From positions 1,922,001 to 1,986,000 of the forward strand of contig NZ_CP059556.1 of the NCBI RefSeq assembly GCF_024734405.1: DNA of 64,000 bases, written 5' to 3'. The position numbers and the translations under genes are program-made. Under the pieces are notes generated by a model. The model saw nothing but the letters and a program-made list of their open reading frames with translations. It was not told where the DNA came from and made no database searches. Shown one piece after another: positions 1 to 64,000 of the stretch. Source of the stretch: Saccharopolyspora gregorii. Lineage in GTDB: Bacteria; Actinomycetota; Actinomycetes; Mycobacteriales; Pseudonocardiaceae. Each line of letters opens with the position of its first letter. The stretch's first letter is position 1.

Positions 1-1337
1 TCGCACGCGGGCCGCTGGAACCGGTCCATGATCCGGTACGGCTGGGAGGCGAACACCAGGTCGGCCTGCTGGGTGGTGATGCCCGCTTCGACCGCTTCCT
101 CGGAGTAGAGCGGCGCCAGCGACAGCTCCATCAGCGAATCCGACTTGGAGATGTGCGTGGAGGAGCGCTGCACCATCGTCACGTCGGCGCCGACCTCCCA
201 CAGCGCCCCGCAGATGTCGAACGCCGAGTTGTTGGAACCGATCACCACGGCCCGCTTCCCCCGGTACGCATCCGGCCCGGGGTGCCGCGAGCTGTGGTGC
301 TGCTCGCCGCGGAACCGGTCCTGGCCGGGGAATTCGGGCACGTTCGGCTTGCCGGACACGCCGGTGGCGAGCACCAGCTGCCGCGGGCGCAGCTCGATCC
401 GCTCGCCGTCGCGGTCCACCAGCACCGTCCACTCCCCGGTGCGCTCGTCGTAGGAGGCGGAGCGGCAGGTCGACGAAGACCAGTAGTTGATCTCCATGAC
501 CTTGGTGTACATCTCCAGCCAGTCCGCGATCTTGTCCTTGGGCGCGAACACCGGCCAGTTCCGCGGAAAGTCCAGGTACGGCAGGTGGTCGTACCAGACC
601 GGGTCGTGCAGGCACAGCGACTTGTACCGGCCGCGCCACTGGTCGCCGGGACGGGCGTGCGCGTCGAGCACCACGTGCGGCACCCCGAGCTGGCGCAGCC
701 GCGCGCCCAGCGCGATGCCGCCCTGCCCGCCGCCGACCACCACCACGTACGGCTGGCGGGTGCGGCCGAGCTCGGCGGCCTCGGCGTCCCTGGCCTCCTG
801 CCAGGTGGTCCGGTCCGGATCGACGCCGTGCTCGGCGCCCTTCGGGCGGCGGTGCCCGCTCGGCTCCTCGTGGCCGGTCAGCTCGTGCAGCGTCGTCAGC
901 AGCGTCCACGCGCCCTCGTCGACGAGCCGCAGGTGCCCTTTCCCGCGCCCCGCGGCCGTCTCGAACCCGAGCCACGCCTCGACCACACCGTCGGCCTCGG
1001 TCGGTTCCGCGGTGAGGTGGAAGCCGCGGGCGTCGGTGGTCTCGGCGGTGGCGCGCACCAGGTCGGCGACGCCGTCCCGGTCCTCCACGGTCTTGAGGTT
1101 CCAGGTGAACGCGACCAGGTCGCGCCAGAACGAGGTGGTGGCGAACAGCCCGGCGGCGCGGTCCGCGTCGCGGGCCGCCAGCGCCGCCTCGAACTCGGCG
1201 AGCCAGTCCTCGGCGCGGGCGCGGGCGGCGGACCTCTCCGCCGGTGGCCGCGTCTCCCACCGCGCCTGGTCCGGCCGCGCCGGCCGGGTTTCCGAAGCAG
1301 TGCGGGTCGTCTGGTTCTCACCGAGCGTCTGGGACAT
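1..1337 (-). CDS. SnoaL-flavin-dependent monooxygenase fusion (3' end cut by window edge)
   Basis: The frame opens at ATG 1337 behind a GGGAGG ribosome site and runs off the left edge after about 445 codons, so the C-terminus is missing. Residues about 40-150 look like a SnoaL/NTF2-type domain. A Rossmann motif GGGQGG follows at about 202-207 (FAD), and a second one, VVIGSNNSAFD, lies further on (NADPH). This layout is that of actinobacterial NAD(P)/FAD flavoprotein monooxygenases with an N-terminal NTF2-like domain; the substrate is unknown. It lies 129 bp downstream of the bicupin gene on the same strand, so the two may be co-transcribed. The family call is firm and the substrate is not. 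Confidence 0.85.
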   Translation of the reverse strand, partial: MSQTLGENQTTRTASETRPARPDQARWETRPPAERSAARARAEDWLAEFEAALAARDADRAAGLFATTSFWRDLVAFTWNLKTVEDRDGVADLVRATAETTDARGFHLTAEPTEADGVVEAWLGFETAAGRGKGHLRLVDEGAWTLLTTLHELTGHEEPSGHRRPKGAEHGVDPDRTTWQEARDAEAAELGRTRQPYVVVVGGGQGGIALGARLRQLGVPHVVLDAHARPGDQWRGRYKSLCLHDPVWYDHLPYLDFPRNWPVFAPKDKIADWLEMYTKVMEINYWSSSTCRSASYDERTGEWTVLVDRDGERIELRPRQLVLATGVSGKPNVPEFPGQDRFRGEQHHSSRHPGPDAYRGKRAVVIGSNNSAFDICGALWEVGADVTMVQRSSTHISKSDSLMELSLAPLYSEEAVEAGITTQQADLVFASQPYRIMDRFQRPAC

Positions 1338-1466
1338 GGGCGGACCTCCCGGAGCAGCGCGCGCCGTCGCCGGTGACGGCGCGTCCGGAACTCAGCGAAC
1401 CCGACCGCCACCGCGCCCGGAAGGGTTGCGACCCCGTTGCACCCCGCGGTTCCCCCGGATGCGGGA

Positions 1467-2531
1467 TCAGCCGCCGATCGTCCTCCCGCGTGCCGGCGGC
1501 GGTCCGACGACCACGAGGTCGAGGTCGGTCGCGGCCAGCCGCGCCGGGTCCACCGCGAGGTCCGCCGGGAGCTCCGGGTGCACGTGCAGCTCGGTGGGGC
1601 GGCCGGTGAGGTCGAAGAACGGTTCGAACACGTCGGGGGTGAGGATGCCGAGCATCCGGGTGTTGTGCGCTTCGAACGCGAAGGTGTGGATGGTGCCCGC
1701 CGGGGCGTGCACGAAGTCCCCTTCGGTCAGCAGCACCTCCCGGCCGTTGACGTGCAGCCGGACGCGTCCCGACACGCACAGGAAGTTCTCGGTGTGCAGC
1801 CGGTGGAAGTGCCGGACGAAGTACTCCGACCGGGATCCGAGGGTGTCGATGGCGAAGTACCGGCCGCCGGTGTTCGCGCCGCGCGTCAGGTAGGTGTTCA
1901 GGCTCTCCCCGGTCTCCCGGCGGTCGCCCTCGCCGAGCCGCAGGAAGTACGGCCGCACGCCCTGCGGCAGCTCCGCGTCCCACTCGTCCAGCGCGTCCGT
2001 CCGCGCCGCGTCCGGGAAGGTGATGCCGAGCGGCGCGCCCGCCTCGGCCCGCTGCGGCGCCGAGGTGGTGGCCTCGGCGCGGCCGGAGTGCACGTGCCGC
2101 CGCACCGGGGTGCCGAGCCGTTCCACGAGCTCCAGCGAACCGCCCGGCGCCGCCCAGGTGAGCAGCCGGGTCACGTGCGCCAGCATCCGGAGCGCCAGCG
2201 GTGTCCCCGGCGGCACGTGCAGCGAGTCGCCGCGGGTGAGCACGCGGCTGCGCTCGCCCAGCCACACCTGCACGCTGCCGTCGAACACGTAGAACGAGCG
2301 CTGCTCGACGGCGTGGGCGTGCCACGGCACCTCCGCGCCGCGCCCGCCGCTGACGTAGGCGGCGTCGAACAGGCCGCCGGTGTCGGCGGCGCGGGCGATG
2401 ACGGTCCACAGCACGCCGTCCAGCTCGTAGCGCCGCCCCTCCCCGCTCGCGAGGTAGTAGGGGACGGGTTCGCCGGGCAGCCGGTCGACGACCGGTGCGA
2501 GGTCGTGGACCGCTTCGACGTCGTGGGTCAT
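1467..2531 (-). CDS. Quercetin 2,3-dioxygenase-like bicupin
   Basis: 354 aa from ATG 2531, which has GGAGG about 6 nt upstream; the frame stays open further upstream but without a good start. Two cupin folds are visible. The N-terminal one carries WHAHAVEQ, and the C-terminal one carries HFHRLHTEN followed by GDFVHAPAGTIHTF. These are the His/His/Glu/His metal-ligand sets of cupin dioxygenases. Length and double-cupin layout match flavonol 2,4-dioxygenases of Streptomyces and Bacillus, which open the flavonol C-ring. The flavoprotein gene follows on the same strand and a TetR gene is divergent, suggesting an inducible aromatic or flavonoid-degrading unit. Substrate assignment is inference. 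Confidence 0.8.
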   Translation of the reverse strand: MTHDVEAVHDLAPVVDRLPGEPVPYYLASGEGRRYELDGVLWTVIARAADTGGLFDAAYVSGGRGAEVPWHAHAVEQRSFYVFDGSVQVWLGERSRVLTRGDSLHVPPGTPLALRMLAHVTRLLTWAAPGGSLELVERLGTPVRRHVHSGRAEATTSAPQRAEAGAPLGITFPDAARTDALDEWDAELPQGVRPYFLRLGEGDRRETGESLNTYLTRGANTGGRYFAIDTLGSRSEYFVRHFHRLHTENFLCVSGRVRLHVNGREVLLTEGDFVHAPAGTIHTFAFEAHNTRMLGILTPDVFEPFFDLTGRPTELHVHPELPADLAVDPARLAATDLDLVVVGPPPARGRTIGG

Positions 2532-2788
2532 GGTCGTCCTCCGGGGAGCAGTGGCGGGCGAGGGGAACGCCCGTGGGACGGGCGGAGGCGCCACCGGGCG
2601 CGGAACCGGGGGTGCGGCGTCCTCCGGTGCGTTCCGGTGGTGCGGCGACCAGTGTCCCGGCGATCGCGGGTGGCGACGAACGGCCGCGGAACAGGTCGGC
2701 ACCCCGGTGTTCCGCTTCGCAGCTCGCGGCGGGGGAGACCGTCGCGCCCGGGGCGGGCGGGGCCGGGTGCCGGTGGGAGCATGGCCCG

Positions 2789-3391
2789 GTGCGGGACGTC
2801 GTTCGCGGGCCGGGCCGGGTGGAGGCCGCGTTGCGGGACGCGCTGATCGAACTCGGCGCCGAATCCGACGTCGACCGGATCACCGTCGCCGCGCTGGCGC
2901 GTCGCGCCCGGGTCGGGCGCACCACGTTCTACCGGCACCACGCGGATCTCGGCGCCTACGTGGCGTCGCTGCGCGAGCGGGTGCTCGACGAGCTGTGCGC
3001 CGCTTTCCGCGCGGCGCAACGGGAAGCGGGCCGGGACGCCGGGCTGTACCCGGTGCTCACGTTGCGGATCGGGGCGCTCCTCGCGGTCGTCGAGGAGCAC
3101 GCGGAGCTGCTGCCGCTGCTGTGCCGCGGCGCCGCGGGCACCGGTTTCCGGCGCCGCTGCCGCCGGTCGCTGCGCGGCCTGCTCGCCGACGACTTCGCGG
3201 TGCTGGGGGCGCGGGTCGACGCCGCGTACTGCCCGCCGGAGTACCTGCTCGCGTTCCTCTCGCACGCGTTCGTCGGCACCGTCGCCACCTGGTTGCGGAA
3301 CGGGCGGCCGGAGCCGGTCGAGGAGCTGACGTTCTACCTGACCGCGCTGATGAGCGGCAGCACCGCGGAGTTCCTGGAGCCGCGGGGCTGA
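2789..3391 (+). CDS. TetR/AcrR family transcriptional regulator
   Basis: 200 aa. I take GTG 2789, with GGGAG 9 nt upstream, because the frame upstream of it is low-complexity and has no helix-turn-helix. The N-terminal DNA-binding domain (about residues 8-55) includes DRITVAALARRARVGRTTFY followed by RHHADL, the usual TetR recognition helix. The C-terminal ligand-binding part is helical and unassigned. The gene is divergent from the bicupin/flavoprotein pair with a 257-bp shared spacer, so it probably controls that pair and itself. No clear palindrome was found in the spacer. Confidence 0.88.
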   Translation: MRDVVRGPGRVEAALRDALIELGAESDVDRITVAALARRARVGRTTFYRHHADLGAYVASLRERVLDELCAAFRAAQREAGRDAGLYPVLTLRIGALLAVVEEHAELLPLLCRGAAGTGFRRRCRRSLRGLLADDFAVLGARVDAAYCPPEYLLAFLSHAFVGTVATWLRNGRPEPVEELTFYLTALMSGSTAEFLEPRG

Positions 3392-3412
3392 CCGGACCAC
3401 GGCGGTTCCGGG

Positions 3413-3997
3413 TCAGGAGTGCCGGGCACCGAGGATGGTGGTCATGGCGGCCTCCGCGGACTTCGCCCGCACCTCGGCCGGGTCGTAGCCCTGCAGGGAC
3501 AGCACGCCGTCCAGGTAGAAGGTGGCGTAGCCGTGGGCCTGGGTCAGCAGCTGCTCCATCAGCAGCAGCGCGTCCTGCGCGGACGGGGCGGCTGCGAAGC
3601 ACAGCGCCAGGTACTCGTCGATGAGCTCGCGGGCGGCCCGGCGCAGCTCCGGGAACCGGTCCCCGCTCAGCTCTGCCGCGAACACCACGTGCAGCCCGGC
3701 CCGGTGCCGGATCGAGTACCCGGTGTAGGCGGCGGCCGCTTCCGCCAGCCGCCGGTCCGGGTCCTCGTGCGCCGCCGTCGCGGCGACGACCTCAGCGCGC
3801 AGCTCGCCGGCCACGGCGAGCGCGACCTCGGCCTGCAGCGCGGCGCGGTCGGGGAAGTGCCGGTAGGGGGCGGCGGAGCTCACCCCGCAGCGGCGGGCGA
3901 CCTCGGCTACCGAGAACGCGCCGCGTTCCGCGAGGAGTTCGCGAGCGGCGTCGACCAGGGCGGCCCGCAACTCGCCGTGGTGGTAGGCGCGCGGCAT
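3413..3997 (-). CDS. TetR family regulator (WHG-type C-terminus)
   Basis: 194 aa from ATG 3997 (MPRAYHHGELR). An upstream in-frame ATG at 4030 would add 11 residues and sits next to the putative operator, so the shorter form is preferred. The helix-turn-helix is FSVAEVARRCGVSSAAPYRHF, residues about 30-50. The C-terminal half resembles TetR proteins with a WHG domain. It is divergent from the alcohol dehydrogenase gene across a 115-bp spacer that holds two inverted repeats, so it is the likely local regulator of that gene. It converges on the neighbouring TetR gene with 21 bp between stops. Confidence 0.88.
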   Translation of the reverse strand: MPRAYHHGELRAALVDAARELLAERGAFSVAEVARRCGVSSAAPYRHFPDRAALQAEVALAVAGELRAEVVAATAAHEDPDRRLAEAAAAYTGYSIRHRAGLHVVFAAELSGDRFPELRRAARELIDEYLALCFAAAPSAQDALLLMEQLLTQAHGYATFYLDGVLSLQGYDPAEVRAKSAEAAMTTILGARHS

Positions 3998-4031
3998 AAG
4001 GCAGCTCACAACGATGTCGGTTGCGTGCAAT

Positions 4032-4047
4032 GTAAGTAGCCTCTTAC
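4032..4047. promoter_or_regulatory. Candidate TetR operator (GTAAG-n6-CTTAC)
   Basis: The sequence GTAAG-TAGCCT-CTTAC is a 5-bp-arm inverted repeat 35 bp from the start codon of the TetR gene and 66 bp before the alcohol dehydrogenase start. Position and size suit a TetR operator serving both genes. Assignment is inference. Confidence 0.5.
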
Positions 4048-4069
4048 TTTAGGGGAACGCATGCGCATA

Positions 4070-4080
4070 CCGCAATGCGG
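4070..4080. promoter_or_regulatory. Small perfect inverted repeat in divergent spacer
   Basis: CCGCA-A-TGCGG is a perfect 5-bp inverted repeat 32 bp before the alcohol dehydrogenase GTG. It may be a second regulator site or part of the 5' leader. Its function is not established. Confidence 0.3.
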
Positions 4081-4112
4081 ATGATCACCGAACCCTGGAA
4101 CAGGAGGCCGCA

Positions 4113-5153
4113 GTGGCTCCCACACCCGCCATGGCCGCACCGAGCGCCGGCGCACCCCTGGAACGCACCGTGATCGACCGCCGCGACCTGCGCCCGGACG
4201 ACGTCCTCATCGACATCGCCTACGCGGGCATCTGCCACAGCGACCTGCACCAGGCCGCCGAGGAGTGGGGCAGCGCGATCTTCCCGATGGTCCCCGGCCA
4301 CGAGATCGCGGGCACCGTCGCCGCCGTCGGCTCCGACGTCACCGCGCACCGGGTCGGCGACCGGGTCGGCGTCGGCTGCATGGTCGACTCCTGCGGCGAG
4401 TGCGAACCCTGCCGAGCGGGCACCGAGCAGTTCTGCGTGCGCGGCAACGTGCAGACCTACAACGGCGTCGGCTTCGACGGCGAGAACACCTACGGCGGCT
4501 ACAGCAAGCAGGTCGTGGTCAAGGACTCCTTCGTCTGCCGGATCCCCGAGGGCATCGGGCTCGACGTCGCGGCTCCGCTGCTGTGCGCCGGCATCACCAC
4601 CTATTCGCCGCTGAACCAGTGGCACGCCGGCCCCGGCAAGAAGGTCGCCGTCGTCGGTCTCGGCGGGCTCGGGCACATGGGCGTCAAGATCGCGGCCGCG
4701 ATGGGCGCCGAGGTGACGGTGCTCAGCCAGAGCCTCAAGAAGAAGGAGGACGGGCTGCGGCTCGGCGCGTCCGACTACCACGCCACCTCGGACGAGGCGA
4801 CCTTCGACGTCCTCAAGGGACGGTTCGACCTCATCCTCAACACCGTCTCCGCCGAGATCCCGGTCGACGCCTACCTGTCGCTGCTGCGCCCGGGTGGCGC
4901 GATGGTCAACGTCGGCGCGCCCGGAACCCCGCTGTCCTACAACGCCTTCTCGCTGATCGCGGGGAACAAGTCGCTGGCCGGATCGATGATCGGCGGCATC
5001 CCGGAGACCCAGGAGATGCTGGACTTCTGCGCCGAGCACGGCATCGGCGCCGAGGTCGAGGTCATCGCCGCGGACCAGGTGAACGAGGCGTACGAGCGGG
5101 TGCGGGCCAGCGATGTCCGATACCGCTTCGTCATCGACACGGCGACGCTCTGA
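4113..5153 (+). CDS. Zinc-dependent NAD(P) alcohol dehydrogenase (YahK/CAD-like)
   Basis: 346 aa from GTG 4113 with a strong AGGAGG at 4102-4107. It is a medium-chain dehydrogenase/reductase. The catalytic zinc region has GICHSDLHQ and GHEIAGTV. The structural-zinc loop is present as [15 protein letters not shown]. The nucleotide-binding motif is [14 protein letters not shown]. This pattern fits the cinnamyl alcohol dehydrogenase/YahK branch, which reduces a broad range of aldehydes to alcohols. The divergent TetR gene suggests induction by an aldehyde or related electrophile. The physiological substrate is unknown. Confidence 0.92.
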
Positions 5154-5201
5154 CTGAGCTGCACTCCGAACTCTTGTTGCGTAGCACTGGGGTGGCGGAA
5201 C

Positions 5202-5286
5202 CTCAGCTGCCTTCTCGCTGCGGGATCTTTTTCCCGAGTGGCTCCGCCACGAGGGAAAAAGCTGTCCTCGCGAGAAGGCGGCTGAG
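5202..5286. repeat. 85-bp imperfect inverted repeat with nested hairpin
   Basis: The outer arms are CTCAGCTGCCTTCTCGC (5202-5218) and GCGAGAAGGCGGCTGAG (5270-5286), 17 bp with one mismatch. A second hairpin is nested inside: CTTTTTCCC (5227-5235) pairs with GGGAAAAAG (5253-5261), and GTGG pairs with CCAC within it. It is unusually A/T-rich in its core for this genome. It could be a dispersed palindromic element or a composite terminator; no second copy is visible in this window. Confidence 0.75.
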
Positions 5287-5373
5287 AACCCGCGGGTGGT
5301 CCGGTAGATCGGGTGGTCGTCAGCTCATCGGCTTCGCCGCTGACAGGAAACGGACGAAGATTCGTCGGGTAGC

Positions 5374-5407
5374 CGGCCCCCGCTCCCGCTGCCGGGAGTG
5401 GGGGCCG
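5374..5407 (+). terminator. GC-rich hairpin, probable terminator
   Basis: CGGCCCCCGCTCCC and GGGAGTGGGGGCCG form arms of 14 bp with one mismatch around a 6-nt loop. It lies between the alcohol dehydrogenase and channel genes. There is no U-tract, as is usual for actinomycete terminators. Confidence 0.55.
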
Positions 5408-5502
5408 TGTCACGTTGAGTGATCCCCCGGGCGGGGGCCGTGCGCGGCGGGCACTAAGTTGATCACCGTCCGAAATGGAGTCAGCCCGGCGGGAGTACCA
5501 GC

Positions 5503-6300
5503 ATGAGCGTGCGCGAGCGCGTCGAGAACGTCGTCGAAGCGCCCCGGTTCCACGCGTTCATCATCGGCGTGATCGTGGTCAACGCGATCACGCTCGGCCT
5601 GGAGACGGTGCCGCACCTGCTGGACCGCTACGGCGCCCCGCTGCACGTCGTCGACCGCACCGCGATGGCCATCTTCGTCGTCGAGCTCCTCGCCCGGCTC
5701 TACGTGCACCGCGCCCGGTTCTTCCGCGACCCGTGGAACTGCTTCGACCTGGTGATCGTCGGGGTGGCGCTGGCACCGGCGACCGGGCCGTTCGACGTGC
5801 TGCGGGCGCTGCGGGTGCTGCGGGCGCTCCGGCTGATCTCGGTGGTGCCGACGATGCGCCGCGTGGTGTCCGCGCTGCTGGCGGCGCTGCCCGGCATGGC
5901 CTCGATCGCGGCGCTGCTCGCGCTGATCCTCTACGTCTCCTCGGTGCTGGCCACCACGCTGTACCGCGACGTCGCCCCCGAGTACTTCGGCGACCTGGGC
6001 TCCTCGCTGTTCACCCTGTTCCAGGTGATGACCGGGGAGGCCTGGTCCGACGTGGCCCGCGAAGTGATGGCGGAACGACCCATCGCGTGGATCTTCTTCG
6101 TCGCCTACATCGCCGTCACCACGTTCACCGTGCTCAACCTGTTCATCGCCGTCGCCGTCAGCGCGATGGAGACCCAGGTGGGCCAGGAGGACCGGGAGCG
6201 CGCCGCGGACGAGAGCGCCACTATGGCGGCGCTGCTGGCGGAAGTCCAGGCGCTGCGCGGAGAAGTGCGCGAACTCCGCGACGAGTCCGCGAAGGTCTGA
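5503..6300 (+). CDS. Single-domain voltage-gated cation channel (NaChBac-like ion transport protein)
   Basis: 265 aa from ATG 5503 (GGGAG 7 nt upstream). Six membrane segments are visible. The S4-like stretch near residues 108-122 (LRALRVLRALRLISV) has Arg at three-residue intervals, the voltage-sensor pattern. The pore region reads LFTLFQVMTGEAWSD, where the bacterial sodium-channel filter is usually TLESW. The C-terminus (about 235-262) is a short heptad-like coiled coil, as in tetrameric BacNav channels. It should act as a homotetramer in the cytoplasmic membrane. The altered filter makes ion selectivity uncertain. Confidence 0.85.
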   Translation: MSVRERVENVVEAPRFHAFIIGVIVVNAITLGLETVPHLLDRYGAPLHVVDRTAMAIFVVELLARLYVHRARFFRDPWNCFDLVIVGVALAPATGPFDVLRALRVLRALRLISVVPTMRRVVSALLAALPGMASIAALLALILYVSSVLATTLYRDVAPEYFGDLGSSLFTLFQVMTGEAWSDVAREVMAERPIAWIFFVAYIAVTTFTVLNLFIAVAVSAMETQVGQEDRERAADESATMAALLAEVQALRGEVRELRDESAKV

Positions 6301-6305
6301 CCGCC

Positions 6306-6376
6306 GCCCGCCCGGGGTGGACGGCCCGCTCGCCCGGTCCGCCGGGTCGAAGGGGCCGCCCACCTCACGGGCGGGC
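6306..6376. terminator. Possible bidirectional terminator between convergent genes
   Basis: GCCCGCCCG (6306-6314) and CGGGCGGGC (6368-6376) are perfect 9-bp arms flanking the spacer between the channel gene and htpG. The long loop makes this a weak call. Confidence 0.35.
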
Positions 6377-6382
6377 CGGTGC

Positions 6383-8278
6383 TCAGAGGGTGGTCGCCAG
6401 GCGGTTCGCGAGCAGCGAGGTGAACTTCGCCGGGTCGCGGAGCTCACCGCCCTCGGCGAGCAGCGCCATCCCGTACAGCAGCTGCGCCGTCTCGGCCAGG
6501 TCGGCCCGCTCGCCGTCCGCGGTGTGCGCGGAGCGCAGCCCGGTCACCAGCGGGTGCGTCGGGTTGATCTCCAGGATGCGCTTCACCCGCGGCACCTGCT
6601 GGCCCATCGCCCGGTACATCTTCTCCAGCGTCGGCGTCATGTCGTGGTTGTCGCCGACGATGCACGCGGGGGAGCTGCTGAGCCGCGAGGACAGCCGCAC
6701 CTCCTTCACGTCGTCGGACAGCGCCTCGCCCAGCCAGGACAGGACCCCGGCGAACTCCTCCTGCTGCTGGGAGTCCTCCTCGGTCTTCTCGTCGAGGTCG
6801 ACCTCCCCCTTGGTGATGGACTGGAAGCGCTTGCCGTCGAACTCCGGCACCGACTCGACCCACATCTCGTCGATCGGGTCGCTCAGCAGCAGCACCTCGA
6901 CGCCCTTGTCCCGGAACGCCTCGATGTGCGGCGAGTTCTCGATCTTGGTGCGGGAGTTGCCGGTGATGTAGTAGATGACGTCCTGGTCCGCCGGCATCCG
7001 CTCCACGTACTGGCGCAGCGTCGTCCGGTCGCTCTCGTGGTGCGTCGACTCGAACGAGGAGATGTCCAGCACCAGCTCCGCGTTGTCCGGGTCGCCGACG
7101 ATGCCCTCCTTGACGGCCTGCCCGAAGTTGTCCCAGAACGTGGTGTAGCGCTCGGCGTCGTTCGCCTGGATCTCCTGCACCGTGGTGAGGACCTTCTTCA
7201 CCAGACGGCGGCGCACCATCTGGATCCGGCGGTCCTGCTGCAGGATCTCGCGGGACACGTTCAGCGACAGGTCCTGCGCGTCCACGACGCCCTTGACGAA
7301 CCGCAGGTACTCCGGCATCAGCTCTTCGCAGTCGTCCATGATGAACACGCGCTTGACGTAGAGCTGGGTGCCGCGCTTCTGGTCCCGGGAGAACAGGTCG
7401 AACGGCGCGGTCGAGGGGATGAACAGCAGCGCCTGGTACTCGAAGGTGCCCTCGGCCCGCAGGTGGATCGTCTCCAGCGGGTTGTTCCAGTCGTGGCTGA
7501 TGTGCTTGTAGAACTCGTCGTACTCGGCCTGCTCGACCTCGCCCTTGGGGCGGGCCCAGAGCGCCTTCATCGAGTTGATCGTCTCGACCTCGGTGGTGGA
7601 TTCCCCTTCGGCGCCGGGCTTGTCCACCTCCATCCGGATCGGCCACGCGATGAAGTCGGAGTGCTTCTTGATGATCCGCGTGAGGGTCCGGGTGTCGGCG
7701 TAGTCGAGCAGCCGGTCCTCCTGGTCCTCCGCCTTGAGGTGCAGCGTGACCGCGGTGCCCTGCGGGGCCTCGTCGACGGTCTCGATGGTGTAGGTGCCCT
7801 CGCCGCTGGACTCCCAGCGAGTCGCCGCGTCCTCGCCGGCCTTGCGGGTCAGCAGCACGACCTTGTCGGCGACCATGAAGCTGGAGTAGAAGCCGAGGCC
7901 GAACTGGCCGATCAGCTCCTGCGCGGCGGCGCCGTCGGAGGTGTCCTTGAGCTCCTGCAGCAGTTCCGCGGTGCCCGACTTCGCGATGGTGCCGATCAGG
8001 TCGCGCACCTCGTCCTTGGACATCCCGATGCCGTTGTCGCGGATCGTCAGCGTCCGCTGCTCGCGGTCCGGTTCCACCGAGATGTGCAGGTCGTCGGTGT
8101 CGACCTGCAGGTCCTTGTCCTGGTACGAGGCCAACCGCAGCTTGTCCAGCGCGTCGGAGGCGTTGGAGATGAGCTCCCGCAGGAACGTGTCCTTGTTCGA
8201 GTAGATGGCGTGCACCATCAGCTGCAGCAGTTTCTGCGCCTCGGCCTGGAATTCGGCCGTTTCCACCTGCGTGCTCAC
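6383..8278 (-). CDS. htpG: Molecular chaperone HtpG (bacterial Hsp90)
   Basis: 631 aa, full length for HtpG, starting at GTG 8278 with AGGAAGGA upstream. The N-terminal GHKL ATPase domain shows ELISNASDALDKLR (about 40-53), DNGIGMSKDE (about 82-91) and GQFGLGFYSSFM, the nucleotide-binding motifs of the family. The middle and C-terminal dimerisation domains are intact. It acts in the cytosol as an ATP-driven dimeric chaperone for client proteins under stress. It is divergent from a TetR gene, and no heat-shock operator was recognised in the 169-bp spacer. Confidence 0.98.
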   Translation of the reverse strand: MSTQVETAEFQAEAQKLLQLMVHAIYSNKDTFLRELISNASDALDKLRLASYQDKDLQVDTDDLHISVEPDREQRTLTIRDNGIGMSKDEVRDLIGTIAKSGTAELLQELKDTSDGAAAQELIGQFGLGFYSSFMVADKVVLLTRKAGEDAATRWESSGEGTYTIETVDEAPQGTAVTLHLKAEDQEDRLLDYADTRTLTRIIKKHSDFIAWPIRMEVDKPGAEGESTTEVETINSMKALWARPKGEVEQAEYDEFYKHISHDWNNPLETIHLRAEGTFEYQALLFIPSTAPFDLFSRDQKRGTQLYVKRVFIMDDCEELMPEYLRFVKGVVDAQDLSLNVSREILQQDRRIQMVRRRLVKKVLTTVQEIQANDAERYTTFWDNFGQAVKEGIVGDPDNAELVLDISSFESTHHESDRTTLRQYVERMPADQDVIYYITGNSRTKIENSPHIEAFRDKGVEVLLLSDPIDEMWVESVPEFDGKRFQSITKGEVDLDEKTEEDSQQQEEFAGVLSWLGEALSDDVKEVRLSSRLSSSPACIVGDNHDMTPTLEKMYRAMGQQVPRVKRILEINPTHPLVTGLRSAHTADGERADLAETAQLLYGMALLAEGGELRDPAKFTSLLANRLATTL

Positions 8279-8447
8279 GTGAGTTCCTTCCTGGCCGCGT
8301 GTCGCGTCCGGCCGTCGAACGAGTGGTACGGGGGTCCGGCCTGCGCGGCCGGTTCGCTGGTCGTGAGGTTACCGGGCCGGTGATCGCGCCGTGCACGTGT
8401 TCGCCCTCGTCCCGGCTGGTGCGGGGCGGTCCGGCATGCTGTTGGCC

Positions 8448-9089
8448 ATGTCCGGATCCGCGAACCCGCAGCGGCGCGCGTTGCGCTCCGACGCCCAGCG
8501 CAACCACCGGCGGATCCTGGCGGCCGCACGGGCGGAGCTCGCCGAGCGCGGCCCGGCGATCCGGCTGGAGGACGTGGCCCGGCGCGCCGAGGTGGGGCTC
8601 GCCACGCTGTACCGCCGGTTCGCGGGCCGGCGGGAGCTGGTGGCGGCCGTGTTCGACCAGTACTTCACCGAGGAGGTCGAACCGCTGCTCGCCGAGGCCG
8701 CGGCCGAACCCGACGCGTGGCTCGGCCTGCGCCGGGGCCTGGAGGAGAGCCTGGAAACGGTGGTGCGCAACGGGGCGCTGCTGAACGCGGTGCACGAAAC
8801 CGGCGTGACGATGTCCGACGTGCTGCCGAGGTTCCTGGCGACGATGGGGGAGGTGCTGCGGCGCGCTCAGCGCGACGGGCGCGTGCGCGCGGAACTGGGG
8901 GAGCGCGACCTCACCGCCGTGGTGGTGATGGTGCTGGCGACCGCGACGACCGGGGTGGCGGAGCGCGCCACCGGCGAATCGTGCGGCTGGCGGCGCTACC
9001 TGGCGCTGCTGCTCGACGGCAGCCGGCCGGGGGGAGCGGAACTGCCGTGCCCGCCGGGGGAAGCGCCGTCCGCGGACGCCGGCTGCTGA
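8448..9089 (+). CDS. TetR/AcrR family regulator
   Basis: 213 aa from ATG 8448; an alternative ATG at 8436 adds four residues and neither has a strong ribosome site. The helix-turn-helix IRLEDVARRAEVGLATLYRR lies at about residues 35-54, and the C-terminal part is the usual helical ligand-binding domain. The gene is followed 130 bp later by a P450 gene in the same direction, and a perfect 14-bp palindrome sits in that gap. The P450 promoter is therefore the most likely target. Confidence 0.88.
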   Translation: MSGSANPQRRALRSDAQRNHRRILAAARAELAERGPAIRLEDVARRAEVGLATLYRRFAGRRELVAAVFDQYFTEEVEPLLAEAAAEPDAWLGLRRGLEESLETVVRNGALLNAVHETGVTMSDVLPRFLATMGEVLRRAQRDGRVRAELGERDLTAVVVMVLATATTGVAERATGESCGWRRYLALLLDGSRPGGAELPCPPGEAPSADAGC

Positions 9090-9158
9090 TCCCGCCCCGC
9101 CGGCCGGGTCCGGCCGGCCCGGCGATGCGCTCTCAGGAAGTTCACAGGTGGATTAAGT

Positions 9159-9172
9159 GAGAGTCGACTCTC
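9159..9172. promoter_or_regulatory. Perfect 14-bp palindrome, candidate operator of the P450 gene
   Basis: GAGAGTCGACTCTC is fully self-complementary and lies 47 bp before the P450 start codon, just after the TetR gene. Size and symmetry are typical of TetR-type operators. Confidence 0.5.
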
Positions 9173-9219
9173 GGTTAGGTAGCGTGGGTCGGGTTCCCCT
9201 TCCGACACCAGGAGCGCCC

Positions 9220-10428
9220 ATGTCCTCTGCGACGGACAGCCCGGCCACCACTCCCGCCCTGCCCCTGCACATGCGGCGCAACGGGTTCGACCCGGTTCCC
9301 GACCTCGCCGCGGCCCGCGAGAACGACGGCGTCACCCAGGTCGCCACCCCGTTCGGCGCCCGCGCCTGGCTGGTCACCCGGCACGCGGACGTCCGCGCGC
9401 TGCTCGGCGATGCGGAGACCTTCAGCAACGGCTGGCAGCGGCCGAACAGCGACTTGTCCCCGGAGGAGGCGGCGGAGCTGCGCCGCGGCAACCTGCTGGG
9501 CTACGACCCGCCGGAGCACACCCGGCTGCGCAAGATGCTCACCCCCGAGTTCACGGTGCGGCGGATGCGGCGGCTCGAACCGCGCATCGTGGAGATCGTC
9601 GACCAGCACCTGGACGCGATGCGCCGGGCCGGTGCCCCGCGCGACCTGGTCACCGACTTCGCGCTGCCGGTGCCCTCGCTGGTGATCTGCGAACTGCTGG
9701 GCGTGCCCTACGCGGACCGCGACGAGTTCCAGACCCGCACCGGCACGATCCTGGACACCTCGCTGCCCGAGGACGTGCGGCGGCAGGCCAGCCTCGCGCA
9801 GCGGGCGTACATGCGCGAACTCGTCGAACGCGCGCAGGCCGATCCGGGCGAGGACATGCTCGGCATGCTGGTGCGCGAGCACGGCCACGAGCTGGAGACC
9901 CCGGACCTGACCGGCATCGCGAGCCTGCTGCTGCTCGCCGGGCACGAGACGACCTCCAACATGCTGGGCCTCGGCACCCTCGCGCTGCTGCGCCACCCCG
10001 ACCAGCTGGCGCTGGTGCGCGACGACCCGGAGCGGGTGGCGCCCGCGGTGGAGGAGCTGATGCGCTGGCTGAGCATCGTGCACTCCGGCACGCCGCGGGT
10101 GACCACCACCGAGGTGGAGATCGCCGGCCAGGTGATCCCCGCTGGGGAGATGGTCGTGTTCGCGCTGCCCGCGGCGAACCGGGATCCGGAACTGGTCGAC
10201 GATCCCGACGCGCTCGACATCACCCGCAAACCGACGAACCACATCGGCTTCGGCCACGGCATCCACCACTGCCTCGGCGCGCCGCTGGCCCGGATGGAGA
10301 TGCGCATCGCGTTCCCCGCGCTGCTGCGGGCGTTCCCGGAGCTGCGCACCGCCGTCCCCGACGACGAGATCGAGTTCCGCTCGTACCACTTCGTCTACGG
10401 CTTGAAGTCGCTGCCTGTCGCCTGGTAG
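9220..10428 (+). CDS. Cytochrome P450 (bacterial class I type)
   Basis: 402 aa from ATG 9220 (GGAG 6 nt upstream). I see the I-helix oxygen-activation motif AGHETT, the K-helix region EELMRWLS and the heme-thiolate loop FGHGIHHCLGAPLARME, whose Cys is the axial heme ligand. Length is normal for soluble actinomycete P450s (CYP105/CYP107-like) that need a ferredoxin and a reductase; neither is encoded nearby. The substrate is unknown. The TetR gene just upstream and the palindrome in front suggest substrate-inducible expression. Confidence 0.93.
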   Translation: MSSATDSPATTPALPLHMRRNGFDPVPDLAAARENDGVTQVATPFGARAWLVTRHADVRALLGDAETFSNGWQRPNSDLSPEEAAELRRGNLLGYDPPEHTRLRKMLTPEFTVRRMRRLEPRIVEIVDQHLDAMRRAGAPRDLVTDFALPVPSLVICELLGVPYADRDEFQTRTGTILDTSLPEDVRRQASLAQRAYMRELVERAQADPGEDMLGMLVREHGHELETPDLTGIASLLLLAGHETTSNMLGLGTLALLRHPDQLALVRDDPERVAPAVEELMRWLSIVHSGTPRVTTTEVEIAGQVIPAGEMVVFALPAANRDPELVDDPDALDITRKPTNHIGFGHGIHHCLGAPLARMEMRIAFPALLRAFPELRTAVPDDEIEFRSYHFVYGLKSLPVAW

Positions 10429-10443
10429 CCGGGCGTTCGGGGT

Positions 10444-10495
10444 GTCCGACCGGTGCTCGCCGCGAGTCGGGGAGAGGGGCGAGCACCGGCCGGAC
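10444..10495. terminator. Strong bidirectional hairpin after the P450 gene
   Basis: GTCCGACCGGTGCTCGCC (10444-10461) pairs with GGCGAGCACCGGCCGGAC (10478-10495), 17 of 18 positions, between the P450 stop and the convergent small-gene operon. It is a good candidate terminator for both. Confidence 0.65.
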
Positions 10496-10551
10496 GTGCG
10501 GCCCGCCACCGCTCGGGGGAGGCGGGACGGCAGGCCGCGATCAGGGGTGGA

Positions 10552-10980
10552 TCAAGCGGCCCGCGCGGTCGAGAGCCGTTCGACGCGCGGCACGATCCAC
10601 AGTGGACGCATATCCGCGCGGGTTCCGGGCGCGTCCGGGTCGGTGTCCGGCCAGGTGATCGGCGGATCGGGCGCCGGCGGCGTCGTGGCGCGCGACGACC
10701 GGCGCTCGGCCATCACCACGAGCGCGTCCTCCAGCACCGGGAACCGGACGGAGCTCGGTCGTGTGCTCGTGGCGGCCACGCACGCCTGGCAGACCTGGCG
10801 GGTGTCGAGCGGCGGCGGCCGGTCGAAGACCCGCGACATCCGCCCGCTCAGCGGATGCCCGCAGCTCGCGACGAGCACCGTGCCCCGCGTCGTCCTGCCG
10901 CAGAGGTGCCAGGTCGAACACCACTCCGAGGTGATCCAGGCCAGCGGTGCAGGCGCGAAGCGGTCCGTCGGCGCGTTCAC
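10552..10980 (-). CDS. Small Cys-rich protein, third gene of the operon facing the HTH/DUF397 locus
   Basis: 142 aa from GTG 10980. The GTG overlaps the stop of the upstream gene (GTGA), which supports both the start and translational coupling. The N-terminal half has Cys in CSTWHLCG, then CGHP, then CQAC, a spacing that could bind zinc. The C-terminal half is Pro/Thr-rich and looks disordered. I do not recognise a family. The 83-aa protein two genes upstream has a similar CG...CxxC pattern, so the two may be related. Its position opposite an Scr1-type regulator suggests a shared role. Confidence 0.6.
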   Translation of the reverse strand: MNAPTDRFAPAPLAWITSEWCSTWHLCGRTTRGTVLVASCGHPLSGRMSRVFDRPPPLDTRQVCQACVAATSTRPSSVRFPVLEDALVVMAERRSSRATTPPAPDPPITWPDTDPDAPGTRADMRPLWIVPRVERLSTARAA

Positions 10981-11189
10981 GAGTCGGCCACATCCGCTTC
11001 GCGGCGAAGGCCGTCGATCGCCGCGCCGAGCTCCCGGTGCAGCTCCGCGGCCTGCGCCAGGTCGAGGATCGCGTGCGCCTCTTCCGGAACCCGGAGGCTG
11101 ATCCCGCGGCGGATGCGGCCGAGGTGCACGGCGCGGTCCCGGAACGCGATGTCCCGGCACGGAACGGTGATCGTGTGGTGGGCGGGCAT
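10977..11189 (-). CDS. Small helical hypothetical protein
   Basis: 70 aa from ATG 11189 with AGGGGG about 6 nt upstream. The middle (about residues 28-66) is predicted by eye as one or two amphipathic helices (LRVPEEAHAILDLAQAAELH...). No motif is recognised. It starts 11 bp after the preceding gene ends and overlaps the following one by 4 nt, so the three genes form a tight operon. Confidence 0.6.
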   Translation of the reverse strand: MPAHHTITVPCRDIAFRDRAVHLGRIRRGISLRVPEEAHAILDLAQAAELHRELGAAIDGLRREADVADS

Positions 11190-11199
11190 CGAGCCCCCT

Positions 11200-11451
11200 T
11201 CATGTCGGGCCTTCGGACGGGAGGCGGAACGGGGTGAGCGGATGGCGGGCCGCGTAGATCTCGGTGCAGCGCTCGCAGTAGGAGTCCCGTGGTGGCCGGG
11301 CGCGGCGGGCTCCTCGTGGCACGGTGATCACCGCACCGCACAAGGCTTCGGCGACGCGCGCGTCGCCCCATTCCTCGGGTGCGGCGATCGTGGCGTGGAT
11401 CGAGTGCGATCCGTCCGGGAGCACGAACCGCACGCGGGTCACCGCCACCAT
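11200..11451 (-). CDS. Small Cys-pair hypothetical protein
   Basis: 83 aa from ATG 11451. A longer start at GTG 11514 would overlap the preceding small membrane protein gene almost entirely, so the short form is preferred. It has LCGAVITVP followed by YCERC about 20 residues later, a possible zinc site, in a mostly beta/basic context. The family is unknown. It overlaps the upstream 35-aa gene by 13 nt, consistent with coupling. Confidence 0.55.
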   Translation of the reverse strand: MVAVTRVRFVLPDGSHSIHATIAAPEEWGDARVAEALCGAVITVPRGARRARPPRDSYCERCTEIYAARHPLTPFRLPSEGPT

Positions 11452-11546
11452 TCCCGCCGCCGCGCATCCGCACGAGCACCGGGCAACCACCACAGCAGGA
11501 ACACGAGCGCCCACGCCAACAGGCTGAGCAGGATCGGAACCGTCAT
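11439..11546 (-). CDS. 35-aa single-pass membrane protein
   Basis: ATG 11546 opens a 35-codon frame: residues 3-21 (PILLSLLAWALVFLLWWLP) form one very hydrophobic span, followed by a basic tail (RADARRREWWR). The ribosome site is poor, so the call rests on the composition and on the 13-nt overlap with the next gene. It is the first gene of the operon divergent from the HTH regulator. Confidence 0.45.
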   Translation of the reverse strand: MTVPILLSLLAWALVFLLWWLPGARADARRREWWR

Positions 11547-11645
11547 CACGACACCGGCCCGTCGCACCACGTCGTACTGGGCGCAGCGTCCGACAAGCGC
11601 GGTAGAAGGCTCGGGTTGCACATGATCTCTCCCAAGGTGAACGTC

Positions 11646-11687
11646 TGGATCAGTGGATCTGATCCAAACATGCTGGATCTGATCCAA
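11646..11687. promoter_or_regulatory. Two tandem GATC palindromes 20 bp apart plus a half site: candidate operators
   Basis: TGGATCTGATCCAA occurs at 11654-11667 and again at 11674-11687, exactly two helical turns apart. Each contains GGATC-T-GATCC, and a half site TGGATCAG lies at 11646-11653. The array sits between the divergent HTH gene and the small-protein operon, where an autoregulatory operator would be. The protein-DNA match is inference. Confidence 0.6.
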
Positions 11688-11714
11688 GGGTGCAATCGCT
11701 CGATCGGGGGGACG

Positions 11715-11741
11715 TTCGACTAGGAGCGGCTTCCTTACGAT
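11715..11741 (+). promoter_or_regulatory. Candidate leaderless promoter of the HTH regulator
   Basis: TACGAT at 11736-11741 is a good -10 box only 6 nt before the GTG start, with TTCGAC upstream as a loose -35 (15-bp spacing). There is no ribosome site at the right distance, which fits a leaderless transcript. Confidence 0.4.
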
Positions 11742-11747
11742 TGGCCG

Positions 11748-12602
11748 GTGACCCGATCCAAGCCAGGTAGCCCGAAGGCTCGAACTCTCGGCGCCGAGTT
11801 GCGCAAAGCTCGCGAAGACGCGGGCATCGGTGTTCGTGAATTGGCGCGGAGGCTGGACGTCGCGCACGCATGGGTCACTCGGACCGAAGCGGGCACACGA
11901 ACGGCGACCCCGGAGGACGTGGGGGCGGCCGCGGCAGCCCTCGGCCTGTCGGCGGCTGAGCGCGAACGAATCGTGGACATCGCCCGCGAGGACGACGGGC
12001 CGAACTACCTACGGGCCGGAATCCCTGGGGTGCACCAGGAACTGGTCACGTTGATGAACTACGAGCGGACAGCTATCGCCATCAGCGAGGTGGCGCCGCT
12101 TCTCGTTCCTGGCCTGCTGCAGACGGGCGACTACGCCCGCGCGATCATGACTGAATCATCTCCTGGGGAGGTGGAGACGAAGGTCGCCATGCGCGCGAGC
12201 CGTCGAGACGTGTTGACCAGCCGCAAGGCGCCGCACTTCGAGGCTCTGATCGCCGAATCCGCGTTGACCAGGCCCATTGCCGACGCTCACACGATGTCCG
12301 GTCAGCTGCGGCACCTGCAACAGGCGGCAGAGCTCTCTAACATCACCATCCGCGTCATTCCGGATCGACTGCCCAAGTGGACGCCAGCCCACAGCGGGCA
12401 GTTCATGTTCTTCGAGTTCCCGACCGCGCGACCGGTCGTGCACTTGGAGCACTTCGCATCTGCGGCATTCCTGACCGGTGATCCGGCGATCGAGGCGTAC
12501 CGAGACGCGCTCGATACGCTCCGGGAAGAGGCGTTGAGCGCGGACGACACGCTGAAGTTCATCGCCGAACGCAGTGCGGAGACAGGATTTGAGGAGAGCT
12601 AG
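11748..12602 (+). CDS. Scr1/WhiJ-type XRE helix-turn-helix regulator with DUF5753 domain
   Basis: 284 aa from GTG 11748. An XRE helix-turn-helix occupies about residues 14-70 (LRKAREDAGIGVRELARRLD, AHAWVTRTEAG). The rest is the DUF5753 domain, with SEVAPLLVPGLLQTGDYARA, a conserved family stretch. In Streptomyces such proteins (WhiJ, AbaA-locus paralogues) pair with a DUF397 protein and act as developmental or metabolic repressors. Here the DUF397 gene follows after 2 bp. Two GATC palindromes upstream are likely binding sites. The codon bias is slightly weaker than in the neighbours. Confidence 0.92.
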   Translation: MTRSKPGSPKARTLGAELRKAREDAGIGVRELARRLDVAHAWVTRTEAGTRTATPEDVGAAAAALGLSAAERERIVDIAREDDGPNYLRAGIPGVHQELVTLMNYERTAIAISEVAPLLVPGLLQTGDYARAIMTESSPGEVETKVAMRASRRDVLTSRKAPHFEALIAESALTRPIADAHTMSGQLRHLQQAAELSNITIRVIPDRLPKWTPAHSGQFMFFEFPTARPVVHLEHFASAAFLTGDPAIEAYRDALDTLREEALSADDTLKFIAERSAETGFEES

Positions 12603-12604
12603 CT

Positions 12605-12799
12605 GTGACACAGCAACCGGCAGGATGGCGGAAGGCGAAGCGGTCGAGCAACAACACCGCATGCGTCGAGGTCGGCCGGGTCGCCGAAGGCGCCGCCGTC
12701 CGTGACACCAAGGACAGAGCAGCGGGTCATTTAACCGCGACCGGTGCCCAGTGGTCGGCGTTCGTCGGTGCGGTGAAGGCCGGTCGCTTCGACGGCTGA
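12605..12799 (+). CDS. DUF397 protein, partner of the HTH regulator
   Basis: 64 aa from GTG 12605 with GAGGAG 9 nt upstream, 2 bp after the regulator stop. It shows the family hallmarks: W-R-K-A-K-R-S-S near the start, CVEV (residues 20-23), VRDTKDR and WSAFVGAVKAGRFD at the end. DUF397 includes the sporulation protein BldB. These proteins are thought to modulate the paired helix-turn-helix protein. Confidence 0.92.
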   Translation: MTQQPAGWRKAKRSSNNTACVEVGRVAEGAAVRDTKDRAAGHLTATGAQWSAFVGAVKAGRFDG

Positions 12800-12813
12800 C
12801 CCGCTCCGAGACG

Positions 12814-12843
12814 GAGCCCCGGCGGTGCGATCCGCCGGGGCTC
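12814..12843. terminator. Bidirectional terminator
   Basis: GAGCCCCGGCGG and CCGCCGGGGCTC are perfect 12-bp arms around a 6-nt loop, followed by TTGTCC. The hairpin separates the DUF397 gene from the convergent sulfatase gene. Confidence 0.75.
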
Positions 12844-12859
12844 TTGTCCGTTCCGGGCG

Positions 12860-14329
12860 TCAGAACGAGCTCAGCGTCGGGTCGTAATCGGTCTCGCCGA
12901 CCGGGTACATGCTCGTCATCCAGTGGTAGAAGTTGTCGCCGCGCTCGCGCAGCAGGTCGTAGAGGCGGCGCAGCATCGCGTTGCGGACCTCGCGGACCTC
13001 GGGCTGCTCGTAGCGGTTGTGCAGCTCGTCCGGGTCGAGTTCCAGGTCGTAGAGCTCGTTGTGCGACTCGGGGTTGACCACCAGCTTGTAGCGGGCGCCG
13101 CGCAGCATTCGCTGCGGGTACGGGAAGTGGTGGCCGTGGTACTCGGCGACCAGGTCCGGCGCCCACTCCGGGTGCTCGCCGCGCACCAGCGGCAGCAGGC
13201 TGCGGCTGTCCACGGCGGGTGACGGGTCCTCCCCGGCGAGCTCCAGGATCGTGGCCGTGAAGTCGGTGAGGCTGACGAACTCGTCCCGCACCTGCGGCGG
13301 CTCCCCGGGCACCGACACGATGCCGGGGATGCGGTAGATGTCGTCGTACATCGCCGGGCCCTTGTCGTGCAGCCGGTGCGCGCCGGTGAACTCGCCGTGG
13401 TCGGCGGTGAACATGATCGAGGTGCTGTCGCTGAGCCCGAGCTCGTCGATGGCGTCGCGCAACCGGCCGATTTGCTCGTCGATGAGCGTCACGTAACCCC
13501 GGTAGACGGCGATGAGCTTGCGGCTCTCCTCCGGCGACATCGTGTCGAACGCCCAGTGCTCGCTGTAGTTGCGCTGCACCGGCGGCTTGCCCTCGAAGGT
13601 CTCCAGCACCGAGCGCGGCAGCTCGATCTCGTCCGGGTCGTACATGTCGTAGTAGTGGTCCGGCAGCAGGTACGGCAGGTGCGGGCCGAAGTAGTGCGTC
13701 GCCAAGAAGAACGGCATGTCCGAAGTGGACTCGTCGGCGGCGAACCGGTGCAGCATCTCGATGGTGCGGGTCGTCAGGTAGTGCTCGAAGGTCGCCTCCA
13801 CCGGCTGGTCGAGCCGCGCGGCGAGCAGGTTGCCGGGGTTGCCGTTCGGCGCCGTCCCGCGCACCTCGTCGCGGATCGCGTATGGCGGCAGCCCGTGCTC
13901 GGCCAGGTACGCCAGGTAGTCCGGGTGGTCCACCGGGTTGTGCCAGCCCGGCAGGTCCGGGCCCTGGAAGCCGTAGTCGGCCGCGTTGCGCCGCACCCCG
14001 CCGTGCCACTTGCCGAGCAGTCCCAGGTTGTAGCCGCGCTCGGCTAGGCGCTCGGCGAAGGTGAACTGGTCCGGCGCCAAGTCCTCCAGGTAGCCGACGT
14101 TGCGCTCGTAGTTCGCCAGCAGCTTGTGCCGGAACGGGGCGTACCCGGTGAGCAGGCTCGCGCGCGCGGGCGTGCAGATCGCGGTGGGGGTGAAGCAGTT
14201 GGCGAAGCGCGTGCCGCCGGCGGCGAGCGCGTCCAGGTTCGGCGTCCGCACGGCGGTCGGGTCGCCGTAGCAGCCGATCGTGTCGATGCGGTGCTGGTCG
14301 GTCATCAGGAAGAGCACGTTGCGCGGCAC
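12860..14329 (-). CDS. Type I sulfatase (formylglycine-dependent)
   Basis: 489 aa from GTG 14329 (GGAGA upstream). The N-terminus has MTDQHRIDTIGCYG with metal-binding Asp. CTPARASLLTG (about 52-62) is the CxPxR signature whose Cys is oxidised to formylglycine by a separate enzyme. FTADHGEFTGAH carries further metal and substrate residues. There is no signal peptide, so it acts in the cytosol. Its operon partner is a ROK sugar regulator and a sugar porter is divergent, so the substrate is probably a small sulfated sugar or sulfate ester taken up whole. Choline sulfatase-like specificity cannot be excluded. Confidence 0.92.
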   Translation of the reverse strand: MPRNVLFLMTDQHRIDTIGCYGDPTAVRTPNLDALAAGGTRFANCFTPTAICTPARASLLTGYAPFRHKLLANYERNVGYLEDLAPDQFTFAERLAERGYNLGLLGKWHGGVRRNAADYGFQGPDLPGWHNPVDHPDYLAYLAEHGLPPYAIRDEVRGTAPNGNPGNLLAARLDQPVEATFEHYLTTRTIEMLHRFAADESTSDMPFFLATHYFGPHLPYLLPDHYYDMYDPDEIELPRSVLETFEGKPPVQRNYSEHWAFDTMSPEESRKLIAVYRGYVTLIDEQIGRLRDAIDELGLSDSTSIMFTADHGEFTGAHRLHDKGPAMYDDIYRIPGIVSVPGEPPQVRDEFVSLTDFTATILELAGEDPSPAVDSRSLLPLVRGEHPEWAPDLVAEYHGHHFPYPQRMLRGARYKLVVNPESHNELYDLELDPDELHNRYEQPEVREVRNAMLRRLYDLLRERGDNFYHWMTSMYPVGETDYDPTLSSF

Positions 14330-14368
14330 GGAGATCTCCTCGGCGGGAAGCGTCGGGCGGGTTCGGGG

Positions 14369-15586
14369 TCAGCGGCCGGATTCGGCGTTCGGCGCGGCGG
14401 CCTGCTCGGGGTGCCGCGGCAGCGGATAGCGGGCCAGCAGCGGAGATTCGTGCAACGCGAGCGCCAGCCCGCCCAGCGCCCCGCCCCACGGCGCGGTGCC
14501 CGCGGTGCCGAACTCGACGCCGCCGCGCAGCGACCGCATCGCGCGCCGGGCGAACGACTCGCGCAGCGGGCGCAGGAACGGCTCGCCCAGTTCGGCGAGT
14601 TCGCCGCCGAGCACCACCCGGCCCGCGTTGACCGCCGTGCACATCGCCGCCAGCGCCGTCCCGGCGTGCTCCCCGGCCGCGCGGACCGCCTCGGCCTCGG
14701 CGCCGTCCCGGGCCAGCGCGTCCCGCACAACCGCCCAGCGGCGGTGCCCGGTCGCGCGCAGCACCGCGGGTACCGAGGCGTAGCGCTCCAGGCAGCCGCG
14801 TCCGCCGCACCAGCACTTCGGCCCGGTGTCGTCGACGCACAGGTGCCCGAGTTCGGCGGCGACCCCGCCGGTGCCGCGGACCAGCTGCCCGCCGATGATC
14901 AGGCCGCCGCCGGTGCCGTGCGAGAAGTGCGCGTAGAGCAGGTCGGAGGCCCCGGCCGCGGCGCCCCAGGTGGCTTCGGCGAGCGCGGTGAGCCGGGTGT
15001 TGTTGTCCACGCCCACCGGCACCCCGAACGCGCGGGCCAGGCGGTCGGCGATCAGCTCCCGCCCGCGGAGCCGGTCCGGTTCGTCCAGCCCGGCGGCGGG
15101 CGCGAGCACCAGCTCGCCGGGCCCGGTGGAGCCGACGCCGATCCCGGCGAGCGTGCCCAGCGTGATCCCGTGGTGCTCGGCGGCCTCCCGCACGGCGCGC
15201 TCGGCCAGCGCCAGCCGGTCCGCCGCGCCGCGCGCCGAGCCGTAGGACAGGTCGGCGCGGGCCTGCACGCGGTGCGCTGCGTCGGCCAGCGCCAGCCGGA
15301 TCCGATTGCGCCCCAGTTCGAGACCGAGGTACTGGCCCGCGCCCGGGTTGAGCGTGAGCCCGCGGGTGGGGCGGCCCCGGCGGTGCGACGGCGGGAGTTC
15401 GGTCTCCACGACCACCCCGCGCCGGATCAGGTCGCCGAGGATCGCCGACAGCGTCGTGCGGGACAGCCCGCTGCGCTCGGCGACCGCGGCCCGGCTCAGC
15501 TCGCCGTGCCTGCGCAGGCAACCGAGCACGCGTTCGGCGTTGCCCTGGCGCAGCCGGTGCAGCGCGGTCGGGGCGGGGTCGGTCAT
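14369..15586 (-). CDS. ROK family transcriptional regulator
   Basis: 405 aa from ATG 15586. The N-terminal winged helix-turn-helix (about residues 12-65, ELSRAAVAERSGLSRTTLSA) precedes a sugar-kinase-like ROK domain. That domain has GIGVGSTGP, the ROK zinc motif CWCGGRGCLERYAS and GLEL/GHL stretches. Such NagC/XylR-type proteins sense a sugar or sugar phosphate. It is the first gene of a two-gene operon with the sulfatase (39-bp gap) and is divergent from the sugar porter. The promoter region carries an ACGAA/TTCGT inverted repeat. Confidence 0.92.
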   Translation of the reverse strand: MTDPAPTALHRLRQGNAERVLGCLRRHGELSRAAVAERSGLSRTTLSAILGDLIRRGVVVETELPPSHRRGRPTRGLTLNPGAGQYLGLELGRNRIRLALADAAHRVQARADLSYGSARGAADRLALAERAVREAAEHHGITLGTLAGIGVGSTGPGELVLAPAAGLDEPDRLRGRELIADRLARAFGVPVGVDNNTRLTALAEATWGAAAGASDLLYAHFSHGTGGGLIIGGQLVRGTGGVAAELGHLCVDDTGPKCWCGGRGCLERYASVPAVLRATGHRRWAVVRDALARDGAEAEAVRAAGEHAGTALAAMCTAVNAGRVVLGGELAELGEPFLRPLRESFARRAMRSLRGGVEFGTAGTAPWGGALGGLALALHESPLLARYPLPRHPEQAAAPNAESGR

Positions 15587-15617
15587 GGCCGCAGCGTAAC
15601 CCGGCATTGCTCCATTT

Positions 15618-15632
15618 ACGAACGGGCTTCGT
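15618..15632. promoter_or_regulatory. Candidate ROK operator
   Basis: ACGAA-CGGGC-TTCGT, flanked by A/T-rich TTT and CAAAA, is an inverted repeat midway in the 154-bp spacer between the ROK gene and the sugar porter. It would suit control of both directions. Confidence 0.45.
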
Positions 15633-15740
15633 CAAAAACCTGTCCACATTCTGACCGAGCATTGACGCAAATGGGGTCCGGTGCCACTCTCCATCGCACT
15701 GATCGGCCCGGAACACCGTGATGCCACTGGAGAACCGCAC

Positions 15741-17093
15741 ATGTCCCCATCCCGTTCGCCGAGCTCCTCCGCCGCGGCGCGCTCGGTGTTCTTCTTCGGT
15801 TCCTTCGGCGGCATCCTCGCCGGGTACGACCAGGGCATCGCGGCCGGTTCGCTGCTGTTCATCTCGCCCGCGCTGGGGCTCACCCCGTGGACGAAGGGGC
15901 TGGTGGTGAGCTCGCTGATGCTCGGCGCGATCTTCGGCAGCCTGATGGCGGGCTCGCTGGCGGAACGCTGGGGACGGCGGCCGATCCTGCAACTGGGCGC
16001 GGCCGTGTTCGGGCTGTCCGCGATCGGCATGGCGCTCGCCCCGTCGGTGGCGGTGCTCGTCGCGGCCCGGGTGCTCGGCGGGCTCGCCGTCGGCATCGCC
16101 TCGGTGGTGGTGCCCACCTACCTGTCCGAGCTGGCGCCGACGCGCAACCGCGGCGGCATCGCCACCCTCAACCAGCTGATGATCGCCATCGGGATCTTCG
16201 TCGCCTACGTGACGAGCTTGGCGCTGTCGCCGTGGGGCGCGTGGCGGTGGATGCTGGGCATCGCGCTGGTGCCGTCGTTGCTGCTGCTGTTCGGGGTGTC
16301 CCGCTCGCCGGAGACGCCGCGCTGGCTCGTCGCCCACGGCCGGACGGAGGAGGCGCGGCGGGTGCTGTGCGCGCAGCTCGGCGAGGACGAGGCGGCGGCG
16401 GTGCTCGCCGACATCCGCCGCACCAGGGACGCCGAACCGGAGCAGGACCGGGCCCGCTGGCGCGAACTGCTCACCCCCGCGCTGCGCAGGCCGCTGCTGG
16501 TGGCCGTCGGACTGGCGCTGCTGCAGCAGTTCATCGGGATCAACACCATCGTCTACTACGCGCCGACGATCCTGCGCGCCGCCGGTTTCGGCGACAGCGC
16601 CGCGCTGCTCAACAGCGTCGGGCTCGGCGCGCTGTCCATCATCACCACGCTGATCACGGCGCGGGTGGTGGACGCGGTCGGGCGCAGGAAGCTGCTGCTG
16701 CTCGGCGGCACGGCGATGCTGCTGAGCATGTCGGTGCTCGCGGTGCTGTTCGGCGGGGACCTGCTCGCCGGGACGGCCGGAGCGACCGGGGCCGTGCTGT
16801 GCCTGGCCGTGTTCAAGGTGGCGTTCTCGCTGAGCTGGGGACCGCTGATGTGGGTGCTGCTGCCGGAGCAGTTCCCGCTGCGGGTGCGCACCCTCGGCGT
16901 CGGCGTCGGCTCCTTCACGAACTGGACGGGGAACCTGCTGGTGTCCCAGTTCTTCCCGGTGCTGCTCGTGTTCGGCGCGGGCGCGGTGTTCGGCATCTTC
17001 GCCGGTTTCGCCGTGCTGGCGCTGGTGTTCACGTTCTTCTGCGTGCGGGAGACCTCGCGGCGCAGCCTCGAAGACCTCGAACTGGCGGGGTAG
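15741..17093 (+). CDS. Sugar porter family MFS transporter
   Basis: 450 aa from ATG 15741 (GGAG 8 nt upstream), 12 membrane spans. Sugar-porter signatures are present: LAERWGRRP after TM2, SPETPRWLV before TM7, QQFIGINTIVYYAPTIL in TM7, and a VGRRKLLLLGG loop. These place it with the XylE/GalP/glucose-proton symporters. With the ROK-sulfatase operon divergent, it probably imports the sugar or sulfated sugar that this locus uses. That link is inference from context. Confidence 0.92.
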   Translation: MSPSRSPSSSAAARSVFFFGSFGGILAGYDQGIAAGSLLFISPALGLTPWTKGLVVSSLMLGAIFGSLMAGSLAERWGRRPILQLGAAVFGLSAIGMALAPSVAVLVAARVLGGLAVGIASVVVPTYLSELAPTRNRGGIATLNQLMIAIGIFVAYVTSLALSPWGAWRWMLGIALVPSLLLLFGVSRSPETPRWLVAHGRTEEARRVLCAQLGEDEAAAVLADIRRTRDAEPEQDRARWRELLTPALRRPLLVAVGLALLQQFIGINTIVYYAPTILRAAGFGDSAALLNSVGLGALSIITTLITARVVDAVGRRKLLLLGGTAMLLSMSVLAVLFGGDLLAGTAGATGAVLCLAVFKVAFSLSWGPLMWVLLPEQFPLRVRTLGVGVGSFTNWTGNLLVSQFFPVLLVFGAGAVFGIFAGFAVLALVFTFFCVRETSRRSLEDLELAG

Positions 17094-17335
17094 CGCCGGG
17101 GGACCGGTTGCCCGGAGCGGGAAAGCGGGCCCGGGCACGACCGGTGCTCTCGCGGGCGCCACCGGGACCGGTCGGCGAGAACCCGGCCGCAACGGCATGC
17201 CTGGCCTGTCGGACCAGGAGCTCCGGCCGATCAGCCGACCTCGCACGGCCTGTCGGATGAGGCGGCTTCCCCTCGCGCGCTGCGAACGTTCCTCCCGGGC
17301 GCCGCACGGCGCATCGGGACCGAGGGGAACGACAC

Positions 17336-18055
17336 ATGCAGCAGGGGCAGATGCCGGCGGGCGGGACGGTGCTGGCGGGCCGCGGCCTGGCCAAGCAGTA
17401 CGGCGAGCACTGGGCGCTGGGCGGGGCGGACATCGAGGTGCGGGCCGGTGAGGTGCTGGCGATCGTGGGCCCGTCCGGCTCCGGCAAGACCACGATGCTG
17501 CACGTGCTCGCCGGGATCCTGCGCCCGGACCGGGGGGAGGTCATCTTCGGCGGGCGCCGCGTCGACCAGCTCTCCGAGACCAAGCGCAGCGAGCTGCGGC
17601 GGCACGAGTTCGGCTTCGTGTTCCAGCAGGGCATGCTCGTCGGCGAGCTGACCGCCGAGGAGAACGTGGCGCTGCCGCTGCTGCTCGGCGGCACCGACCG
17701 GCGCCGGGCCATCGGCACCGCCCGCGAATGGCTGGCCGAGCTGGGCCTGAGCGGTATGGAGGCACGACTGCCCGGCCAGCTCTCCGGTGGCCAGGCGCAG
17801 CGGGTGGCGATCGCGCGGGCGATGGCGCACGAACCGAAGGTGATCTTCGCGGACGAGCCGACCGGCGCACTGGACACCCGCACCGGCGAGGCGACGATGC
17901 GCGCGCTCGCCGACAGCGCGACCCGTTCCGGTGCCGCCGTCGTCGTGGTCACCCACGACCGCGAACTGGCCGCTCGGTGCAGCCGGGTGGTGGAGATCCG
18001 CGACGGCCTCATCGCGCACGACGTCGCGGCGCGCGGCGGGGCGGTGGCGCGGTGA
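17336..18055 (+). CDS. ABC transporter ATP-binding protein (MacB/LolD type)
   Basis: 239 aa from ATG 17336 (GAGGGG upstream). It has Walker A GPSGSGKTT (about 43-51), the Q-loop VFQQGMLVGEL, signature LSGGQAQRVAIARAM and Walker B VIFADEPTGALD, then the switch His in VVTHDRELA. It is the ATPase of a type VII (FtsX/MacB-like) system with the permease gene that overlaps its stop (GTGA). Such actinomycete pairs export or sense peptides and antibiotics. No two-component system is adjacent. An 11-bp direct repeat (GGCCTGTCGGA at 17203-17213 and 17247-17257) lies in its promoter region. Confidence 0.94.
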   Translation: MQQGQMPAGGTVLAGRGLAKQYGEHWALGGADIEVRAGEVLAIVGPSGSGKTTMLHVLAGILRPDRGEVIFGGRRVDQLSETKRSELRRHEFGFVFQQGMLVGELTAEENVALPLLLGGTDRRRAIGTAREWLAELGLSGMEARLPGQLSGGQAQRVAIARAMAHEPKVIFADEPTGALDTRTGEATMRALADSATRSGAAVVVVTHDRELAARCSRVVEIRDGLIAHDVAARGGAVAR

Positions 18056-20259
18056 ACCCCCTGCAGCTGGCCGTGCGGGTGCTGCGGCACGACTCCCGCA
18101 CCCGCACCTCGGCGATCCTGACCGCCGCCGGCGTGATGGTGGCGACCGCGCTGGTGCTGATCCTCACCGCGCTGCCGCACGCCGCGCAGGCGCGCACCGA
18201 CCGCTCCTCCTGGCAGGAGGGCCACCAGGGCGTCTCCGAGACGGGCGGGGTGGAACTGGCCTCCCAGGACTACGTGCGCGGCGAGATGATCAGCCGGCTG
18301 GACGTCTCCGGCGCCGCCGGCGGCGGGAAGGCCCCGGAATTCCCGGCTCCCGGCGAGGCGCTGCTGTCCCCGGCGCTCGCCGAGAAGGCGGCCGCGCTGC
18401 CGGACGGCGAACTGGCCGACCGCTTCCCGCAGCGCACCGCGGGCACGATCGACCCGCGGCTGCTGCGCTACCCGGAACAGCTCGTCGCCGTCGTCGGGCA
18501 CCCGCGAGGCGCACTGGACGAGGCCGCCGCCGTCGCGAACCCGTACTCCTCGGTGACGATCCAGGCGGAGTCCGAGGACCTGCTGCTGCAACCGATGGCG
18601 TTGTTCGGCCTGTTCGTACTGGCGGCTCCCAGCCTCGTGCTGGTCGCCTCGGCCTCGCGGCTGACCGCGGCGCGTCGGGAACGCAGGATGGCGTCGTTGC
18701 GGATGGCGGGTGCGACTCCGTCCCAAGTGGTCTCGACCGTGGCCGCGGAGACCGGGCTCGCCGCGGTGGTCGGCACCGCGGCGGGAGTGCTGCTGACCTG
18801 GCCGCTGCGGTACCTCATCGCGATGATTCCCTGGGGGAACGGCACCTGGTTCGTCGACGACATCACCCCGTCGATCTGGGCGGTCCTGGGCGTGGCGATC
18901 GGCGTTCCGGCGCTCGTGGTGGCCTCGTCCGTGCTGGGCGCCGGCCGGGTCGTGCGCGCGCCGCTGAGCGCGGCCACCGAGCAGCAGCGCGGCAGGCCCA
19001 AGGCGTGGCGGCTGCTGATCATCGCGGTGGTCGCGGCGCTGTTCGTGCTCGGCATGGTGAAGTACGACGACGGTGCGGGATTCCTGGTCCTCGTGCTGCC
19101 GATCGCCGCGGTGGCGTGGTCGTTCTCCCTGGTCGGACCGTGGATCACCGCCACCACCGGCCGGCTGTTCGCCCGGGTGTGGCGCGGTCCTTCGGTGCTG
19201 CTGGCGGGCAGGCGGCTGGTCAGCGACCCGAAGAGCGCCTACCGGTCGTCGTCCGGCATGGTGCTCGCGGTGTTCATCGGATCGATGGCGCTGACGGCGT
19301 TGCCCGCGATGACCGGCGGGCCGAATTCGATGGGCAGCTGGGACGAGCGGGGCGTGCTCCTCGCGGACGTGCCCAGCAGCCGCGCACCCGAACTGCGCCA
19401 ACGCCTCGCCGACGAACTGGCGGCGCGGGGCGTGCGGGCCACCGTCGCCGGCTACGAGCAGGTTCTGATCGGCGGGGCCGGCGACTCGTCCGCCTTCGGC
19501 CTGGTCATCGACTGCCGCGCTGCTCGGGAGGTGACTCCCTTCCGGCCCTCGTGCGAGGGGCCGCCCGCCGTCCACGTGCCGGACGGGCAGCCGACCTCGG
19601 AACTCACCGTCACCCCGAGCACGGCTGGCGCCGACCGGCCCTCCGCCACGCCGGTGCCGCCCGGAACTCCGGTCGTCTCCGAGCCGGACCTGGACACCGT
19701 GCTCGTCGACCCGCGCGCGATGCCCGCGGTGGAAGGCTCGGAGCAGACCACGTTGTCCGTGCTCCCGCCCACCGGGGCGGACCGGATCGAGGTGCGCACC
19801 GCCATGGCGCGCACGATCCCCGGTGCGGACATCGAGTCGATCGAGTCGCGCAGCGTCGCCGGGGACGTCCAGACCGGGGACCTGCACCGGATCACCGTGA
19901 TCGGGTTGTCGATCGCGTCGGTGCTCGCGGCGGGCAGCGCGGCGATCACCGCCGCGGGGTCGGTCATCGATCGGCGCCGCACGCTGGGGGCGCTGATCGC
20001 CGCCGGTACGCAGAGCCGGGTGCTGGTCCGCGCCCTGCACGTCGAGGCGGCGCTCCCGGCGCTGGTCGCGGCGGGGATCGCGACCGCGGGAGGCACCGGC
20101 GTCAGCCTCGGATTGCTGAACGTGCTGGACCAGAGCACCACGCTGACGCCGGCGATCCTGGCGCCGATCGTGCTCGGCCTGCTGGTCGCGGCGCTGGCGG
20201 CGTCGGCCAGCGGGCTGATGCTGCGCAAGATCAGCGCGGAGCCGCTGGCCGACGAGTAG
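18052..20259 (+). CDS. FtsX-family ABC transporter permease
   Basis: 735 aa from GTG 18052, overlapping the ATPase stop by 4 nt. An N-terminal span (about residues 20-42) is followed by an extracellular segment. The first FtsX domain follows (spans near 185-310, with RRERRMASLRMAGATPSQV), then a middle membrane block, a large extracellular loop (about 430-610) and a second FtsX domain (DRRRTLGALIAAGTQSRV). It forms the membrane part of the transporter with the preceding gene product. The substrate is unknown; the large external loops are as in BceB-like and MacB-like proteins. Confidence 0.92.
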   Translation: MNPLQLAVRVLRHDSRTRTSAILTAAGVMVATALVLILTALPHAAQARTDRSSWQEGHQGVSETGGVELASQDYVRGEMISRLDVSGAAGGGKAPEFPAPGEALLSPALAEKAAALPDGELADRFPQRTAGTIDPRLLRYPEQLVAVVGHPRGALDEAAAVANPYSSVTIQAESEDLLLQPMALFGLFVLAAPSLVLVASASRLTAARRERRMASLRMAGATPSQVVSTVAAETGLAAVVGTAAGVLLTWPLRYLIAMIPWGNGTWFVDDITPSIWAVLGVAIGVPALVVASSVLGAGRVVRAPLSAATEQQRGRPKAWRLLIIAVVAALFVLGMVKYDDGAGFLVLVLPIAAVAWSFSLVGPWITATTGRLFARVWRGPSVLLAGRRLVSDPKSAYRSSSGMVLAVFIGSMALTALPAMTGGPNSMGSWDERGVLLADVPSSRAPELRQRLADELAARGVRATVAGYEQVLIGGAGDSSAFGLVIDCRAAREVTPFRPSCEGPPAVHVPDGQPTSELTVTPSTAGADRPSATPVPPGTPVVSEPDLDTVLVDPRAMPAVEGSEQTTLSVLPPTGADRIEVRTAMARTIPGADIESIESRSVAGDVQTGDLHRITVIGLSIASVLAAGSAAITAAGSVIDRRRTLGALIAAGTQSRVLVRALHVEAALPALVAAGIATAGGTGVSLGLLNVLDQSTTLTPAILAPIVLGLLVAALAASASGLMLRKISAEPLADE

Positions 20260-20266
20260 CGGTGCA

Positions 20267-20297
20267 CGGCGGCGGGCGCCCGGTGCGTCCGCCGCCG
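20267..20297 (+). terminator. Hairpin terminator after the ABC operon
   Basis: CGGCGGCGG (20267-20275) and CCGCCGCCG (20289-20297) are perfect arms with a 13-nt loop, 7 bp after the permease stop. Confidence 0.55.
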
Positions 20298-20319
20298 CGT
20301 GATCCCTCGTCAGAACACT

Positions 20320-20348
20320 GCTCGGCGCCGCATTCCCCGGCGCTGAGC
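20320..20348 (-). terminator. Hairpin terminator of the convergent regulator gene
   Basis: GCTCGGCGCC and GGCGCTGAGC pair at 9 of 10 positions around a 9-nt loop, 10 bp beyond the GlxA-type regulator stop. Confidence 0.45.
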
Positions 20349-20358
20349 GCACTTCGCG

Positions 20359-21348
20359 TCATCCTCGCTCCGGCACCGGCTCCGGAGGTGTCGCGCCGAA
20401 GCGGCGGCGGTAGGCCGACGGGGTGAGGCCGGTGTGCTCGCGGAAGCGGGCGCGGAGGTTGGCGGAGGTGCCGAACCCGCTGGCCGCGGCGACCCGGTCC
20501 AGGCCGAGCTCGCCGCGTTCGACGAGGCGGCGGGCCAGCGCGATCCGCTCGGTGGTGAGCCAGGCGAGCGGGGTCGTGCCGAGCTCGGCGCGGAACCGCC
20601 GGTGCAGCGTCGCCGGACTCGTCGCGAGCCGCGCGGCCAGGTCCGCCACGGTCAGCGGCCGGTCCAGGCGCGCGCGGGCCCAGTCCAGCGCGGGCGCCAG
20701 CGAGGTGTCCGCGACGTCCGGCACCGGCCGCTCCACGAACTGCCGCTGACCGCCGTCGCGGTGGCCGGTGAACACCAGCCGCCTGCTCACCGCGTTCGCG
20801 ACCTCGGCGCCGTGATCCCGGTTGATCAGGTGCAGCCCCAGGTCCAGCGCCGCCGCGCTGCCCGCCGCGGTGAGCACCGCGCCGTCGTCGACGTAGAGCA
20901 CGTCCGGTTCCAGGCGCACCGCGGGGAAGCGGCGGGTGAACTCCGCGGCCCAGCGCCAGTGCGTGGTGGCCCGCCGACCGTCCAGCACGCCCGCCTCGGC
21001 CAGGGTGAAGGCCCCGGTGCAGAAGCTCACCAACCGCGCACCGCGCCGGGCCGCCCGGGCGACCAGGTCCAGCACCTCGGGATCGGCGGGCACCTCCGGG
21101 TCGGGCCGGTTGGGCACGATCAGCGTGTCCGCCGCGTCCGCGACCTCGGGCCCGGCGACGTCGGAGAGCGTGAACATGCCCAGGTGCATCCGCACCCGCG
21201 GCCGCACCGCGCACACCGCGAAGTCGTACCAGCGGCGGTCCAATTCGGGGCGGCGCAGGCCGAACAGCTCGGTCGCCACGCCCATCTCGAACGGGTTCGA
21301 GCCTTCGTCGACCAGCACCACGACCCGGTGCGAGGATCCTTGCGACAT
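20359..21348 (-). CDS. GlxA-type regulator (DJ-1/PfpI domain plus AraC helix-turn-helix)
   Basis: 329 aa. The N-terminal half (about residues 8-185) is a DJ-1/PfpI-like fold with the nucleophile-elbow sequence VSFCTGAFTLAEAG. The C-terminal 100 residues are an AraC/XylS double helix-turn-helix (ADLAARLATSPATLHRRF; RVAAASGFGTSANLRARF). Members of this group regulate catabolic genes, the PfpI-like part probably binding a small molecule. It is divergent from a small cupin gene, its most likely target. Confidence 0.93.
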   Translation of the reverse strand: MSQGSSHRVVVLVDEGSNPFEMGVATELFGLRRPELDRRWYDFAVCAVRPRVRMHLGMFTLSDVAGPEVADAADTLIVPNRPDPEVPADPEVLDLVARAARRGARLVSFCTGAFTLAEAGVLDGRRATTHWRWAAEFTRRFPAVRLEPDVLYVDDGAVLTAAGSAAALDLGLHLINRDHGAEVANAVSRRLVFTGHRDGGQRQFVERPVPDVADTSLAPALDWARARLDRPLTVADLAARLATSPATLHRRFRAELGTTPLAWLTTERIALARRLVERGELGLDRVAAASGFGTSANLRARFREHTGLTPSAYRRRFGATPPEPVPERG

Positions 21349-21400
21349 GTGCGATTCCTAGCACTCGTGGTGCGGCCGGGTCGAGCCGAGGATGGCGGTC

Positions 21401-21793
21401 ATGACCACGAACCCGATCGACCTCGCGACCGCGCTGGACGGCTTCGACGCCGCGTGGAGCCCGCGGATCATCGCCTACCTCAACGACTACGACGTCCGGC
21501 TCGCCCGCTTCCGCGGCGAGCACGTGTGGCACGTGCACCTGGAGACCGACGAGTTCTTCCTGGTGCTGGACGGGGAGATCGCCATCGCGCTGCGCGAGGA
21601 AGCGGGCGAGCGGACGGTGACCGTGCCGCGCGGCTCGGTGTTCGTGGTGCCGCGCGGGACGTTCCACAAGCCGTCGTCGGCGCGCGGTGCGGCGGTGCTG
21701 CTGGTGGAGCCCACCGGAACCCTCTCGGTCGGGGACGAGCACGACGAGGTGCCCGCGCACGTGGACGTCACCACCGGGCACCGGGTGCGGTGA
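21401..21793 (+). CDS. Small single-domain cupin
   Basis: 130 aa from ATG 21401 (GAGG 8-9 nt upstream; an ATG at 21392 is also in frame). One cupin fold: HVHLETDEFFLVLDGEI supplies His/His/Glu and VPRGTFHKP supplies the last His of the metal site. The enzyme activity cannot be deduced; such proteins include isomerases, dioxygenases and sensors. It is divergent from the GlxA-type regulator. Confidence 0.85.
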   Translation: MTTNPIDLATALDGFDAAWSPRIIAYLNDYDVRLARFRGEHVWHVHLETDEFFLVLDGEIAIALREEAGERTVTVPRGSVFVVPRGTFHKPSSARGAAVLLVEPTGTLSVGDEHDEVPAHVDVTTGHRVR

Positions 21794-21973
21794 CCCGCGT
21801 CCGCTCGGGTGATCCCGCCCGGTACCGGGACCACTCGGGACCAAGATCATGTTCAATGTCCGCTGGGCCGCGGCGGACGTCGGCGGCCCGGTGATCCGGC
21901 GCTGCGGCCGTCCGGCCGAGCGCCACGTTCGTCCGGTCGGCCGCGGCGCCTCGACCGAGGGAGCGGACGGGGC

Positions 21974-22816
21974 ATGGAAGCGGGCGGCCACGCGTGCACG
22001 GGAGCGTTGGCGGGGGCGGTGTCGAGCAGCACGGTGGGCGCGCTCACCGGCGCGGACCTCGGAGTCGCGGGCACCGCGCTGGGGGCGCTGCTGGGCGCGG
22101 GCGCGGCGCTGCTGCCCGACCTGGACGCCGACGGCGCCACCGCCTACCGCAGCGGTGGGCGGGTGACGGCGCTGGTGGGCGAGTTCTTCCAGCTCCTGGC
22201 GCGCACCACCTACGGCCGGACGCGACTCCCGCACGACCCGCCCGGCGACGGCGAGCACCGCGGTCTCGTGCACACCCCCGTCTTCGCGGCGGGGCTGGGA
22301 CTGCTGGTCGCGTTGGGCGCGCTGCTGACGCCGTGGGTGACGGGCGTCGCGATGGTCCTGGTGCTGGCGCCCGGGATCAGCGCCCTGTCCCGGTCCGGGC
22401 CGAAGTGGGTGCGCCGCAGGCTGTGCACCGACCAGGACGCGGTGGCGCTGATCGCCGCGGTCGCGATCAGCTGGTCACTGGCGGCGGCGGGTGCGATGGC
22501 CGAACTCGGCTGGTTCGCCGGGCTGTCCATCACGATGGGGATGCTGGTGCACTCGGTGGGGGATTCGGCGACGCGCAGCGGGATCTGCTGGACGTTCCCG
22601 ATCCGCCGCCGCTGCGCCAAGTGCAGCCGCAAGCGGGCCGCGCGGTGCTCGGGGGCCCGCTGGCGGCGCGGTCACGTGCTGCCGAAGTCGATGCGCTGGA
22701 GCGTCGGATCGAAGCAGGGCAAGCGGATCGAGCGCACCATCGAGCTGGTCTGCCTGGTGCTGGTCGCGGTGCTGCTGGTGCCGGACGCGGCCGAGTTCGC
22801 CCGCACCCTCGGCTGA
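21974..22816 (+). CDS. YdjM/DUF457-type membrane-bound metal-dependent hydrolase homologue
   Basis: 280 aa from ATG 21974. There are several hydrophobic spans. The N-terminal HACTGALAGAV, then LLPDLDAD and GEHRGLVHTPVF, are the conserved His/Asp motifs of the YdjM (LexA-regulated, DUF457) family. A later LVHSVGDSATRSG adds another conserved His. The C-terminal third has a Cys- and Arg-rich cytosolic loop (RRRCAKCSRKRAARCSG). The activity of this family is not well established. Confidence 0.82.
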   Translation: MEAGGHACTGALAGAVSSSTVGALTGADLGVAGTALGALLGAGAALLPDLDADGATAYRSGGRVTALVGEFFQLLARTTYGRTRLPHDPPGDGEHRGLVHTPVFAAGLGLLVALGALLTPWVTGVAMVLVLAPGISALSRSGPKWVRRRLCTDQDAVALIAAVAISWSLAAAGAMAELGWFAGLSITMGMLVHSVGDSATRSGICWTFPIRRRCAKCSRKRAARCSGARWRRGHVLPKSMRWSVGSKQGKRIERTIELVCLVLVAVLLVPDAAEFARTLG

Positions 22817-23150
22817 GCTCCGCGGTTCCCGTTGCGGTGGAGGGGTTTCGGCTACCGCTGGGCTGCCGGTGATGGCTGGATGATGGCTAGGCGTCCGGGG
22901 GCGGCCTCGGCCTGTCCGGGGATGCCGGGTGTCCGGCGACGGCCGGGCGTCCGGGGATGGCTGGGTGTCCGGGGATGGCTGGGTGTCCGGGGATGGCTGG
23001 GTGTCCGGGGATGGCTGGGTGTCCGGGGATGGCCGGACACCCGGGGACGCGGCCCCGGCGCGCACCCCCGCTGGTGCGCGACCGGAGCCGCTCGCCGGCG
23101 GCGGAACCCCCGTTCCCCCCTCCGCCGCCGGCGGCTTCACCTCGCGATGA
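22817..23150. other. 334-bp intergenic stretch with a tandem repeat
   Basis: It contains the 18-bp repeat array and no frame with a ribosome site. The in-frame repeats on both strands look like accidental translation of the array. Confidence 0.6.
22929..23036. repeat. Six tandem 18-bp repeats
   Basis: The unit GTGTCCGGGGATGGCTGG recurs at 22929, 22947, 22965, 22983, 23001 and 23019. The middle three are identical, and the first, second and last differ at one to three bases. A degenerate copy precedes the array. Unit length (a multiple of three) keeps frames open through it. It is probably a variable-number tandem repeat. Confidence 0.95.
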
Positions 23151-23408
23151 TCACGTGCCGTCCCGCCGCTCGTCGTCCGGTCCCGCACCGCAGCGCAGCA
23201 TCCGGACCGCGAGCCAGGTGGTGAACGCGCCGGTCGCCACCAGCGCGGGCACCGCCGACGCGAGACCGGCCGGCGGCGCCCAGCTGTCGGCGACCGTCGC
23301 GGTCGCGATCGTCACCGCCCACATCACCGGCCCGCACCGGGTCCGCCTGCGAGGTCGCCCGCCGACCGGCGGCGGAGCGGTTCGGTGCGCGGAAGTCGTT
23401 GCCACCAC
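23151..23408 (-). CDS. Small two-span membrane protein
   Basis: 85 aa from GTG 23408, chosen because AAGGAGG lies 8 nt upstream. A second GTG follows directly. After a basic, Pro-rich N-terminus there are two hydrophobic stretches (about 31-45 and 52-70), ending in a charged tail. No family is recognised. It is divergent from the adenylation gene, with 383 bp between the starts. Confidence 0.6.
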   Translation of the reverse strand: MVATTSAHRTAPPPVGGRPRRRTRCGPVMWAVTIATATVADSWAPPAGLASAVPALVATGAFTTWLAVRMLRCGAGPDDERRDGT

Positions 23409-23791
23409 GGGAGAACCTCCTTCTCGAACGCCGGGACTGCTCACCGGTCATGTCAGTGGTAGTCCCCAGCTCCCGACCGTTCCGCGTCAAAAGTCACGTT
23501 CGGCGGATCTTCCTGCGGCTCCCCGGGGCCGCTCGGCGACCACCCGACGGTCTCGTGCGGTGGGTGGAGGGGCGCGGGGTCGCTGTGATCGCTGGCACGG
23601 TGTGCCCCGGTGGTGCGGGTGCGTGTGCTTCGCTGGAACGGCGCTCGATCGAGCGCGCCTCTGGAAGGCCGTCGCCGCCCCTCCACGTCGTGGGGAATCC
23701 GGCCGCGATCGCACGGCCGTCCGGGCCCGCCCCGGATCCCCGCGGTGGCAGCACCGGGCGGATGCCTGTGATCATCGGATTCGGAGAAGCC
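23409..23791. other. 383-bp divergent regulatory region
   Basis: No convincing gene. It holds a perfect 16-bp palindrome at 23641-23656 and the leader of the adenylation gene. The adenylation frame stays open far upstream, but without conserved sequence. Confidence 0.5.
23641..23656. promoter_or_regulatory. Perfect 16-bp palindrome, candidate operator
   Basis: GCGCTCGATCGAGCGC is fully self-complementary and lies about 135 bp before the adenylation gene. It may be bound by the TetR protein encoded at the end of the cassette; this is inference. Confidence 0.4.
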
Positions 23792-24871
23792 GTGCACTGG
23801 AACTGGAACGATGCCGCTGAGTTCGACGAGGAAGCATTCCTGTCGGCCGCGATGGACTGGCACTTCTCCCCGGAGACCGGTTCGCCGTTCTGGCTGGACC
23901 GGGCGCCTTCGCTCGGGTTCGATCCGCGGCGCGACGTGCGCAGGCACGCCGACCTGGCCCGCTTCCCGAACGTGGTGAACGAGCTCCGCGGCGTCCCGAT
24001 CCGAGACCTGGTGCCGCGGGGCTACGGCGACCGGCCCGACGTGCTCGGCGCGTTCGACAGCGGTGGCACCACCGGTGTGCCGAAGCGGGTCGTGCTGCTG
24101 CGGGACTGGCTGGAGCACTCGCTGGCGTGGAAGTCGGCGCGGATGGACGAACTCGGCTTCCCGCGGGACGCGCACTGGCTGACGGTGGCGCCCAGCGGCC
24201 CGCACATCTTCGGCAGGTTGATGGCGGAACTGCCCGGCATGCGCGGTGGTGTCGCGTTCACCGTGGACCTCGACCCGCGGTGGGTGCGCCGCAGCATCGC
24301 CGAAGGCCGCCCGGACGAAGCCGACCGCTACGCCGAGCACGTCGTGGACCAGGTGGAAGCGGTGCTGGACACCCAGGAGATCGGGGTGCTGGTGGCCACC
24401 CCGCCGCTGCTGGAGCGCATCGCCGAGCGCGACCGGCTCACCGAGGTGATCAACGACCGGGTGCGCACCATCATGTGGGGCGGCGCGCACCTGGACCCGG
24501 ACACCCGGCACCTGCTGCGGCACGAGGTGTTCCCGGACGTGGCGCTGCGCGGCCAGTACGGCAGCACCACGATCCTCGGCGGCAGCATGGAGCGGCCGGG
24601 CTGCGACGGCAGGTCCTGCACCTTCGACTCGTTCTCGCCGCACACCACGTTCACCGTCGTCGACCCGGACACCGGTGCGGAGGTGGCGGAAGGCGAGCGC
24701 GGGCAGGTCGTGATGCACCACGTCAGCAGGTCCATGCTGCTGCCGAACAACCTCGAACGCGACGTCGCCACCCGCGTCGCCGCGCCCGCCGGAGCGCTCG
24801 GATCCTCGGTCGCGGACGTCGCGCCCGTGCCGACCTTCGAGAACGCCGCCGTGATCGAAGGGGTGTACTGA
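23792..24871 (+). CDS. GriC-like adenylating enzyme (carboxylic acid activation)
   Basis: 359 aa from GTG 23792 with GGAG 6 nt upstream. ATG 23762 in the same frame would add 10 residues. The phosphate-binding motif SGGTTGVPK (about 90-98) and a later QYGSTTILGG stretch mark an ANL-type acyl-adenylate former. The protein is short and lacks the usual C-terminal cap domain, as in LuxE/phenylacetate-CoA ligase-like and GriC proteins. GriC works with GriD to reduce 3-amino-4-hydroxybenzoate to the aldehyde. Here the stop overlaps the ATG of a GriD/LuxC-like gene, so it probably activates an (aryl) acid for that reductase. Confidence 0.8.
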   Translation: MHWNWNDAAEFDEEAFLSAAMDWHFSPETGSPFWLDRAPSLGFDPRRDVRRHADLARFPNVVNELRGVPIRDLVPRGYGDRPDVLGAFDSGGTTGVPKRVVLLRDWLEHSLAWKSARMDELGFPRDAHWLTVAPSGPHIFGRLMAELPGMRGGVAFTVDLDPRWVRRSIAEGRPDEADRYAEHVVDQVEAVLDTQEIGVLVATPPLLERIAERDRLTEVINDRVRTIMWGGAHLDPDTRHLLRHEVFPDVALRGQYGSTTILGGSMERPGCDGRSCTFDSFSPHTTFTVVDPDTGAEVAEGERGQVVMHHVSRSMLLPNNLERDVATRVAAPAGALGSSVADVAPVPTFENAAVIEGVY

Positions 24872-27219
24872 TGGGACCCCGGCAGCTCGACGCGCTCGGC
24901 ACCACCGGCGCGTTCCGCGCCACCCGCCGCCAGCAGGTCACCGCCGTCGACGGCGCGGTGCTCGCCGAGCTGAGCCTGGTGCCCCGGCTGCACGTCAAGC
25001 GCAACGTCGCCGCGCTGCGCCGGGCCGAGCCGCTGTCCGCGCCGCGGCGCCGACGCGCGCTCGCCGACGCGGCCCGGGCCTTCCTCGGCACCGTGGACGG
25101 GATCGCGCTGCCCGAGCACGAACGCGCGGTGTGCCGGGCGTCCGGCGTCGCGCTGCCCGTGGTGCGGGCCGCGTCGCTCGCCCTCGCCCGCAGCGCCGAG
25201 GTGGCCGCCGACTCGGTGGACCGGGCACGTCCCACCGGTTCCGCCGCGCACTGGCTGGACCGCGCCGGATCGGGCGCGGTGTGGAGCCGCCGCGGTGACG
25301 TGCTCGCCGTGCACGCCCCCGGAAACCACCCGGGCACGCACACCGAGTGGATCGAGGCGCTCGCGCTCGGGTACCGGATCGCGGTGCGCCCCTCCGGACG
25401 GGAGCCGTTCACCCCGCACCGGCTGGTCACCGCGCTGCGGCACGCCGGTTTCGGGCCCGACCAGGTGGTGCTGCTGCCGACGGACCACGACGTCGCCGAC
25501 GACCTGGTGGCCGCCGCCGACCTCGCCCTCGTCTACGGCGGCGACCAGCTGGTGCGCCGCTACGGGAACCGGTCCGACGTGCTGGTGCAGGGCCCCGGCC
25601 GGTCCAAGGTGCTGCTCGCCGACGGGCGGCCGGCCGAGCACCTCGACGTGGTCGTCGACTCGATCACCGGTCACGGCGGGACGGCCTGCGTCAACGCCAC
25701 CGCCGTGCTCGTCGACGGCGACGCCGAGGACCTGGCCCGGCTGCTCGCCGAACGCCTCGACGCGATCCCCGCGCACCCAGCCGACCACGACGCGGCCGTG
25801 CTGCCCGCGCACACCCCGGCCCGCGCCCGCGAACTCGAAGCGCACCTGCGGTCCAAGCTCGACGGCGGCGCCCGGCTGATCACCGCGGGCGACCTGGTGC
25901 GCGAGCAACCCGACGGTTCCGCGGTGCTGCGGCCCGCCGTCGTGCTGCTCGACGCACCCGACGCACCGCAGGCCGGGGTGGAGCTGCCGTTCCCCTGCGC
26001 CTGGGTGGCGCCGTGGAGGCCGGACGACGGCACCGGACCGCTGCGCGACACCCTGGTGCTCACCGCCGTCACCGGCGACGACGGGTTGCTCACCCGGCTC
26101 GTCGACGAACCGAGCATCAGTAACGTGCACGTCGGCGACCACGCCACCCACCTGATGGCGCCGGGACTCCCGCACGACGGGCACCTCGCCGAATTCCTGA
26201 TGCGCAGCAAGACGGTCCTGCGCACCGGGACCGAGGACGCCGACCCGCACACCAGGCTGCTCGGGCTGCTGTCCGGGCACTGGGCGGCGCGCGCCGTGCA
26301 CGTCGCCGCCGAACTCGGCATCGCGGACCGGGTGCGGGAGCGGCCGCTGACCGGTGCGGAGGTCGCCGCCGGTGCCGGCACCGATCCCGGCGCGACCGAA
26401 CGGCTGCTGCGCCACCTCGCGCACCTCGGCCTGCTCCGCGACACCGGGGGCGGCGCGTTCACCACGACCGGGACCGGCGCGCTGCTGCGCGACGACGACC
26501 CGTTCCGCGACCTGGTCCGGCTCTACGGCGCCGAGTTCTACCAGGCGTGGAACGAGCTGGAGTCCGCGGTGCGCACCGGGGGGACCGCCTTCGGCCACCA
26601 CTTCGGCATCGAGCACTTCGACCACTTCGCCCGGCACCACGGCACCGCGCGGACGTTCGACCGCGCCATGCGCGCCGTGACCCGGCTGGTGGGGGAGGCG
26701 TTGCCCGCGGTGGCGGAGTTCCCGGCGACGGGCACCGCGATCGACGTCGGCGGCGGTGACGGCACCCTGCTGCGGCACGTCCTCGCGGCGAACCCCGGCC
26801 TGCACGGGGTGCTGTTCGACCGCGACCACGTCGCGGGCCGCCTCGACGACGACTGCGGCGGCCGGTTGACGGCCGCGGCGGGCGACTTCTTCCGGCAGGT
26901 GCCCGCGGGCGGCGACGTCTACCTGCTGTCCCGGGTCCTGCACGACTGGAACGACGCGGACTGCGCGCGGCTGCTGCGGACCTGCCGGGACGCCTGCGAA
27001 CCCGGTGCGCGGCTGCTCGTCGTGGAGCGGCTGCTGCCGGACGGTCCGGGCCGGGAATCGCTGGCCGCGGCCTGGGACATGCAGATGCTGGCGATCACCG
27101 GCGGTCGCGAACGGCACCGCGACGAGTACGAGAAGCTGCTCAGCGGCGCCGGGTTCGCCGTCGAATCGGCGCGGCGGCTGCCGGTGGACCTGTCGCTGCT
27201 CGCCGCCCGGGCCGTGTGA
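24871..27219 (+). CDS. Acyl reductase (GriD/LuxC-like ALDH) fused to an O-methyltransferase
   Basis: 782 aa in one frame from ATG 24871 (TGATG overlap with the upstream gene). Residues 1-450 are an aldehyde-dehydrogenase-superfamily reductase of the LuxC/GriD kind. It has HAPGNHPGTHTEW (148-160) and GHGGTACVNAT (268-278), where Cys273 is the expected catalytic residue. Residues about 463-782 are a plant-type O-methyltransferase (Methyltransf_2), with SAM motif DVGGGDGTLL (625-634) and catalytic-base region LSRVLHDWND (His691). It probably reduces the adenylated acid to an aldehyde and methylates a hydroxyl of the same scaffold. I know of no described protein with this fusion. Confidence 0.85.
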   Translation: MGPRQLDALGTTGAFRATRRQQVTAVDGAVLAELSLVPRLHVKRNVAALRRAEPLSAPRRRRALADAARAFLGTVDGIALPEHERAVCRASGVALPVVRAASLALARSAEVAADSVDRARPTGSAAHWLDRAGSGAVWSRRGDVLAVHAPGNHPGTHTEWIEALALGYRIAVRPSGREPFTPHRLVTALRHAGFGPDQVVLLPTDHDVADDLVAAADLALVYGGDQLVRRYGNRSDVLVQGPGRSKVLLADGRPAEHLDVVVDSITGHGGTACVNATAVLVDGDAEDLARLLAERLDAIPAHPADHDAAVLPAHTPARARELEAHLRSKLDGGARLITAGDLVREQPDGSAVLRPAVVLLDAPDAPQAGVELPFPCAWVAPWRPDDGTGPLRDTLVLTAVTGDDGLLTRLVDEPSISNVHVGDHATHLMAPGLPHDGHLAEFLMRSKTVLRTGTEDADPHTRLLGLLSGHWAARAVHVAAELGIADRVRERPLTGAEVAAGAGTDPGATERLLRHLAHLGLLRDTGGGAFTTTGTGALLRDDDPFRDLVRLYGAEFYQAWNELESAVRTGGTAFGHHFGIEHFDHFARHHGTARTFDRAMRAVTRLVGEALPAVAEFPATGTAIDVGGGDGTLLRHVLAANPGLHGVLFDRDHVAGRLDDDCGGRLTAAAGDFFRQVPAGGDVYLLSRVLHDWNDADCARLLRTCRDACEPGARLLVVERLLPDGPGRESLAAAWDMQMLAITGGRERHRDEYEKLLSGAGFAVESARRLPVDLSLLAARAV

Positions 27220-27284
27220 GGCGGAAACCGGGCGATCTGGTCGGATGTGACGTGGCTCCGAGATCGGGGCGAGCTCGGTTCAGT

Positions 27285-27299
27285 CGGTTGACTCAACCG
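27285..27299. promoter_or_regulatory. Candidate TetR operator (CGGTTGA-C-TCAACCG)
   Basis: A perfect 7-bp-arm inverted repeat around one central base, 86 bp before the TetR ATG and 65 bp after the fused gene. It is likely the autoregulatory site of the TetR protein. Confidence 0.55.
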
Positions 27300-27385
27300 G
27301 GTGGTGGTTGTTGACTGGCGGTGCGCGAGGAGCCCGTGCGCAGCGGGAACTCCGCGCCGGACGGGTGGAACGGGTGGTGGTGCAG

Positions 27386-28033
27386 ATGGCGGGCCAAGCG
27401 GCGCGCAGCGAGCGGGTCGGGGCGACCCGGGAGGCGATCCTGGACACGGCGGAGCGGTTGTTCGCCGAGAACGGGGTGTTCGCGGTGTCCAACCGGCAGG
27501 TCAGCGAAGCCGCCGGTCAGGGCAACAACACCGCCGTCGGCTACCACTTCGGCACCAAGACCGACCTGGTGCGGGCCATCGTGCGCAGGCACGCCGAACC
27601 GATCGACCGGATCCGGGTGCGGATGCTCGCCGAGATCAGCCCGGACGCGGGCGTCCGGGACTGGGTCGAATGCCTGGTGCGCCCCAGCATCGAGCACCTC
27701 GCCTCGCTGGGCGTGCCGACCTGGTTCGCCCGGTTCGGCGCGCAGGTCATGACCGATCCGTCGCTGCGCCCGGTGATGGTGGAGGAATCGCTCAGCGAAC
27801 CCTCGCTGCACCGGATCATCGACGGGCTGCGCCGGTGCCTGCCCGCGCTGCCGGACGAGGTGCGCGCCGAGCGCAACGACATGGCGCGGCAGCTCATGGT
27901 GCACATGCCCGCCGAACGGGAGCGGGCGCTCGCCGACTCCGCCACCACGCCGCGCTCCAGCTGGGACGACGCCGCCACCGGGCTCGTCGACGCCATCACC
28001 GGGCTGTGGCTGGCCCCGGTGACCGCCCGCTGA
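27386..28033 (+). CDS. TetR family regulator
   Basis: 215 aa from ATG 27386. Upstream GTG codons at 27374-27380 are alternatives. The helix-turn-helix is about residues 30-60 (FAVSNRQVSEAAGQGNNTAVGYHFGTKTDL). The C-terminal domain is of the larger TetR_C type (PTWFARFGAQVMTDPSLRP). It follows the acid-reduction cassette and carries its own palindrome upstream, so it is the likely cassette regulator. It ends 24 bp from the convergent monooxygenase gene. Confidence 0.88.
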   Translation: MAGQAARSERVGATREAILDTAERLFAENGVFAVSNRQVSEAAGQGNNTAVGYHFGTKTDLVRAIVRRHAEPIDRIRVRMLAEISPDAGVRDWVECLVRPSIEHLASLGVPTWFARFGAQVMTDPSLRPVMVEESLSEPSLHRIIDGLRRCLPALPDEVRAERNDMARQLMVHMPAERERALADSATTPRSSWDDAATGLVDAITGLWLAPVTAR

Positions 28034-28057
28034 GCGGACCCGCCCACCGGGCGGTGA

Positions 28058-28360
28058 TCAGGACTCGTGCAGCAGGCGTTCGGTGACGGTGACCTGGCGG
28101 GAGTCCGGCACCAGGTGCTCGGCCGCGGCCTCGGTCCAGGCGGCGAAGTGCGGGCTCGCCCGGTGCGCCTCCAGCGCCTCCCGGTCCCGGTACACCTCGT
28201 ACAGGAAGAAGTGGTGGTCGTCCGCGGTGTCGACGACCACGTCGAAGCTCACGCAGCCCGGCTCGTTCGCCGCGGACGCCTCGGCGTCGGCGGTGATGGC
28301 GGCCAGGAAACCGTCCCGGTGGCCGGGCTTGACCTGCAGGGACACGACGAGGGCGAGCAC
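28058..28360 (-). CDS. Antibiotic-biosynthesis/quinol monooxygenase domain protein (YgiN-like)
   Basis: 100 aa from GTG 28360 with AGGAGG 6 nt upstream. It is a single ABM ferredoxin-like domain: LALVVSLQVKPGHRDGFL, then NEPGCVSFDVV, then FFLYEVYRDREALEAHRAS and HFAAW. Family members are cofactor-free dimeric oxygenases or quinone-processing proteins. It is divergent from the aromatic amino acid lyase homologue. Confidence 0.85.
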   Translation of the reverse strand: MLALVVSLQVKPGHRDGFLAAITADAEASAANEPGCVSFDVVVDTADDHHFFLYEVYRDREALEAHRASPHFAAWTEAAAEHLVPDSRQVTVTERLLHES

Positions 28361-28517
28361 TCGGTCCTCCTGTTCGCGGATGGTCGGCGACCCGGCGGCC
28401 GCCGACCGGCGACGATAACCCCGGCCCTGGCCGCCCGGCCCGCGGAGTGCGGATGATCTCACCGGCGCCGCGTCCCGCCGCGCCCATACTGGACCGGCCG
28501 ATCGAGAGGAGACGAGA

Positions 28518-29960
28518 GTGATCCGGGTGGACGGCCGCACGCTGCGGTGCGCCGACGTCGCCGACGCCGCGCGGACCGCGGGACCGCCGGCGATCGACCT
28601 GTCCACGGCGGCGCTGCGGGTGGCCGAGCACTCGTGGCGGCTCGCCGACGAGCTCAGCACCGAACGCGTCGTGTACGGCCGGACCACCGGCGTCGGCGCC
28701 AACAAGGACGACGTGGTCGGCGACCGCGACTCCGCCGAGCACGGGCTCCGGCTGCTGCGCAGCCACGCGGGCGGCAGCGGCGAACCCATGTCCCCCGAGC
28801 ACACCCGCGGCACGCTGCTGATCCGGCTCAACCAGCTCGTCGCGGGCCGCGCGGGCGTCAGCCCCGACCTGATCACCGCGCTCGCCCAGGCGGTCCGCAC
28901 CGGAGCGCTGCCGCTGGTGCACCGGCTCGGCGCCATCGGCACCGGCGACCTCGCACCGCTCGCCGAGATCGCGCTCGCCCTCGCCGGAGAACGCCCCTGG
29001 CTGTCCGGGCGGGTCGAGCCGGTGGAGATCGCGGCGGGCGACGCGCTCGCGTTCATGAGCAGCAACGCCGCCACCCTCGCCGAAGCGACCCTCGCCACCC
29101 TCGACCTGGAGCGGCTCACCCGCGCCAGCCACGTCGTCGCCGCCCTCACCTACGTCGCCCTCGACGGCAACCCGGAGGCGTACGCGACGCCGGTGCACGA
29201 AGCCCGCCCGCACGCCGGGCAGGTCGGTTGCGCCGCCCAGATGCGGCGGCTGCTCGGGCTGGACAGCACTCCGAAACCGGGCAGGCGCATCCAGGACCCG
29301 TTCGGGCTGCGCGCCTACCCGCAGGTGCAGGGCGCCGCCGTGGACGCGGTGCACTACCTGCGGGACGTGCTCGCCATCGAGATCAACGCGGGCACCGAGA
29401 ACCCGATGATCTCGGTGGTGCACCGCGACGCCTACCACCACGCGCACTTCCACACCGCCTACGTCGCCTCCGCGCTCGACTGGGTGCGGGCGACGGTGCA
29501 CCAGGTGGCGGAGCTCTCCGCCGCGCGCCTCGGCGACCTGGTCGAGCCGGAGTTCACCGGGCTGCGCCCGTTCCTCGCCGCCGGCCCCACCGGCAGCTCC
29601 GGGGTGATGATCCTCGAATACGTGGCGCACGACGCGCTCGCGGAGCTGCGCCACGCCGCGCTGCCCGCCACCCTCGGCACCGCCGTCGTCTCCCGCGGGC
29701 TCGAAGACCACGCCAGCTTCTCCACCCAGGCCGCGCGCGCCACCACCGCTGCCGCCGCCGCGTACCGGCGGCTGCTGGCCTGCGAGCTCGTCGCCGCGGT
29801 GCGGGCGCTGCGGATGCGCGAGGCCGACCTGGTGGACGTGCCGGTGCGGGACGCGTTCCGGCTCGCCGCCGACACCCTCGACCCGCGGGTGGAGGACCGG
29901 CCGCTCACCGAGGACATCAGCAAGGCCGGGGACCTCCTCGACGAGCTCGTCCGCATCTGA
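28518..29960 (+). CDS. Aromatic amino acid lyase (HAL/PAL) homologue with altered MIO triad
   Basis: 480 aa from GTG 28518 (GGAG upstream), typical length for bacterial histidine or phenylalanine ammonia-lyases. Family marks include VVYGRTTGVG with the catalytic Tyr at 53, RLNQLVAG, IQDPFGLRAYPQVQG and NAGTENPMI. The segment that normally reads ASGDLAPL, source of the MIO electrophile, reads GTGDLAPL (Gly141-Thr142-Gly143). The NGTQ motif is reduced to SSNAA. It may use a modified cofactor, act as a mutase or related enzyme, or be non-catalytic. No other amino acid catabolism genes are adjacent. Confidence 0.88.
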   Translation: MIRVDGRTLRCADVADAARTAGPPAIDLSTAALRVAEHSWRLADELSTERVVYGRTTGVGANKDDVVGDRDSAEHGLRLLRSHAGGSGEPMSPEHTRGTLLIRLNQLVAGRAGVSPDLITALAQAVRTGALPLVHRLGAIGTGDLAPLAEIALALAGERPWLSGRVEPVEIAAGDALAFMSSNAATLAEATLATLDLERLTRASHVVAALTYVALDGNPEAYATPVHEARPHAGQVGCAAQMRRLLGLDSTPKPGRRIQDPFGLRAYPQVQGAAVDAVHYLRDVLAIEINAGTENPMISVVHRDAYHHAHFHTAYVASALDWVRATVHQVAELSAARLGDLVEPEFTGLRPFLAAGPTGSSGVMILEYVAHDALAELRHAALPATLGTAVVSRGLEDHASFSTQAARATTAAAAAYRRLLACELVAAVRALRMREADLVDVPVRDAFRLAADTLDPRVEDRPLTEDISKAGDLLDELVRI

Positions 29961-30065
29961 CGGACCAGGCCGACGGGGATCCGGCCGCACCGCGCCGGAA
30001 CCCGAGGCCACCGCGCCGCCCGCCCACCGGTGAACCGGCGGCCGAACGGGTGTGCGCACCGGGAT

Positions 30066-30090
30066 GTGTAGCCGCGCGCTGAACGGGTAC
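30066..30090 (+). promoter_or_regulatory. Candidate stress-sigma (SigB-type) promoter
   Basis: GTGTAG (30066-30071) and GGGTAC (30085-30090) spaced by 13 bp resemble SigB-class promoters, which end in GGGTA(T/C). It lies 41 bp before the CsbD gene, whose family is named for SigB control. Confidence 0.45.
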
Positions 30091-30131
30091 GCGCCGGTGG
30101 AAGGCAACGTCCACCGGAAGGAGATGACGTC

Positions 30132-30308
30132 GTGGGTGACGAGGACAAGGCCCAGCACAAGGCGGAAGAGCTCAAGGGCCAGGCCAAGGAGAAGGCCGGT
30201 GACGTCACCGGCAACGAGCAGTGGCAGGCCGAAGGCAAGGCCGACCAGGCCAAGGGCGGTTTCAAGCAGGCCGTGGAGAAGGTGAAGGACGCCGTGAAGG
30301 GGCGCTGA
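30132..30308 (+). CDS. CsbD family stress protein
   Basis: 58 aa from GTG 30132 with AAGGAG upstream. The sequence (GDEDKAQHKAEELKGQAKEK, then VTGNEQWQAEGKADQAKGG) is the Lys/Glu/Ala-rich CsbD fold, a small soluble four-helix protein linked to general stress. It precedes a pyruvate-oxidase-like gene by 78 bp on the same strand. Confidence 0.92.
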   Translation: MGDEDKAQHKAEELKGQAKEKAGDVTGNEQWQAEGKADQAKGGFKQAVEKVKDAVKGR

Positions 30309-30386
30309 ACCAGAACTCCGTCCCGCCAGGTGGCGGACCGCCACCGCCACCCGGCGGCCGACCCCCGCGAGGAGGTACCGCGACCA

Positions 30387-32198
30387 GTGGCTGATCCGAA
30401 GAACGTCGCCGAGCACATCGTCGAACGCCTCGGCGCCTGGGGAGCGCGCCGCTTCTACGGCTACCCGGGCGACGGGATCGGCGGGGTGATCGCCGCGCTG
30501 CGCACCGCTCCCGGCACCGAGTTCATCCAGGTCCGGCACGAGGAGACGGCGGGGTTCGCGGCCTGCGCGGACGTGAAGTACGGCGGCAGCGAGCTGGGCT
30601 GCTGCGCCGTGACGAGCGGCCCGGGCGCGGTGCACGCGCTCAACGGGCTCTACGACGCGAAGCTCGACCACCAGCCCGTGGTGGCGCTGCTCGGGCACAC
30701 CGCGAGCACCGCGCTCGGCGGCGGCTACTACCAGGAGATCGACCTGACGAACCTGTTCAAGGACGTCGCGGGCGACTTCTGCGAGCAGCTGGTGGAACCC
30801 AGCCAGGTCCGCCACCTCGTCGACCGCGCGTGCCGCACCGCGCTGGCCCACCGGACGGTGACGGCGCTGGTGCTGCCGAGCGACCTGCTGGAGCGGGAAG
30901 CGGTGCCGGAGCCGCCCGCCGAGCACGGCTACTACCGGACCTCCGCGGTGCCGAGCACCCCGGTCGGGGCCGCCGGCCCCCGGGGCATCGCGCAGGCCGC
31001 AGACGTGCTCAACGCGGGGGAGAAGGTCGCGATCCTCGCGGGAGCGGGCGCGCACGGGGCCACCGACGCGCTCACCGCGGTCGCCGACCGGCTCGGCGCC
31101 GGGGCCGCGAAGGCGTTGCTGGGCAAGACCGTCCTGGACGACGCGCTGCCGTGGGTCACGGGACCCATCGGGCTGCTCGGTTCGACCGCGAGCTGGCACC
31201 TGATGCGCGAGTGCGACACCCTGCTGATCGTCGGCTCGAACATGCCCTACACCGAGTTCTACCCGGCGCCGAAGCAGGCGCGGGCCGTGCAGATCGACGT
31301 GGACGGCGCCCGCTGCGGCCTCCGCTACGAGACCGAGGTGAACCTCGTCGGCGACGCCCGCGCGACCCTGGAGGCGCTGCTGCCGCAGCTCGACGAGCGC
31401 GCCGACGGCACGTGGCGCGAGCACATCGGGAAGTGGACGCGGCGCTGGGAGTCCTACAGCGAGAAGCGCGCCGACGCGGACACCAGCGGGCTCAACCCGG
31501 AGCTGGTGGTGCGGGAGCTGTCCCGGCGGCTGCCCGGCGACGTGATGGTCGCCGCGGACTGCGGCACCGCCACCAGCTGGTACGCCCGCGACCTGGAGAT
31601 GCGGCCCGGCATGCTCGGCAGCCTCTCCGGCACCCTGCTGTCGATGGGCGGCGGGCTGCCCTACGCGCTCGCGGCGAAGTTCGCCCACCCCGAGCGGCCG
31701 GTGGTCGCGCTCGTCGGGGACGGGGCGATGCAGATGAACGGGGTCAACGAGCTGATCACGGTGGCGAAGTACTGGCGGGAGTGGGCGGATCCGCGGTTCA
31801 CCGTGCTGGTGCTCGCCAACGACGACCTGTCCTACGTGACCTGGGAGACCAGGGCCATGCTCGGCGACAAGCCCTACCCGGAGGCCCAGCACCTGCCGGA
31901 GGTGCCGTACGCGAGGTGGGCCGAGCTGCTCGGCCTGTCCGGGCACGAGCTGGCCGACGCCGACCAGGCCGGACCGGTGTGGGACGCGGCGCTGCACGCC
32001 GACCGGCCCGCCGTCGTGGACGCCCGGGTCGACCCGGCGGTGCCGCTCGTGCCGCCGCACGTGACGGTGTCGCAGGCGCTGAACACGGCCCGCTCGCAGG
32101 TGAAGGGCGACCCGGACGCGCTGCGGATCATCGCCGACGGGGTGCGCGAGACGATCGGCGCGAAGGCCAGGTCCGTGCTCAGCGCGCCCCTCGACTGA
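30387..32198 (+). CDS. Thiamine-diphosphate-dependent enzyme (pyruvate oxidase PoxB-like)
   Basis: 603 aa from GTG 30387 (GAGGAGG upstream, long spacing). The three-domain layout is complete: a PYR domain with FYGYPGDGIGG and VRHEETAGFAA (catalytic Glu), a central DHS-like domain, and a PP domain with the thiamine motif VGDGAMQMNGVNELITVAKYW. The closest described types are pyruvate oxidase/dehydrogenase (quinone) and acetolactate-synthase relatives. Its pairing with CsbD and a stress-type promoter suggests stationary-phase or stress expression. The exact substrate is not determined. Confidence 0.87.
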   Translation: MADPKNVAEHIVERLGAWGARRFYGYPGDGIGGVIAALRTAPGTEFIQVRHEETAGFAACADVKYGGSELGCCAVTSGPGAVHALNGLYDAKLDHQPVVALLGHTASTALGGGYYQEIDLTNLFKDVAGDFCEQLVEPSQVRHLVDRACRTALAHRTVTALVLPSDLLEREAVPEPPAEHGYYRTSAVPSTPVGAAGPRGIAQAADVLNAGEKVAILAGAGAHGATDALTAVADRLGAGAAKALLGKTVLDDALPWVTGPIGLLGSTASWHLMRECDTLLIVGSNMPYTEFYPAPKQARAVQIDVDGARCGLRYETEVNLVGDARATLEALLPQLDERADGTWREHIGKWTRRWESYSEKRADADTSGLNPELVVRELSRRLPGDVMVAADCGTATSWYARDLEMRPGMLGSLSGTLLSMGGGLPYALAAKFAHPERPVVALVGDGAMQMNGVNELITVAKYWREWADPRFTVLVLANDDLSYVTWETRAMLGDKPYPEAQHLPEVPYARWAELLGLSGHELADADQAGPVWDAALHADRPAVVDARVDPAVPLVPPHVTVSQALNTARSQVKGDPDALRIIADGVRETIGAKARSVLSAPLD

Positions 32199-32502
32199 CC
32201 CGGTCGTGCTCGCGCCGCGACGGCACGAGCACGGCGATCAGCCCGCCGCACGTCAGCAGCAGCGCCCCGGTCAGCCCGGCCAGCAGCAGCCGCCGGTCCT
32301 GGTCGGCGCGTTGCACCTCCCGCTGGTCGTCGTAGCTGTTGAGCGTGCTGCCCGCGCTGGAGACGAGCCGGCACACCTGGTCCGGGCCCATGATCTGCGC
32401 ACCGCACCGGACCGGGCCGCCACCGGTGGTGGCCAGCACCGCGCCCCCGCTGACCAGCAGCACGACGAGCACCGCGATCCCCGCTCGCGCCAACGCCCCC
32501 AT
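32179..32502 (-). CDS. Two-span membrane protein with a periplasmic Cys pair
   Basis: 107 aa from ATG 32502 (GGAGGGAG upstream). There is a membrane span at about residues 7-26 and another at about 70-92. The loop between them carries RCGAQIMGPDQVCR, two Cys that could form a disulfide outside the membrane. The C-terminus is basic. Its last 20 bp overlap the convergent thiamine-enzyme gene. No function is known to me. Confidence 0.75.
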   Translation of the reverse strand: MGALARAGIAVLVVLLVSGGAVLATTGGGPVRCGAQIMGPDQVCRLVSSAGSTLNSYDDQREVQRADQDRRLLLAGLTGALLLTCGGLIAVLVPSRREHDRVSRGAR

Positions 32503-32613
32503 CGCGCTCTCCCTCCGCCGGATGTCCAGTGTGGTCCCGGCGACGGGGCGGTGGGCAGGCGGGCGCGGTGGGCGCGGTCGTTTCCGCTGGTCGACCGGGG
32601 ATGTCGATTTTCC

Positions 32614-32629
32614 GGTCCGGATCCGGACC
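32614..32629. promoter_or_regulatory. Perfect 16-bp palindrome in non-coding spacer
   Basis: GGTCCGGATCCGGACC, about 112 bp upstream of the membrane protein start. It could be an operator or hairpin; no other evidence. Confidence 0.3.
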
Positions 32630-32717
32630 CCGGCTCGCGGGCGCGGACCGCGCGCGTTCGGCCGCGCGGCGGCGCCGGGGTCTCCGGGCCGAGATCTCCC
32701 GGGTCGGTGCGCCGCCC

Positions 32718-33140
32718 TCAGCCGTCCGGGATGAGGCGCTTGCCGAGGTCGACCACCTCGTACGGCGCGTAGCCGAGCCGTTCGTAGAAGTCCACGACGC
32801 CGGTGTTGTCCGGGCGGACCTGCAGCTGCACCTTCGGGCAGCCCAGCGCCGCCAGCGCGGCCTCCGCCCGCTCGACCAGCGCGCGCCCCAGCCCGGTGCC
32901 GCGCTGCTCATCGGCGACCGCCAGGTAGTGGATCCAGCCGCGGTGCCCGTCGTAGCCGGCCATCGCGGTGCCGACCACGCCGCCGGACCCGTCCTCGGCG
33001 ACGAAGAACATCTCCGGTTGCACGGTCCGCTTGCGCCGCACGTCGGCCCACGGGTCGTTCCACGGGCGGGTCAGGCCCGCCGACTTCCACAACGCCACCA
33101 CCGCTTCGGTGTCACCCTCGGCGAACGTCCTGATCCGCAC
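32718..33140 (-). CDS. ypeA: GNAT acetyltransferase, YpeA family
   Basis: 140 aa from GTG 33140, with GGAGGAG upstream. It aligns end to end with E. coli YpeA: TRPWNDPWADVRRK, VGTAMAGYDGHRGWIHYLAV, the acetyl-CoA loop EQRGTGLGRALVERAE, and CPKVQLQV...YERLGY. The acceptor substrate of this family is not firmly known. It is a standalone gene ending about 76 bp downstream of the U32-type gene on the same strand. Confidence 0.85.
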   Translation of the reverse strand: MRIRTFAEGDTEAVVALWKSAGLTRPWNDPWADVRRKRTVQPEMFFVAEDGSGGVVGTAMAGYDGHRGWIHYLAVADEQRGTGLGRALVERAEAALAALGCPKVQLQVRPDNTGVVDFYERLGYAPYEVVDLGKRLIPDG

Positions 33141-33215
33141 GGTTCCCGCTCCTCCCACGACCTTCCGGACCCGCGCACGGTACGCGGTGGCCGGCGCTGC
33201 GGATTCTCCCGCGGG

Positions 33216-34145
33216 TCAGGAGGTGCGCGGCAGGGCGAGGTCGGCGGCGGCCGGGGCCGAGCAGGTGGCCTCCGGGGCGTAGCGGTGCAGCAGCTCCAGC
33301 CCGATCCGCGCGCGGCGCACCCGCTCGCGGCCCAGCGCGACGGCGGTCGGCGTCAGGTGCGTGCCGCTCGGGTAGATGTTCGGCGCGTTGCGCAGGCCGA
33401 ACTTCAGGTGCACGGGTGCGGCGACCCGCACGATCTCGGCGATCTCGAAGTGCCGCACGAACCCGCCGAGGTCGTCGGGGGCCTCCACGTACACGTCCAG
33501 CGGCAGCGCGGTGGCGGCCCGGATGTCGGCGAGCTGCTGGAGGTCGAGGTCGGTGGGCACGTTGTAGCTGTCCGCGCCGAGCTGTTCGGCGATCCGCACC
33601 GAAGCCGGGTTCGACAGCCCCATCTGAACGCTGATCTTGAACCGCAGGTCCGCGGGCAGCGCGCCGGATTCGCGCATCCGGGACGCGGTGGCCAGCACGC
33701 CGAGGTCGGTGATCAGCACGCTGCGGACGCCGGCTTCGGCGGTGCGGCGGACGTCCTCCAGCGCGTGCACCAGCCCTTCGGTGCCGCGGGCCTGCGCGGC
33801 GACCGGGCCGCCGCCGCTCGCGGTGGCCAGGGCGCCGGTGCCCCAGGCGGCGACGGGGCGGGCGAACAGGCTCAGCTCCACCGACGCGGCGGCCGCGGTC
33901 CGGGACATCGTGCCGAGTTCGACCGCGGTGAGCAGCATGCCGCCGCTGCCCTGGGAGATCCGGTGCACCGGCACCTCGCGCGCCCGGGCTTCGTCCAGCA
34001 CGGCGTCGAGCACCTCGGGACCTTCGGTGCTGGGGATCTCCACCCGGTACTGCGCGCCGTCGGGGAAGCGCTTCCCGCTGGCCGGTAGCTGCGGACCGCC
34101 GCCGGGAAGCCCTTGCGCCACCAGGAATTCGCGTGTCTCCCGCAC
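33216..34145 (-). CDS. Peptidase U32-family-like protein
   Basis: 309 aa from GTG 34145 (GGAG 6 nt upstream). It has a TIM-barrel style sequence with VLITDLGVLATASRMRESG, VQMGLSNPASVRIAEQLGA and ADIRAATALPLDVYVEAPD, then HLKFGLRNAPNIYPSGTHL. These match the N-terminal catalytic-type domain of U32 proteins (YhbU/UbiU-like). Whether it is a protease or, like UbiU/RlhA, an Fe-S hydroxylase-type protein cannot be told; only one Cys is visible, so a cluster is unlikely. It is divergent from an IclR regulator, which suggests a catabolic role. Confidence 0.72.
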   Translation of the reverse strand: MRETREFLVAQGLPGGGPQLPASGKRFPDGAQYRVEIPSTEGPEVLDAVLDEARAREVPVHRISQGSGGMLLTAVELGTMSRTAAAASVELSLFARPVAAWGTGALATASGGGPVAAQARGTEGLVHALEDVRRTAEAGVRSVLITDLGVLATASRMRESGALPADLRFKISVQMGLSNPASVRIAEQLGADSYNVPTDLDLQQLADIRAATALPLDVYVEAPDDLGGFVRHFEIAEIVRVAAPVHLKFGLRNAPNIYPSGTHLTPTAVALGRERVRRARIGLELLHRYAPEATCSAPAAADLALPRTS

Positions 34146-34266
34146 CGGCCGCTCCGTTCGACATGTCGGACAACGTTCGGCAACGGTAGGTTCGGCGCGC
34201 GGAGCCGGTCAATCCGCCGCGGGTAGGATGGCCCGCCGCTGGGGCGGAACGCGGAGGAGCGAACCG

Positions 34267-35028
34267 ATGGCACGAGCGGTACCGGCGGTGGGGCGAGCGT
34301 TCGACGTCCTGGAGCTGTTCCTGGCCGAGGCGGAACTGAGCGCGCCCGAGATCACCGCGGCGCTGGGCCTGCCGCGCACCACGGTGCACGAGCTGCTCGG
34401 CACCCTCGTCGAGCGCGGCTACCTGGTGGCGGCGGGGGAGGGCGGCACCCGGTTCCGGCTCGGGGTGCGGACGTTCCAGCTCGGCTCGGCCTACGCGGAA
34501 CGCCTCGACCTGGCCCGCGAGGGCCGGCTCGCGGCGCAGGAGGCGGCGCTGCGCTGCGGGGAGACGGTGCACGTCGCGGTCCTCGACGGCACCGAGGTGC
34601 TGTACGTCGCGAAGGTGGACAGCACGCACCCGGTGCGGATGGTCTCGGCGGTGGGGCGGCGGCTGCCCGCGCACTGCACGGCGGTCGGCAAGGTGCTGCT
34701 GGCGGCGCTGCCGAAGCGGCGCTTCGCGGAGTTGTACGCGGGGCGGCGGCTGGTGGCGCTGACCGCGCGCAGCACGACCTCCCGGCGGGAACTGCGCCGC
34801 GAGCTGGACGTGGTCGCCGCGACCGGGATCGCGCGGGAGCACTGCGAGTCGAACGAGGCGGTGGCCTGCGTCGCCGCGCCGGTGCGGGACTCCTCGGGTG
34901 CGGTGGTCGCGGCGATGAGCGCCTCGGTGCCGACGCCGCGCTGGGACGACGCGGCGGACCGCGCGCTGACCGGGATCATCCGGGAGGGGGCGGCGGAGCT
35001 GTCCCGGCGCCTCGGCCACGCGGGCTGA
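34267..35028 (+). CDS. IclR family transcriptional regulator
   Basis: 253 aa from ATG 34267 with GGAGGAG 7 nt upstream. The N-terminal winged helix-turn-helix (ELSAPEITAALGLPRTTVHELL) is followed by the IclR effector-binding domain with AVGRRLPAHCTAVGKVLLA, REHCESNEAVACVAAPVRD and a C-terminal VSASVP-like turn. It is divergent from the U32-type gene (121-bp spacer) and precedes a P450 gene in the same direction. It should respond to a small organic ligand. Confidence 0.93.
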   Translation: MARAVPAVGRAFDVLELFLAEAELSAPEITAALGLPRTTVHELLGTLVERGYLVAAGEGGTRFRLGVRTFQLGSAYAERLDLAREGRLAAQEAALRCGETVHVAVLDGTEVLYVAKVDSTHPVRMVSAVGRRLPAHCTAVGKVLLAALPKRRFAELYAGRRLVALTARSTTSRRELRRELDVVAATGIAREHCESNEAVACVAAPVRDSSGAVVAAMSASVPTPRWDDAADRALTGIIREGAAELSRRLGHAG

Positions 35029-35039
35029 CGCACCCCGGG

Positions 35040-35066
35040 AACTAAGACAATCAACTGACTTAGTTG
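35040..35066. promoter_or_regulatory. Nested inverted repeats before the second P450 gene
   Basis: AACTAAG (35040-35046) pairs with CTTAGTT (35059-35065), and CAACT-GACTT-AGTTG (35052-35066) lies within it. This A/T-rich site, 46 bp before the start codon, looks like a TetR or MarR operator. The cognate regulator is not obvious; the IclR protein upstream is one candidate. Confidence 0.5.
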
Positions 35067-35111
35067 TAGGGTGGGTGGCGCCCGAACAGCCCCACCCGCA
35101 GGAGTTTGCGC

Positions 35112-36317
35112 ATGACCACCGCGGAACCCACGTCCTTCCCGTTCAGCCGACCGGAACGGCTGGACCCGGAACCGCTGTTCCAGGAGCTGCGCGAGCGGCC
35201 GCTGCTGCGCGTCCGCCTGCCCTACGGCGAACCGGCCTGGCTCGCTAGCCGCTACGAGGACGTCAAGGTCGTCCTCGGCGACCCGCGGTTCAGCCGCGCG
35301 GCGAGCGTCGGGCGCGACGAGCCGCGGATGCGCCCGCACCAGGGCTCCAGCGGCAACATCCTCAGCATGGACCCGCCCGAGCACAGCAGGCTGCGCCGGC
35401 TGGTGATGAAGGCGTTCACCCAGCGGCGCGTCGAACAGCTGCGCCCCCGCGTCCAGGAGATCGCCGACGGGTTCGTCGACGCGATGCTCGCCGCCGGGCC
35501 GCCCGCCGACCTGGTGGCGGACTTCGCGCTGCCGCTGCCGATCACCGTGATCTGCGAACTGCTCGGCGTGCCCTACGCGGACCGCGGGGACTTCCGGCAG
35601 TGGTCCGACGCGTTCCTGTCCACCACCAAGTTCACCCCCGGCGAGGTCGCCGAGGCCATCGGCGCGATGCGGGAGTACGTGGCGGGCCTGATCGCGGAGC
35701 GCAGGCGGGACGAGCACGGCCGCGACGACCTGCTCAGCGCCCTCGTCGCCGCCCGCGACGAGCAGGACCGGCTGTCCGAGGACGAGATGCTCTCGCTGGC
35801 CGAGGCGATCCTCGTCGCCGGGCACGAGACCACCGCCTCGCAGATCCCGAACTTCGTGCACGTGCTGCTGGAGCACCCCGACGAGCTGGCGCGGCTGCGC
35901 GCCGAGCCGGACCTGGTGCCGCGCGCGGTGGAGGAGCTGCTGCGCTTCGTGCCGCTCGGCAACGGGGCGGGCATCGCGCGCTACGCGCTGGAGGACGTCG
36001 AGCTGGGCGGGGTGCTGGTGCGCGCCGGGGAACCGGTGCTGCCCGCGACGGCCTCGGCGAACCGGGACGCGGCGGTCTACCGGAACCCCGAGCAGCTCGA
36101 CCTGGCGCGGGCGGAAGCCTCGCACGTGGGCTTCGGGCACGGCCCGCACCACTGCCTCGGCGCCCCGCTGGCCCGGATGGAGCTGCAGGTCGCGCTGGAC
36201 GTGCTGCTGCGGCGGCTGCCCGGGCTGCGGGTGACCGACGAGGCGGCGATCGAGTGGAAGGACGGCCTGTCCACCCGCGGACCGTCGGCGATGCCGATCA
36301 GCTGGGACGCGGGCTGA
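35112..36317 (+). CDS. Cytochrome P450 (bacterial class I type)
   Basis: 401 aa from ATG 35112 (AGGAG 7 nt upstream). The I-helix motif AGHETTASQ, K-helix EELLRFVPLGNGAGIARYA and heme loop FGHGPHHCLGAPLARMEL are intact. The N-terminus (FPFSRPERLDPEPLFQELRE) and the LADFALPLPITVICELLGVPY-like region put it with CYP105/CYP107-like actinomycete enzymes. No redox partner gene is nearby. It ends only 3 bp from the convergent NACHT gene. Confidence 0.93.
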   Translation: MTTAEPTSFPFSRPERLDPEPLFQELRERPLLRVRLPYGEPAWLASRYEDVKVVLGDPRFSRAASVGRDEPRMRPHQGSSGNILSMDPPEHSRLRRLVMKAFTQRRVEQLRPRVQEIADGFVDAMLAAGPPADLVADFALPLPITVICELLGVPYADRGDFRQWSDAFLSTTKFTPGEVAEAIGAMREYVAGLIAERRRDEHGRDDLLSALVAARDEQDRLSEDEMLSLAEAILVAGHETTASQIPNFVHVLLEHPDELARLRAEPDLVPRAVEELLRFVPLGNGAGIARYALEDVELGGVLVRAGEPVLPATASANRDAAVYRNPEQLDLARAEASHVGFGHGPHHCLGAPLARMELQVALDVLLRRLPGLRVTDEAAIEWKDGLSTRGPSAMPISWDAG

Positions 36318-36320
36318 CCG

Positions 36321-38483
36321 CTAGCCGGCCAGGTGGTCCCGGAGCAGGGCGTGCCGGAACTGGTAGACCGGGCCGTGCCTGCGCAGCACGCCGCGTTCGT
36401 GGGCATCGGTCAGGAACGTGATCGTCCGCCACGGCAGCCGCCCGCGCAGCGGCAACCAGATGCGGCCGAACACGACCCACTCGCCCCAGGCGCTCAACGC
36501 GAGCACCGCCCCGAGGCCACCGCCGGCGCCGCCCAGCACGCCGAAGTTGATCGTGCTGAACGTGCTCCAGGTCAGCGGCAGGCCCCACAGCCCGCCGCCG
36601 AGCAGCTCCACCACCAGGAAACCGCTGCACCCGACGCACATCCCGAACGCCGGGCCGAACAGCAGCAGCTGCACCAGCGCGGTGCGGCGGTTGGCGGCCA
36701 GCAGCGCCTCGGGGCTGGCCGCCGCGCCGATGTCGAGGGGCGCGTCGAAGATCGCCGCGAGGAACAGCACGAGCCCGGCGCCGATGCCGAACATCGCCGC
36801 GAACAGCAGCCCGTCCACCAGGGCGCTGAGCAGCACCGGGGCCTCGGGGGTGGACCAGGCGCGCAGCAGCCCGGGCACGAACCCGCAGCAGAACCCGAAC
36901 ACCGTGCCCAGCAGCAGCGCCACCGCGGCCCTGGTGGCGATCGTGCGGAACGAGCGGGAATCCGGCCTGCGCGGTCCGCGCCGGAACCGGAAGCGCACGT
37001 GGGAGGGCTCGATCGCGGCCCGCCGGAAGACGAACCGGGCGCCGTGCGCGAGACCGAACCCGGGTCCGGCCATCGTCCCGTTGAGGAACCCGTTCGCGGC
37101 GCCCGCCACCAGGCTCGCCGGCACGCCGTTGCCCCCGGCCACGAACAGCGCCGAGTGCCCGAGGAACACCACCACTCCCACCACCGCGCCGGTGACCAGC
37201 GCGACCACCAGCATCCGGGTGCGCCGGGGCAGGTCGTCGGCGATCTTCCACCAGGCGAGGTCCTGGGCGGGACCGGGCGATCTCGGCCGGGAGCGGGGGC
37301 GCAGGTCGCGCCGCACGAGGTGCGTGGCGAGGTGCCGGAACCAGGGCTGCACCTGCTCCTGCGTCCACGGCCACCGCATCTCGATCGGCCGGGTGTCGGC
37401 GAGCTCGTCGTCGTAGACGGTGGGGACGTACTTCTGCAGCAGGTGGTGCTTCAACCGCTCCTGCGTCGGGAACCGGTCCCGGTCGAGCAGTTCCGCCGGG
37501 CGGGCGTCGTCCTCCCGGTACGCGGTGCGGGCCAGCGAGGCCATCAGCGGGTTCCGCAGCACCTGCAGCAGGTCGCGGGACGCCGCGCCGTCCGGATCAG
37601 CCGGTGAGCCCCGCAGCACCGAACGCCAGCGGCGTCCCGCCTCGACCCCGCCGCGCGCCAGGTGCTCGATCAGGTCGGCCTCGTCGAGTTCGACGAGCCG
37701 GATCGCGGCGGACCGCTTCACCGGGCCGGTCTCGTCCACCAGGGCGGCGTACTCCGCTTCGCGGCTGGTCATCAGCAACGGCCCCTCGTGCCTGCTGATC
37801 GCGCGCAGCCCGGTGCCGCGCCGGGGTTCGGCGATCTCGTCGAAACCGTCGAGCACGGGCAGGACCAGCTCGGAATCGACCAGGTCGGCGGCCGTCCGCC
37901 TGCCACCCGGCTGCGGGTAGTCGTGCGCGAGCCGCTCGATCAGCCAGTTCCGGAGGCCGATCGCGCTCGGGTCCCAGGCCCCGAGGTCGAAGCGGACCGG
38001 CACCGGGCCGCCGGCCCACCGGCCGCCCCGCTGCCGCTGCGCCAGCACCCGCAGCACGAAGTCGACGGTGAGCACCGTCTTCCCGGACCCGGCGGGCCCC
38101 AGCACCACGAGCCGTCCCCACGGCAGCGCGCCGTAGGTCAGCAGGATCCCGTTCGCCTCCTCGTCGAACACGCCGGAGAGGTCGATCGGGGCGTCCGCCC
38201 GGTCGCCGCGCCAGTGGCCGCTCAGCCGGTCCGGTGCCGCCTCCCACCGCACCGGCAGCGCCTCGTGCTCGCGCAGCACCCGCGCCTCCTCCCGCTTCCA
38301 GCGGGTGCGCACCTCCCGCGCGAGCACGCGCAGCGGCTCGTCGAGCGCGGTGCGCCCGGCGTTCCCGATCAGGTCGCCGTGCAGGACCCCGCCCTGGACC
38401 ACGGAGTGCACCTGGGCACCCGGTGCGATGTTGACGGCGTTGCGCACTTCAGGTGGGCAGGAGCGCTCGTCAGAACCCGACAT
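36321..38483 (-). CDS. NACHT-type STAND ATPase with polytopic membrane C-terminus
   Basis: 720 aa from ATG 38483 with GGGGAGG about 8 nt upstream. The N-terminus has NIAPGAQVHSVVQGGVLHGD, the short beta-type VQxGxxxG motif found at the head of many actinobacterial signalling proteins. The ATPase has Walker A GPAGSGKT (129-136) and Walker B LPVLDGFDEI (208-217). From about residue 440 there are several hydrophobic spans in two blocks with Gly-rich loops, so the protein is membrane-anchored. STAND ATPases act as signal-triggered switches, some in antiphage defence. No effector gene is adjacent, so the role is open. Confidence 0.82.
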   Translation of the reverse strand: MSGSDERSCPPEVRNAVNIAPGAQVHSVVQGGVLHGDLIGNAGRTALDEPLRVLAREVRTRWKREEARVLREHEALPVRWEAAPDRLSGHWRGDRADAPIDLSGVFDEEANGILLTYGALPWGRLVVLGPAGSGKTVLTVDFVLRVLAQRQRGGRWAGGPVPVRFDLGAWDPSAIGLRNWLIERLAHDYPQPGGRRTAADLVDSELVLPVLDGFDEIAEPRRGTGLRAISRHEGPLLMTSREAEYAALVDETGPVKRSAAIRLVELDEADLIEHLARGGVEAGRRWRSVLRGSPADPDGAASRDLLQVLRNPLMASLARTAYREDDARPAELLDRDRFPTQERLKHHLLQKYVPTVYDDELADTRPIEMRWPWTQEQVQPWFRHLATHLVRRDLRPRSRPRSPGPAQDLAWWKIADDLPRRTRMLVVALVTGAVVGVVVFLGHSALFVAGGNGVPASLVAGAANGFLNGTMAGPGFGLAHGARFVFRRAAIEPSHVRFRFRRGPRRPDSRSFRTIATRAAVALLLGTVFGFCCGFVPGLLRAWSTPEAPVLLSALVDGLLFAAMFGIGAGLVLFLAAIFDAPLDIGAAASPEALLAANRRTALVQLLLFGPAFGMCVGCSGFLVVELLGGGLWGLPLTWSTFSTINFGVLGGAGGGLGAVLALSAWGEWVVFGRIWLPLRGRLPWRTITFLTDAHERGVLRRHGPVYQFRHALLRDHLAG

Positions 38484-38746
38484 CCCCACGACCTCCCCGG
38501 AGGGCGGCCCCGCCCGCCCCGGAAGGACAAGGTCCCACAACTCGGGGCCGCTGAACACGGCCGCGCTGCGACCGGATCACCCGAAAACTCCTTGGCATAT
38601 GCCGAAAAAGGCGGAAGTTCGCGCACTGGTGCGGAATGTTGCCGCCGCGATCACCCGACTGGCCGCTGGAACCCGGTGCCCGGCCTTGGTTCGCTCAGCA
38701 CGGCACCCGTCAGGGGAGGCGGGTCGACCTCATCCGGGGGAACCTG

Positions 38747-39820
38747 ATGCGAACCGAACACCGGACCGGGCCGCGCCGCTGGGCCGCCGCGCTGATCGCC
38801 CTCACCGCCACCGCCGGGCTGACCGGACCGGCGGCGATCGCCGAACCCGCACCGCCGCACTTCGCCGACGGGCACGGGATCACCGTCGTCGGGCAGCCGG
38901 AATGGCACAGCGCGCGGACGTTCACCATCACCGTGCGCACCGACCAGGTGCCGGAGCACCCGGTGCTGCCGGGCCAGGTCTCCGGCGAGCACGTCGTCAT
39001 GGTGACGCTGCCCGACGGCTACGACGGCACCACCCGCTACCCGGTGCACTACACGCTGCACGGCTCGCCGGAGTACCCGAACGCCGTGCAGAACATGGAG
39101 ATCACCGAGGAGGCCACCGCGGGCGTCCCGCTGATCACCGTGGAGCCCAACGGCGGCGGACGGGGCTGGTACACCAACTGGGTGGCGCCGGGGAACTCCG
39201 GCGTGCAGAACTGGGAGACCTTCCACCTCGACCAGCTGATCCCGCTGATCGACGACAACCTCGCCACCATCGCCACCCGCGAGGGGCGCGCGATCTCCGG
39301 GCATTCGATGGGCGGCTTCGGCGCGTTCCACTACGCCGAGCACCGGCCGGACCTGTTCCGCTACGTCGGCAGCTTCTCCGGAGACCTCGACCTGGTGAAC
39401 CCGGAGATGCGCGCCGCCGTCACCGCCTCGGCGTTGTGGGACGGCGCGGGCACGCCGCTCGACCCGCCGGACGCGATCTTCGGGTCGCCGGTGTGGCCGA
39501 ACGACGGCATCTGGAACGCGCAGAGCCCCGCGCAGCACGTCGAAGCCCTGCGCGGCATGGGCGTCGCGATCTACGCGGGCAACGGCGGGAACCTGCTGGA
39601 CGATCCGGTCCTGGCCATCGCCGAGAACCGGGTGCGGGAGACCGCCGTCGTCACCGCGGCGAACCTCGCGGCGGCCGGCATCCCGCACGACTTCCTCGAC
39701 TACGGCGACGGCAGCGGCTGGGGCGAGGGCTGCAACGGCAAGCACGCCCAGCGCGCCTGCCTCCAGGCCGACCACGAGCACTACGTGGGCTTGATCATGA
39801 ACGTCCTGCGGCACCCCTAG
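38747..39820 (+). CDS. Secreted esterase, antigen 85/esterase D-type alpha/beta hydrolase
   Basis: 357 aa from ATG 38747 (GGGGG upstream). A Sec signal peptide is clear: an Arg-rich start, then WAAALIALTATAGLTGPAAIA, with cleavage near residue 33. The hydrolase core has VHYTLHGSPEYP, the nucleophile elbow SGHSMGGFGAFHYA, a distal Asp and a His in ADHEHYVG. It belongs to the esterase_phd/mycolyltransferase-like group and is exported. Natural substrates could be acyl or feruloyl esters or mycolate-like lipids; nothing here decides. Confidence 0.88.
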   Translation: MRTEHRTGPRRWAAALIALTATAGLTGPAAIAEPAPPHFADGHGITVVGQPEWHSARTFTITVRTDQVPEHPVLPGQVSGEHVVMVTLPDGYDGTTRYPVHYTLHGSPEYPNAVQNMEITEEATAGVPLITVEPNGGGRGWYTNWVAPGNSGVQNWETFHLDQLIPLIDDNLATIATREGRAISGHSMGGFGAFHYAEHRPDLFRYVGSFSGDLDLVNPEMRAAVTASALWDGAGTPLDPPDAIFGSPVWPNDGIWNAQSPAQHVEALRGMGVAIYAGNGGNLLDDPVLAIAENRVRETAVVTAANLAAAGIPHDFLDYGDGSGWGEGCNGKHAQRACLQADHEHYVGLIMNVLRHP

Positions 39821-39826
39821 CCCCAG

Positions 39827-39873
39827 GTGAGTGGCCCGTTCGCCCACGGAGGACGGGCGGGTGGGCCACTCAC
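39827..39873. terminator. Bidirectional terminator between the esterase gene and ilvA
   Basis: GTGAGTGGCCC (39827-39837) and GGGCCACTCAC (39863-39873) are perfect 11-bp arms, with a further CGCCC/GGGCG pairing inside. It lies between two convergent stops. Confidence 0.75.
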
Positions 39874-39883
39874 CCCGGCGAAC

Positions 39884-41137
39884 TCACACCAGGAAGTGGA
39901 ACAGCGGGCTGTCCGGCGGGACCTGCTGGATGCGGTGCGGGATCGCTTCCATCCGCTTGAGGATCGGGTCCAGGTTCTCGGGGGCGCCGAGTTCGAGCCC
40001 GACCAGGGCGGGGCCGGTCTCCCGGTTGTTGCGCTTGACGTACTCGAACAGCGCGATGTCGTCGTCCGGGCCGAGCACGTCGTCGAGGAACCGGCGCAGC
40101 GCACCGGGTTCCTGCGGGAACTCGACGAGGAAGTAGTGCTTGCGCCCCTCGAACACCAGCGCCCGCTCCACGATCTCCGCGTACCGGCTCACGTCGTTGT
40201 TGCCGCCGGAGATCAGCGACACCACCGTCGAGCCCGGCGCCAGCCCGAGGTCCTGGGCGAGCGCGGCGGGGGACAGCGCGCCCGCGGGCTCGCTGATGAT
40301 GCCGTCCGACTGGTACAGGTCGAGGATCTCGACGCAGATCTGCCCTTCCGGCACCGCCACCAGGTCCGGCGGGTCCAGCGCGGCGATGGCGTGCGGGTTG
40401 CGGCCGACGACGCGCACCGCGGCGCCGTCCACGAACGGATCCAGATCGTCCACGGGGGACGGTTCGCCGCGGTCGAGCGCGAGCGCCATGCTCGCCGCGC
40501 CCTGCGGTTCCGCGCCGATCACCCGAACCTGCGGGTGGTTCTCCCGCAGCCAGGTGAGGGTTCCGGCGAGCAGCCCGCCGCCGCCGACGGGCACCACCAC
40601 CGCGTCCGGGGCCTTGCCGAGCTGCTGGACGACCTCGCGGATCACGGTGCCTTGCCCGGCGATGGTGCGCGGGTCGTCGAACGCGGGGATGAGCGTCATG
40701 CCGCTGTCGGCGGCGTCGGCGCGGGCCGCGGCGTCGGCGTCGTCGTAGGTGTCGCCGAGCACGATGACCTCGACGTGGCTGCCGCCGAAGCGCGCCACCC
40801 GCTGCCGCTTCTGCCGCGGCGTGGTGCGCGGCAGGTACACGCGGGCGGCGACGCCGAGCGACTCGCAGGCGAACGCCACGCCCTGCGCGTGGTTGCCCGC
40901 GCTGGCGCACACGACGCCGCGCTCGCGCTGCTCCGCGGAGAGCTGGCTGATGAAGTTGTACGCCCCGCGCACCTTGTAGGACCGCACCGGCGTGAGGTCC
41001 TCCCGCTTGAGCCGCACGTCGAGCCCGTGCCGGGTGGAGAGCCGTTCGTTGTGCTGCAGCGGGGTCGGGGGGATCGTCGTGCTGAACCGCTGGGCCGCGG
41101 CGTCCACGTCCGCGGCGCGCACCGGGCTTGGCGACAC
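39884..41137 (-). CDS. ilvA: Threonine ammonia-lyase (threonine dehydratase)
   Basis: 417 aa from GTG 41137 with AGGAGG 8 nt upstream; the frame stays open further upstream, but that part is Pro-rich and unconserved. The PLP-dependent domain has KREDLTPVRSYKVRGAYN with the cofactor Lys, ASAGNHAQGVA and the phosphate loop VGGGGLLAG. The C-terminal 85 residues form an ACT-like regulatory domain (HYFLVEFPQEPGALRRFL). It converts threonine to 2-oxobutanoate, the first committed step of isoleucine synthesis, and isoleucine feedback is expected through the ACT-like domain. It is a single gene, away from other ilv genes. Confidence 0.95.
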   Translation of the reverse strand: MSPSPVRAADVDAAAQRFSTTIPPTPLQHNERLSTRHGLDVRLKREDLTPVRSYKVRGAYNFISQLSAEQRERGVVCASAGNHAQGVAFACESLGVAARVYLPRTTPRQKRQRVARFGGSHVEVIVLGDTYDDADAAARADAADSGMTLIPAFDDPRTIAGQGTVIREVVQQLGKAPDAVVVPVGGGGLLAGTLTWLRENHPQVRVIGAEPQGAASMALALDRGEPSPVDDLDPFVDGAAVRVVGRNPHAIAALDPPDLVAVPEGQICVEILDLYQSDGIISEPAGALSPAALAQDLGLAPGSTVVSLISGGNNDVSRYAEIVERALVFEGRKHYFLVEFPQEPGALRRFLDDVLGPDDDIALFEYVKRNNRETGPALVGLELGAPENLDPILKRMEAIPHRIQQVPPDSPLFHFLV

Positions 41138-41668
41138 GTCGTCGACCTCCTGTCGGGTGTTTCGGTGTTGGGGCACGGGAACGAGCATGGTCCTGCCGTT
41201 CGGGCGGCCCGGCGGCGGGGGTGGGCCCGTGCGACCGGTCCCCGCCGGTTCGGTGACGCTGCGCACAGGATCTGCCGCGCACCTCACCCGATGTGGACCT
41301 CGTCCGATGCGGACGGTCGTCATTGGTGACCCTGCGCGTCGATCTCCCACTGCATGGGAATGCTGAGCCGGACTCGCGTTTCACCAGGTGGACGCGGTAG
41401 GGCGTGGCGCGGCCGCCCGTCGTGCCCGCTTCGTCCGGTCTGGCCGGTTCCGGCGTCGCCGCGTCGAGCCAGGGCGGTCGAGCCGCGCCCGCAGCGGCGG
41501 ACGGCACGCCCGGAACCCGTTGCGGTACCGCCGAACGCGCGGTCCACCGACGAGAAAACCGGGAAATTCAAAGGGGATCGGACCGCGTCGCGGCGCCCTA
41601 CGATGATCCCGACGTCCCGGCCGCGTCCGCCGCGCGGGCGGGAACTGCGGCGACGCCAGGAGGAATCG
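41138..41668. other. 531-bp divergent spacer between ilvA and the glycosidase gene
   Basis: No gene could be supported. I looked for a T-box or leader peptide before ilvA and did not find one. Several GC-rich hairpins are possible, for example around 41209-41233. Frames crossing it lack ribosome sites and conserved sequence. Confidence 0.5.
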
Positions 41669-42487
41669 ATGATCAGGACGTTCCCGCGCCGGACGTGGTG
41701 GGCCGCGGTGACCGCGGCCGCGGCCCTGCTGCTCGTCCCCGCGACCGCCGGAGCCGACGACGCCGGCGGCAAGGGCGTCAGCGTCAACCCCGGCGACGGG
41801 GTGGACGCGGCGCTGCGCGACGTCGGCGCCGACTGGTTCTACGGCTGGGCCGCCGACCCGCAGGGCGTCACCGCACCCGACGGCGCCGAGTTCGTGCCGA
41901 TGATCTGGGGCGCCGACTCGGTGAACCCGCAGGACCTGGACGCGGCGAAGGAGTCCGGGTCGACGCTGCTCACCTTCAACGAACCGGACTTCGACGAGCA
42001 GGCCGGAATGACCGTCGAGCAGGCCCTCGACCTGTGGCCGCAGCTGGAGGAGACCGGGATGCGGCTGAGCGCGCCCGCCGTCGCCACCGGTGCCGACCAG
42101 GACGACGGCTGGCTCGACCGGTTCCTGCGCGGCGCCGAGGAGCGCGGGCTGCGCGTCGACTTCATCCCGCTGCACTGGTACGGCGGCGACTTCTCGCCGC
42201 AGGCCACCGATCAGCTCCGCGACTACGTGCAGGCCGTCCACGACCGCTACGGGAAACCGGTGTGGGTCACCGAGTACGCGCTCATCGACTTCTCCGGGGA
42301 CGCTCCGCGCTACCCGGACGAGCAGCAGCAGGCGGACTTCGTGCGCGACTCCGCCGCCATGCTGGACGGACTGCCGTTCGTGGAGCGCTACGCCTGGTTC
42401 ACCCTCTCCACCGGGACCAGCCCCACCGGCCTCTACGACGGTGCCGAACCCAACGCCGCCGGCACCGCCTACCGCGACGCCCCCTGA
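41669..42487 (+). CDS. Secreted GH128-like glycoside hydrolase
   Basis: 272 aa from ATG 41669 with AGGAGG 7 nt upstream. The signal peptide covers about residues 1-29 (FPRRTWWAAVTAAAALLLVP, then ATAGA). The TIM-barrel glycosyl hydrolase core has LTFNEPDF with the likely acid/base Glu, IPLHWYGGDF and VWVTEYALIDFSG with the likely nucleophile Glu. This is the pattern of Glyco_hydro_cc (PF11790)/GH128 endo-beta-1,3-glucanases, which attack fungal or algal glucans. It overlaps the convergent membrane gene by 19 bp at its end. Confidence 0.85.
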   Translation: MIRTFPRRTWWAAVTAAAALLLVPATAGADDAGGKGVSVNPGDGVDAALRDVGADWFYGWAADPQGVTAPDGAEFVPMIWGADSVNPQDLDAAKESGSTLLTFNEPDFDEQAGMTVEQALDLWPQLEETGMRLSAPAVATGADQDDGWLDRFLRGAEERGLRVDFIPLHWYGGDFSPQATDQLRDYVQAVHDRYGKPVWVTEYALIDFSGDAPRYPDEQQQADFVRDSAAMLDGLPFVERYAWFTLSTGTSPTGLYDGAEPNAAGTAYRDAP

Positions 42488-42894
42488 CCGCTCGCCCGGC
42501 CGGGCAGGACCAGGACGAGCGCCAGGCCGGTGACCAGGCCGAGGCTGCCCATGCTCAGCACCTGGTCGAGCAGGCCGTACATGTGCAGCATCGTGCTGTG
42601 GAAGCCGAAGTGCAGCGCGTTGAACACCAGCCACGCCGCACCGGCGGCCCGGGTGAGCACCACGTCGTCGACCCGCCGCAGCGCCGCACCGCTGAGCGTC
42701 GCCAGCGCCAGGAACATCGCGCCGGTGTCCCGCGCCAGGTGCTCGTTGTACGGGCCCAGCCGCGGCAGCCAGTCCAGGCCGAAACCCGGGAACGAGGCGT
42801 GCCAGGACTCCGGCGCGACGAAGGCCCAGAACCCGGTGCTCGCCCCCACCAGCAGCAGCACCACGAGGCATGCGCGGTCGACTCGGGTTTTCAC
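42469..42894 (-). CDS. Four-span membrane protein of unknown function
   Basis: 141 aa from GTG 42894 (AGGAGG about 10 nt upstream); an earlier start at 42936 would overlap the Nudix gene stop. There are hydrophobic spans at about 8-26, 55-75, 83-105 and 113-133. The loop between spans 1 and 2 has FGLDWLPRLGPYNEHLARDTGAMFL, and a later segment reads NALHFGFHSTMLHMYG with several His. It resembles small uncharacterised actinobacterial membrane proteins. It starts 39 bp after the Nudix gene on the same strand. Confidence 0.75.
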   Translation of the reverse strand: MKTRVDRACLVVLLLVGASTGFWAFVAPESWHASFPGFGLDWLPRLGPYNEHLARDTGAMFLALATLSGAALRRVDDVVLTRAAGAAWLVFNALHFGFHSTMLHMYGLLDQVLSMGSLGLVTGLALVLVLPGRASGQGASR

Positions 42895-42932
42895 GGGTGC
42901 GATACCTCCTGCGGGGGTGGCGGATGGGGCGG

Positions 42933-43370
42933 TCACCGGTCGGCGAGGGCGTCGAAAGCGCGGCGCACGTGCCGCACCAGGTCGAGCCGCAGCGTCTCCT
43001 CCAGGGTGAGCCAGCGGTGCTCGTCGTGCTCTTCCGGCGCGGTGACCACCTCCGCCTCGGGATCCGCTTCGGTGCCGAGGAAGGTGACGGTGTGGTAGCA
43101 GATCGGCCTGCCGCGCGTGTCGGCGTTGCTGAACCGGGCCAGCTCATCGGTGGCTCGGACGACCAGCCCGGCTTCCTCGGCGGCTTCGCGTTCGGCCGCG
43201 GCGCGCAGGTCCTCGCCCGGTTCGACGGTGCCACCGGGCAGGTCCCACCGGCCACCGAGGTAGCGGTCCGCGCCGCGCTTGAGCACCAGGTAGCGCCCCG
43301 CGCGTGCCACCAGCACGTGCGCGACCCAGCGGTGGTCGTCGAACCGGAGTCCGTCGTCGTCCAGCGTCAT
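42933..43370 (-). CDS. Nudix hydrolase
   Basis: 145 aa from ATG 43370. The Nudix box is complete: GGTVEPGEDLRAAAEREAAE followed by EAGL, with the Gx5Ex7REUxEExGU spacing. WDLPGG precedes it and CYHTVTFLG follows. Substrate class (nucleoside diphosphate derivative) is not deducible. It is divergent from the methyltransferase gene, with 68 bp between the starts. Confidence 0.92.
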   Translation of the reverse strand: MTLDDDGLRFDDHRWVAHVLVARAGRYLVLKRGADRYLGGRWDLPGGTVEPGEDLRAAAEREAAEEAGLVVRATDELARFSNADTRGRPICYHTVTFLGTEADPEAEVVTAPEEHDEHRWLTLEETLRLDLVRHVRRAFDALADR

Positions 43371-43438
43371 CCCTCGTCTCCCGGTGCTGCCTCGGGTGCG
43401 GATCGAGCTTCGCATGCCGGGCGCGGCAGGATGGGGGC

Positions 43439-44041
43439 ATGGTCGAGCAGAGTCTCTGGATGCAGAAGGTCGCCGCGGACCCCGGGCACTCGGACTGGTA
43501 CGTCGAGCGGATGCGCGGGCTCGCCCGGGCGGGTGATGACCTGGCGGGCGAAGCCAGGCTGGTGGACGCGATGGTGCCGCGCGGCGCGCGCGTCCTCGAC
43601 GCGGGCTGCGGGCCGGGCCGGGTCGGTGCCGCGCTGGCGGCCGCCGGGCACCGGGTTGTCGGCGTCGACGTGGATCCGACGTTGATCGCGGCTGCCGAGC
43701 AGGACCACCCGGGGCCGCGCTGGCTCGTCGCGGACCTCGCCGAGCTGGACCTGCCCGCGCGGGGGATCGACGAGCCGTTCGACGCGATCGTGTGCGCCGG
43801 GAACGTGCTCGCGTTCCTCGCCCCCGCCACCCGCCGCGAGGTGCTGCGCCGCTTCCGCGCGCACCTGGCGCCGGAGGGCCGGGTGGCCGCCGGGTTCGGC
43901 GCGGGCCGCGGGTACGAGTTCGACGAGTTCTTCGCCGACGTGGCCGCCGCCGGCCTGGAGGTGGACCTGGCGCTGTCCACCTGGGACGTGCGACCGTTCA
44001 CACCGGACTCGCAGTTCGTGGTGGCCCTGCTGCGCCGCTGA
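43439..44041 (+). CDS. Class I SAM-dependent methyltransferase
   Basis: 200 aa from ATG 43439. SAM motif I is ARVLDAGCGPGRVGAALA (about 50-67), followed by VVGVDVDPTLIAAAEQDHP, ADLAELDLP and FDAIVCAGNVLAFL. The C-terminal RPFTPDSQFVVALLRR is typical of a compact group of small actinobacterial methyltransferases. The acceptor is unknown. Confidence 0.88.
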   Translation: MVEQSLWMQKVAADPGHSDWYVERMRGLARAGDDLAGEARLVDAMVPRGARVLDAGCGPGRVGAALAAAGHRVVGVDVDPTLIAAAEQDHPGPRWLVADLAELDLPARGIDEPFDAIVCAGNVLAFLAPATRREVLRRFRAHLAPEGRVAAGFGAGRGYEFDEFFADVAAAGLEVDLALSTWDVRPFTPDSQFVVALLRR

Positions 44042-44159
44042 ACCCCGATTCGGCCGAACGCCGGGGCCGGATGGGTAGAACTGCTCATGCGGCAGGGTCC
44101 GCCACGCCGGGATAGTGAAGATCGAAGCACTTGATCCACTTCTCTGGGAGGCTCACCCC

Positions 44160-44600
44160 ATGCACGGCCCACGGCGCACCCCGGCCACCGCAGCCCTCCA
44201 CCGGTACCTGTTCAACCCGGCGGGGCTGGGCTACTTGGCGCTGGTCGCGGTGGTGTGGGCGTGGATCGCGCTGGACGTGCTGCTGTTCGACCACACCGAC
44301 AACAGCCTCGTCGGCATGTGGGGATTCCTGGTCACCGCACCGACATCGCTGGTGTTCGTGCAGCTGTCCGGGCCGGCGCTGTGGGGTGGTGTGCTGCTCG
44401 CCGCCGTGCTGCAGGCCCTGCTGCTCGGCGTCACCTACGCCGGAGTCCCGGTGAAGCGGACCCGCACCCGCAAGCGCCGCACCCGGACCACCGCGAAGAC
44501 CAAGACCGCTGCGAAGGCGAAGACCACCCCGAAGCGCCGCCCCCAACCCACCAGGCGAACCCCTGCCCCCCGAGCCCGAGCCGTCACCGGAGCCCGCTAG
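44160..44600 (+). CDS. SCO4225-like membrane protein with a basic C-terminal tail
   Basis: 146 aa from ATG 44160 (GGGAGG 7 nt upstream). There are three hydrophobic spans (about residues 22-43, 53-72 and 76-98), then a very basic tail from about 103 with repeated Lys-Thr/Arg-Thr units (RTRKRRTRTTAKTKTAAKAK). The membrane part resembles SCO4225 of Streptomyces coelicolor, a family with no assigned function. The tail could bind nucleic acid or anionic lipid. Confidence 0.7.
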   Translation: MHGPRRTPATAALHRYLFNPAGLGYLALVAVVWAWIALDVLLFDHTDNSLVGMWGFLVTAPTSLVFVQLSGPALWGGVLLAAVLQALLLGVTYAGVPVKRTRTRKRRTRTTAKTKTAAKAKTTPKRRPQPTRRTPAPRARAVTGAR

Positions 44601-44790
44601 TCCACTGTGGACTCGGTGCTGCCGTGGCCGGGTCGTGTTCGGCTTCGGTGACGGGGGGCGAGCGGCCGCACCGATGGTCATCCGCGCGTGGACCGCAGCA
44701 TCGAGGGGCCGGTCCCGGGTGCGGATCGCCCGCGAAGCAGAGCGCCGGTCCTGCGTCGCTGCCGCCCCGATCGGTTCGGAACCGCGCGTT

Positions 44791-46734
44791 TCACCCCTCG
44801 TCCAGGTCGAGAGCCAGCTGCTCGGGGTTGTCCGGCAAGCCGTGCGGATTCTCCAGATCGCGGATGAACCCTTCGTCCCCCTCGAACTCGATCAGCGGCC
44901 GGAAGTGGTCGCGGACCTTCGCGGGGATGTCGTTGTCGACGATGATGAGCTGCACGTTTTCGAACCGTCCACCTGCATGCCTCCGGCGTTCCTCGAAGTA
45001 GTCGCTGATCCTCGTGTACATCCGCGTGACCAGGTCCTGATCGGGGTCGCTCGGCCCCATGTTCTTCTGCGGTGAGTCCAGGACCAGCAAAGTGGGGAGT
45101 TGGGACCGCATCGGATCTTCCAGGGCGTGCATCAGCAACGCCAGGCTGTAGGCGACGGACACAGCGGTGCGCGAGCCGCCGCCCCGTTGGCCGAAACCCT
45201 GCTCGTCGACCATCGGCAGCAGCGTCTCCGGGTGGAGCCGGGCGCGTCCGGTGGACCAGGGCAGGTCGAACGAGTCCACGATGCGGCGGAACAGGTCGTC
45301 GATGTGCTGGAGGACGTCCTCCGGCTTGGTCAGCTCCGCCTCGGCCCGGTCGAGTTCACCGCAGGTCAGCTCATGCTGGTGTTCGAGCTCCTCGATTTCG
45401 CGCTGCTGTCGCACGAGCCGTTCGTGCGGCTCCCGAACCCGTTCCAGCGCCGTGATCCGCGCGCGCAGGGATTCCAGTTCCGCGGTGGCGGCAGCGATCG
45501 CGTCGACGTGCGGGGCGATCGCGTCGGAGACGTCCCCGTCGAACGCGGTTCGGGCATCCGCGTGCTGCTGCCGGGCGTGGTCGACGGCAGCACGAGCCCG
45601 GTCCAACTCCTTCTGATGCCCGTCGAGCGGTCCGGCGGCCCGCTGCCGCCGCTGCCGCAGCCGCTGTGCTTCCGCTGCTCGCGCCGCATCCGGGAGCGGT
45701 TCGGTGCACAGGCTGCACCGTCCCGGGGGAACCACGCGTGAGCTGAGATCCCCGCCGCAGGCGGTGCACGTGTCGTAGCGCAGCAGTGGCAGCGCCCGGC
45801 CTCGCTCGTCCGGGACGGTGGGGTCCTTCGCCAGCTCTGCCAGGGAAGCGTCCAGGTGGGCGAGTTCGCGAAGCGTCGCATCGCGCTGCCGCAGTGCGCG
45901 GTCCAGGTCGTCCTCGCTGGACGACAGCCGCTTTCGCGCGTGCTCCAGCCGGTTCCGCAAGTGGTCGGCGAACCGGGTGGCTGCTTTGGCTTGCTTGCGC
46001 AGCTCGTGGAGCCGCCGTGCGGCCTGCGCTTCTCCCGCCCGGAGCCGGGTCAGATCGGCGTCGAGTGCCACGGACTCGGTCGCAGGTGACTCATCGAGGA
46101 AGGCCCGGATCCGCGCGACGTCCCGCCGACGGCTCTCGACCAGGTTGCGCAGCTCGCTCGTGCGAGTGCGCAGCCGTTCCGACTTCTCACTGGTCAAGCC
46201 CAGTAGCAGTGCGGCCACGACGCGCCGAGCCGCGTCCTCGGACCGCGGACGGATGACGAACCGTTCGCTGTCGTCCTGCCGGATGTGCAGGTACGGAAGC
46301 AGATCGTGGGCGAAGGAGAGCCGCCTGTCCCTGGCGAGTCGCACCGACGCGAAGGCGTCGTCGAGCCCCAGCCGGGCGAGCAACCAGTCCGACAACTCCT
46401 GCTGGTCGCCTTGCCGCCGGACCGGCAGGGACGCGATCCGTCCACCGGCCGGCGTCAGCACGTCGACAGCGTTCGGTTTGCGGCGTGATCGGTGGAGGAC
46501 GACGTCCTCGTCCCCGATCCGTACCCGAGCCCGGACCGAGACCAGCCGTTTGTGAACCGCGCCCCGGAACTGCACCTCCCGGCCGAAGACGTAGTCGATG
46601 CAGTCGACCATAGAAGTCTTCCCGCGGTCGATCGGGCCGACGATCGCGACCAGCCGCCCCGACAGGTCGTAGGGTTCCTGCCAGCCCCGGCCGTCCTCGA
46701 CCGCGAGCGACTCGATCCGCAACGTCGCGCCCAT
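44791..46734 (-). CDS. SMC/Rad50-like ATPase with zinc hook
   Basis: 647 aa from ATG 46734 with GAGGAGG 8 nt upstream. Walker A is GPIDRGKTS (33-41). Coiled coil runs from about 180 to 470 and is broken by a zinc-hook-like CTAC...CSLC (Cys 323, 326, 340, 343). The C-terminal ATPase half has GGGSRTAVSVAYSLALL and Walker B TLLVLDSPQKNMG (548-560). This is an AAA_23/DUF3732-like layout, seen in DNA repair and in defence or ABC-three-component systems. No partner gene is adjacent. Codon bias is looser than in neighbours, hinting at transfer. Confidence 0.82.
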   Translation of the reverse strand: MGATLRIESLAVEDGRGWQEPYDLSGRLVAIVGPIDRGKTSMVDCIDYVFGREVQFRGAVHKRLVSVRARVRIGDEDVVLHRSRRKPNAVDVLTPAGGRIASLPVRRQGDQQELSDWLLARLGLDDAFASVRLARDRRLSFAHDLLPYLHIRQDDSERFVIRPRSEDAARRVVAALLLGLTSEKSERLRTRTSELRNLVESRRRDVARIRAFLDESPATESVALDADLTRLRAGEAQAARRLHELRKQAKAATRFADHLRNRLEHARKRLSSSEDDLDRALRQRDATLRELAHLDASLAELAKDPTVPDERGRALPLLRYDTCTACGGDLSSRVVPPGRCSLCTEPLPDAARAAEAQRLRQRRQRAAGPLDGHQKELDRARAAVDHARQQHADARTAFDGDVSDAIAPHVDAIAAATAELESLRARITALERVREPHERLVRQQREIEELEHQHELTCGELDRAEAELTKPEDVLQHIDDLFRRIVDSFDLPWSTGRARLHPETLLPMVDEQGFGQRGGGSRTAVSVAYSLALLMHALEDPMRSQLPTLLVLDSPQKNMGPSDPDQDLVTRMYTRISDYFEERRRHAGGRFENVQLIIVDNDIPAKVRDHFRPLIEFEGDEGFIRDLENPHGLPDNPEQLALDLDEG

Positions 46735-46872
46735 CCGGTTCCTCCTCGCCTCGTGCCGGCCTCGGCTTGCACCATGGCGTGGGCCCCATTGGGGAGGGGA
46801 GCGGAACGCTGGGGGTTCACCCCGTCGCGCCCGCAAGATCACCCAGGAAGATCATCGGTGCGCGCATCGTCG

Positions 46873-47781
46873 TCAGCCGTCCGGATTCCGGCGTTGCAGG
46901 AGCATGTGCTGGGCGAGGCGGGCGAGTTCGCGGGTGGCGGGGGAGAGGGTGGTGTCCTGCCTGCGCACCAGCGCCACCGTGTCGTGCAGCGGTTCGCGGA
47001 AGCCGGTGGTGTGCAGGGCGCGCGGGAACCCGGCCCCGCCTGCGACGGCGCCGGCGACGATGGTGTCCCCTATGCCGCGTTCGACCAGCGCCAGCGCGGA
47101 TTCGACGTGCTCGACCTCGATCCGCGGTTCCAGCTTCACCCCGGCGAGCTGGGCGCGGTCGGCGAGCTGGCGGCGGGTCGGGTCGCTCCAGCCGTAGTGC
47201 GCGTCGTAGAGGATCAGGCTGGCGCGCGCGACGTCCTCGATGCCCACCGGTTCCGCGGCGCGCGCCGGATCGGCGGTGACGTAGCGGACCTCGTCGCGCA
47301 GCAGCGGCGTCACCTCCAGGCCCTCGTCGTCGATGGGCAGCACCACCAGCCCGGCCTCCACCGTTCCGGCGGCGACGGCGGCGGCGACCTCCACCGAGTT
47401 CAGGCCGATCAGCCGGATTCGCACGTCGGGGTGGTCGTCGTGGAAGCGCTGCGCCAGGTCGGACAGCAGGTAGTAGCCGGCGTTGCGCAGCAGGCCGAAG
47501 GTGGCGACGCCGCCGTGCAGCGAGCGCACCGAGCGCAGCGCCTGCGCGCCCTCGTCGGCGGCGACCGCGGCCCGCTCCGCGTGCGGTAGCAGCGCCTCGC
47601 CCGCCGCGGTGAGCACCAGGCGGCGCGCGCCGCGGGTGAACAACCGGGTGGCGTGCTCGTCCTCCAGCTTGCGGATCAGCTCCGACACCGAGGCCTGCGC
47701 GATGCCCATGGTGGCCGCGGCGGTGGTGAACGAGCCGGTCCGGGCGGCGAGCAGGAACGCCCGCAACTGCTTCAACGTCAC
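46873..47781 (-). CDS. LysR family transcriptional regulator
   Basis: 302 aa from GTG 47781. The N-terminal winged helix-turn-helix (LKQLRAFLLAARTGSFTTAA, ASVSELIRKLEDE) is followed by a periplasmic-binding-like effector domain. It is divergent from the histidinol-dehydrogenase-like gene with a 72-bp spacer, and AACCCTA/TAGGGTT arms (47787-47793 and 47841-47847) flank that spacer. It most likely controls the three-gene catabolic operon opposite. Confidence 0.93.
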   Translation of the reverse strand: MTLKQLRAFLLAARTGSFTTAAATMGIAQASVSELIRKLEDEHATRLFTRGARRLVLTAAGEALLPHAERAAVAADEGAQALRSVRSLHGGVATFGLLRNAGYYLLSDLAQRFHDDHPDVRIRLIGLNSVEVAAAVAAGTVEAGLVVLPIDDEGLEVTPLLRDEVRYVTADPARAAEPVGIEDVARASLILYDAHYGWSDPTRRQLADRAQLAGVKLEPRIEVEHVESALALVERGIGDTIVAGAVAGGAGFPRALHTTGFREPLHDTVALVRRQDTTLSPATRELARLAQHMLLQRRNPDG

Positions 47782-47817
47782 AGGGAAACCCTATGCCAGG
47801 CGCAGGGAATTCTCACC

Positions 47818-47846
47818 TTGTCCTGTGCTTCGCGCGTTCGTAGGGT
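47818..47846 (+). promoter_or_regulatory. Candidate promoter of the LysR-controlled operon
   Basis: TTGTCC (47818-47823) and TAGGGT (47841-47846) with 17-bp spacing, 7 nt before ATG 47854. No ribosome site is present, so the transcript is probably leaderless. The -10 overlaps the TAGGGTT arm of an inverted repeat. Confidence 0.5.
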
Positions 47847-47853
47847 TCGCGCC

Positions 47854-49182
47854 ATGCGCTTCGCACCTTCCCTGCTCACAGAGCTCGGCGGCTCCTGCCG
47901 CCGCCTCAAGACCCCCGCGCACGACGGCCCCGCGGCCCAACGCGAACCGGCGGTGGTGCAGCGGGTCTCCGAGATGCTCGCCGCGATCGAACGCGACGGG
48001 ATGGACGCCGTGCTGCGCTACGCCCGCGAACTCGACGGCTGGACCGCCGCCGACGTGGAGCTCGACGCCGCCGCCATCGCGAGCAGCGGGGACCGGCTCA
48101 CCCCGGCCCACCGGGAGGCGCTGGAGCTCGGCGCCGAGCGGACCGCCGCGTTCGCCCGCGCGCAGCGCGACCACCTGCGGGACTTCGAGACCGAACTCGC
48201 CCCCGGCCTGATCACCGGGCACCGGTACGTGCCGGTGCAGCGGGTCGGCGCCTACCTGCCGGCGGGGCGCTTCCCGCTCACGGCGGGCGCGTTCATGACC
48301 GTCGGCGTGCCCAAGGTCGCCGGTGTCGAGACCGTGCTGGCCTGCACGCCGCCCGGGCGCGACGGCACCTCGGACCCGGCGGTGCTCTACTCCGCGCACC
48401 TAGCGGGCGCCGACCGCGTGTACGTGCTCGGCGGGGTGCAGGCGCTGGCCGCGATGGCGTTCGGGCTGCTCGGCGAACGCCCGGTGGACGTGCTGGTCGG
48501 CGCGGGCAACGCGTTCGTCGCCGAGGCGAAGCGGCAGCTGTTCGGCACCGTCGGCATCGACCTGCTCGCCGGGCCCTCCGAGGTGGCGGTGCTCGCCGAC
48601 GACACCGCCGACCCGGAACTGGTCGCCGCGGACCTGCTCGGCCAGGCCGAGCACGGGGTGAACTCGCCCGCCGCCCTGATCACCACCTCCGAACGGCTCG
48701 GCCGGGAGGTCATCGCCGAGGTGGAGCGGCAGCTCGCCACCCTGTCCACCGCCGAGATCGCCGGGCCCGCCTGGCGCGACCACGGCTCGGTGACCTGGGC
48801 CGCGGACGCCGAGACCGCCATCGCGCTGATGGACGACCTCGCGCCCGAACACCTCGAAGTGATCACCGCCGACGACGACCGCTACCACCGGGAACTGCGC
48901 AACTACGGTTCGATCTTCCTCGGGCCGTGGAGCACCGTCGCCTACTCGGACAAGGGCATGGCAGGCACCAACCACGTGCTGCCCACGGCGGGCGGGGCCA
49001 AGCACAGCGCGGGACTCTCGGTGTCGAGGTTCCTGAAGCCGCTGACCTACCAGCGCGTCGCCGAGGAGGCGACCCCGCTGCTGGCCGACGCCGTGGACGT
49101 GATCTCCGAGTACGAGCGGATGGCCGCGCACCGCGCCACCGCCACGATCCGCACCGATCGCTACGAGAAGGGACAGCGCTAG
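47854..49182 (+). CDS. Histidinol-dehydrogenase-like enzyme (catabolic paralogue 1)
   Basis: 442 aa from ATG 47854. It has the family's VQRVGAYLPAGRFPLTAGAF, GAGNAFVAEAKRQLFGTVGIDLLAGPSE, DLLGQAEHG and NHVLPTAGGAKHSAGLSV motifs, including zinc-ligand His/Asp positions. HisD oxidises an alcohol to an acid in two NAD-dependent steps. The gene lies with a SnoaL-like protein and an amidase, not with his genes, so it is likelier a catabolic homologue (compare HpsN, the dihydroxypropanesulfonate dehydrogenase). A second paralogue lies 3.6 kb further on. Confidence 0.85.
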   Translation: MRFAPSLLTELGGSCRRLKTPAHDGPAAQREPAVVQRVSEMLAAIERDGMDAVLRYARELDGWTAADVELDAAAIASSGDRLTPAHREALELGAERTAAFARAQRDHLRDFETELAPGLITGHRYVPVQRVGAYLPAGRFPLTAGAFMTVGVPKVAGVETVLACTPPGRDGTSDPAVLYSAHLAGADRVYVLGGVQALAAMAFGLLGERPVDVLVGAGNAFVAEAKRQLFGTVGIDLLAGPSEVAVLADDTADPELVAADLLGQAEHGVNSPAALITTSERLGREVIAEVERQLATLSTAEIAGPAWRDHGSVTWAADAETAIALMDDLAPEHLEVITADDDRYHRELRNYGSIFLGPWSTVAYSDKGMAGTNHVLPTAGGAKHSAGLSVSRFLKPLTYQRVAEEATPLLADAVDVISEYERMAAHRATATIRTDRYEKGQR

Positions 49183-50367
49183 ATGAGCGGCAAGTCCGAC
49201 GAGCAGAACCCGAAGGCCGCCCCGCAGCGGGAGGACCGGCGCGGAGCTCCCGAGGGCACCATGCACCCGCCCGCGCGGACCATGCCGACCGACCACGCCA
49301 TCCGCGTGGACTCCGGGCACGGCGCGGACGAACCGCTGCGCGTGCCGGGGGAGCGCAGGCAGCCGATGCGCGGGTTCGAGGACACCTACACCGACATCGT
49401 CGACTACATCGTGCGGATCACCCACCGCATCTGGGAGGACCAGGACGTCGGGTACATCTACGACACCTACAGCCCCGGTTGCCGGCTGCACGGCGACAAC
49501 GGCTACTCCTACGGCGTGGAACAGCTCGTCGACGGCACCATGCAGTCGATCAACGCGTTCCCGGACTGCAGGCACTACGCCGACGACGTGATCTGGGCGG
49601 GCGACGAGGACCAGGGCTTCGTCACCTCGCACCGCGCCATCAACATCGGCCACCACACCGGGCCGTGGCGCTGGGGCCCGCCGACCGGGCGCAAGCTCGA
49701 CACGTGGGTGATGGCGAACTGCGTGGTGCGGGAGAACGAGATCTACGAGGAGTGGGTCCTCTACAACACGGCCGCCAAGCTGCAGCAGCTCGGCGTGAAC
49801 GTCGTCGAAGCGGCCCGCACCTACGGCAACGAGGGCGGCATCGCCCCGCTCACCGCGCGCCAGTTCAGCGAGCCGCAGCGGCTCGTCGGCGGCCGCAAGC
49901 CGGAGGCGCTGCCGCTGCCCACCGACGGGTTCGACGTGGAGCGGACGGTGCGGGCGCTGTTCCACAACGTCTACAACCGGCGCGACCTGAGCACGTTCGA
50001 CCGGGTGTACGCGGACGCGGTGCGCTGGCACGGCACCACGAACCGCACCGGGAGCAACCGCTCCGACGTGCGCGGCATGGCGCGGGCGCTGCTGGCCACG
50101 TTCCCGGACCTCGGGGTCGCGGTGGACGAGGTGTACTGGATGGGCAACGAGGCCGACGGCTTCAGCGTCTCCGTCCGCTGGTCGGGCGTGGGCACGCACC
50201 GCGGCTACGGCCTCTACGGCGCCCCGACCGGTCGCCGGGCGCAGTTGTGGGGGATGTCCCAGCTGTACTTCTCGGGCGGGCGCATCGTGGAGGAGTGGTC
50301 GCTGTTCAACGAGTTCGACGTGCTCGCGCAGCTGCTGGCGGACGTGCCGCCCGCCGAGCTCGGATGA
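49183..50367 (+). CDS. Tandem double SnoaL/NTF2-like protein
   Basis: 394 aa from ATG 49183, directly abutting the previous stop. After a charged, probably disordered N-terminus (about 1-60), two NTF2-like domains follow: about 65-215 (DIVDYIVRITHRIWEDQDVG, CRLHGDNGYSYG, HTGPWRWGPPTGRKLDTWVM) and about 235-390 (VRALFHNVYNRRDLSTFDRV, VRWHGTTNRTG, HRGYGLYGAPTGRRAQLWG). The two repeats share the pattern W(H)G...GPPTGR/GAPTGR, so they arose by duplication. SnoaL folds include ester cyclases, isomerases and lyases; the reaction here is unknown. Confidence 0.82.
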   Translation: MSGKSDEQNPKAAPQREDRRGAPEGTMHPPARTMPTDHAIRVDSGHGADEPLRVPGERRQPMRGFEDTYTDIVDYIVRITHRIWEDQDVGYIYDTYSPGCRLHGDNGYSYGVEQLVDGTMQSINAFPDCRHYADDVIWAGDEDQGFVTSHRAINIGHHTGPWRWGPPTGRKLDTWVMANCVVRENEIYEEWVLYNTAAKLQQLGVNVVEAARTYGNEGGIAPLTARQFSEPQRLVGGRKPEALPLPTDGFDVERTVRALFHNVYNRRDLSTFDRVYADAVRWHGTTNRTGSNRSDVRGMARALLATFPDLGVAVDEVYWMGNEADGFSVSVRWSGVGTHRGYGLYGAPTGRRAQLWGMSQLYFSGGRIVEEWSLFNEFDVLAQLLADVPPAELG

Positions 50368-50374
50368 GCCGCCC

Positions 50375-51169
50375 GTGACCCGGGTGCACTGCGCCCAGCT
50401 GGCCCCGCGCGTGGCCGACCTGCCGCACAACCGCGAGTTGTCGGCGTCGGCCGTGCGCGGGGCCGCCGCGCGTGGCGCCGACGTGATCGTGCTGCCGGAA
50501 CTGGTGACGTCCGGCTACCGGCTGAGCTCGGTGGCCGAAGCGGCGTCGGTGGCGGTCACCCCCGACGACCCGCTGTTCGCGGAATGGGGCCGCGCCGCCC
50601 CGGATTCGGTGGTGGTGGGCGGGTTCTGCGAACGCGGCGCGGGCGGGGAGCTGCACAACAGCGCGGCGGTGCTCGACCGCGGGGAGCTCGTCGCCGCGTA
50701 CCGCAAGACCCACCTGTGGGACGAGGAGAAGCTGCTGTTCACCCCCGGTTCGGCAGCACCGCCGGTGCTGGACACCAGCCGGGGCCGCATCGGCGTGCTG
50801 ATCTGCTACGACCTCGAATTCCCCGAGCTGACGCGGAAACTCGCGCTGGAGGGCGCGGACCTGCTGGCGGTGCCGACGAACTGGCCGCTGGTCCCGCGCC
50901 CGGCGGGGGAGCGGCCTCCGGAGGTCGTCATCGCGATGGCGGCGGCGCGGGTCAACGGCGTCGCCATCGCCTGCTGCGACCGCGCCGGGACCGAACGCGG
51001 CACCCGCTGGACCGAGGGCTCCGCCGTCATCGACCACGAGGGCTGGGTGCGCGCCGAAGCGGACGAGTCCGGCTGCGCCGAAGCCGACCTCGACCTGGCG
51101 GCGTCCCGCACCAAGCGGCGCACCGCCCACGCCGACCTGTTCGCCGACCGCAGACCCGAGCTGTACTGA
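50375..51169 (+). CDS. Carbon-nitrogen hydrolase (nitrilase superfamily)
   Basis: 264 aa from GTG 50375, 7 bp after the previous gene. The catalytic triad is visible: Glu in VLPELVTSGY, Lys in YRKTHLWDEEK and Cys in VLICYDLEFPE. Length and the short C-terminus fit an aliphatic amidase or omega-amidase-like member. As third gene of the operon it probably hydrolyses an amide or nitrile made or used by the pathway; the substrate is unknown. Confidence 0.9.
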   Translation: MTRVHCAQLAPRVADLPHNRELSASAVRGAAARGADVIVLPELVTSGYRLSSVAEAASVAVTPDDPLFAEWGRAAPDSVVVGGFCERGAGGELHNSAAVLDRGELVAAYRKTHLWDEEKLLFTPGSAAPPVLDTSRGRIGVLICYDLEFPELTRKLALEGADLLAVPTNWPLVPRPAGERPPEVVIAMAAARVNGVAIACCDRAGTERGTRWTEGSAVIDHEGWVRAEADESGCAEADLDLAASRTKRRTAHADLFADRRPELY

Positions 51170-51178
51170 GCGCGCATC

Positions 51179-51217
51179 GAACGGTCCGCCCGAGCCGCCC
51201 GCCCGGGTGGGCCGTTC
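51179..51217 (+). terminator. Terminator of the HisD-SnoaL-amidase operon
   Basis: GAACGGTCCGCCCGAG (51179-51194) pairs with CCCGGGTGGGCCGTTC (51202-51217) at 13 of 16 positions, 9 bp after the amidase stop. Confidence 0.6.
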
Positions 51218-51312
51218 AGCGCGCGCCGCGCGCAGGGGGAGCGGATCCGAGCCGGTCGAGCGAGCCGGTCGCCTGGTGCCGGCGAGTCGTTCACCTCGTG
51301 CTGCGCGCAGGC

Positions 51313-51351
51313 GAACGGCCCGACTGTCCGATGTGGCCAGTCGGGCTGTTC
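51313..51351 (-). terminator. Terminator of the convergent aldolase operon
   Basis: GAACGGCCCGACTG and CAGTCGGGCTGTTC pair with one mismatch over 14 bp, 8 bp beyond the aldolase stop. Confidence 0.65.
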
Positions 51352-51358
51352 GGCCGGA

Positions 51359-52075
51359 TCACAGCTCGCGGAAGGTGGTCAGCAGGATGTGCGCGAGGTT
51401 GTAGACGACGAAGTCGGCGTCCTCGACGGCACCGGCCCCCGCGCTGGAGACGATGCTCATCACCGCGGCACCGGCCGCCCGCGCCTGCCGGTGCACCTCG
51501 GCCTTCGCCCGCCCCACGGCGGCGTCCCCGGGCGGAACTCCGAGCGACACGGCCAGATCGGCCGGACCGACCCACACCGCGTCGACACCGTCCACCGCCG
51601 CGATCTCCGCGGCGCGCTCGACGCCCGGCCCGGTCTCCACCATCGCGATCACCAGCACGTCCTGCGCGGCCGCCAGGTGCTCCGCCGCCGAGACGGCGCC
51701 GAACCGGCCCGCCCGGCTGTAGGTCGCGAACCCGCGGTCCCCGCGCGGCGGGTAGTGCGCCGAGCGCACCACGTCCTCCGCCTCCCGCGCGGATTCCACG
51801 TGCGGCACCACGATCCCCTCGGCACCGAGGTCGAGGATCCGCAGCACCTGGTTCGGATCGGCCCGCCCCACCCGCACCAGCACCGGCAGGCCGTGCGCCT
51901 GCGCGAGCGCGAGGTGCTGCTGCAGCGCCACCAGATCGTCCGGCCCGTGCTCGCAGTCGACGAGCACGTAGTCCAGCTCGGCGACCCCGGACAGCTCCAC
52001 GAGCATCTCGGCGGGCAGCCGCAGGATTCCGCCGCGCAGGCGCTCGCCCGCGCGCAACCTCGCCTTCAGCTTCAC
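51359..52075 (-). CDS. HpcH/HpaI family aldolase
   Basis: 238 aa from GTG 52075; the GTG overlaps the stop of the upstream SDR gene (GTGA). Class II pyruvate-aldolase motifs: LVDCEHGPDDL, VRVGRADPNQVLRILDLGAEGIVVPHVES (metal and substrate region), MVETGPGVERA and VWVGPADLAVSLG. Members split 4-hydroxy-2-oxoacids to pyruvate and an aldehyde; one relative cleaves keto-deoxy-sulfogluconate. It is the last gene of a five-gene operon and probably performs the carbon-carbon cleavage of the pathway. Confidence 0.9.
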   Translation of the reverse strand: MKLKARLRAGERLRGGILRLPAEMLVELSGVAELDYVLVDCEHGPDDLVALQQHLALAQAHGLPVLVRVGRADPNQVLRILDLGAEGIVVPHVESAREAEDVVRSAHYPPRGDRGFATYSRAGRFGAVSAAEHLAAAQDVLVIAMVETGPGVERAAEIAAVDGVDAVWVGPADLAVSLGVPPGDAAVGRAKAEVHRQARAAGAAVMSIVSSAGAGAVEDADFVVYNLAHILLTTFREL

Positions 52076-52839
52076 CGGCCCACCATCCCCGCCGAGAGGT
52101 CCACGTCCGCGGCGCACAGCCCCGGCATCCGCAGCATCGCCACCAACGCCGCGCCCACCTCGTCCTCGGTGACCATCCGGCCGAGCGCGGCGCGCGAGAC
52201 GAACTCCGCCTCGGCCTGCTCGACGGTGGTCCCGGTCCGCTCGGCCTCCAGCCAGAAGTTGCGCGCCATCCGCGGCCCGTCCACCGGGCCGGGCGACAGC
52301 GAGTTCACCGCCACCCCGAGCGGCCCGACCTCGGCCGCGAGCGTGGTGGTCAACCCGAGCACCGCCATCTTCGAGGCGCAGTACGGAGTTCTGCGGGCCA
52401 GCGGCCGCTTCCCGGACACCGAGGCCACGTTGACGACGTCGCCCGCCCCGCGCGCGGTCATCGCGGGCAGGAACGCGCGGCACACCAGGTACGTGCCGCG
52501 CACGTTCGCGGCGAACACCTCGTCCCACTCGGGTGGCTCGATCTCGGTCAGCGGGGCGACCGGGCCGGCGATCCCGGCGTTGTTCACCAGGATCGAGACC
52601 TGCTCGTCGGCCAGCAGTTCCGCCAGCGCCGCCACCGAATCCGGGTCGGCGACGTCGCAGGTCTCCGCCCGGCCCGCGCCCGGCAGCCCGGCCACCGTCT
52701 CCGCCAGCGACTCGCGGGTGCGGCCGACCGCGATCACCCGGGCGCCCGCCGCGGACAGCGCCCGGCACATCGCCCGGCCCAGCCCGTTGCCGCCGCCGGT
52801 GACCAGCGCGGTGCGGCCCGCGAGCTCAGGCGCGGGCAC
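52072..52839 (-). CDS. Short-chain dehydrogenase/reductase
   Basis: 255 aa from GTG 52839, overlapping the upstream gene by 14 bp. Classical SDR: cofactor motif TGGGNGLGRA (about 15-24), NNAGIAGP, catalytic Ser in NVASVSGKRP and YxxxK as YCASKMAVL, with SLSPGPVDGPR after it. It oxidises or reduces a hydroxy/keto group of the pathway intermediate. The substrate is unknown. Confidence 0.92.
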   Translation of the reverse strand: MPAPELAGRTALVTGGGNGLGRAMCRALSAAGARVIAVGRTRESLAETVAGLPGAGRAETCDVADPDSVAALAELLADEQVSILVNNAGIAGPVAPLTEIEPPEWDEVFAANVRGTYLVCRAFLPAMTARGAGDVVNVASVSGKRPLARRTPYCASKMAVLGLTTTLAAEVGPLGVAVNSLSPGPVDGPRMARNFWLEAERTGTTVEQAEAEFVSRAALGRMVTEDEVGAALVAMLRMPGLCAADVDLSAGMVGR

Positions 52840-54133
52840 GGTCGGCCCATTCCGGGGTCGCGTCGCCGAACTTCGCGGCCCGCACGTCGCCGGAGCGGGC
52901 GTGGCCCTCGAACAGCTCGACGCGAGCCGCGCGCCCGCACACCTCGCCGAGCCGCGCGCTCGACGCCGGATCGGTCACCTCCTGGTAGGTCACCGTCTTC
53001 AGGTACTTCCCGACCCACAGACCGCCGGTGTAGCGGGCGGCGCCCTTGGTGGGCAGCACGTGGTTGGTGCCGATCACCTTGTCGCCGTAGGACACGCAGG
53101 TGCCCTCGCCGAGGAACAGCGCGCCGTAGTCGCGCATCCGCTCCAGCGCCAGCCGCGGCCGCTCGGTCAGCACCTCGACGTGCTCGGCGGCGTAGGTGTC
53201 GGCCAGTGCGAAGGCCTCGTCGATCGAGCCGACCACCACGACCTCGCCGTGGTCGCGCCAGGCGGGACCGGCGAAGTCCGCCGTCGGCATCCCGGGCAGC
53301 AGTGCCTCCACGTGCCCGAGCACCTCGACGGCCAGCTCCCGCGAGGTGGTGATCAGCACCGCCGGGGAGTCCGGCCCGTGTTCGGCCTGCGAGAGCAGGT
53401 CCACCGCCACCACGAACGGATCGGCGTGCTCGTCGGCGATGACCAGGATCTCCGTCGGCCCGGCGAACAGGTCGATGCCAACCTCGCCGAACAGCTGCCG
53501 CTTCGCCTCCGCCACGTACGCGTTGCCCGGCCCGGCCAGCAGGTCCACCGAGCTCACCGATGCGGTGCCGGTGGCCATCGCTGCCACCGCCTGCACCCCG
53601 CCGAGCAGGTGGATCTCGTCCGCACCCGCCAGGTGCATCGCGGCGACCGTCGCGGCCGGGACCTCGCCGCGGATCGGCGGGGTGCAGGCGACGACCCGCG
53701 GCACGCCCGCCACCTTCGCGGTCACGATCGTCATGTGCGCGGAGGCGGTCAGCGGGTAGCGCCCGCCGGGCACGTACGCGCCGACCGCGCCGATCGGCAC
53801 GTGCCGGTGGCCCAGCCGCACGCCGGGCAGCGTCTCCACCTCGATGTCGTGCAGCGATTCCCGCTGGTGCCGGGCGAAACCGCGCACCTGCTCCTGCACG
53901 AACCGGATGTCGTCGAGCACCTGGGCCGGCACGGACGCGACGATCCGCTCGACCTCCTCGGGGGCGAGGCGGAACGACTCCGGGCTCCAGCCGTCGAAGC
54001 GCTCCGAGTACTCGCGCACCGCGGCGTCACCGCGGGTGCGGACGTCCTCGATGATCGCGCGGACCCGCTCCCGCAAGGCGGAGTCGTCGGTGGCCGCCTG
54101 CTTCGGCGCCGGCTGCTTCAACACTTCGGGCAA
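52826..54133 (-). CDS. Histidinol-dehydrogenase-like enzyme (catabolic paralogue 2, HpsN-like)
   Basis: 435 aa. I take TTG 54133 because GAGGAG lies 7 nt upstream; GTG 54124 is an alternative with poor spacing. Motifs: IGAVGAYVPGGRYPLTASAH, AGPGNAYVAEAKRQLFGEVG, IDLFAGPTEILVIADE, DLLSQAEHGPDSP and GTNHVLPTKGAARYTGGL, then KYLKTVTYQEVTD. That C-terminal sequence is the form seen in catabolic HisD homologues such as HpsN rather than in true HisD. It probably oxidises a primary alcohol to an acid in the LacI-controlled pathway. Confidence 0.87.
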   Translation of the reverse strand: MPEVLKQPAPKQAATDDSALRERVRAIIEDVRTRGDAAVREYSERFDGWSPESFRLAPEEVERIVASVPAQVLDDIRFVQEQVRGFARHQRESLHDIEVETLPGVRLGHRHVPIGAVGAYVPGGRYPLTASAHMTIVTAKVAGVPRVVACTPPIRGEVPAATVAAMHLAGADEIHLLGGVQAVAAMATGTASVSSVDLLAGPGNAYVAEAKRQLFGEVGIDLFAGPTEILVIADEHADPFVVAVDLLSQAEHGPDSPAVLITTSRELAVEVLGHVEALLPGMPTADFAGPAWRDHGEVVVVGSIDEAFALADTYAAEHVEVLTERPRLALERMRDYGALFLGEGTCVSYGDKVIGTNHVLPTKGAARYTGGLWVGKYLKTVTYQEVTDPASSARLGEVCGRAARVELFEGHARSGDVRAAKFGDATPEWADRARA

Positions 54134-54842
54134 CGTCGTTCTCCTCGTTCATGGCTCGGCACCGCCGCAGCAGCCGGTTCAGCAGCTCGGCGGTGACCTC
54201 GGGGGCTTCGATCGGCAGCAGGTGCCCGGCTCCGGGCACCTCGTGCAGTTCGGCGTCGGGCAGCCGCGCGGCGATCGCGCGGTGGAACTCCGGCGGGCAC
54301 AGCGCATCCGCCGTCCCGCACGCCACCAGTGCCGGAGCGGTGATGGCGGACAGCACCTCGTGCGCGTCGGTGCGGGTGGCCTGCGCGGCGAGCTGGGTGA
54401 GGAACCGGCGCGGGCCGATCCGCGCGGCCATCTCGCGGAACGCGCGGGCGAACTCAGGTGGTGGCTGCGGTTCCGCGAACATCGCGGGCAGGATCTCGTC
54501 GACCACCACGGGGAACCCGCCCGCCTGCGCGCGCTGCGCCTGCCGCCACCACGCCTGGTGCTGCTCCGGCCGGGGGGCCGCCGCGTTGGTGGCCAGCGCG
54601 GCGAACCCGGCGATCCGCTCCGGCGCCAGCCGCGCCACCTCGAACCCGATGATCGCGCCCAGGCTCAGGCCGGCCAGCACGAACGGGCCATCCACAATGG
54701 ACAGCACCTGCTCGGCCATGCCGGTGATGCTCGGCGCATCCGGTTGCGCGTGCAGCACCGTCGAGTCCACCGCGGACTCGACCGCGGACCACAGCCCGGC
54801 GTCGCAGAGCATGCCGGGCAGCAGCACCACCTGCTCAGCCAC
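54027..54842 (-). CDS. Alpha/beta hydrolase whose end overlaps the next gene by 107 bp
   Basis: 271 aa from GTG 54842, overlapping the bicupin stop by 8 nt. The catalytic triad is Ser60 in GLSLG, Asp179 in CGTADALCPPE and His207 in GAGHLLP. The hydrolase fold should end near residue 230. The frame then reads 40 more low-complexity, Arg-rich residues, the last 35 inside the dehydrogenase gene. Either the natural stop was lost or long overlap is used for coupling. It may hydrolyse an ester or lactone of the pathway. Confidence 0.85.
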   Translation of the reverse strand: MAEQVVLLPGMLCDAGLWSAVESAVDSTVLHAQPDAPSITGMAEQVLSIVDGPFVLAGLSLGAIIGFEVARLAPERIAGFAALATNAAAPRPEQHQAWWRQAQRAQAGGFPVVVDEILPAMFAEPQPPPEFARAFREMAARIGPRRFLTQLAAQATRTDAHEVLSAITAPALVACGTADALCPPEFHRAIAARLPDAELHEVPGAGHLLPIEAPEVTAELLNRLLRRCRAMNEENDVARSVEAAGAEAGGHRRLRLAGAGPRDHRGRPHPR

Positions 54843-55968
54843 GGGACCGCGGCACCAGCGCGTACGGGGCCACGTAACCGTTGTGGTCGATCGAGTACCC
54901 GGCGTCCGCGGCGGCCTTGACGACCTCCTCGTCCCAGTCCAGGCGCACCCGCCCGTCCCCGGAATTGATCACGACGAGCTTGCCGGTGTCCTCGCCGACG
55001 TTGCGGATGCTGCGCCACGCGCCCGGCGGGACCGACAGCATGTCCCACTCGCCGAGCTCCACCACGACCGGCTCGTGGTCGTTGACGGTGACCTCCCAGC
55101 GGCCTTCCTTGACCAGGAGCACCTGCGTCTCCTCGATGCGGTGCCCGGGCACGCCGGCGCCCGGTTCCGCGCGCAGCCACGCGATGTTGTGGCCGTGCGG
55201 GTTGTGGATCCGCGGCTCCTGGTCGAGGTCCTCGGTCATGCCGAAGCCGACCACCAGCGCCAGTTCCGCGCCGCCACCGGTCACGTGCGAGCCGAGGAAC
55301 GGCGTGGAACACCACTCCAGGTCCTCCTGCGTCACCACGCGGCGCCGCATCTTCTCGACGGAGAAGGAGCGCAGCCGCGCGATGTCGGACTCCGCCATCG
55401 GGCGCACCAGCTCCACGTCCTCCGGCGGCTCGTCCCCGGCGACCGCGTCGATGAGCCTGCCGTCCTCGGTGAGGTGCAGGCCGTACCCGGCGGCGTCCCG
55501 CAGCACGGTCGGGCCCCAGATGATGCCGCCGGTGTCGTCGTGGCCCAGCGAGGTGAACAGCCAGCCGTCATCCGGGCCGATGTTGGTGAAGCCGCGGAAG
55601 ATCCAGGTGGGGATGGAGGCGATGTCGCCCTCCCGCAGCACCAGCTCGCCCTCGTTCCCGTCGGCGCCCCAGCGCAGCAGGAACTCGCCGCGGAAGCACA
55701 GGAACACCTCGGCGGTGAAGTGCAGGTGCAGGTTGTTGGTGACGTCGTGCGGCATCGCGGCCGCGCCGATGTTGTAGCCGTGCGGTTCCCGGAGGTTGAT
55801 GACCTGCTCGGAGTTCTGCGACACCCCCGGCCCGATCATCGCGTAGTTCTCCTTGCGCTCCGATCCGGGCGTGCGGCAGTCGATGAACGCCTGGTCGCAC
55901 GACACGAAATCGGTGCGCCGGATGGTCCTGCGCGCGATCTCCGCTTCGTTCACCCGTACCTGCTGCAT
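54835..55968 (-). CDS. Bicupin, first gene of the LacI-controlled operon
   Basis: 377 aa from ATG 55968 with GGAGG upstream. Two cupin units are visible: about residues 65-130 (HDVTNNLHLHFTAEVFLCFRG, EGDIASIPTWIFRGF) and about 255-330 (HNIAWLRAEPGAGVPGHRIE, VLLVKEGRWEVTVNDHEPVV). Metal His and Glu are present mainly in the N-terminal unit. It could be a dioxygenase or isomerase; no close named relative is recognised. An operator-like sequence lies 20 bp upstream. Confidence 0.83.
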   Translation of the reverse strand: MQQVRVNEAEIARRTIRRTDFVSCDQAFIDCRTPGSERKENYAMIGPGVSQNSEQVINLREPHGYNIGAAAMPHDVTNNLHLHFTAEVFLCFRGEFLLRWGADGNEGELVLREGDIASIPTWIFRGFTNIGPDDGWLFTSLGHDDTGGIIWGPTVLRDAAGYGLHLTEDGRLIDAVAGDEPPEDVELVRPMAESDIARLRSFSVEKMRRRVVTQEDLEWCSTPFLGSHVTGGGAELALVVGFGMTEDLDQEPRIHNPHGHNIAWLRAEPGAGVPGHRIEETQVLLVKEGRWEVTVNDHEPVVVELGEWDMLSVPPGAWRSIRNVGEDTGKLVVINSGDGRVRLDWDEEVVKAAADAGYSIDHNGYVAPYALVPRSRG

Positions 55969-55987
55969 CCGTGCACCTCCGCGGTTG

Positions 55988-56001
55988 TGACTACGTATGC
56001 A
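55988..56001. promoter_or_regulatory. LacI-type operator, copy 1 (bicupin operon)
   Basis: TGACTACGTATGCA sits 20 bp before the bicupin ATG. The core TACGTATGCA recurs before the MHS transporter and the GH13 gene. It lies between the operon and the divergent lacI-family gene. Confidence 0.7.
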
Positions 56002-56088
56002 TTAGAGCACCGGGCCCCGTGGTGGTCAATGGTCCGCGGTGCGGTCCCGCGTGCTGGATCCATCCGGATCTCGCGGGGAGGGCCCGGC

Positions 56089-56094
56089 TAGAAT
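56089..56094 (+). promoter_or_regulatory. Candidate -10 box of the LacI-family gene
   Basis: TAGAAT 20 nt before ATG 56114 is close to the consensus -10. A matching -35 is not clear. Confidence 0.4.
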
Positions 56095-56113
56095 CCGTAT
56101 ACCGGGAGGTCGA

Positions 56114-57109
56114 ATGTCGATCACGAGTCATGACGTCGCGAGGTTCGCCGGGGTGTCCCAGGCGACCGTCTCGCGCGCGCTGCGCGGCGACCCGCGGGTG
56201 TCGGCGGCGACGCGGGAACGCGTCCGGCACGCGGCGGACGCGCTCAACTACGTGCCGAGCGCGGCCGGACGCAGCCTCTCCACGCACACCACCCGCCGGA
56301 TCGGCGTGCTGGTCAGCGACCTGGCCAACCCGTTCTACCCGTACCTCGTCGGCCCGCTGCACGACGAGCTGGAGCAGCGCGGCTACCGGATGATGCTGCT
56401 GACCGAGCGCTCCGACGAAGCGCTCGCCGCCGAGCAGCTGCTCGACCACTCCATCGACGGCGCTGTGCTCACCACCGCCACCAGCGGCTCCGGGCTGCCG
56501 GACGCGTTGCGGCGCAAGCAGGTCCCGTTCGTGTTCCTCAACCGGGTGGACGGGCGCGACGGCGACTCGGCGGTCGTCGACAACGAGCTCGGCGGCAGGC
56601 TCGTCGCCGACGAACTGGCCGCGCTCGGGCACACCCGCGTCGCCCTGCTCGGCGGCGTCACCGCGACCAGCACCGGACGCGAGCGCGAGCAGGGCTTCGT
56701 CGCCGGGCTCGCCGACGCGGGCATCGCGCTGCCCGCGAGCAGGATCCGGCGCGGTCCCTACGACTTCGACACCGGCTATCACGGGCTCCCCGAACTGCTG
56801 GCCGCCGACCCGGATCTCACCGCCGTGTTCTGCGGCAACGACGTGGTGGCGATCGGTGCGTACAACGCGGCGCTGCGCGCGGGCCTGCGCATCCCCGAGG
56901 ACCTCACGCTGATCGGCTTCGACGACCTGCCGATGGCGTCCTGGGAGGCGTTCACGCTCACCACCGTCCGCTACGACCTGCCGAAGATGGCGCGCGCCGC
57001 GGCCCGCCTGCTCGTCGAACGCCTCGCCGGGGACGTGCGCGAAACCGCCCGCCAGGTCGCCTTCCAGCCGGAACTGGTGCGCCGGGGCACTCACGCCCCG
57101 CCCCGGTGA
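56114..57109 (+). CDS. LacI family transcriptional regulator
   Basis: 331 aa from ATG 56114 (GGGAGG 4 nt upstream). The N-terminal helix-turn-helix and hinge (ITSHDVARFAGVSQATVSRA, LNYVPSAAGRSL) are followed by a periplasmic-binding-like domain (RRIGVLVSDLANPFYPYLV, VFCGNDVVAIGAYNAA, IGFDDLPMASWEAFTLTTV). It is divergent from the five-gene catabolic operon. The same 10-bp core, TACGTATGCA, is found before that operon, the MHS transporter and the GH13 gene, so these three units are its likely regulon. Confidence 0.94.
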   Translation: MSITSHDVARFAGVSQATVSRALRGDPRVSAATRERVRHAADALNYVPSAAGRSLSTHTTRRIGVLVSDLANPFYPYLVGPLHDELEQRGYRMMLLTERSDEALAAEQLLDHSIDGAVLTTATSGSGLPDALRRKQVPFVFLNRVDGRDGDSAVVDNELGGRLVADELAALGHTRVALLGGVTATSTGREREQGFVAGLADAGIALPASRIRRGPYDFDTGYHGLPELLAADPDLTAVFCGNDVVAIGAYNAALRAGLRIPEDLTLIGFDDLPMASWEAFTLTTVRYDLPKMARAAARLLVERLAGDVRETARQVAFQPELVRRGTHAPPR

Positions 57110-57114
57110 CCGAA

Positions 57115-57142
57115 CGGCCCGCCGGACGTCGCCGGCGGGCCG
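57115..57142. terminator. Bidirectional terminator between lacI-family and MHS genes
   Basis: CGGCCCGCCGG and CCGGCGGGCCG are perfect 11-bp arms around a 6-nt loop between two convergent stops. Confidence 0.75.
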
Positions 57143-57160
57143 CGCACCATCGGGTTCCGG

Positions 57161-58504
57161 TCAGGCGAACTTGTTCGCGCTGAGCTCCGAGCGGTAGGTC
57201 TCCTTCATGAACACCGTGATCACGACCAGCGCCAGCACGGCGGCCACCGCCAAGTACGCCCAGACCGCGTAGATCGTGCCGAACCGGTTCACCAGCAGCG
57301 CCGCGACGAACGGCGTCACGCCCATGAACACCGAGAACGAGCTGTTGTAGGCGATGGCGCTCGCGCTGAACCGGGTGCGGGTGGCGAACAGCTCCGCCGA
57401 ACAGGTCGTCACGATCCCGGTCAGGAAGAACTCCGGGATGATGTAGACGAGCTGGCTGCCGACCGCCGCGCCGAAACCGCCCAGCTCGCCGATCGCGAAG
57501 GCCAGCGGCACCAGCGCGATGCAGCAGATCGCGCCGCTGATCAGCATGGGCTTGCGGCCGATCCGGTCGGACAGCTTCCCGGCCAGCGGCAGCAGCGGCA
57601 TCAGCACCGCCACCGAGATCAGGTTCGACAGCAGCGCCTGTGAACGGCTCAGCCCGAGCTCGCTGACCAGGTACTCCGGGTAGTAGGTCACCCAGGTGTA
57701 GGACAGGATCGCCAGCATGATCGAGGCGCCGCAGAACACCAGGATCGCCTGCCACTGCTCGCGGAGCGCCTCGCGGACCGGGGACCGCACGATGTCGGTG
57801 CCGCCGTTGGTCTCGCGCAGGAACTCCGGGGTCTCCTCGATGCGGCTGCGCAGCCACAGGCCGACCAGCGACAGCGGCAGCACCGCGAGGAACGGGAGCC
57901 GCCAGCCCCACGACTCCAGCTGCGGCTGCTCGAACAGGGTGCTGACCAGCGCGGCGACGCCGGCGCCGCAGAGGATGCCGAGGAAGCAGCTGTTCGAGGC
58001 GTAGGAGGTGTAGTAGGCCCGCTGGTTCGGCTTCGCCCACTCCACGATGAACGCGACGGCGCCCACGTACTCGCCGCCGGAGATCATGCCCTGGAAGGTC
58101 CGGATCACCACGAGCAGCAGCGGGGCCAGGAAGCCCACCTGCTGGTAGGTCGGCAGCGCGCCGATCAGCGCGGTGGACACGCCCATCATGATGATCGTCC
58201 ACAGCAGCGCCTTCTTGCGCCCGACCCGGTCGCCCCAGCGGCCGACGAGCGTGCCGCCGAGCGGGCGGAACACGCAGGCCACGGCGAGCACCGCGTAGGT
58301 GCTCAGCACCGCGCCCGCGCCGCCGCCACCGGGGAAGAACGACGAGGCCAGCATCGGGGCCATGTAGCCGTAGAGCCCGTAGTCGAACTGCTCGACGAAG
58401 TTCCCGACTCCGCCGGCGTACACCGCGCGGCGGATCTGCTGCTTCGTCGCCCGCTCCGGTTTCGCGGCGGTGGGAGCGGGTGCTCCCGGCGTTCCGATGG
58501 ACAT
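57161..58504 (-). CDS. MHS-family metabolite:proton symporter (MFS)
   Basis: 447 aa from ATG 58504 with GGGAG 6 nt upstream (ATG 58510 is also possible). Twelve spans. Metabolite:H+ symporter marks: GNFVEQFDYGLYGYMAP in TM1, GGTLVGRWGDRVGRKKAL, RTFQGMISGGEYVGAVAFIVEW and SRIEETPEFLRE. Relatives carry alpha-ketoglutarate, citrate, proline/betaine or aromatic acids. Its promoter holds a copy of the shared operator, so it should import the substrate of the adjacent LacI-controlled pathway, probably an organic acid. Confidence 0.93.
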   Translation of the reverse strand: MSIGTPGAPAPTAAKPERATKQQIRRAVYAGGVGNFVEQFDYGLYGYMAPMLASSFFPGGGGAGAVLSTYAVLAVACVFRPLGGTLVGRWGDRVGRKKALLWTIIMMGVSTALIGALPTYQQVGFLAPLLLVVIRTFQGMISGGEYVGAVAFIVEWAKPNQRAYYTSYASNSCFLGILCGAGVAALVSTLFEQPQLESWGWRLPFLAVLPLSLVGLWLRSRIEETPEFLRETNGGTDIVRSPVREALREQWQAILVFCGASIMLAILSYTWVTYYPEYLVSELGLSRSQALLSNLISVAVLMPLLPLAGKLSDRIGRKPMLISGAICCIALVPLAFAIGELGGFGAAVGSQLVYIIPEFFLTGIVTTCSAELFATRTRFSASAIAYNSSFSVFMGVTPFVAALLVNRFGTIYAVWAYLAVAAVLALVVITVFMKETYRSELSANKFA

Positions 58505-58542
58505 CGGCATCTCCCAGTGGTTCGCGCCCCGTTGCGCGGTCA

Positions 58543-58556
58543 TGCATACGTATGAA
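58543..58556. promoter_or_regulatory. LacI-type operator, copy 2 (MHS transporter)
   Basis: TGCATACGTATGAA, 39 bp before the transporter ATG, contains the same TACGTATGCA core (read on the other strand) as copies 1 and 3. Confidence 0.7.
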
Positions 58557-58764
58557 GGTTGTCGGAGGCTAGCTCTCGCCCCACGGGGCGTCAAGAATCG
58601 CGCGGTGCGGCAGGAGGTTCCGCGCGGCCGGTGCACCGCGGCGGAGAGCAGCCTGAACCGGCCCACCGCCCGGCCGCAAGACCTCGGCCGACCCCGGCGC
58701 GGGGTGGTTCGCCGCACCGGCGGCCCGGTGGGCGACCCGGTCGCGCGGGCCGCCCACCCGCGGG

Positions 58765-60414
58765 TCAGCCCGCCAGGTCGAACACGCCGTAGCCGAACCC
58801 GGGCACCACGACCTCGTCACCGTCCACCCGGGCTCCGCCGTCCTCGACGATCCGCGCCCCGGCGAGCCGAGCGTCCGGCACGGCCGCCGCCGCGGGCTCC
58901 CGCCGCGGGTTCGTGGTGACCAGGAACCGGTCGCCGCGCAGGTAGGTCAGCGGATAGCCGTCCGCGAGCACCCGCACGTCCGCCCGCGTCCCCAGCTCCG
59001 GGTACCGCTTGCGCAGCGCCAGCAGCCGCCGCACCAGGTTCAGCAGCGAACCGGGATCGTCGCGCTGCCCCGCGACCGTCGGCCGCTGCGGATCCGGGTC
59101 GATCGGGAGGTACAGCTGCTCGGCGGGGGCGGTGGAGAACCCGGCGTTCGGGCCGCCGTCCCACTGCATCGGCGTCCGGTTGCGCTGCCGTCCGGCGCTG
59201 CCCTCGACCTCGGGGAGGCCGTCGACCATCCGCATGCCGATCTCCTCCCCGTAGTACAGCGCGGGGACGATCGGCCAGGTCAGCAGGAACGCGAACGCGG
59301 CGGGCAGCTCCTGCGGGGTCCGCACGCCGTCGTTGAGCCGGTTCGCGCTGTCGTGGTTGGCCGTCGGCAGCATGATCCGCCCGCGCCCGATCCGCTCGGT
59401 CGCTTCGGTCCACGCGTCGATGAACACCTTCGGGCTGCCCGTTCCCGCCGCGCCGAAGTACGGGTTCTCGTGCCACAGCGACTTCCACGGCGCGCCGTCG
59501 CCGGGGCCGTTGACCGGCAGGTAGAAGTCGGCGTCGAACCCGGCGGGCACCGAGGTCTCCGGATCGCCCCACTCGGAGATGAGCACCGCGTCCGGGTGCC
59601 GCCGCGCCACCCGCGCCCGCAGGTCGCCCCACAGCCGGCCGGTCTCGACCCACCCCGGGTCGTCCTTGACCAGCGTGGCCGCGAGGTCGCAGCGGAACCC
59701 GGCGATGCCCAGCCGAAGCCAGTGATCCATCACCTGGAAGATCTCATCGCGGTTGCGCCGCGGCCCGTCGGCGTCCACCGCCTGGCGCCACGGCTCGGCC
59801 GGGTCCATCCGCGCGTAGCCGTAGTTGATCGCGGGCTGCGTGTCGTAGTAGTTCTTGCGGAACGCGCCCGCCCGCGGGCCGGGGGAGGCCACGAAGTCCT
59901 CCGGCAGCGAGCCGTCCTCCGGCAGCTGTTCCGGCGACGCCCAGATGTAGCGGTGGTCGGTGTCGTCGCGCAGCGAGCCGAGGAACCAGGGGTGCTGGTC
60001 CGAGGTGTGCCCCGCGACGAGGTCGAACAGCACCCGCATGCCGCGCCGCCGCGCCTCCTCCACTAACAGCACCACGTCTTGCTCGTCGCCGTAGCGCGGG
60101 TGCACGCCGGTGTAGTCGGCGATGTCGTACCCGGCGTCGGTGAGCGGTGACGGGAACACCGGGTTCACCCAGATCGCGTCGACGCCGAGCCATTCCAGGT
60201 GGTCGAGGTGCGCCACGATCCCGCGGAGGTCGCCGACGCCCGATCCGTCGCCGTCCGCGAAGCTCTGCGGGTACAGCTGGTACAGCACGGACTCCGCCAG
60301 CCACGGCGGAGTCCCGGTGGTCCCACCCGCCGCCCGCGCCGCGGCGGGCGCGAACGCCGCTCCGGTCACCACGGCCCCGGCTCCGAGCACGAACGATCGC
60401 CTGCTGAACCTCAT
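58765..60414 (-). CDS. Secreted GH13 alpha-glucosidase/amylase-family enzyme
   Basis: 549 aa from ATG 60414. The N-terminus has a twin-arginine signal (FSRRSFVLGAGAV). GH13 regions: DAIWVNPVFPSP, VLFDLVAGHTSD, nucleophile Asp243 in GFRCDLA, acid/base Glu281 in ISEWGD and Asp355 in TANHDSANRL. The layout is that of oligo-1,6-glucosidase/trehalose-synthase-like enzymes with a folded-protein export signal. Its promoter carries the third LacI-type operator, linking an exported glucosidase to the intracellular pathway. The substrate may be a glucoside whose aglycone is then taken up and degraded; this is inference. Confidence 0.9.
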   Translation of the reverse strand: MRFSRRSFVLGAGAVVTGAAFAPAAARAAGGTTGTPPWLAESVLYQLYPQSFADGDGSGVGDLRGIVAHLDHLEWLGVDAIWVNPVFPSPLTDAGYDIADYTGVHPRYGDEQDVVLLVEEARRRGMRVLFDLVAGHTSDQHPWFLGSLRDDTDHRYIWASPEQLPEDGSLPEDFVASPGPRAGAFRKNYYDTQPAINYGYARMDPAEPWRQAVDADGPRRNRDEIFQVMDHWLRLGIAGFRCDLAATLVKDDPGWVETGRLWGDLRARVARRHPDAVLISEWGDPETSVPAGFDADFYLPVNGPGDGAPWKSLWHENPYFGAAGTGSPKVFIDAWTEATERIGRGRIMLPTANHDSANRLNDGVRTPQELPAAFAFLLTWPIVPALYYGEEIGMRMVDGLPEVEGSAGRQRNRTPMQWDGGPNAGFSTAPAEQLYLPIDPDPQRPTVAGQRDDPGSLLNLVRRLLALRKRYPELGTRADVRVLADGYPLTYLRGDRFLVTTNPRREPAAAAVPDARLAGARIVEDGGARVDGDEVVVPGFGYGVFDLAG

Positions 60415-60692
60415 CAGGCACGCCCCTTTCCTTGACTACGTATGCAGGAACATCAACGTACGCACCGGTGCGCCGCGGGGGAACGCCTCCGGCGCATTCC
60501 CGCCGCGAGCCGGGGCTTCCGGGCGCCCGCGGCGCGCGCCGGGTTTCCGGGCAGACCTGCTGCCTCGGCGTCCTCCGTCGCGCGTTTTCGCGATCCCGCG
60601 CGGGAGCGCGCTGCTTGACTGGCGACACCAGACCGAACGGACGGCGACGTCCGGCGGTCGACCGGGGGAACGCAGGCTGACGAGGAGGGGCG
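60415..60692. other. 278-bp spacer upstream of the small TTG-start genes
   Basis: It contains operator copy 3 and a perfect 12-bp palindrome TCCCGCGCGGGA at 60594-60605. No gene is supported in it. The sequence from here to 60959 holds only the weak 37-codon frame. Confidence 0.45.
60433..60446. promoter_or_regulatory. LacI-type operator, copy 3 (GH13 gene)
   Basis: TGACTACGTATGCA, identical over 14 bp to copy 1, 19 bp before the GH13 ATG. Confidence 0.7.
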
Positions 60693-60806
60693 TTGCGCCA
60701 GCGCTGGACACATCTCGACGACACCGCGGCGGAAGGCGGCAAGGTCCCCGCCCTCGGCAAGGAGTACTGGCCGCGGGAGGAGGTGCCCGCTCCGGGCGAG
60801 GTGTAG
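60693..60806 (+). CDS. Possible 37-aa peptide with TTG start
   Basis: TTG 60693 follows GAGGAGG with a 4-nt gap and opens 37 codons to TAG 60806; a stop at 60678 closes the frame upstream. The peptide is charged, with TAAEGGKVPALGKEYWPREE and a Pro-rich end. No family is recognised. It could be a small regulatory or precursor peptide, or a chance frame. The ribosome site is the main evidence. Confidence 0.35.
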   Translation: MRQRWTHLDDTAAEGGKVPALGKEYWPREEVPAPGEV

Positions 60807-60959
60807 CACCGAACCGTCCGGGTCGAGTCGGACGGGCCGGTCGCGCCGTGCGCCGGCGCGAGCGGTTGCCGGTGGTGGCAGCGGTCCGGCGCGCCGTGGC
60901 CGCGCAGCACCGGAGCCGCGTGACCCGCAACAGACCGCGCGAGCCGGAGAGGGGGCGCG

Positions 60960-61685
60960 TTGAAGACCGTGAGCGATGAGGTGCGCACCGGCGGTCCCGG
61001 GGGCGGGGCGGCGGAACTGGGTGCAGCGGAATTCCTGGAGCTGCTGGCCGACCAGGCGACCGCGGTCGCACTGGTCCAGGCGAAGTGGGTGGAGGCGGTG
61101 CGCGCCGTTCCACCCCCGCCGGACCTCGGCCCGCTCGCCGCCGAGGCGCGGACGGCGTCGCTGGACCTCGTCCGGCGCGACCTGTGGTTCCGCGCCGAAA
61201 CCGTCCGCGAGACCTGGTTCACCCAGTACGCGCAGTGGGTGAGCTGGTGGGTGGACACCGCCCAACTCGCCCTGCAGTCCGCGGCCGGTCGCCGACACGT
61301 GTTACCCGAGCGGGTGGTCGCACTACGACCGCCACCGGCCTACCTGGGCGGACTCGGTGCCGGCGCGCGCGCCCCGGAGCTCCGGCTGCGGTACTGGGGC
61401 GCCGACTGGTCCCGGAACTCGCTGCCCCGGTTGCTGGAGGCCGGGGAACTGGAAGAGCTGCTGGCGCTGGCGGACGTCGAGCGGTCGGAGGAGGTCCGGG
61501 CCGCCCACCTCGCGCTGCTGTCCGCCCGGAGCGCAGGCGACCTCGCCCTGCACCAGGAGGAGGCGAGGGTGCTCGACCCGGCCGCCATCGACCGGAACTG
61601 GGACCTCTACGGCCTCCGCCACCAGTTCGCGTGCGAGTTCGCCCAAAGCGTCCTCGACCACCTCCGAAACCCGGCCCCCGCCTGA
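60960..61685 (+). CDS. Hypothetical helical protein
   Basis: 241 aa from TTG 60960 with GGAGAGGGGG upstream; GTG 60969 in frame is an alternative. It is rich in Ala, Leu, Glu and Arg and probably all helical. Residues about 75-105 are unusually Trp-rich (WFRAETVRETWFTQYAQWVS, then WWVD). There are no membrane spans and no recognised domain. The frame has strong third-position GC bias along its length, so it is likely a real gene. Confidence 0.6.
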   Translation: MKTVSDEVRTGGPGGGAAELGAAEFLELLADQATAVALVQAKWVEAVRAVPPPPDLGPLAAEARTASLDLVRRDLWFRAETVRETWFTQYAQWVSWWVDTAQLALQSAAGRRHVLPERVVALRPPPAYLGGLGAGARAPELRLRYWGADWSRNSLPRLLEAGELEELLALADVERSEEVRAAHLALLSARSAGDLALHQEEARVLDPAAIDRNWDLYGLRHQFACEFAQSVLDHLRNPAPA

Positions 61686-61911
61686 CCCCGCGGTCCGGCG
61701 GCCACGGGCCAGGAGCGGAACAGTCGGGCCGAGCCGGTGATCCCGCGCCGGTCGGCGCGGCGCCGCCGGACCTCGCCGCGGCCCGCCGATTCTGGGCGGC
61801 TCACTTGTCCGCGGGTGGAGAACACGCGGGCACGACCGAGTGCACGGCCGGCCGCCGGAGCGCCGAGCTGCGGGTGACCGCCCGTGCGGAACGACGCGAT
61901 CACGGCGGACG

Positions 61912-64000
61912 CTATTCCGCGGCGAGCAGCCACAGCCAGGTCGACGGTGCGCCGAACGGCTCGCGGCGCTGAACCCGCAGTCCCGCCGCCGCGAAGGCGT
62001 CTTCGTAGGCGCGGCGGCTCGCGATCGGTGTGTCCATGAAGGCGTGCACCAGCTCGAACTCGACGGAGAAGATCGGCAGCGTGCTGGGCGAGGTACCCCA
62101 GTCCTGGCTGACGGTGTCGCCGACCAGGAACCACTTGGCGTCGGGGAACACCTTGCGCAGCATCCGCATCGTTCCTGCCGGGTCACCGCTGCTCTCGAAC
62201 AGGTCGTGCATCATGAGGAAGCTCGTGACCAGCTCGACGCCGGGGAACGTCCGCTCGTCGAGGACGTCGAGGACGTCGGCGCACACGACTTCCACGCGGT
62301 GTCCCAGTCCCGCGTCGGCGACGCGTTTGACCGCCTTTTCGCAGGCTCCCCGGCTGGTGTCGATTCCGAGCCCGGTGCGGGCCTCGTTCGATCCGCACAG
62401 CCGGATCAACCGGGAGGCATCACCGCACCCGAGGTCCGCGACGGTGCCGAAATCGACGTCCGCGACGACCTCGTGCTCGGTGCGCAGCATGAGTTCTTCG
62501 CCGACCAGACCGGAGCCGACGGCGACCTTCCCGCCATCGCGGTCGACGTCCGTGCCGAAGGTGGCCCGGCCCGTGGCCAGGTCGGAGAGGTGGAGCAGCA
62601 CGTCGCTGTACCCGCCGATTCCCCAGGTGAAGAAACCCCGGTGACGCGCCAGCACCCGTCCGGCGTCGGTCAGCGCGACCGTGCTCGCGGTCCCCGGATC
62701 CGACGGAGTGACAGCGGAACTCACCTCGACGTAGCCGAGCAGCGCGGCGGCGCGCAGGAGCGCGAGCAGCTTCGACGGCTCCGCTCCGGTCAGCGGGGGG
62801 AGAGCGTCGAACGGTCGCGCACCGTCCTGGAGGTGCTGCCAGACGTTCAGCTCGGTCAGGGCGAAGACCACGTTGGCGCCCACGTAGCCGTTGAACAGCG
62901 CCGCCGGTTCGATCACGGGTCCGGTGGCCACCTGGATGCGGCCCTTCGGAGCGCCGAGTCCGGTGTTCAACTCGTCGTGCACTTCGGAGTCTTCGAGGAT
63001 GGTGGCCAGCGCAGCGCAGAACCGGTCCATCTGCTCCGTCGTACCGACGGTGACCCGCAGGTGGGCGGGCAGACCGAACATGCTCAGGTCCCGGACCAGG
63101 ATGTCGTGGTCCTGCTTCAGCCGCGCGGCGATCTCAGCGCTGTTGCCGGACGGCTTGACGAGCACGAAGTTCGTGGCAGAAGGCTGGAACGCCACGCCCA
63201 TCTCGGTCAGGCGCGCGCAGAAGTGCTCCCGCGCCGCGACCGTCTTCCGCCGTACCTCGTCGACGTAGTCGCGGGACTCCAGCGCCGCGGCCCCGGCCTG
63301 CTGGACGATTCGATTGACGCTGAACGGCAGCGGCTCCCGGGTCCGGCGGATGCGCTCGACCAGGTCCGCCGGACCGAGCGCACACCCGAGTCGCAGGGAT
63401 GCCAGCCCCCACGCCTTGGAGAACGTGCGGAGCACCAGCAGACGACGACCGGCGCGGACCGCGCTGATCGCGTATTCGTGGTCCGGCCCCGCGAACTCCA
63501 TGTACGCCTCGTCGAACACCGGGATCACGCCGGCGGCCTCGGCGGCCGTGAGGATCCGCTCGACGTCGGAGGGTTCGAGCACCGTTCCCGCCGGGTTGTG
63601 CGGGTTGCAGACGAACACCAGCGTGGGCGCTCCTGCCTCCGGCGCGGCCATCGCCTGCACCACGGCGTCGACCGGCACCCGGTAGTCGTCCAACGGCAGG
63701 CTGTGGACGCGGGCGCCGACCACGCGCGCGGAGGAGACGTATCCGGGGAACGTCGAATCGGTGACCAGAACCGCGTCGTCGGAGCCGAGGAAGGTCATCG
63801 AGGTCAGCAGCACGAGTTCGTCGGCTCCGTTGCCCACGACCACCATGTCGGACTTCAGGCCGTGGTACTCGGCGACCCGTTCGCGCAGTTCCGCGCAGTC
63901 GCTGTCCGGATAGGACGTGCAGGCGTTGTCGAGTTCCTCGGTCGCCGCGCCGAGCGCGGCGGGTGGTGGCGGATAGGCGCTCTCGTTGCAGTGCAGCCTG
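61912..64000 (-). CDS. HisC-like aminotransferase fused to a SAM methyltransferase (5' end beyond window)
   Basis: About 695 codons are visible; the start lies past the right edge. Positions below count from an internal Met at 63846. The first part is a fold-type I aminotransferase of the HisC type: LHCNESAYPPPPAAL before the Met, then CNPHNPAGT (80-88), FDEAYMEF (111-118) and TFSKAWGLASLRLG with PLP-binding Lys144. After a short linker near 283-305 comes a methyltransferase with a winged-helix-like N-part and SAM motif VADLGCGDASRL (469-480). It then has FLMMHDLF (543-550) and ELVHAF (598-603). The layout suggests transamination plus methylation of a 2-oxo acid, as by MppJ/SgvM-type enzymes. 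Confidence 0.85.
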   Translation of the reverse strand, partial: RLHCNESAYPPPPAALGAATEELDNACTSYPDSDCAELRERVAEYHGLKSDMVVVGNGADELVLLTSMTFLGSDDAVLVTDSTFPGYVSSARVVGARVHSLPLDDYRVPVDAVVQAMAAPEAGAPTLVFVCNPHNPAGTVLEPSDVERILTAAEAAGVIPVFDEAYMEFAGPDHEYAISAVRAGRRLLVLRTFSKAWGLASLRLGCALGPADLVERIRRTREPLPFSVNRIVQQAGAAALESRDYVDEVRRKTVAAREHFCARLTEMGVAFQPSATNFVLVKPSGNSAEIAARLKQDHDILVRDLSMFGLPAHLRVTVGTTEQMDRFCAALATILEDSEVHDELNTGLGAPKGRIQVATGPVIEPAALFNGYVGANVVFALTELNVWQHLQDGARPFDALPPLTGAEPSKLLALLRAAALLGYVEVSSAVTPSDPGTASTVALTDAGRVLARHRGFFTWGIGGYSDVLLHLSDLATGRATFGTDVDRDGGKVAVGSGLVGEELMLRTEHEVVADVDFGTVADLGCGDASRLIRLCGSNEARTGLGIDTSRGACEKAVKRVADAGLGHRVEVVCADVLDVLDERTFPGVELVTSFLMMHDLFESSGDPAGTMRMLRKVFPDAKWFLVGDTVSQDWGTSPSTLPIFSVEFELVHAFMDTPIASRRAYEDAFAAAGLRVQRREPFGAPSTWLWLLAAE

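Follow-up and report, generated by a model that had tools for sequence, protein, structure and literature searches.

The gene at the right edge of the window, which is the whole 64,000-nucleotide stretch of the Saccharopolyspora gregorii genome analyzed here (G000:C1:1922001-1986000), encodes a HisC-like aminotransferase and a SAM-dependent C-methyltransferase in one chain, a one-chain variety of an enzyme pair that is already known. Other genomes carry the fusion too, and by kinship it stands next to gene cassettes ordered like those for beta-methyltryptophan. It is probably the single-chain equivalent of MarG/MarI (StnR/StnQ1), which would convert L-tryptophan and SAM into beta-methyltryptophan for a small natural-product pathway. 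An earlier note, made from the letters of the window, had proposed a beta-methyl amino acid synthase, and the homologies described below support this interpretation.

The fused gene and its two halves

The reading frame of the fusion ends with a stop codon at 61912-61914 on the minus strand and stays open up to the right window edge; the in-window part, as found by ORF calling (61912..64000, minus strand), comprises residues 21-715 and the stop. In the sequence that continues the window (L005, whose positions plus 60000 extend the window numbering), the ATG start lies 59 bases past the edge (L005:4059) and is preceded by AAGGGG at the distance of a ribosome-binding site. The full-length gene (L005:1912-4059, minus strand) encodes 715 amino acids, which confirms the uninterrupted frame described in the earlier note. 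Pfam recognizes Aminotran_1_2 at residues 19-351 (6e-62) and Methyltransf_25 at residues 540-618 (1.8e-6). Between the two halves, the alignment and the structure model place a linker at about residues 354-383 (62911..63000, minus strand). The model of the 695 residues encoded in the window has a mean pLDDT of 85.1 and a pTM of 0.58, with the confidence falling below 50 at residues 359-375 of the linker. Codon-position G+C amounts to 0.71/0.49/0.89 on either side of the junction and to 0.70/0.40/0.83 in the linker. An antisense ORF that overlaps the fusion (61840-64029) was rejected, its codon-position G+C of 0.88/0.49/0.72 being unlike that of the fusion gene. Directly downstream lies a convergent ORF of 241 residues (60960-61685, plus strand), which is coding-like by codon-position G+C and has no Pfam or NCBIfam match at 0.001. 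Foldseek searches with the fusion model returned HisC-type structures (3ffh_B, 1.3e-23) and MppJ (4kib_A, 4.4e-20, TM 0.83 on the target)—the latter a comparison that had been proposed beforehand—and these matches are assigned to the first and the second half, respectively, from their length and sequence.

The aminotransferase half (63007..64000, minus strand, with the first two residues of the Pfam match beyond the edge) carries the catalytic Lys215 within the motif TFSKAWG (63415..63417, minus strand), as judged by sequence alignment. From the domain match and the presence of the PLP-binding Lys, this half is assigned as a class I/II (HisC-like) PLP aminotransferase, as had been recognized from the window. 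Its score of 262.3 bits lies below HisC proper, for which the curated hisC cut-off is 276.55. The window genome holds 12 further matches to the fusion protein, all of them covering this half. Lys215 is kept in 40 of the 41 aligned aminotransferases. The exception is the fusion of an actinobacterial metagenome assembly (L058), whose aminotransferase half has lost Lys215, Tyr186, and Arg223 and whose methyltransferase half retains the metal site. The aminotransferase half of this protein looks dead, and because of the loss of these three residues the joined gene need not always act as an aminotransferase.

The methyltransferase half comprises residues 384-715 (61915..62910, minus strand), as delimited by Pfam, PDB search, and fold match, and features the SAM-site motif DLGCGD at residues 542-547 (62419..62436, minus strand; alignment). 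In the PDB search, MppJ (4kib) ranks best at 3.1e-21, followed by MrsA (8r4z) at 2.7e-14 and, in third place, by 8ftv (3e-11) and 8ftr (7.9e-11), which we take to be SgvM; CalO6 (2.7e-6) stands behind all these, in agreement with the MppJ/MrsA type suggested before. NCBIfam ketoArg_3Met (TIGR04543, MrsA) matches the fusion at 7.5e-23, far below its cut-off with 81.1 versus 425 bits. In the alignment, H618 and D619 (62203..62208, minus strand) stand opposite H243 and D244 of MppJ and H672 (62044..62046, minus strand) opposite H295, the MppJ numbers being derived from chain positions via a 20-residue offset between two MppJ constructs. These three MppJ residues are presumably the metal ligands, and an MppJ-type His/Asp/His metal site is thus predicted by alignment for the fusion. 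The earlier note had pointed to the same residues as 547-548 and 601, correctly if counted from an ATG within the window (63846), and the 54-residue spacing holds in the full protein. H618 is kept in 56/56 aligned methyltransferases and D619 in 53/56, with His in the other three, while H672 is kept in 56/56, a count that is partly by construction since one of the two scan patterns contains this residue. Three MarI-like methyltransferases (L096, L097, and L098; Streptoalloteichus and Streptomyces sennicomposti), in which His replaces the Asp of the metal site, stand in loci that carry NRPS-like ORFs. SgvM is described as holding zinc via two histidines, and the authors of that work presume enolization to be set off by the metal (PMC10502145). 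The metal of the fusion could likewise be zinc, as in SgvM, rather than ferric iron.

Relatives of the fusion and known beta-methyl amino acid systems

The fusion protein is matched at ≤1e-50 in 12 of 390 same-family genomes, and both halves are matched in one frame in two of these 12, namely the window genome (G000, residues 1-715) and that of Saccharopolyspora hirsuta (G800, residues 5-715). None of the five same-genus genomes searched gives a match at 1e-40, and the gene is therefore accessory. When named genomes were scanned with the methyltransferase alignment, 55 loci emerged, seven of which hold the aminotransferase and the methyltransferase in a single frame. These seven further fusions, six actinobacterial and one from Ruegeria, are 41-62% identical to the window protein: S. 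hirsuta (L043, the same genome as above) at 62%, Streptomyces griseomycini at 59%, Streptomyces sp. LUP47B at 57%, Streptomyces djakartensis JCM 4957 (L056) and Mangrovihabitans endophyticus (L057) at 54% each, the metagenome assembly (L058:7026-8957) at 43%, and Ruegeria atlantica HKCCD9103 (L060) at 41%. Their linkers are their own, as judged by alignment. The metagenome fusion adjoins a large NRPS-like ORF. In two further loci, each enzyme has a gene of its own, with the order unchanged: in Streptomyces sp. LUP30 (L107), the methyltransferase ATG follows two bases behind the aminotransferase stop, and in a Trebonia assembly (L059), the two genes overlap by four bases. The remaining 46 of the 55 loci feature a methyltransferase without a fused aminotransferase, and in 24 of these 46 a MarH-like cupin and a related aminotransferase lie behind the methyltransferase, 19 times directly and five times at a distance of some 3 kb.

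The eight fusions and the two two-gene pairs form one side of a branch in the tree calculated from 56 methyltransferases (SH-aLRT support 96), and they do so again in the tree of 52 aminotransferases (support 97); both trees are short searches with long-branch warnings (for the Ruegeria and metagenome loci, among others). Taken by themselves, the fusions are poorly separated from the two pairs and would need one change in the methyltransferase tree (support 60) and two changes in the aminotransferase tree. These trees agree with a single origin of the joined gene as well as with its splitting into two genes in the pairs. The next relatives in the trees are the cassette lineages with the order methyltransferase–cupin–aminotransferase.

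This order equals the gene order of stnQ1-stnK3-stnR. The cupin of one such cassette (L020) matches the PDB cupins 6j4b (3.8e-65) and 7eqk (6e-65), which we take to be MarH and a kin epimerase; Pfam assigns no family to this cupin or to that of Ruegeria. The enzymes of stnQ1-stnK3-stnR are described as converting L-tryptophan into beta-methyltryptophan in vitro, with StnR acting first and last, StnQ1 giving the (R) oxo acid, and StnK3 converting (R) to (S); the intermediate, beta-methyl-indolepyruvate, racemizes readily (PMC4742848). Like the fusion, the streptonigrin system (StnR and StnQ1, with StnK3) and the maremycin system (MarG and MarI, with MarH) combine a HisC-like aminotransferase with a SAM C-methyltransferase, a likeness that is drawn through cassettes of undescribed product next to the lineages of the fusion, and not through the Stn and Mar sequences themselves. 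The two known systems consist of separate genes in the order methyltransferase–cupin–aminotransferase, whereas the fusion is one chain in the order aminotransferase–methyltransferase and no cupin epimerase was found in its genome: the L020 cupin has no match there in a search run without a positive control. A small cupin-like ORF inside the window (21401-21793) was considered as a MarH-like epimerase and rejected, its matches to the L020 cupin being at chance level (E 1.4 and 1.7). MppJ and MrsA are homologous to the methyltransferase half, and MppJ shares its fold and the metal-site residues, but both are stand-alone proteins. Toward the cassette methyltransferases, the methyltransferase half reaches up to 221 bits (BLAST) at about 39-41% identity and toward MppJ 79 bits (phmmer), two scores that are not strictly comparable.

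In the route proposed for the fusion, the PLP aminotransferase half would remove the amino group of L-tryptophan to give indole-3-pyruvate, which would pass to the methyltransferase half, where a metal on H618/D619/H672 may favour the enol(ate). SAM would methylate the beta carbon to yield (R)-beta-methyl-indolepyruvate, and the aminotransferase half would re-aminate this oxo acid, probably with the amino group of the next tryptophan. The fusion would thereby hold the racemizing oxo acid near the half that rescues it. The net product would be beta-methyltryptophan, predicted to have the configuration (2S,3R) since the search for an accompanying cupin epimerase found none. For the (2S,3R)-beta-methyltryptophan of indolmycin and telomycin, two-enzyme routes are described (PMC7399079); two activities lead there to the isomer predicted here, although on separate enzymes, and these routes are likened to the fusion by description and not by sequence.

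Gene neighbors, substrate, and competing readings

Upstream of the fusion, on the same strand and beyond the window, lie the genes of a PF12902 protein (L005:4146-7007; up to 953 amino acids, start uncertain), of a P450 (L005:7103-8308; 401 amino acids), and of an FtsX-type ABC permease with its ATPase (L005:8583-11839), followed on the opposite strand by a histidine kinase and a response regulator. The earlier note had expected a peptide or alkaloid cluster past the right edge. A biosynthetic run does stand there, with the P450, the RebD/VioB-like protein, and the ABC exporter forming the small pathway that the product of the fusion would feed, but no NRPS adjoins the fusion in this genome, the nearest strong adenylation-domain match lying about 257 kb away (C1:2243219). 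An NRPS is found near the related gene in S. hirsuta and S. griseomycini.

The PF12902 family presumably holds RebD and VioB. By profile comparison, the PF12902 protein matches a RebD-like protein of Nocardiopsis flavescens over 837 columns (hhalign 97.4%, E 1.1e-11), with a profile of four sequences, whereas the tblastn match is weak (25% identity over half the length, 6e-8); the likeness to RebD/VioB-type enzymes consists of the shared domain and this profile match. The structure model of the protein is poor (pLDDT 41.4). Among 396 genomes of the phylum, a full-length match occurs in the window genome only, and two others match over the C-terminal part. Five of the eight fusion loci also contain the PF12902 gene (those of the window genome, S. 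hirsuta, LUP47B, S. griseomycini, and Mangrovihabitans), which was not found within the locus DNA examined in the other three (S. djakartensis, the metagenome assembly, and Ruegeria). The fullest matches on plasmids span two genes, as in Azospirillum (L050:8010-10947) and Mycetohabitans (L051:8013-11031); the Mycetohabitans locus features a LodA/GoxA-type oxidase and a tryptophan halogenase upstream.

The remaining genes of the run recur to a varying extent. P450 identity amounts to 73% in S. hirsuta, 68% in LUP47B, and only 30% in S. griseomycini. The exporter is again part of the cluster in S. hirsuta (permease 61%) and in Mangrovihabitans (permease 53%, ATPase 70%, kinase 49%). In S. hirsuta, four genes separate the PF12902 gene from the fusion, namely a free-standing NRPS A-T protein, a TauD-type dioxygenase, SbnB, and SbnA, the latter two—for diaminopropionate synthesis—both above their cut-offs. 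Diaminopropionate genes were rejected as a shared core: of the eight fusion loci, that of S. hirsuta alone shows them, and the window genome has no SbnB match above the cut-off. Elsewhere in the S. hirsuta genome (G800:C33:385160-390350), a second gene with SbnB nearby is 62% identical to the NRPS A-T protein of the fusion locus (L043:6683-12103), and a diaminopropionate unit may have moved between clusters.

The RebD/VioB-like partner of the fusion is the feature explained least, and the described beta-methyltryptophan pathways do not account for it. It suggests that the oxo acid rather than the amino acid could be the form that is used. RebD-type coupling joins two indolepyruvate imines, and the fusion might make beta-methyl-indolepyruvate or its imine for the PF12902 protein, with the aminotransferase half replacing the amino-acid oxidase of bisindole pathways and re-amination being a side reaction. 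The presence of the PF12902 gene in five of eight loci and its homology to the RebD-like protein over 837 columns argue for this, as does the oxidoreductase gene that stands beside the RebD-like gene in Nocardiopsis; next to the fusion of the window genome, no oxidase gene was seen. We nevertheless consider it unlikely, though well short of far-fetched: three loci, including that of Ruegeria, are without the PF12902 gene in the locus DNA examined, the pairwise match is weak and the profile small, the structure model is unusable, and a methylated beta carbon would hinder RebD coupling. Equally tentative is the wider prospect of an alkaloid logic in at least five actinomycetes, in which the fusion, a divergent RebD/VioB-like enzyme, and the P450 would lead to undescribed beta-methylated indole scaffolds.

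The substrate of the synthase proposed here is most likely tryptophan, as judged by relatives at 41-62% identity and their gene neighbors. Behind the fusion of S. djakartensis come a TxtE equivalog (4-nitrotryptophan synthase, scoring 757 bits against a cut-off of 500) and an NO synthase (2.8e-152); upstream of it lie genes for a carrier protein and for a protein resembling tryptophanyl-tRNA synthetase (133 bits, below the trpS cut-off of 176.75). The product of this locus is perhaps a nitrated beta-methyltryptophan, and the synthetase-like protein is possibly a self-protection copy. The same region (L056:2751-11702) also holds a pentapeptide-repeat protein, and the synthetase-like protein carries KMSKS. 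In Mangrovihabitans, a tryptophan halogenase (2.6e-138) stands ahead of the PF12902 gene and the fusion, and in the two-gene form of LUP30 the aminotransferase and methyltransferase genes are followed by a tryptophan halogenase (4.5e-143) and a flavin reductase. In Ruegeria (L060:5502-8975), an EamA transporter, a MarH-like cupin, and the fusion stand in a row; the cupin is 56% identical to the L020 cupin over 111 residues, and its stop overlaps the start of the fusion by four bases (ATGA at 6861-6864). This alphaproteobacterial locus has the appearance of a self-contained operon for making and exporting a product.

Tryptophan-specific genes are absent beside the fusion in the window genome, whose P450 stays below the TxtE cut-off (161 versus 500 bits). 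Together with MppJ—which acts on phenylpyruvate—as the closest solved relative of the methyltransferase half and with the match to ketoArg_3Met, low as its score is, this leaves some room for the same chemistry on phenylalanine, arginine, or a branched-chain amino acid, giving another beta-methyl amino acid. Such a substrate is nonetheless distinctly improbable, since the methyltransferase half is closer to those of the cassettes with a MarH-like cupin than to MppJ and MrsA, and three related loci carry tryptophan-specific genes.

It is highly unlikely that the methyltransferase half acts on oxygen or nitrogen, or that the aminotransferase half has other work, with the two joined for stability only. 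The Pfam methyltransferase matches are generic, with one above its cut-off, and a dead aminotransferase half persists in the metagenome fusion, both of which would suit such an arrangement; the PDB ranking, the kinship with the cassette enzymes, and the retained His/Asp/His residues speak against it, the earlier note having named clustering with O- or N-methyltransferases and absence of iron-site residues as grounds for giving up its proposal. A sequencing frameshift or annotation artefact, the other such ground, has next to no chance of being the explanation: a single indel could join a pair such as those of LUP30 and Trebonia, but it is excluded by the codon-position G+C, which is the same across the junction, and by the seven other single-frame fusions with linkers of their own.

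Significance of the one-chain form

Among the open-access papers listed in literature searches, no title or beginning of an abstract described a fused aminotransferase-methyltransferase of this kind, which is weak evidence in itself. As a search handle, the fusion leads to a family of clusters for which no product description was found and in which it is partnered with nitration, halogenation, NRPS, or RebD/VioB-like genes. A natural enzyme of one chain that both begins and finishes with the amino acid would offer a biocatalyst ready for use. It would also be a test case for how fused enzymes hand over an unstable intermediate, for which the two-gene pairs and the fusion with the dead aminotransferase half provide an evolutionary series.
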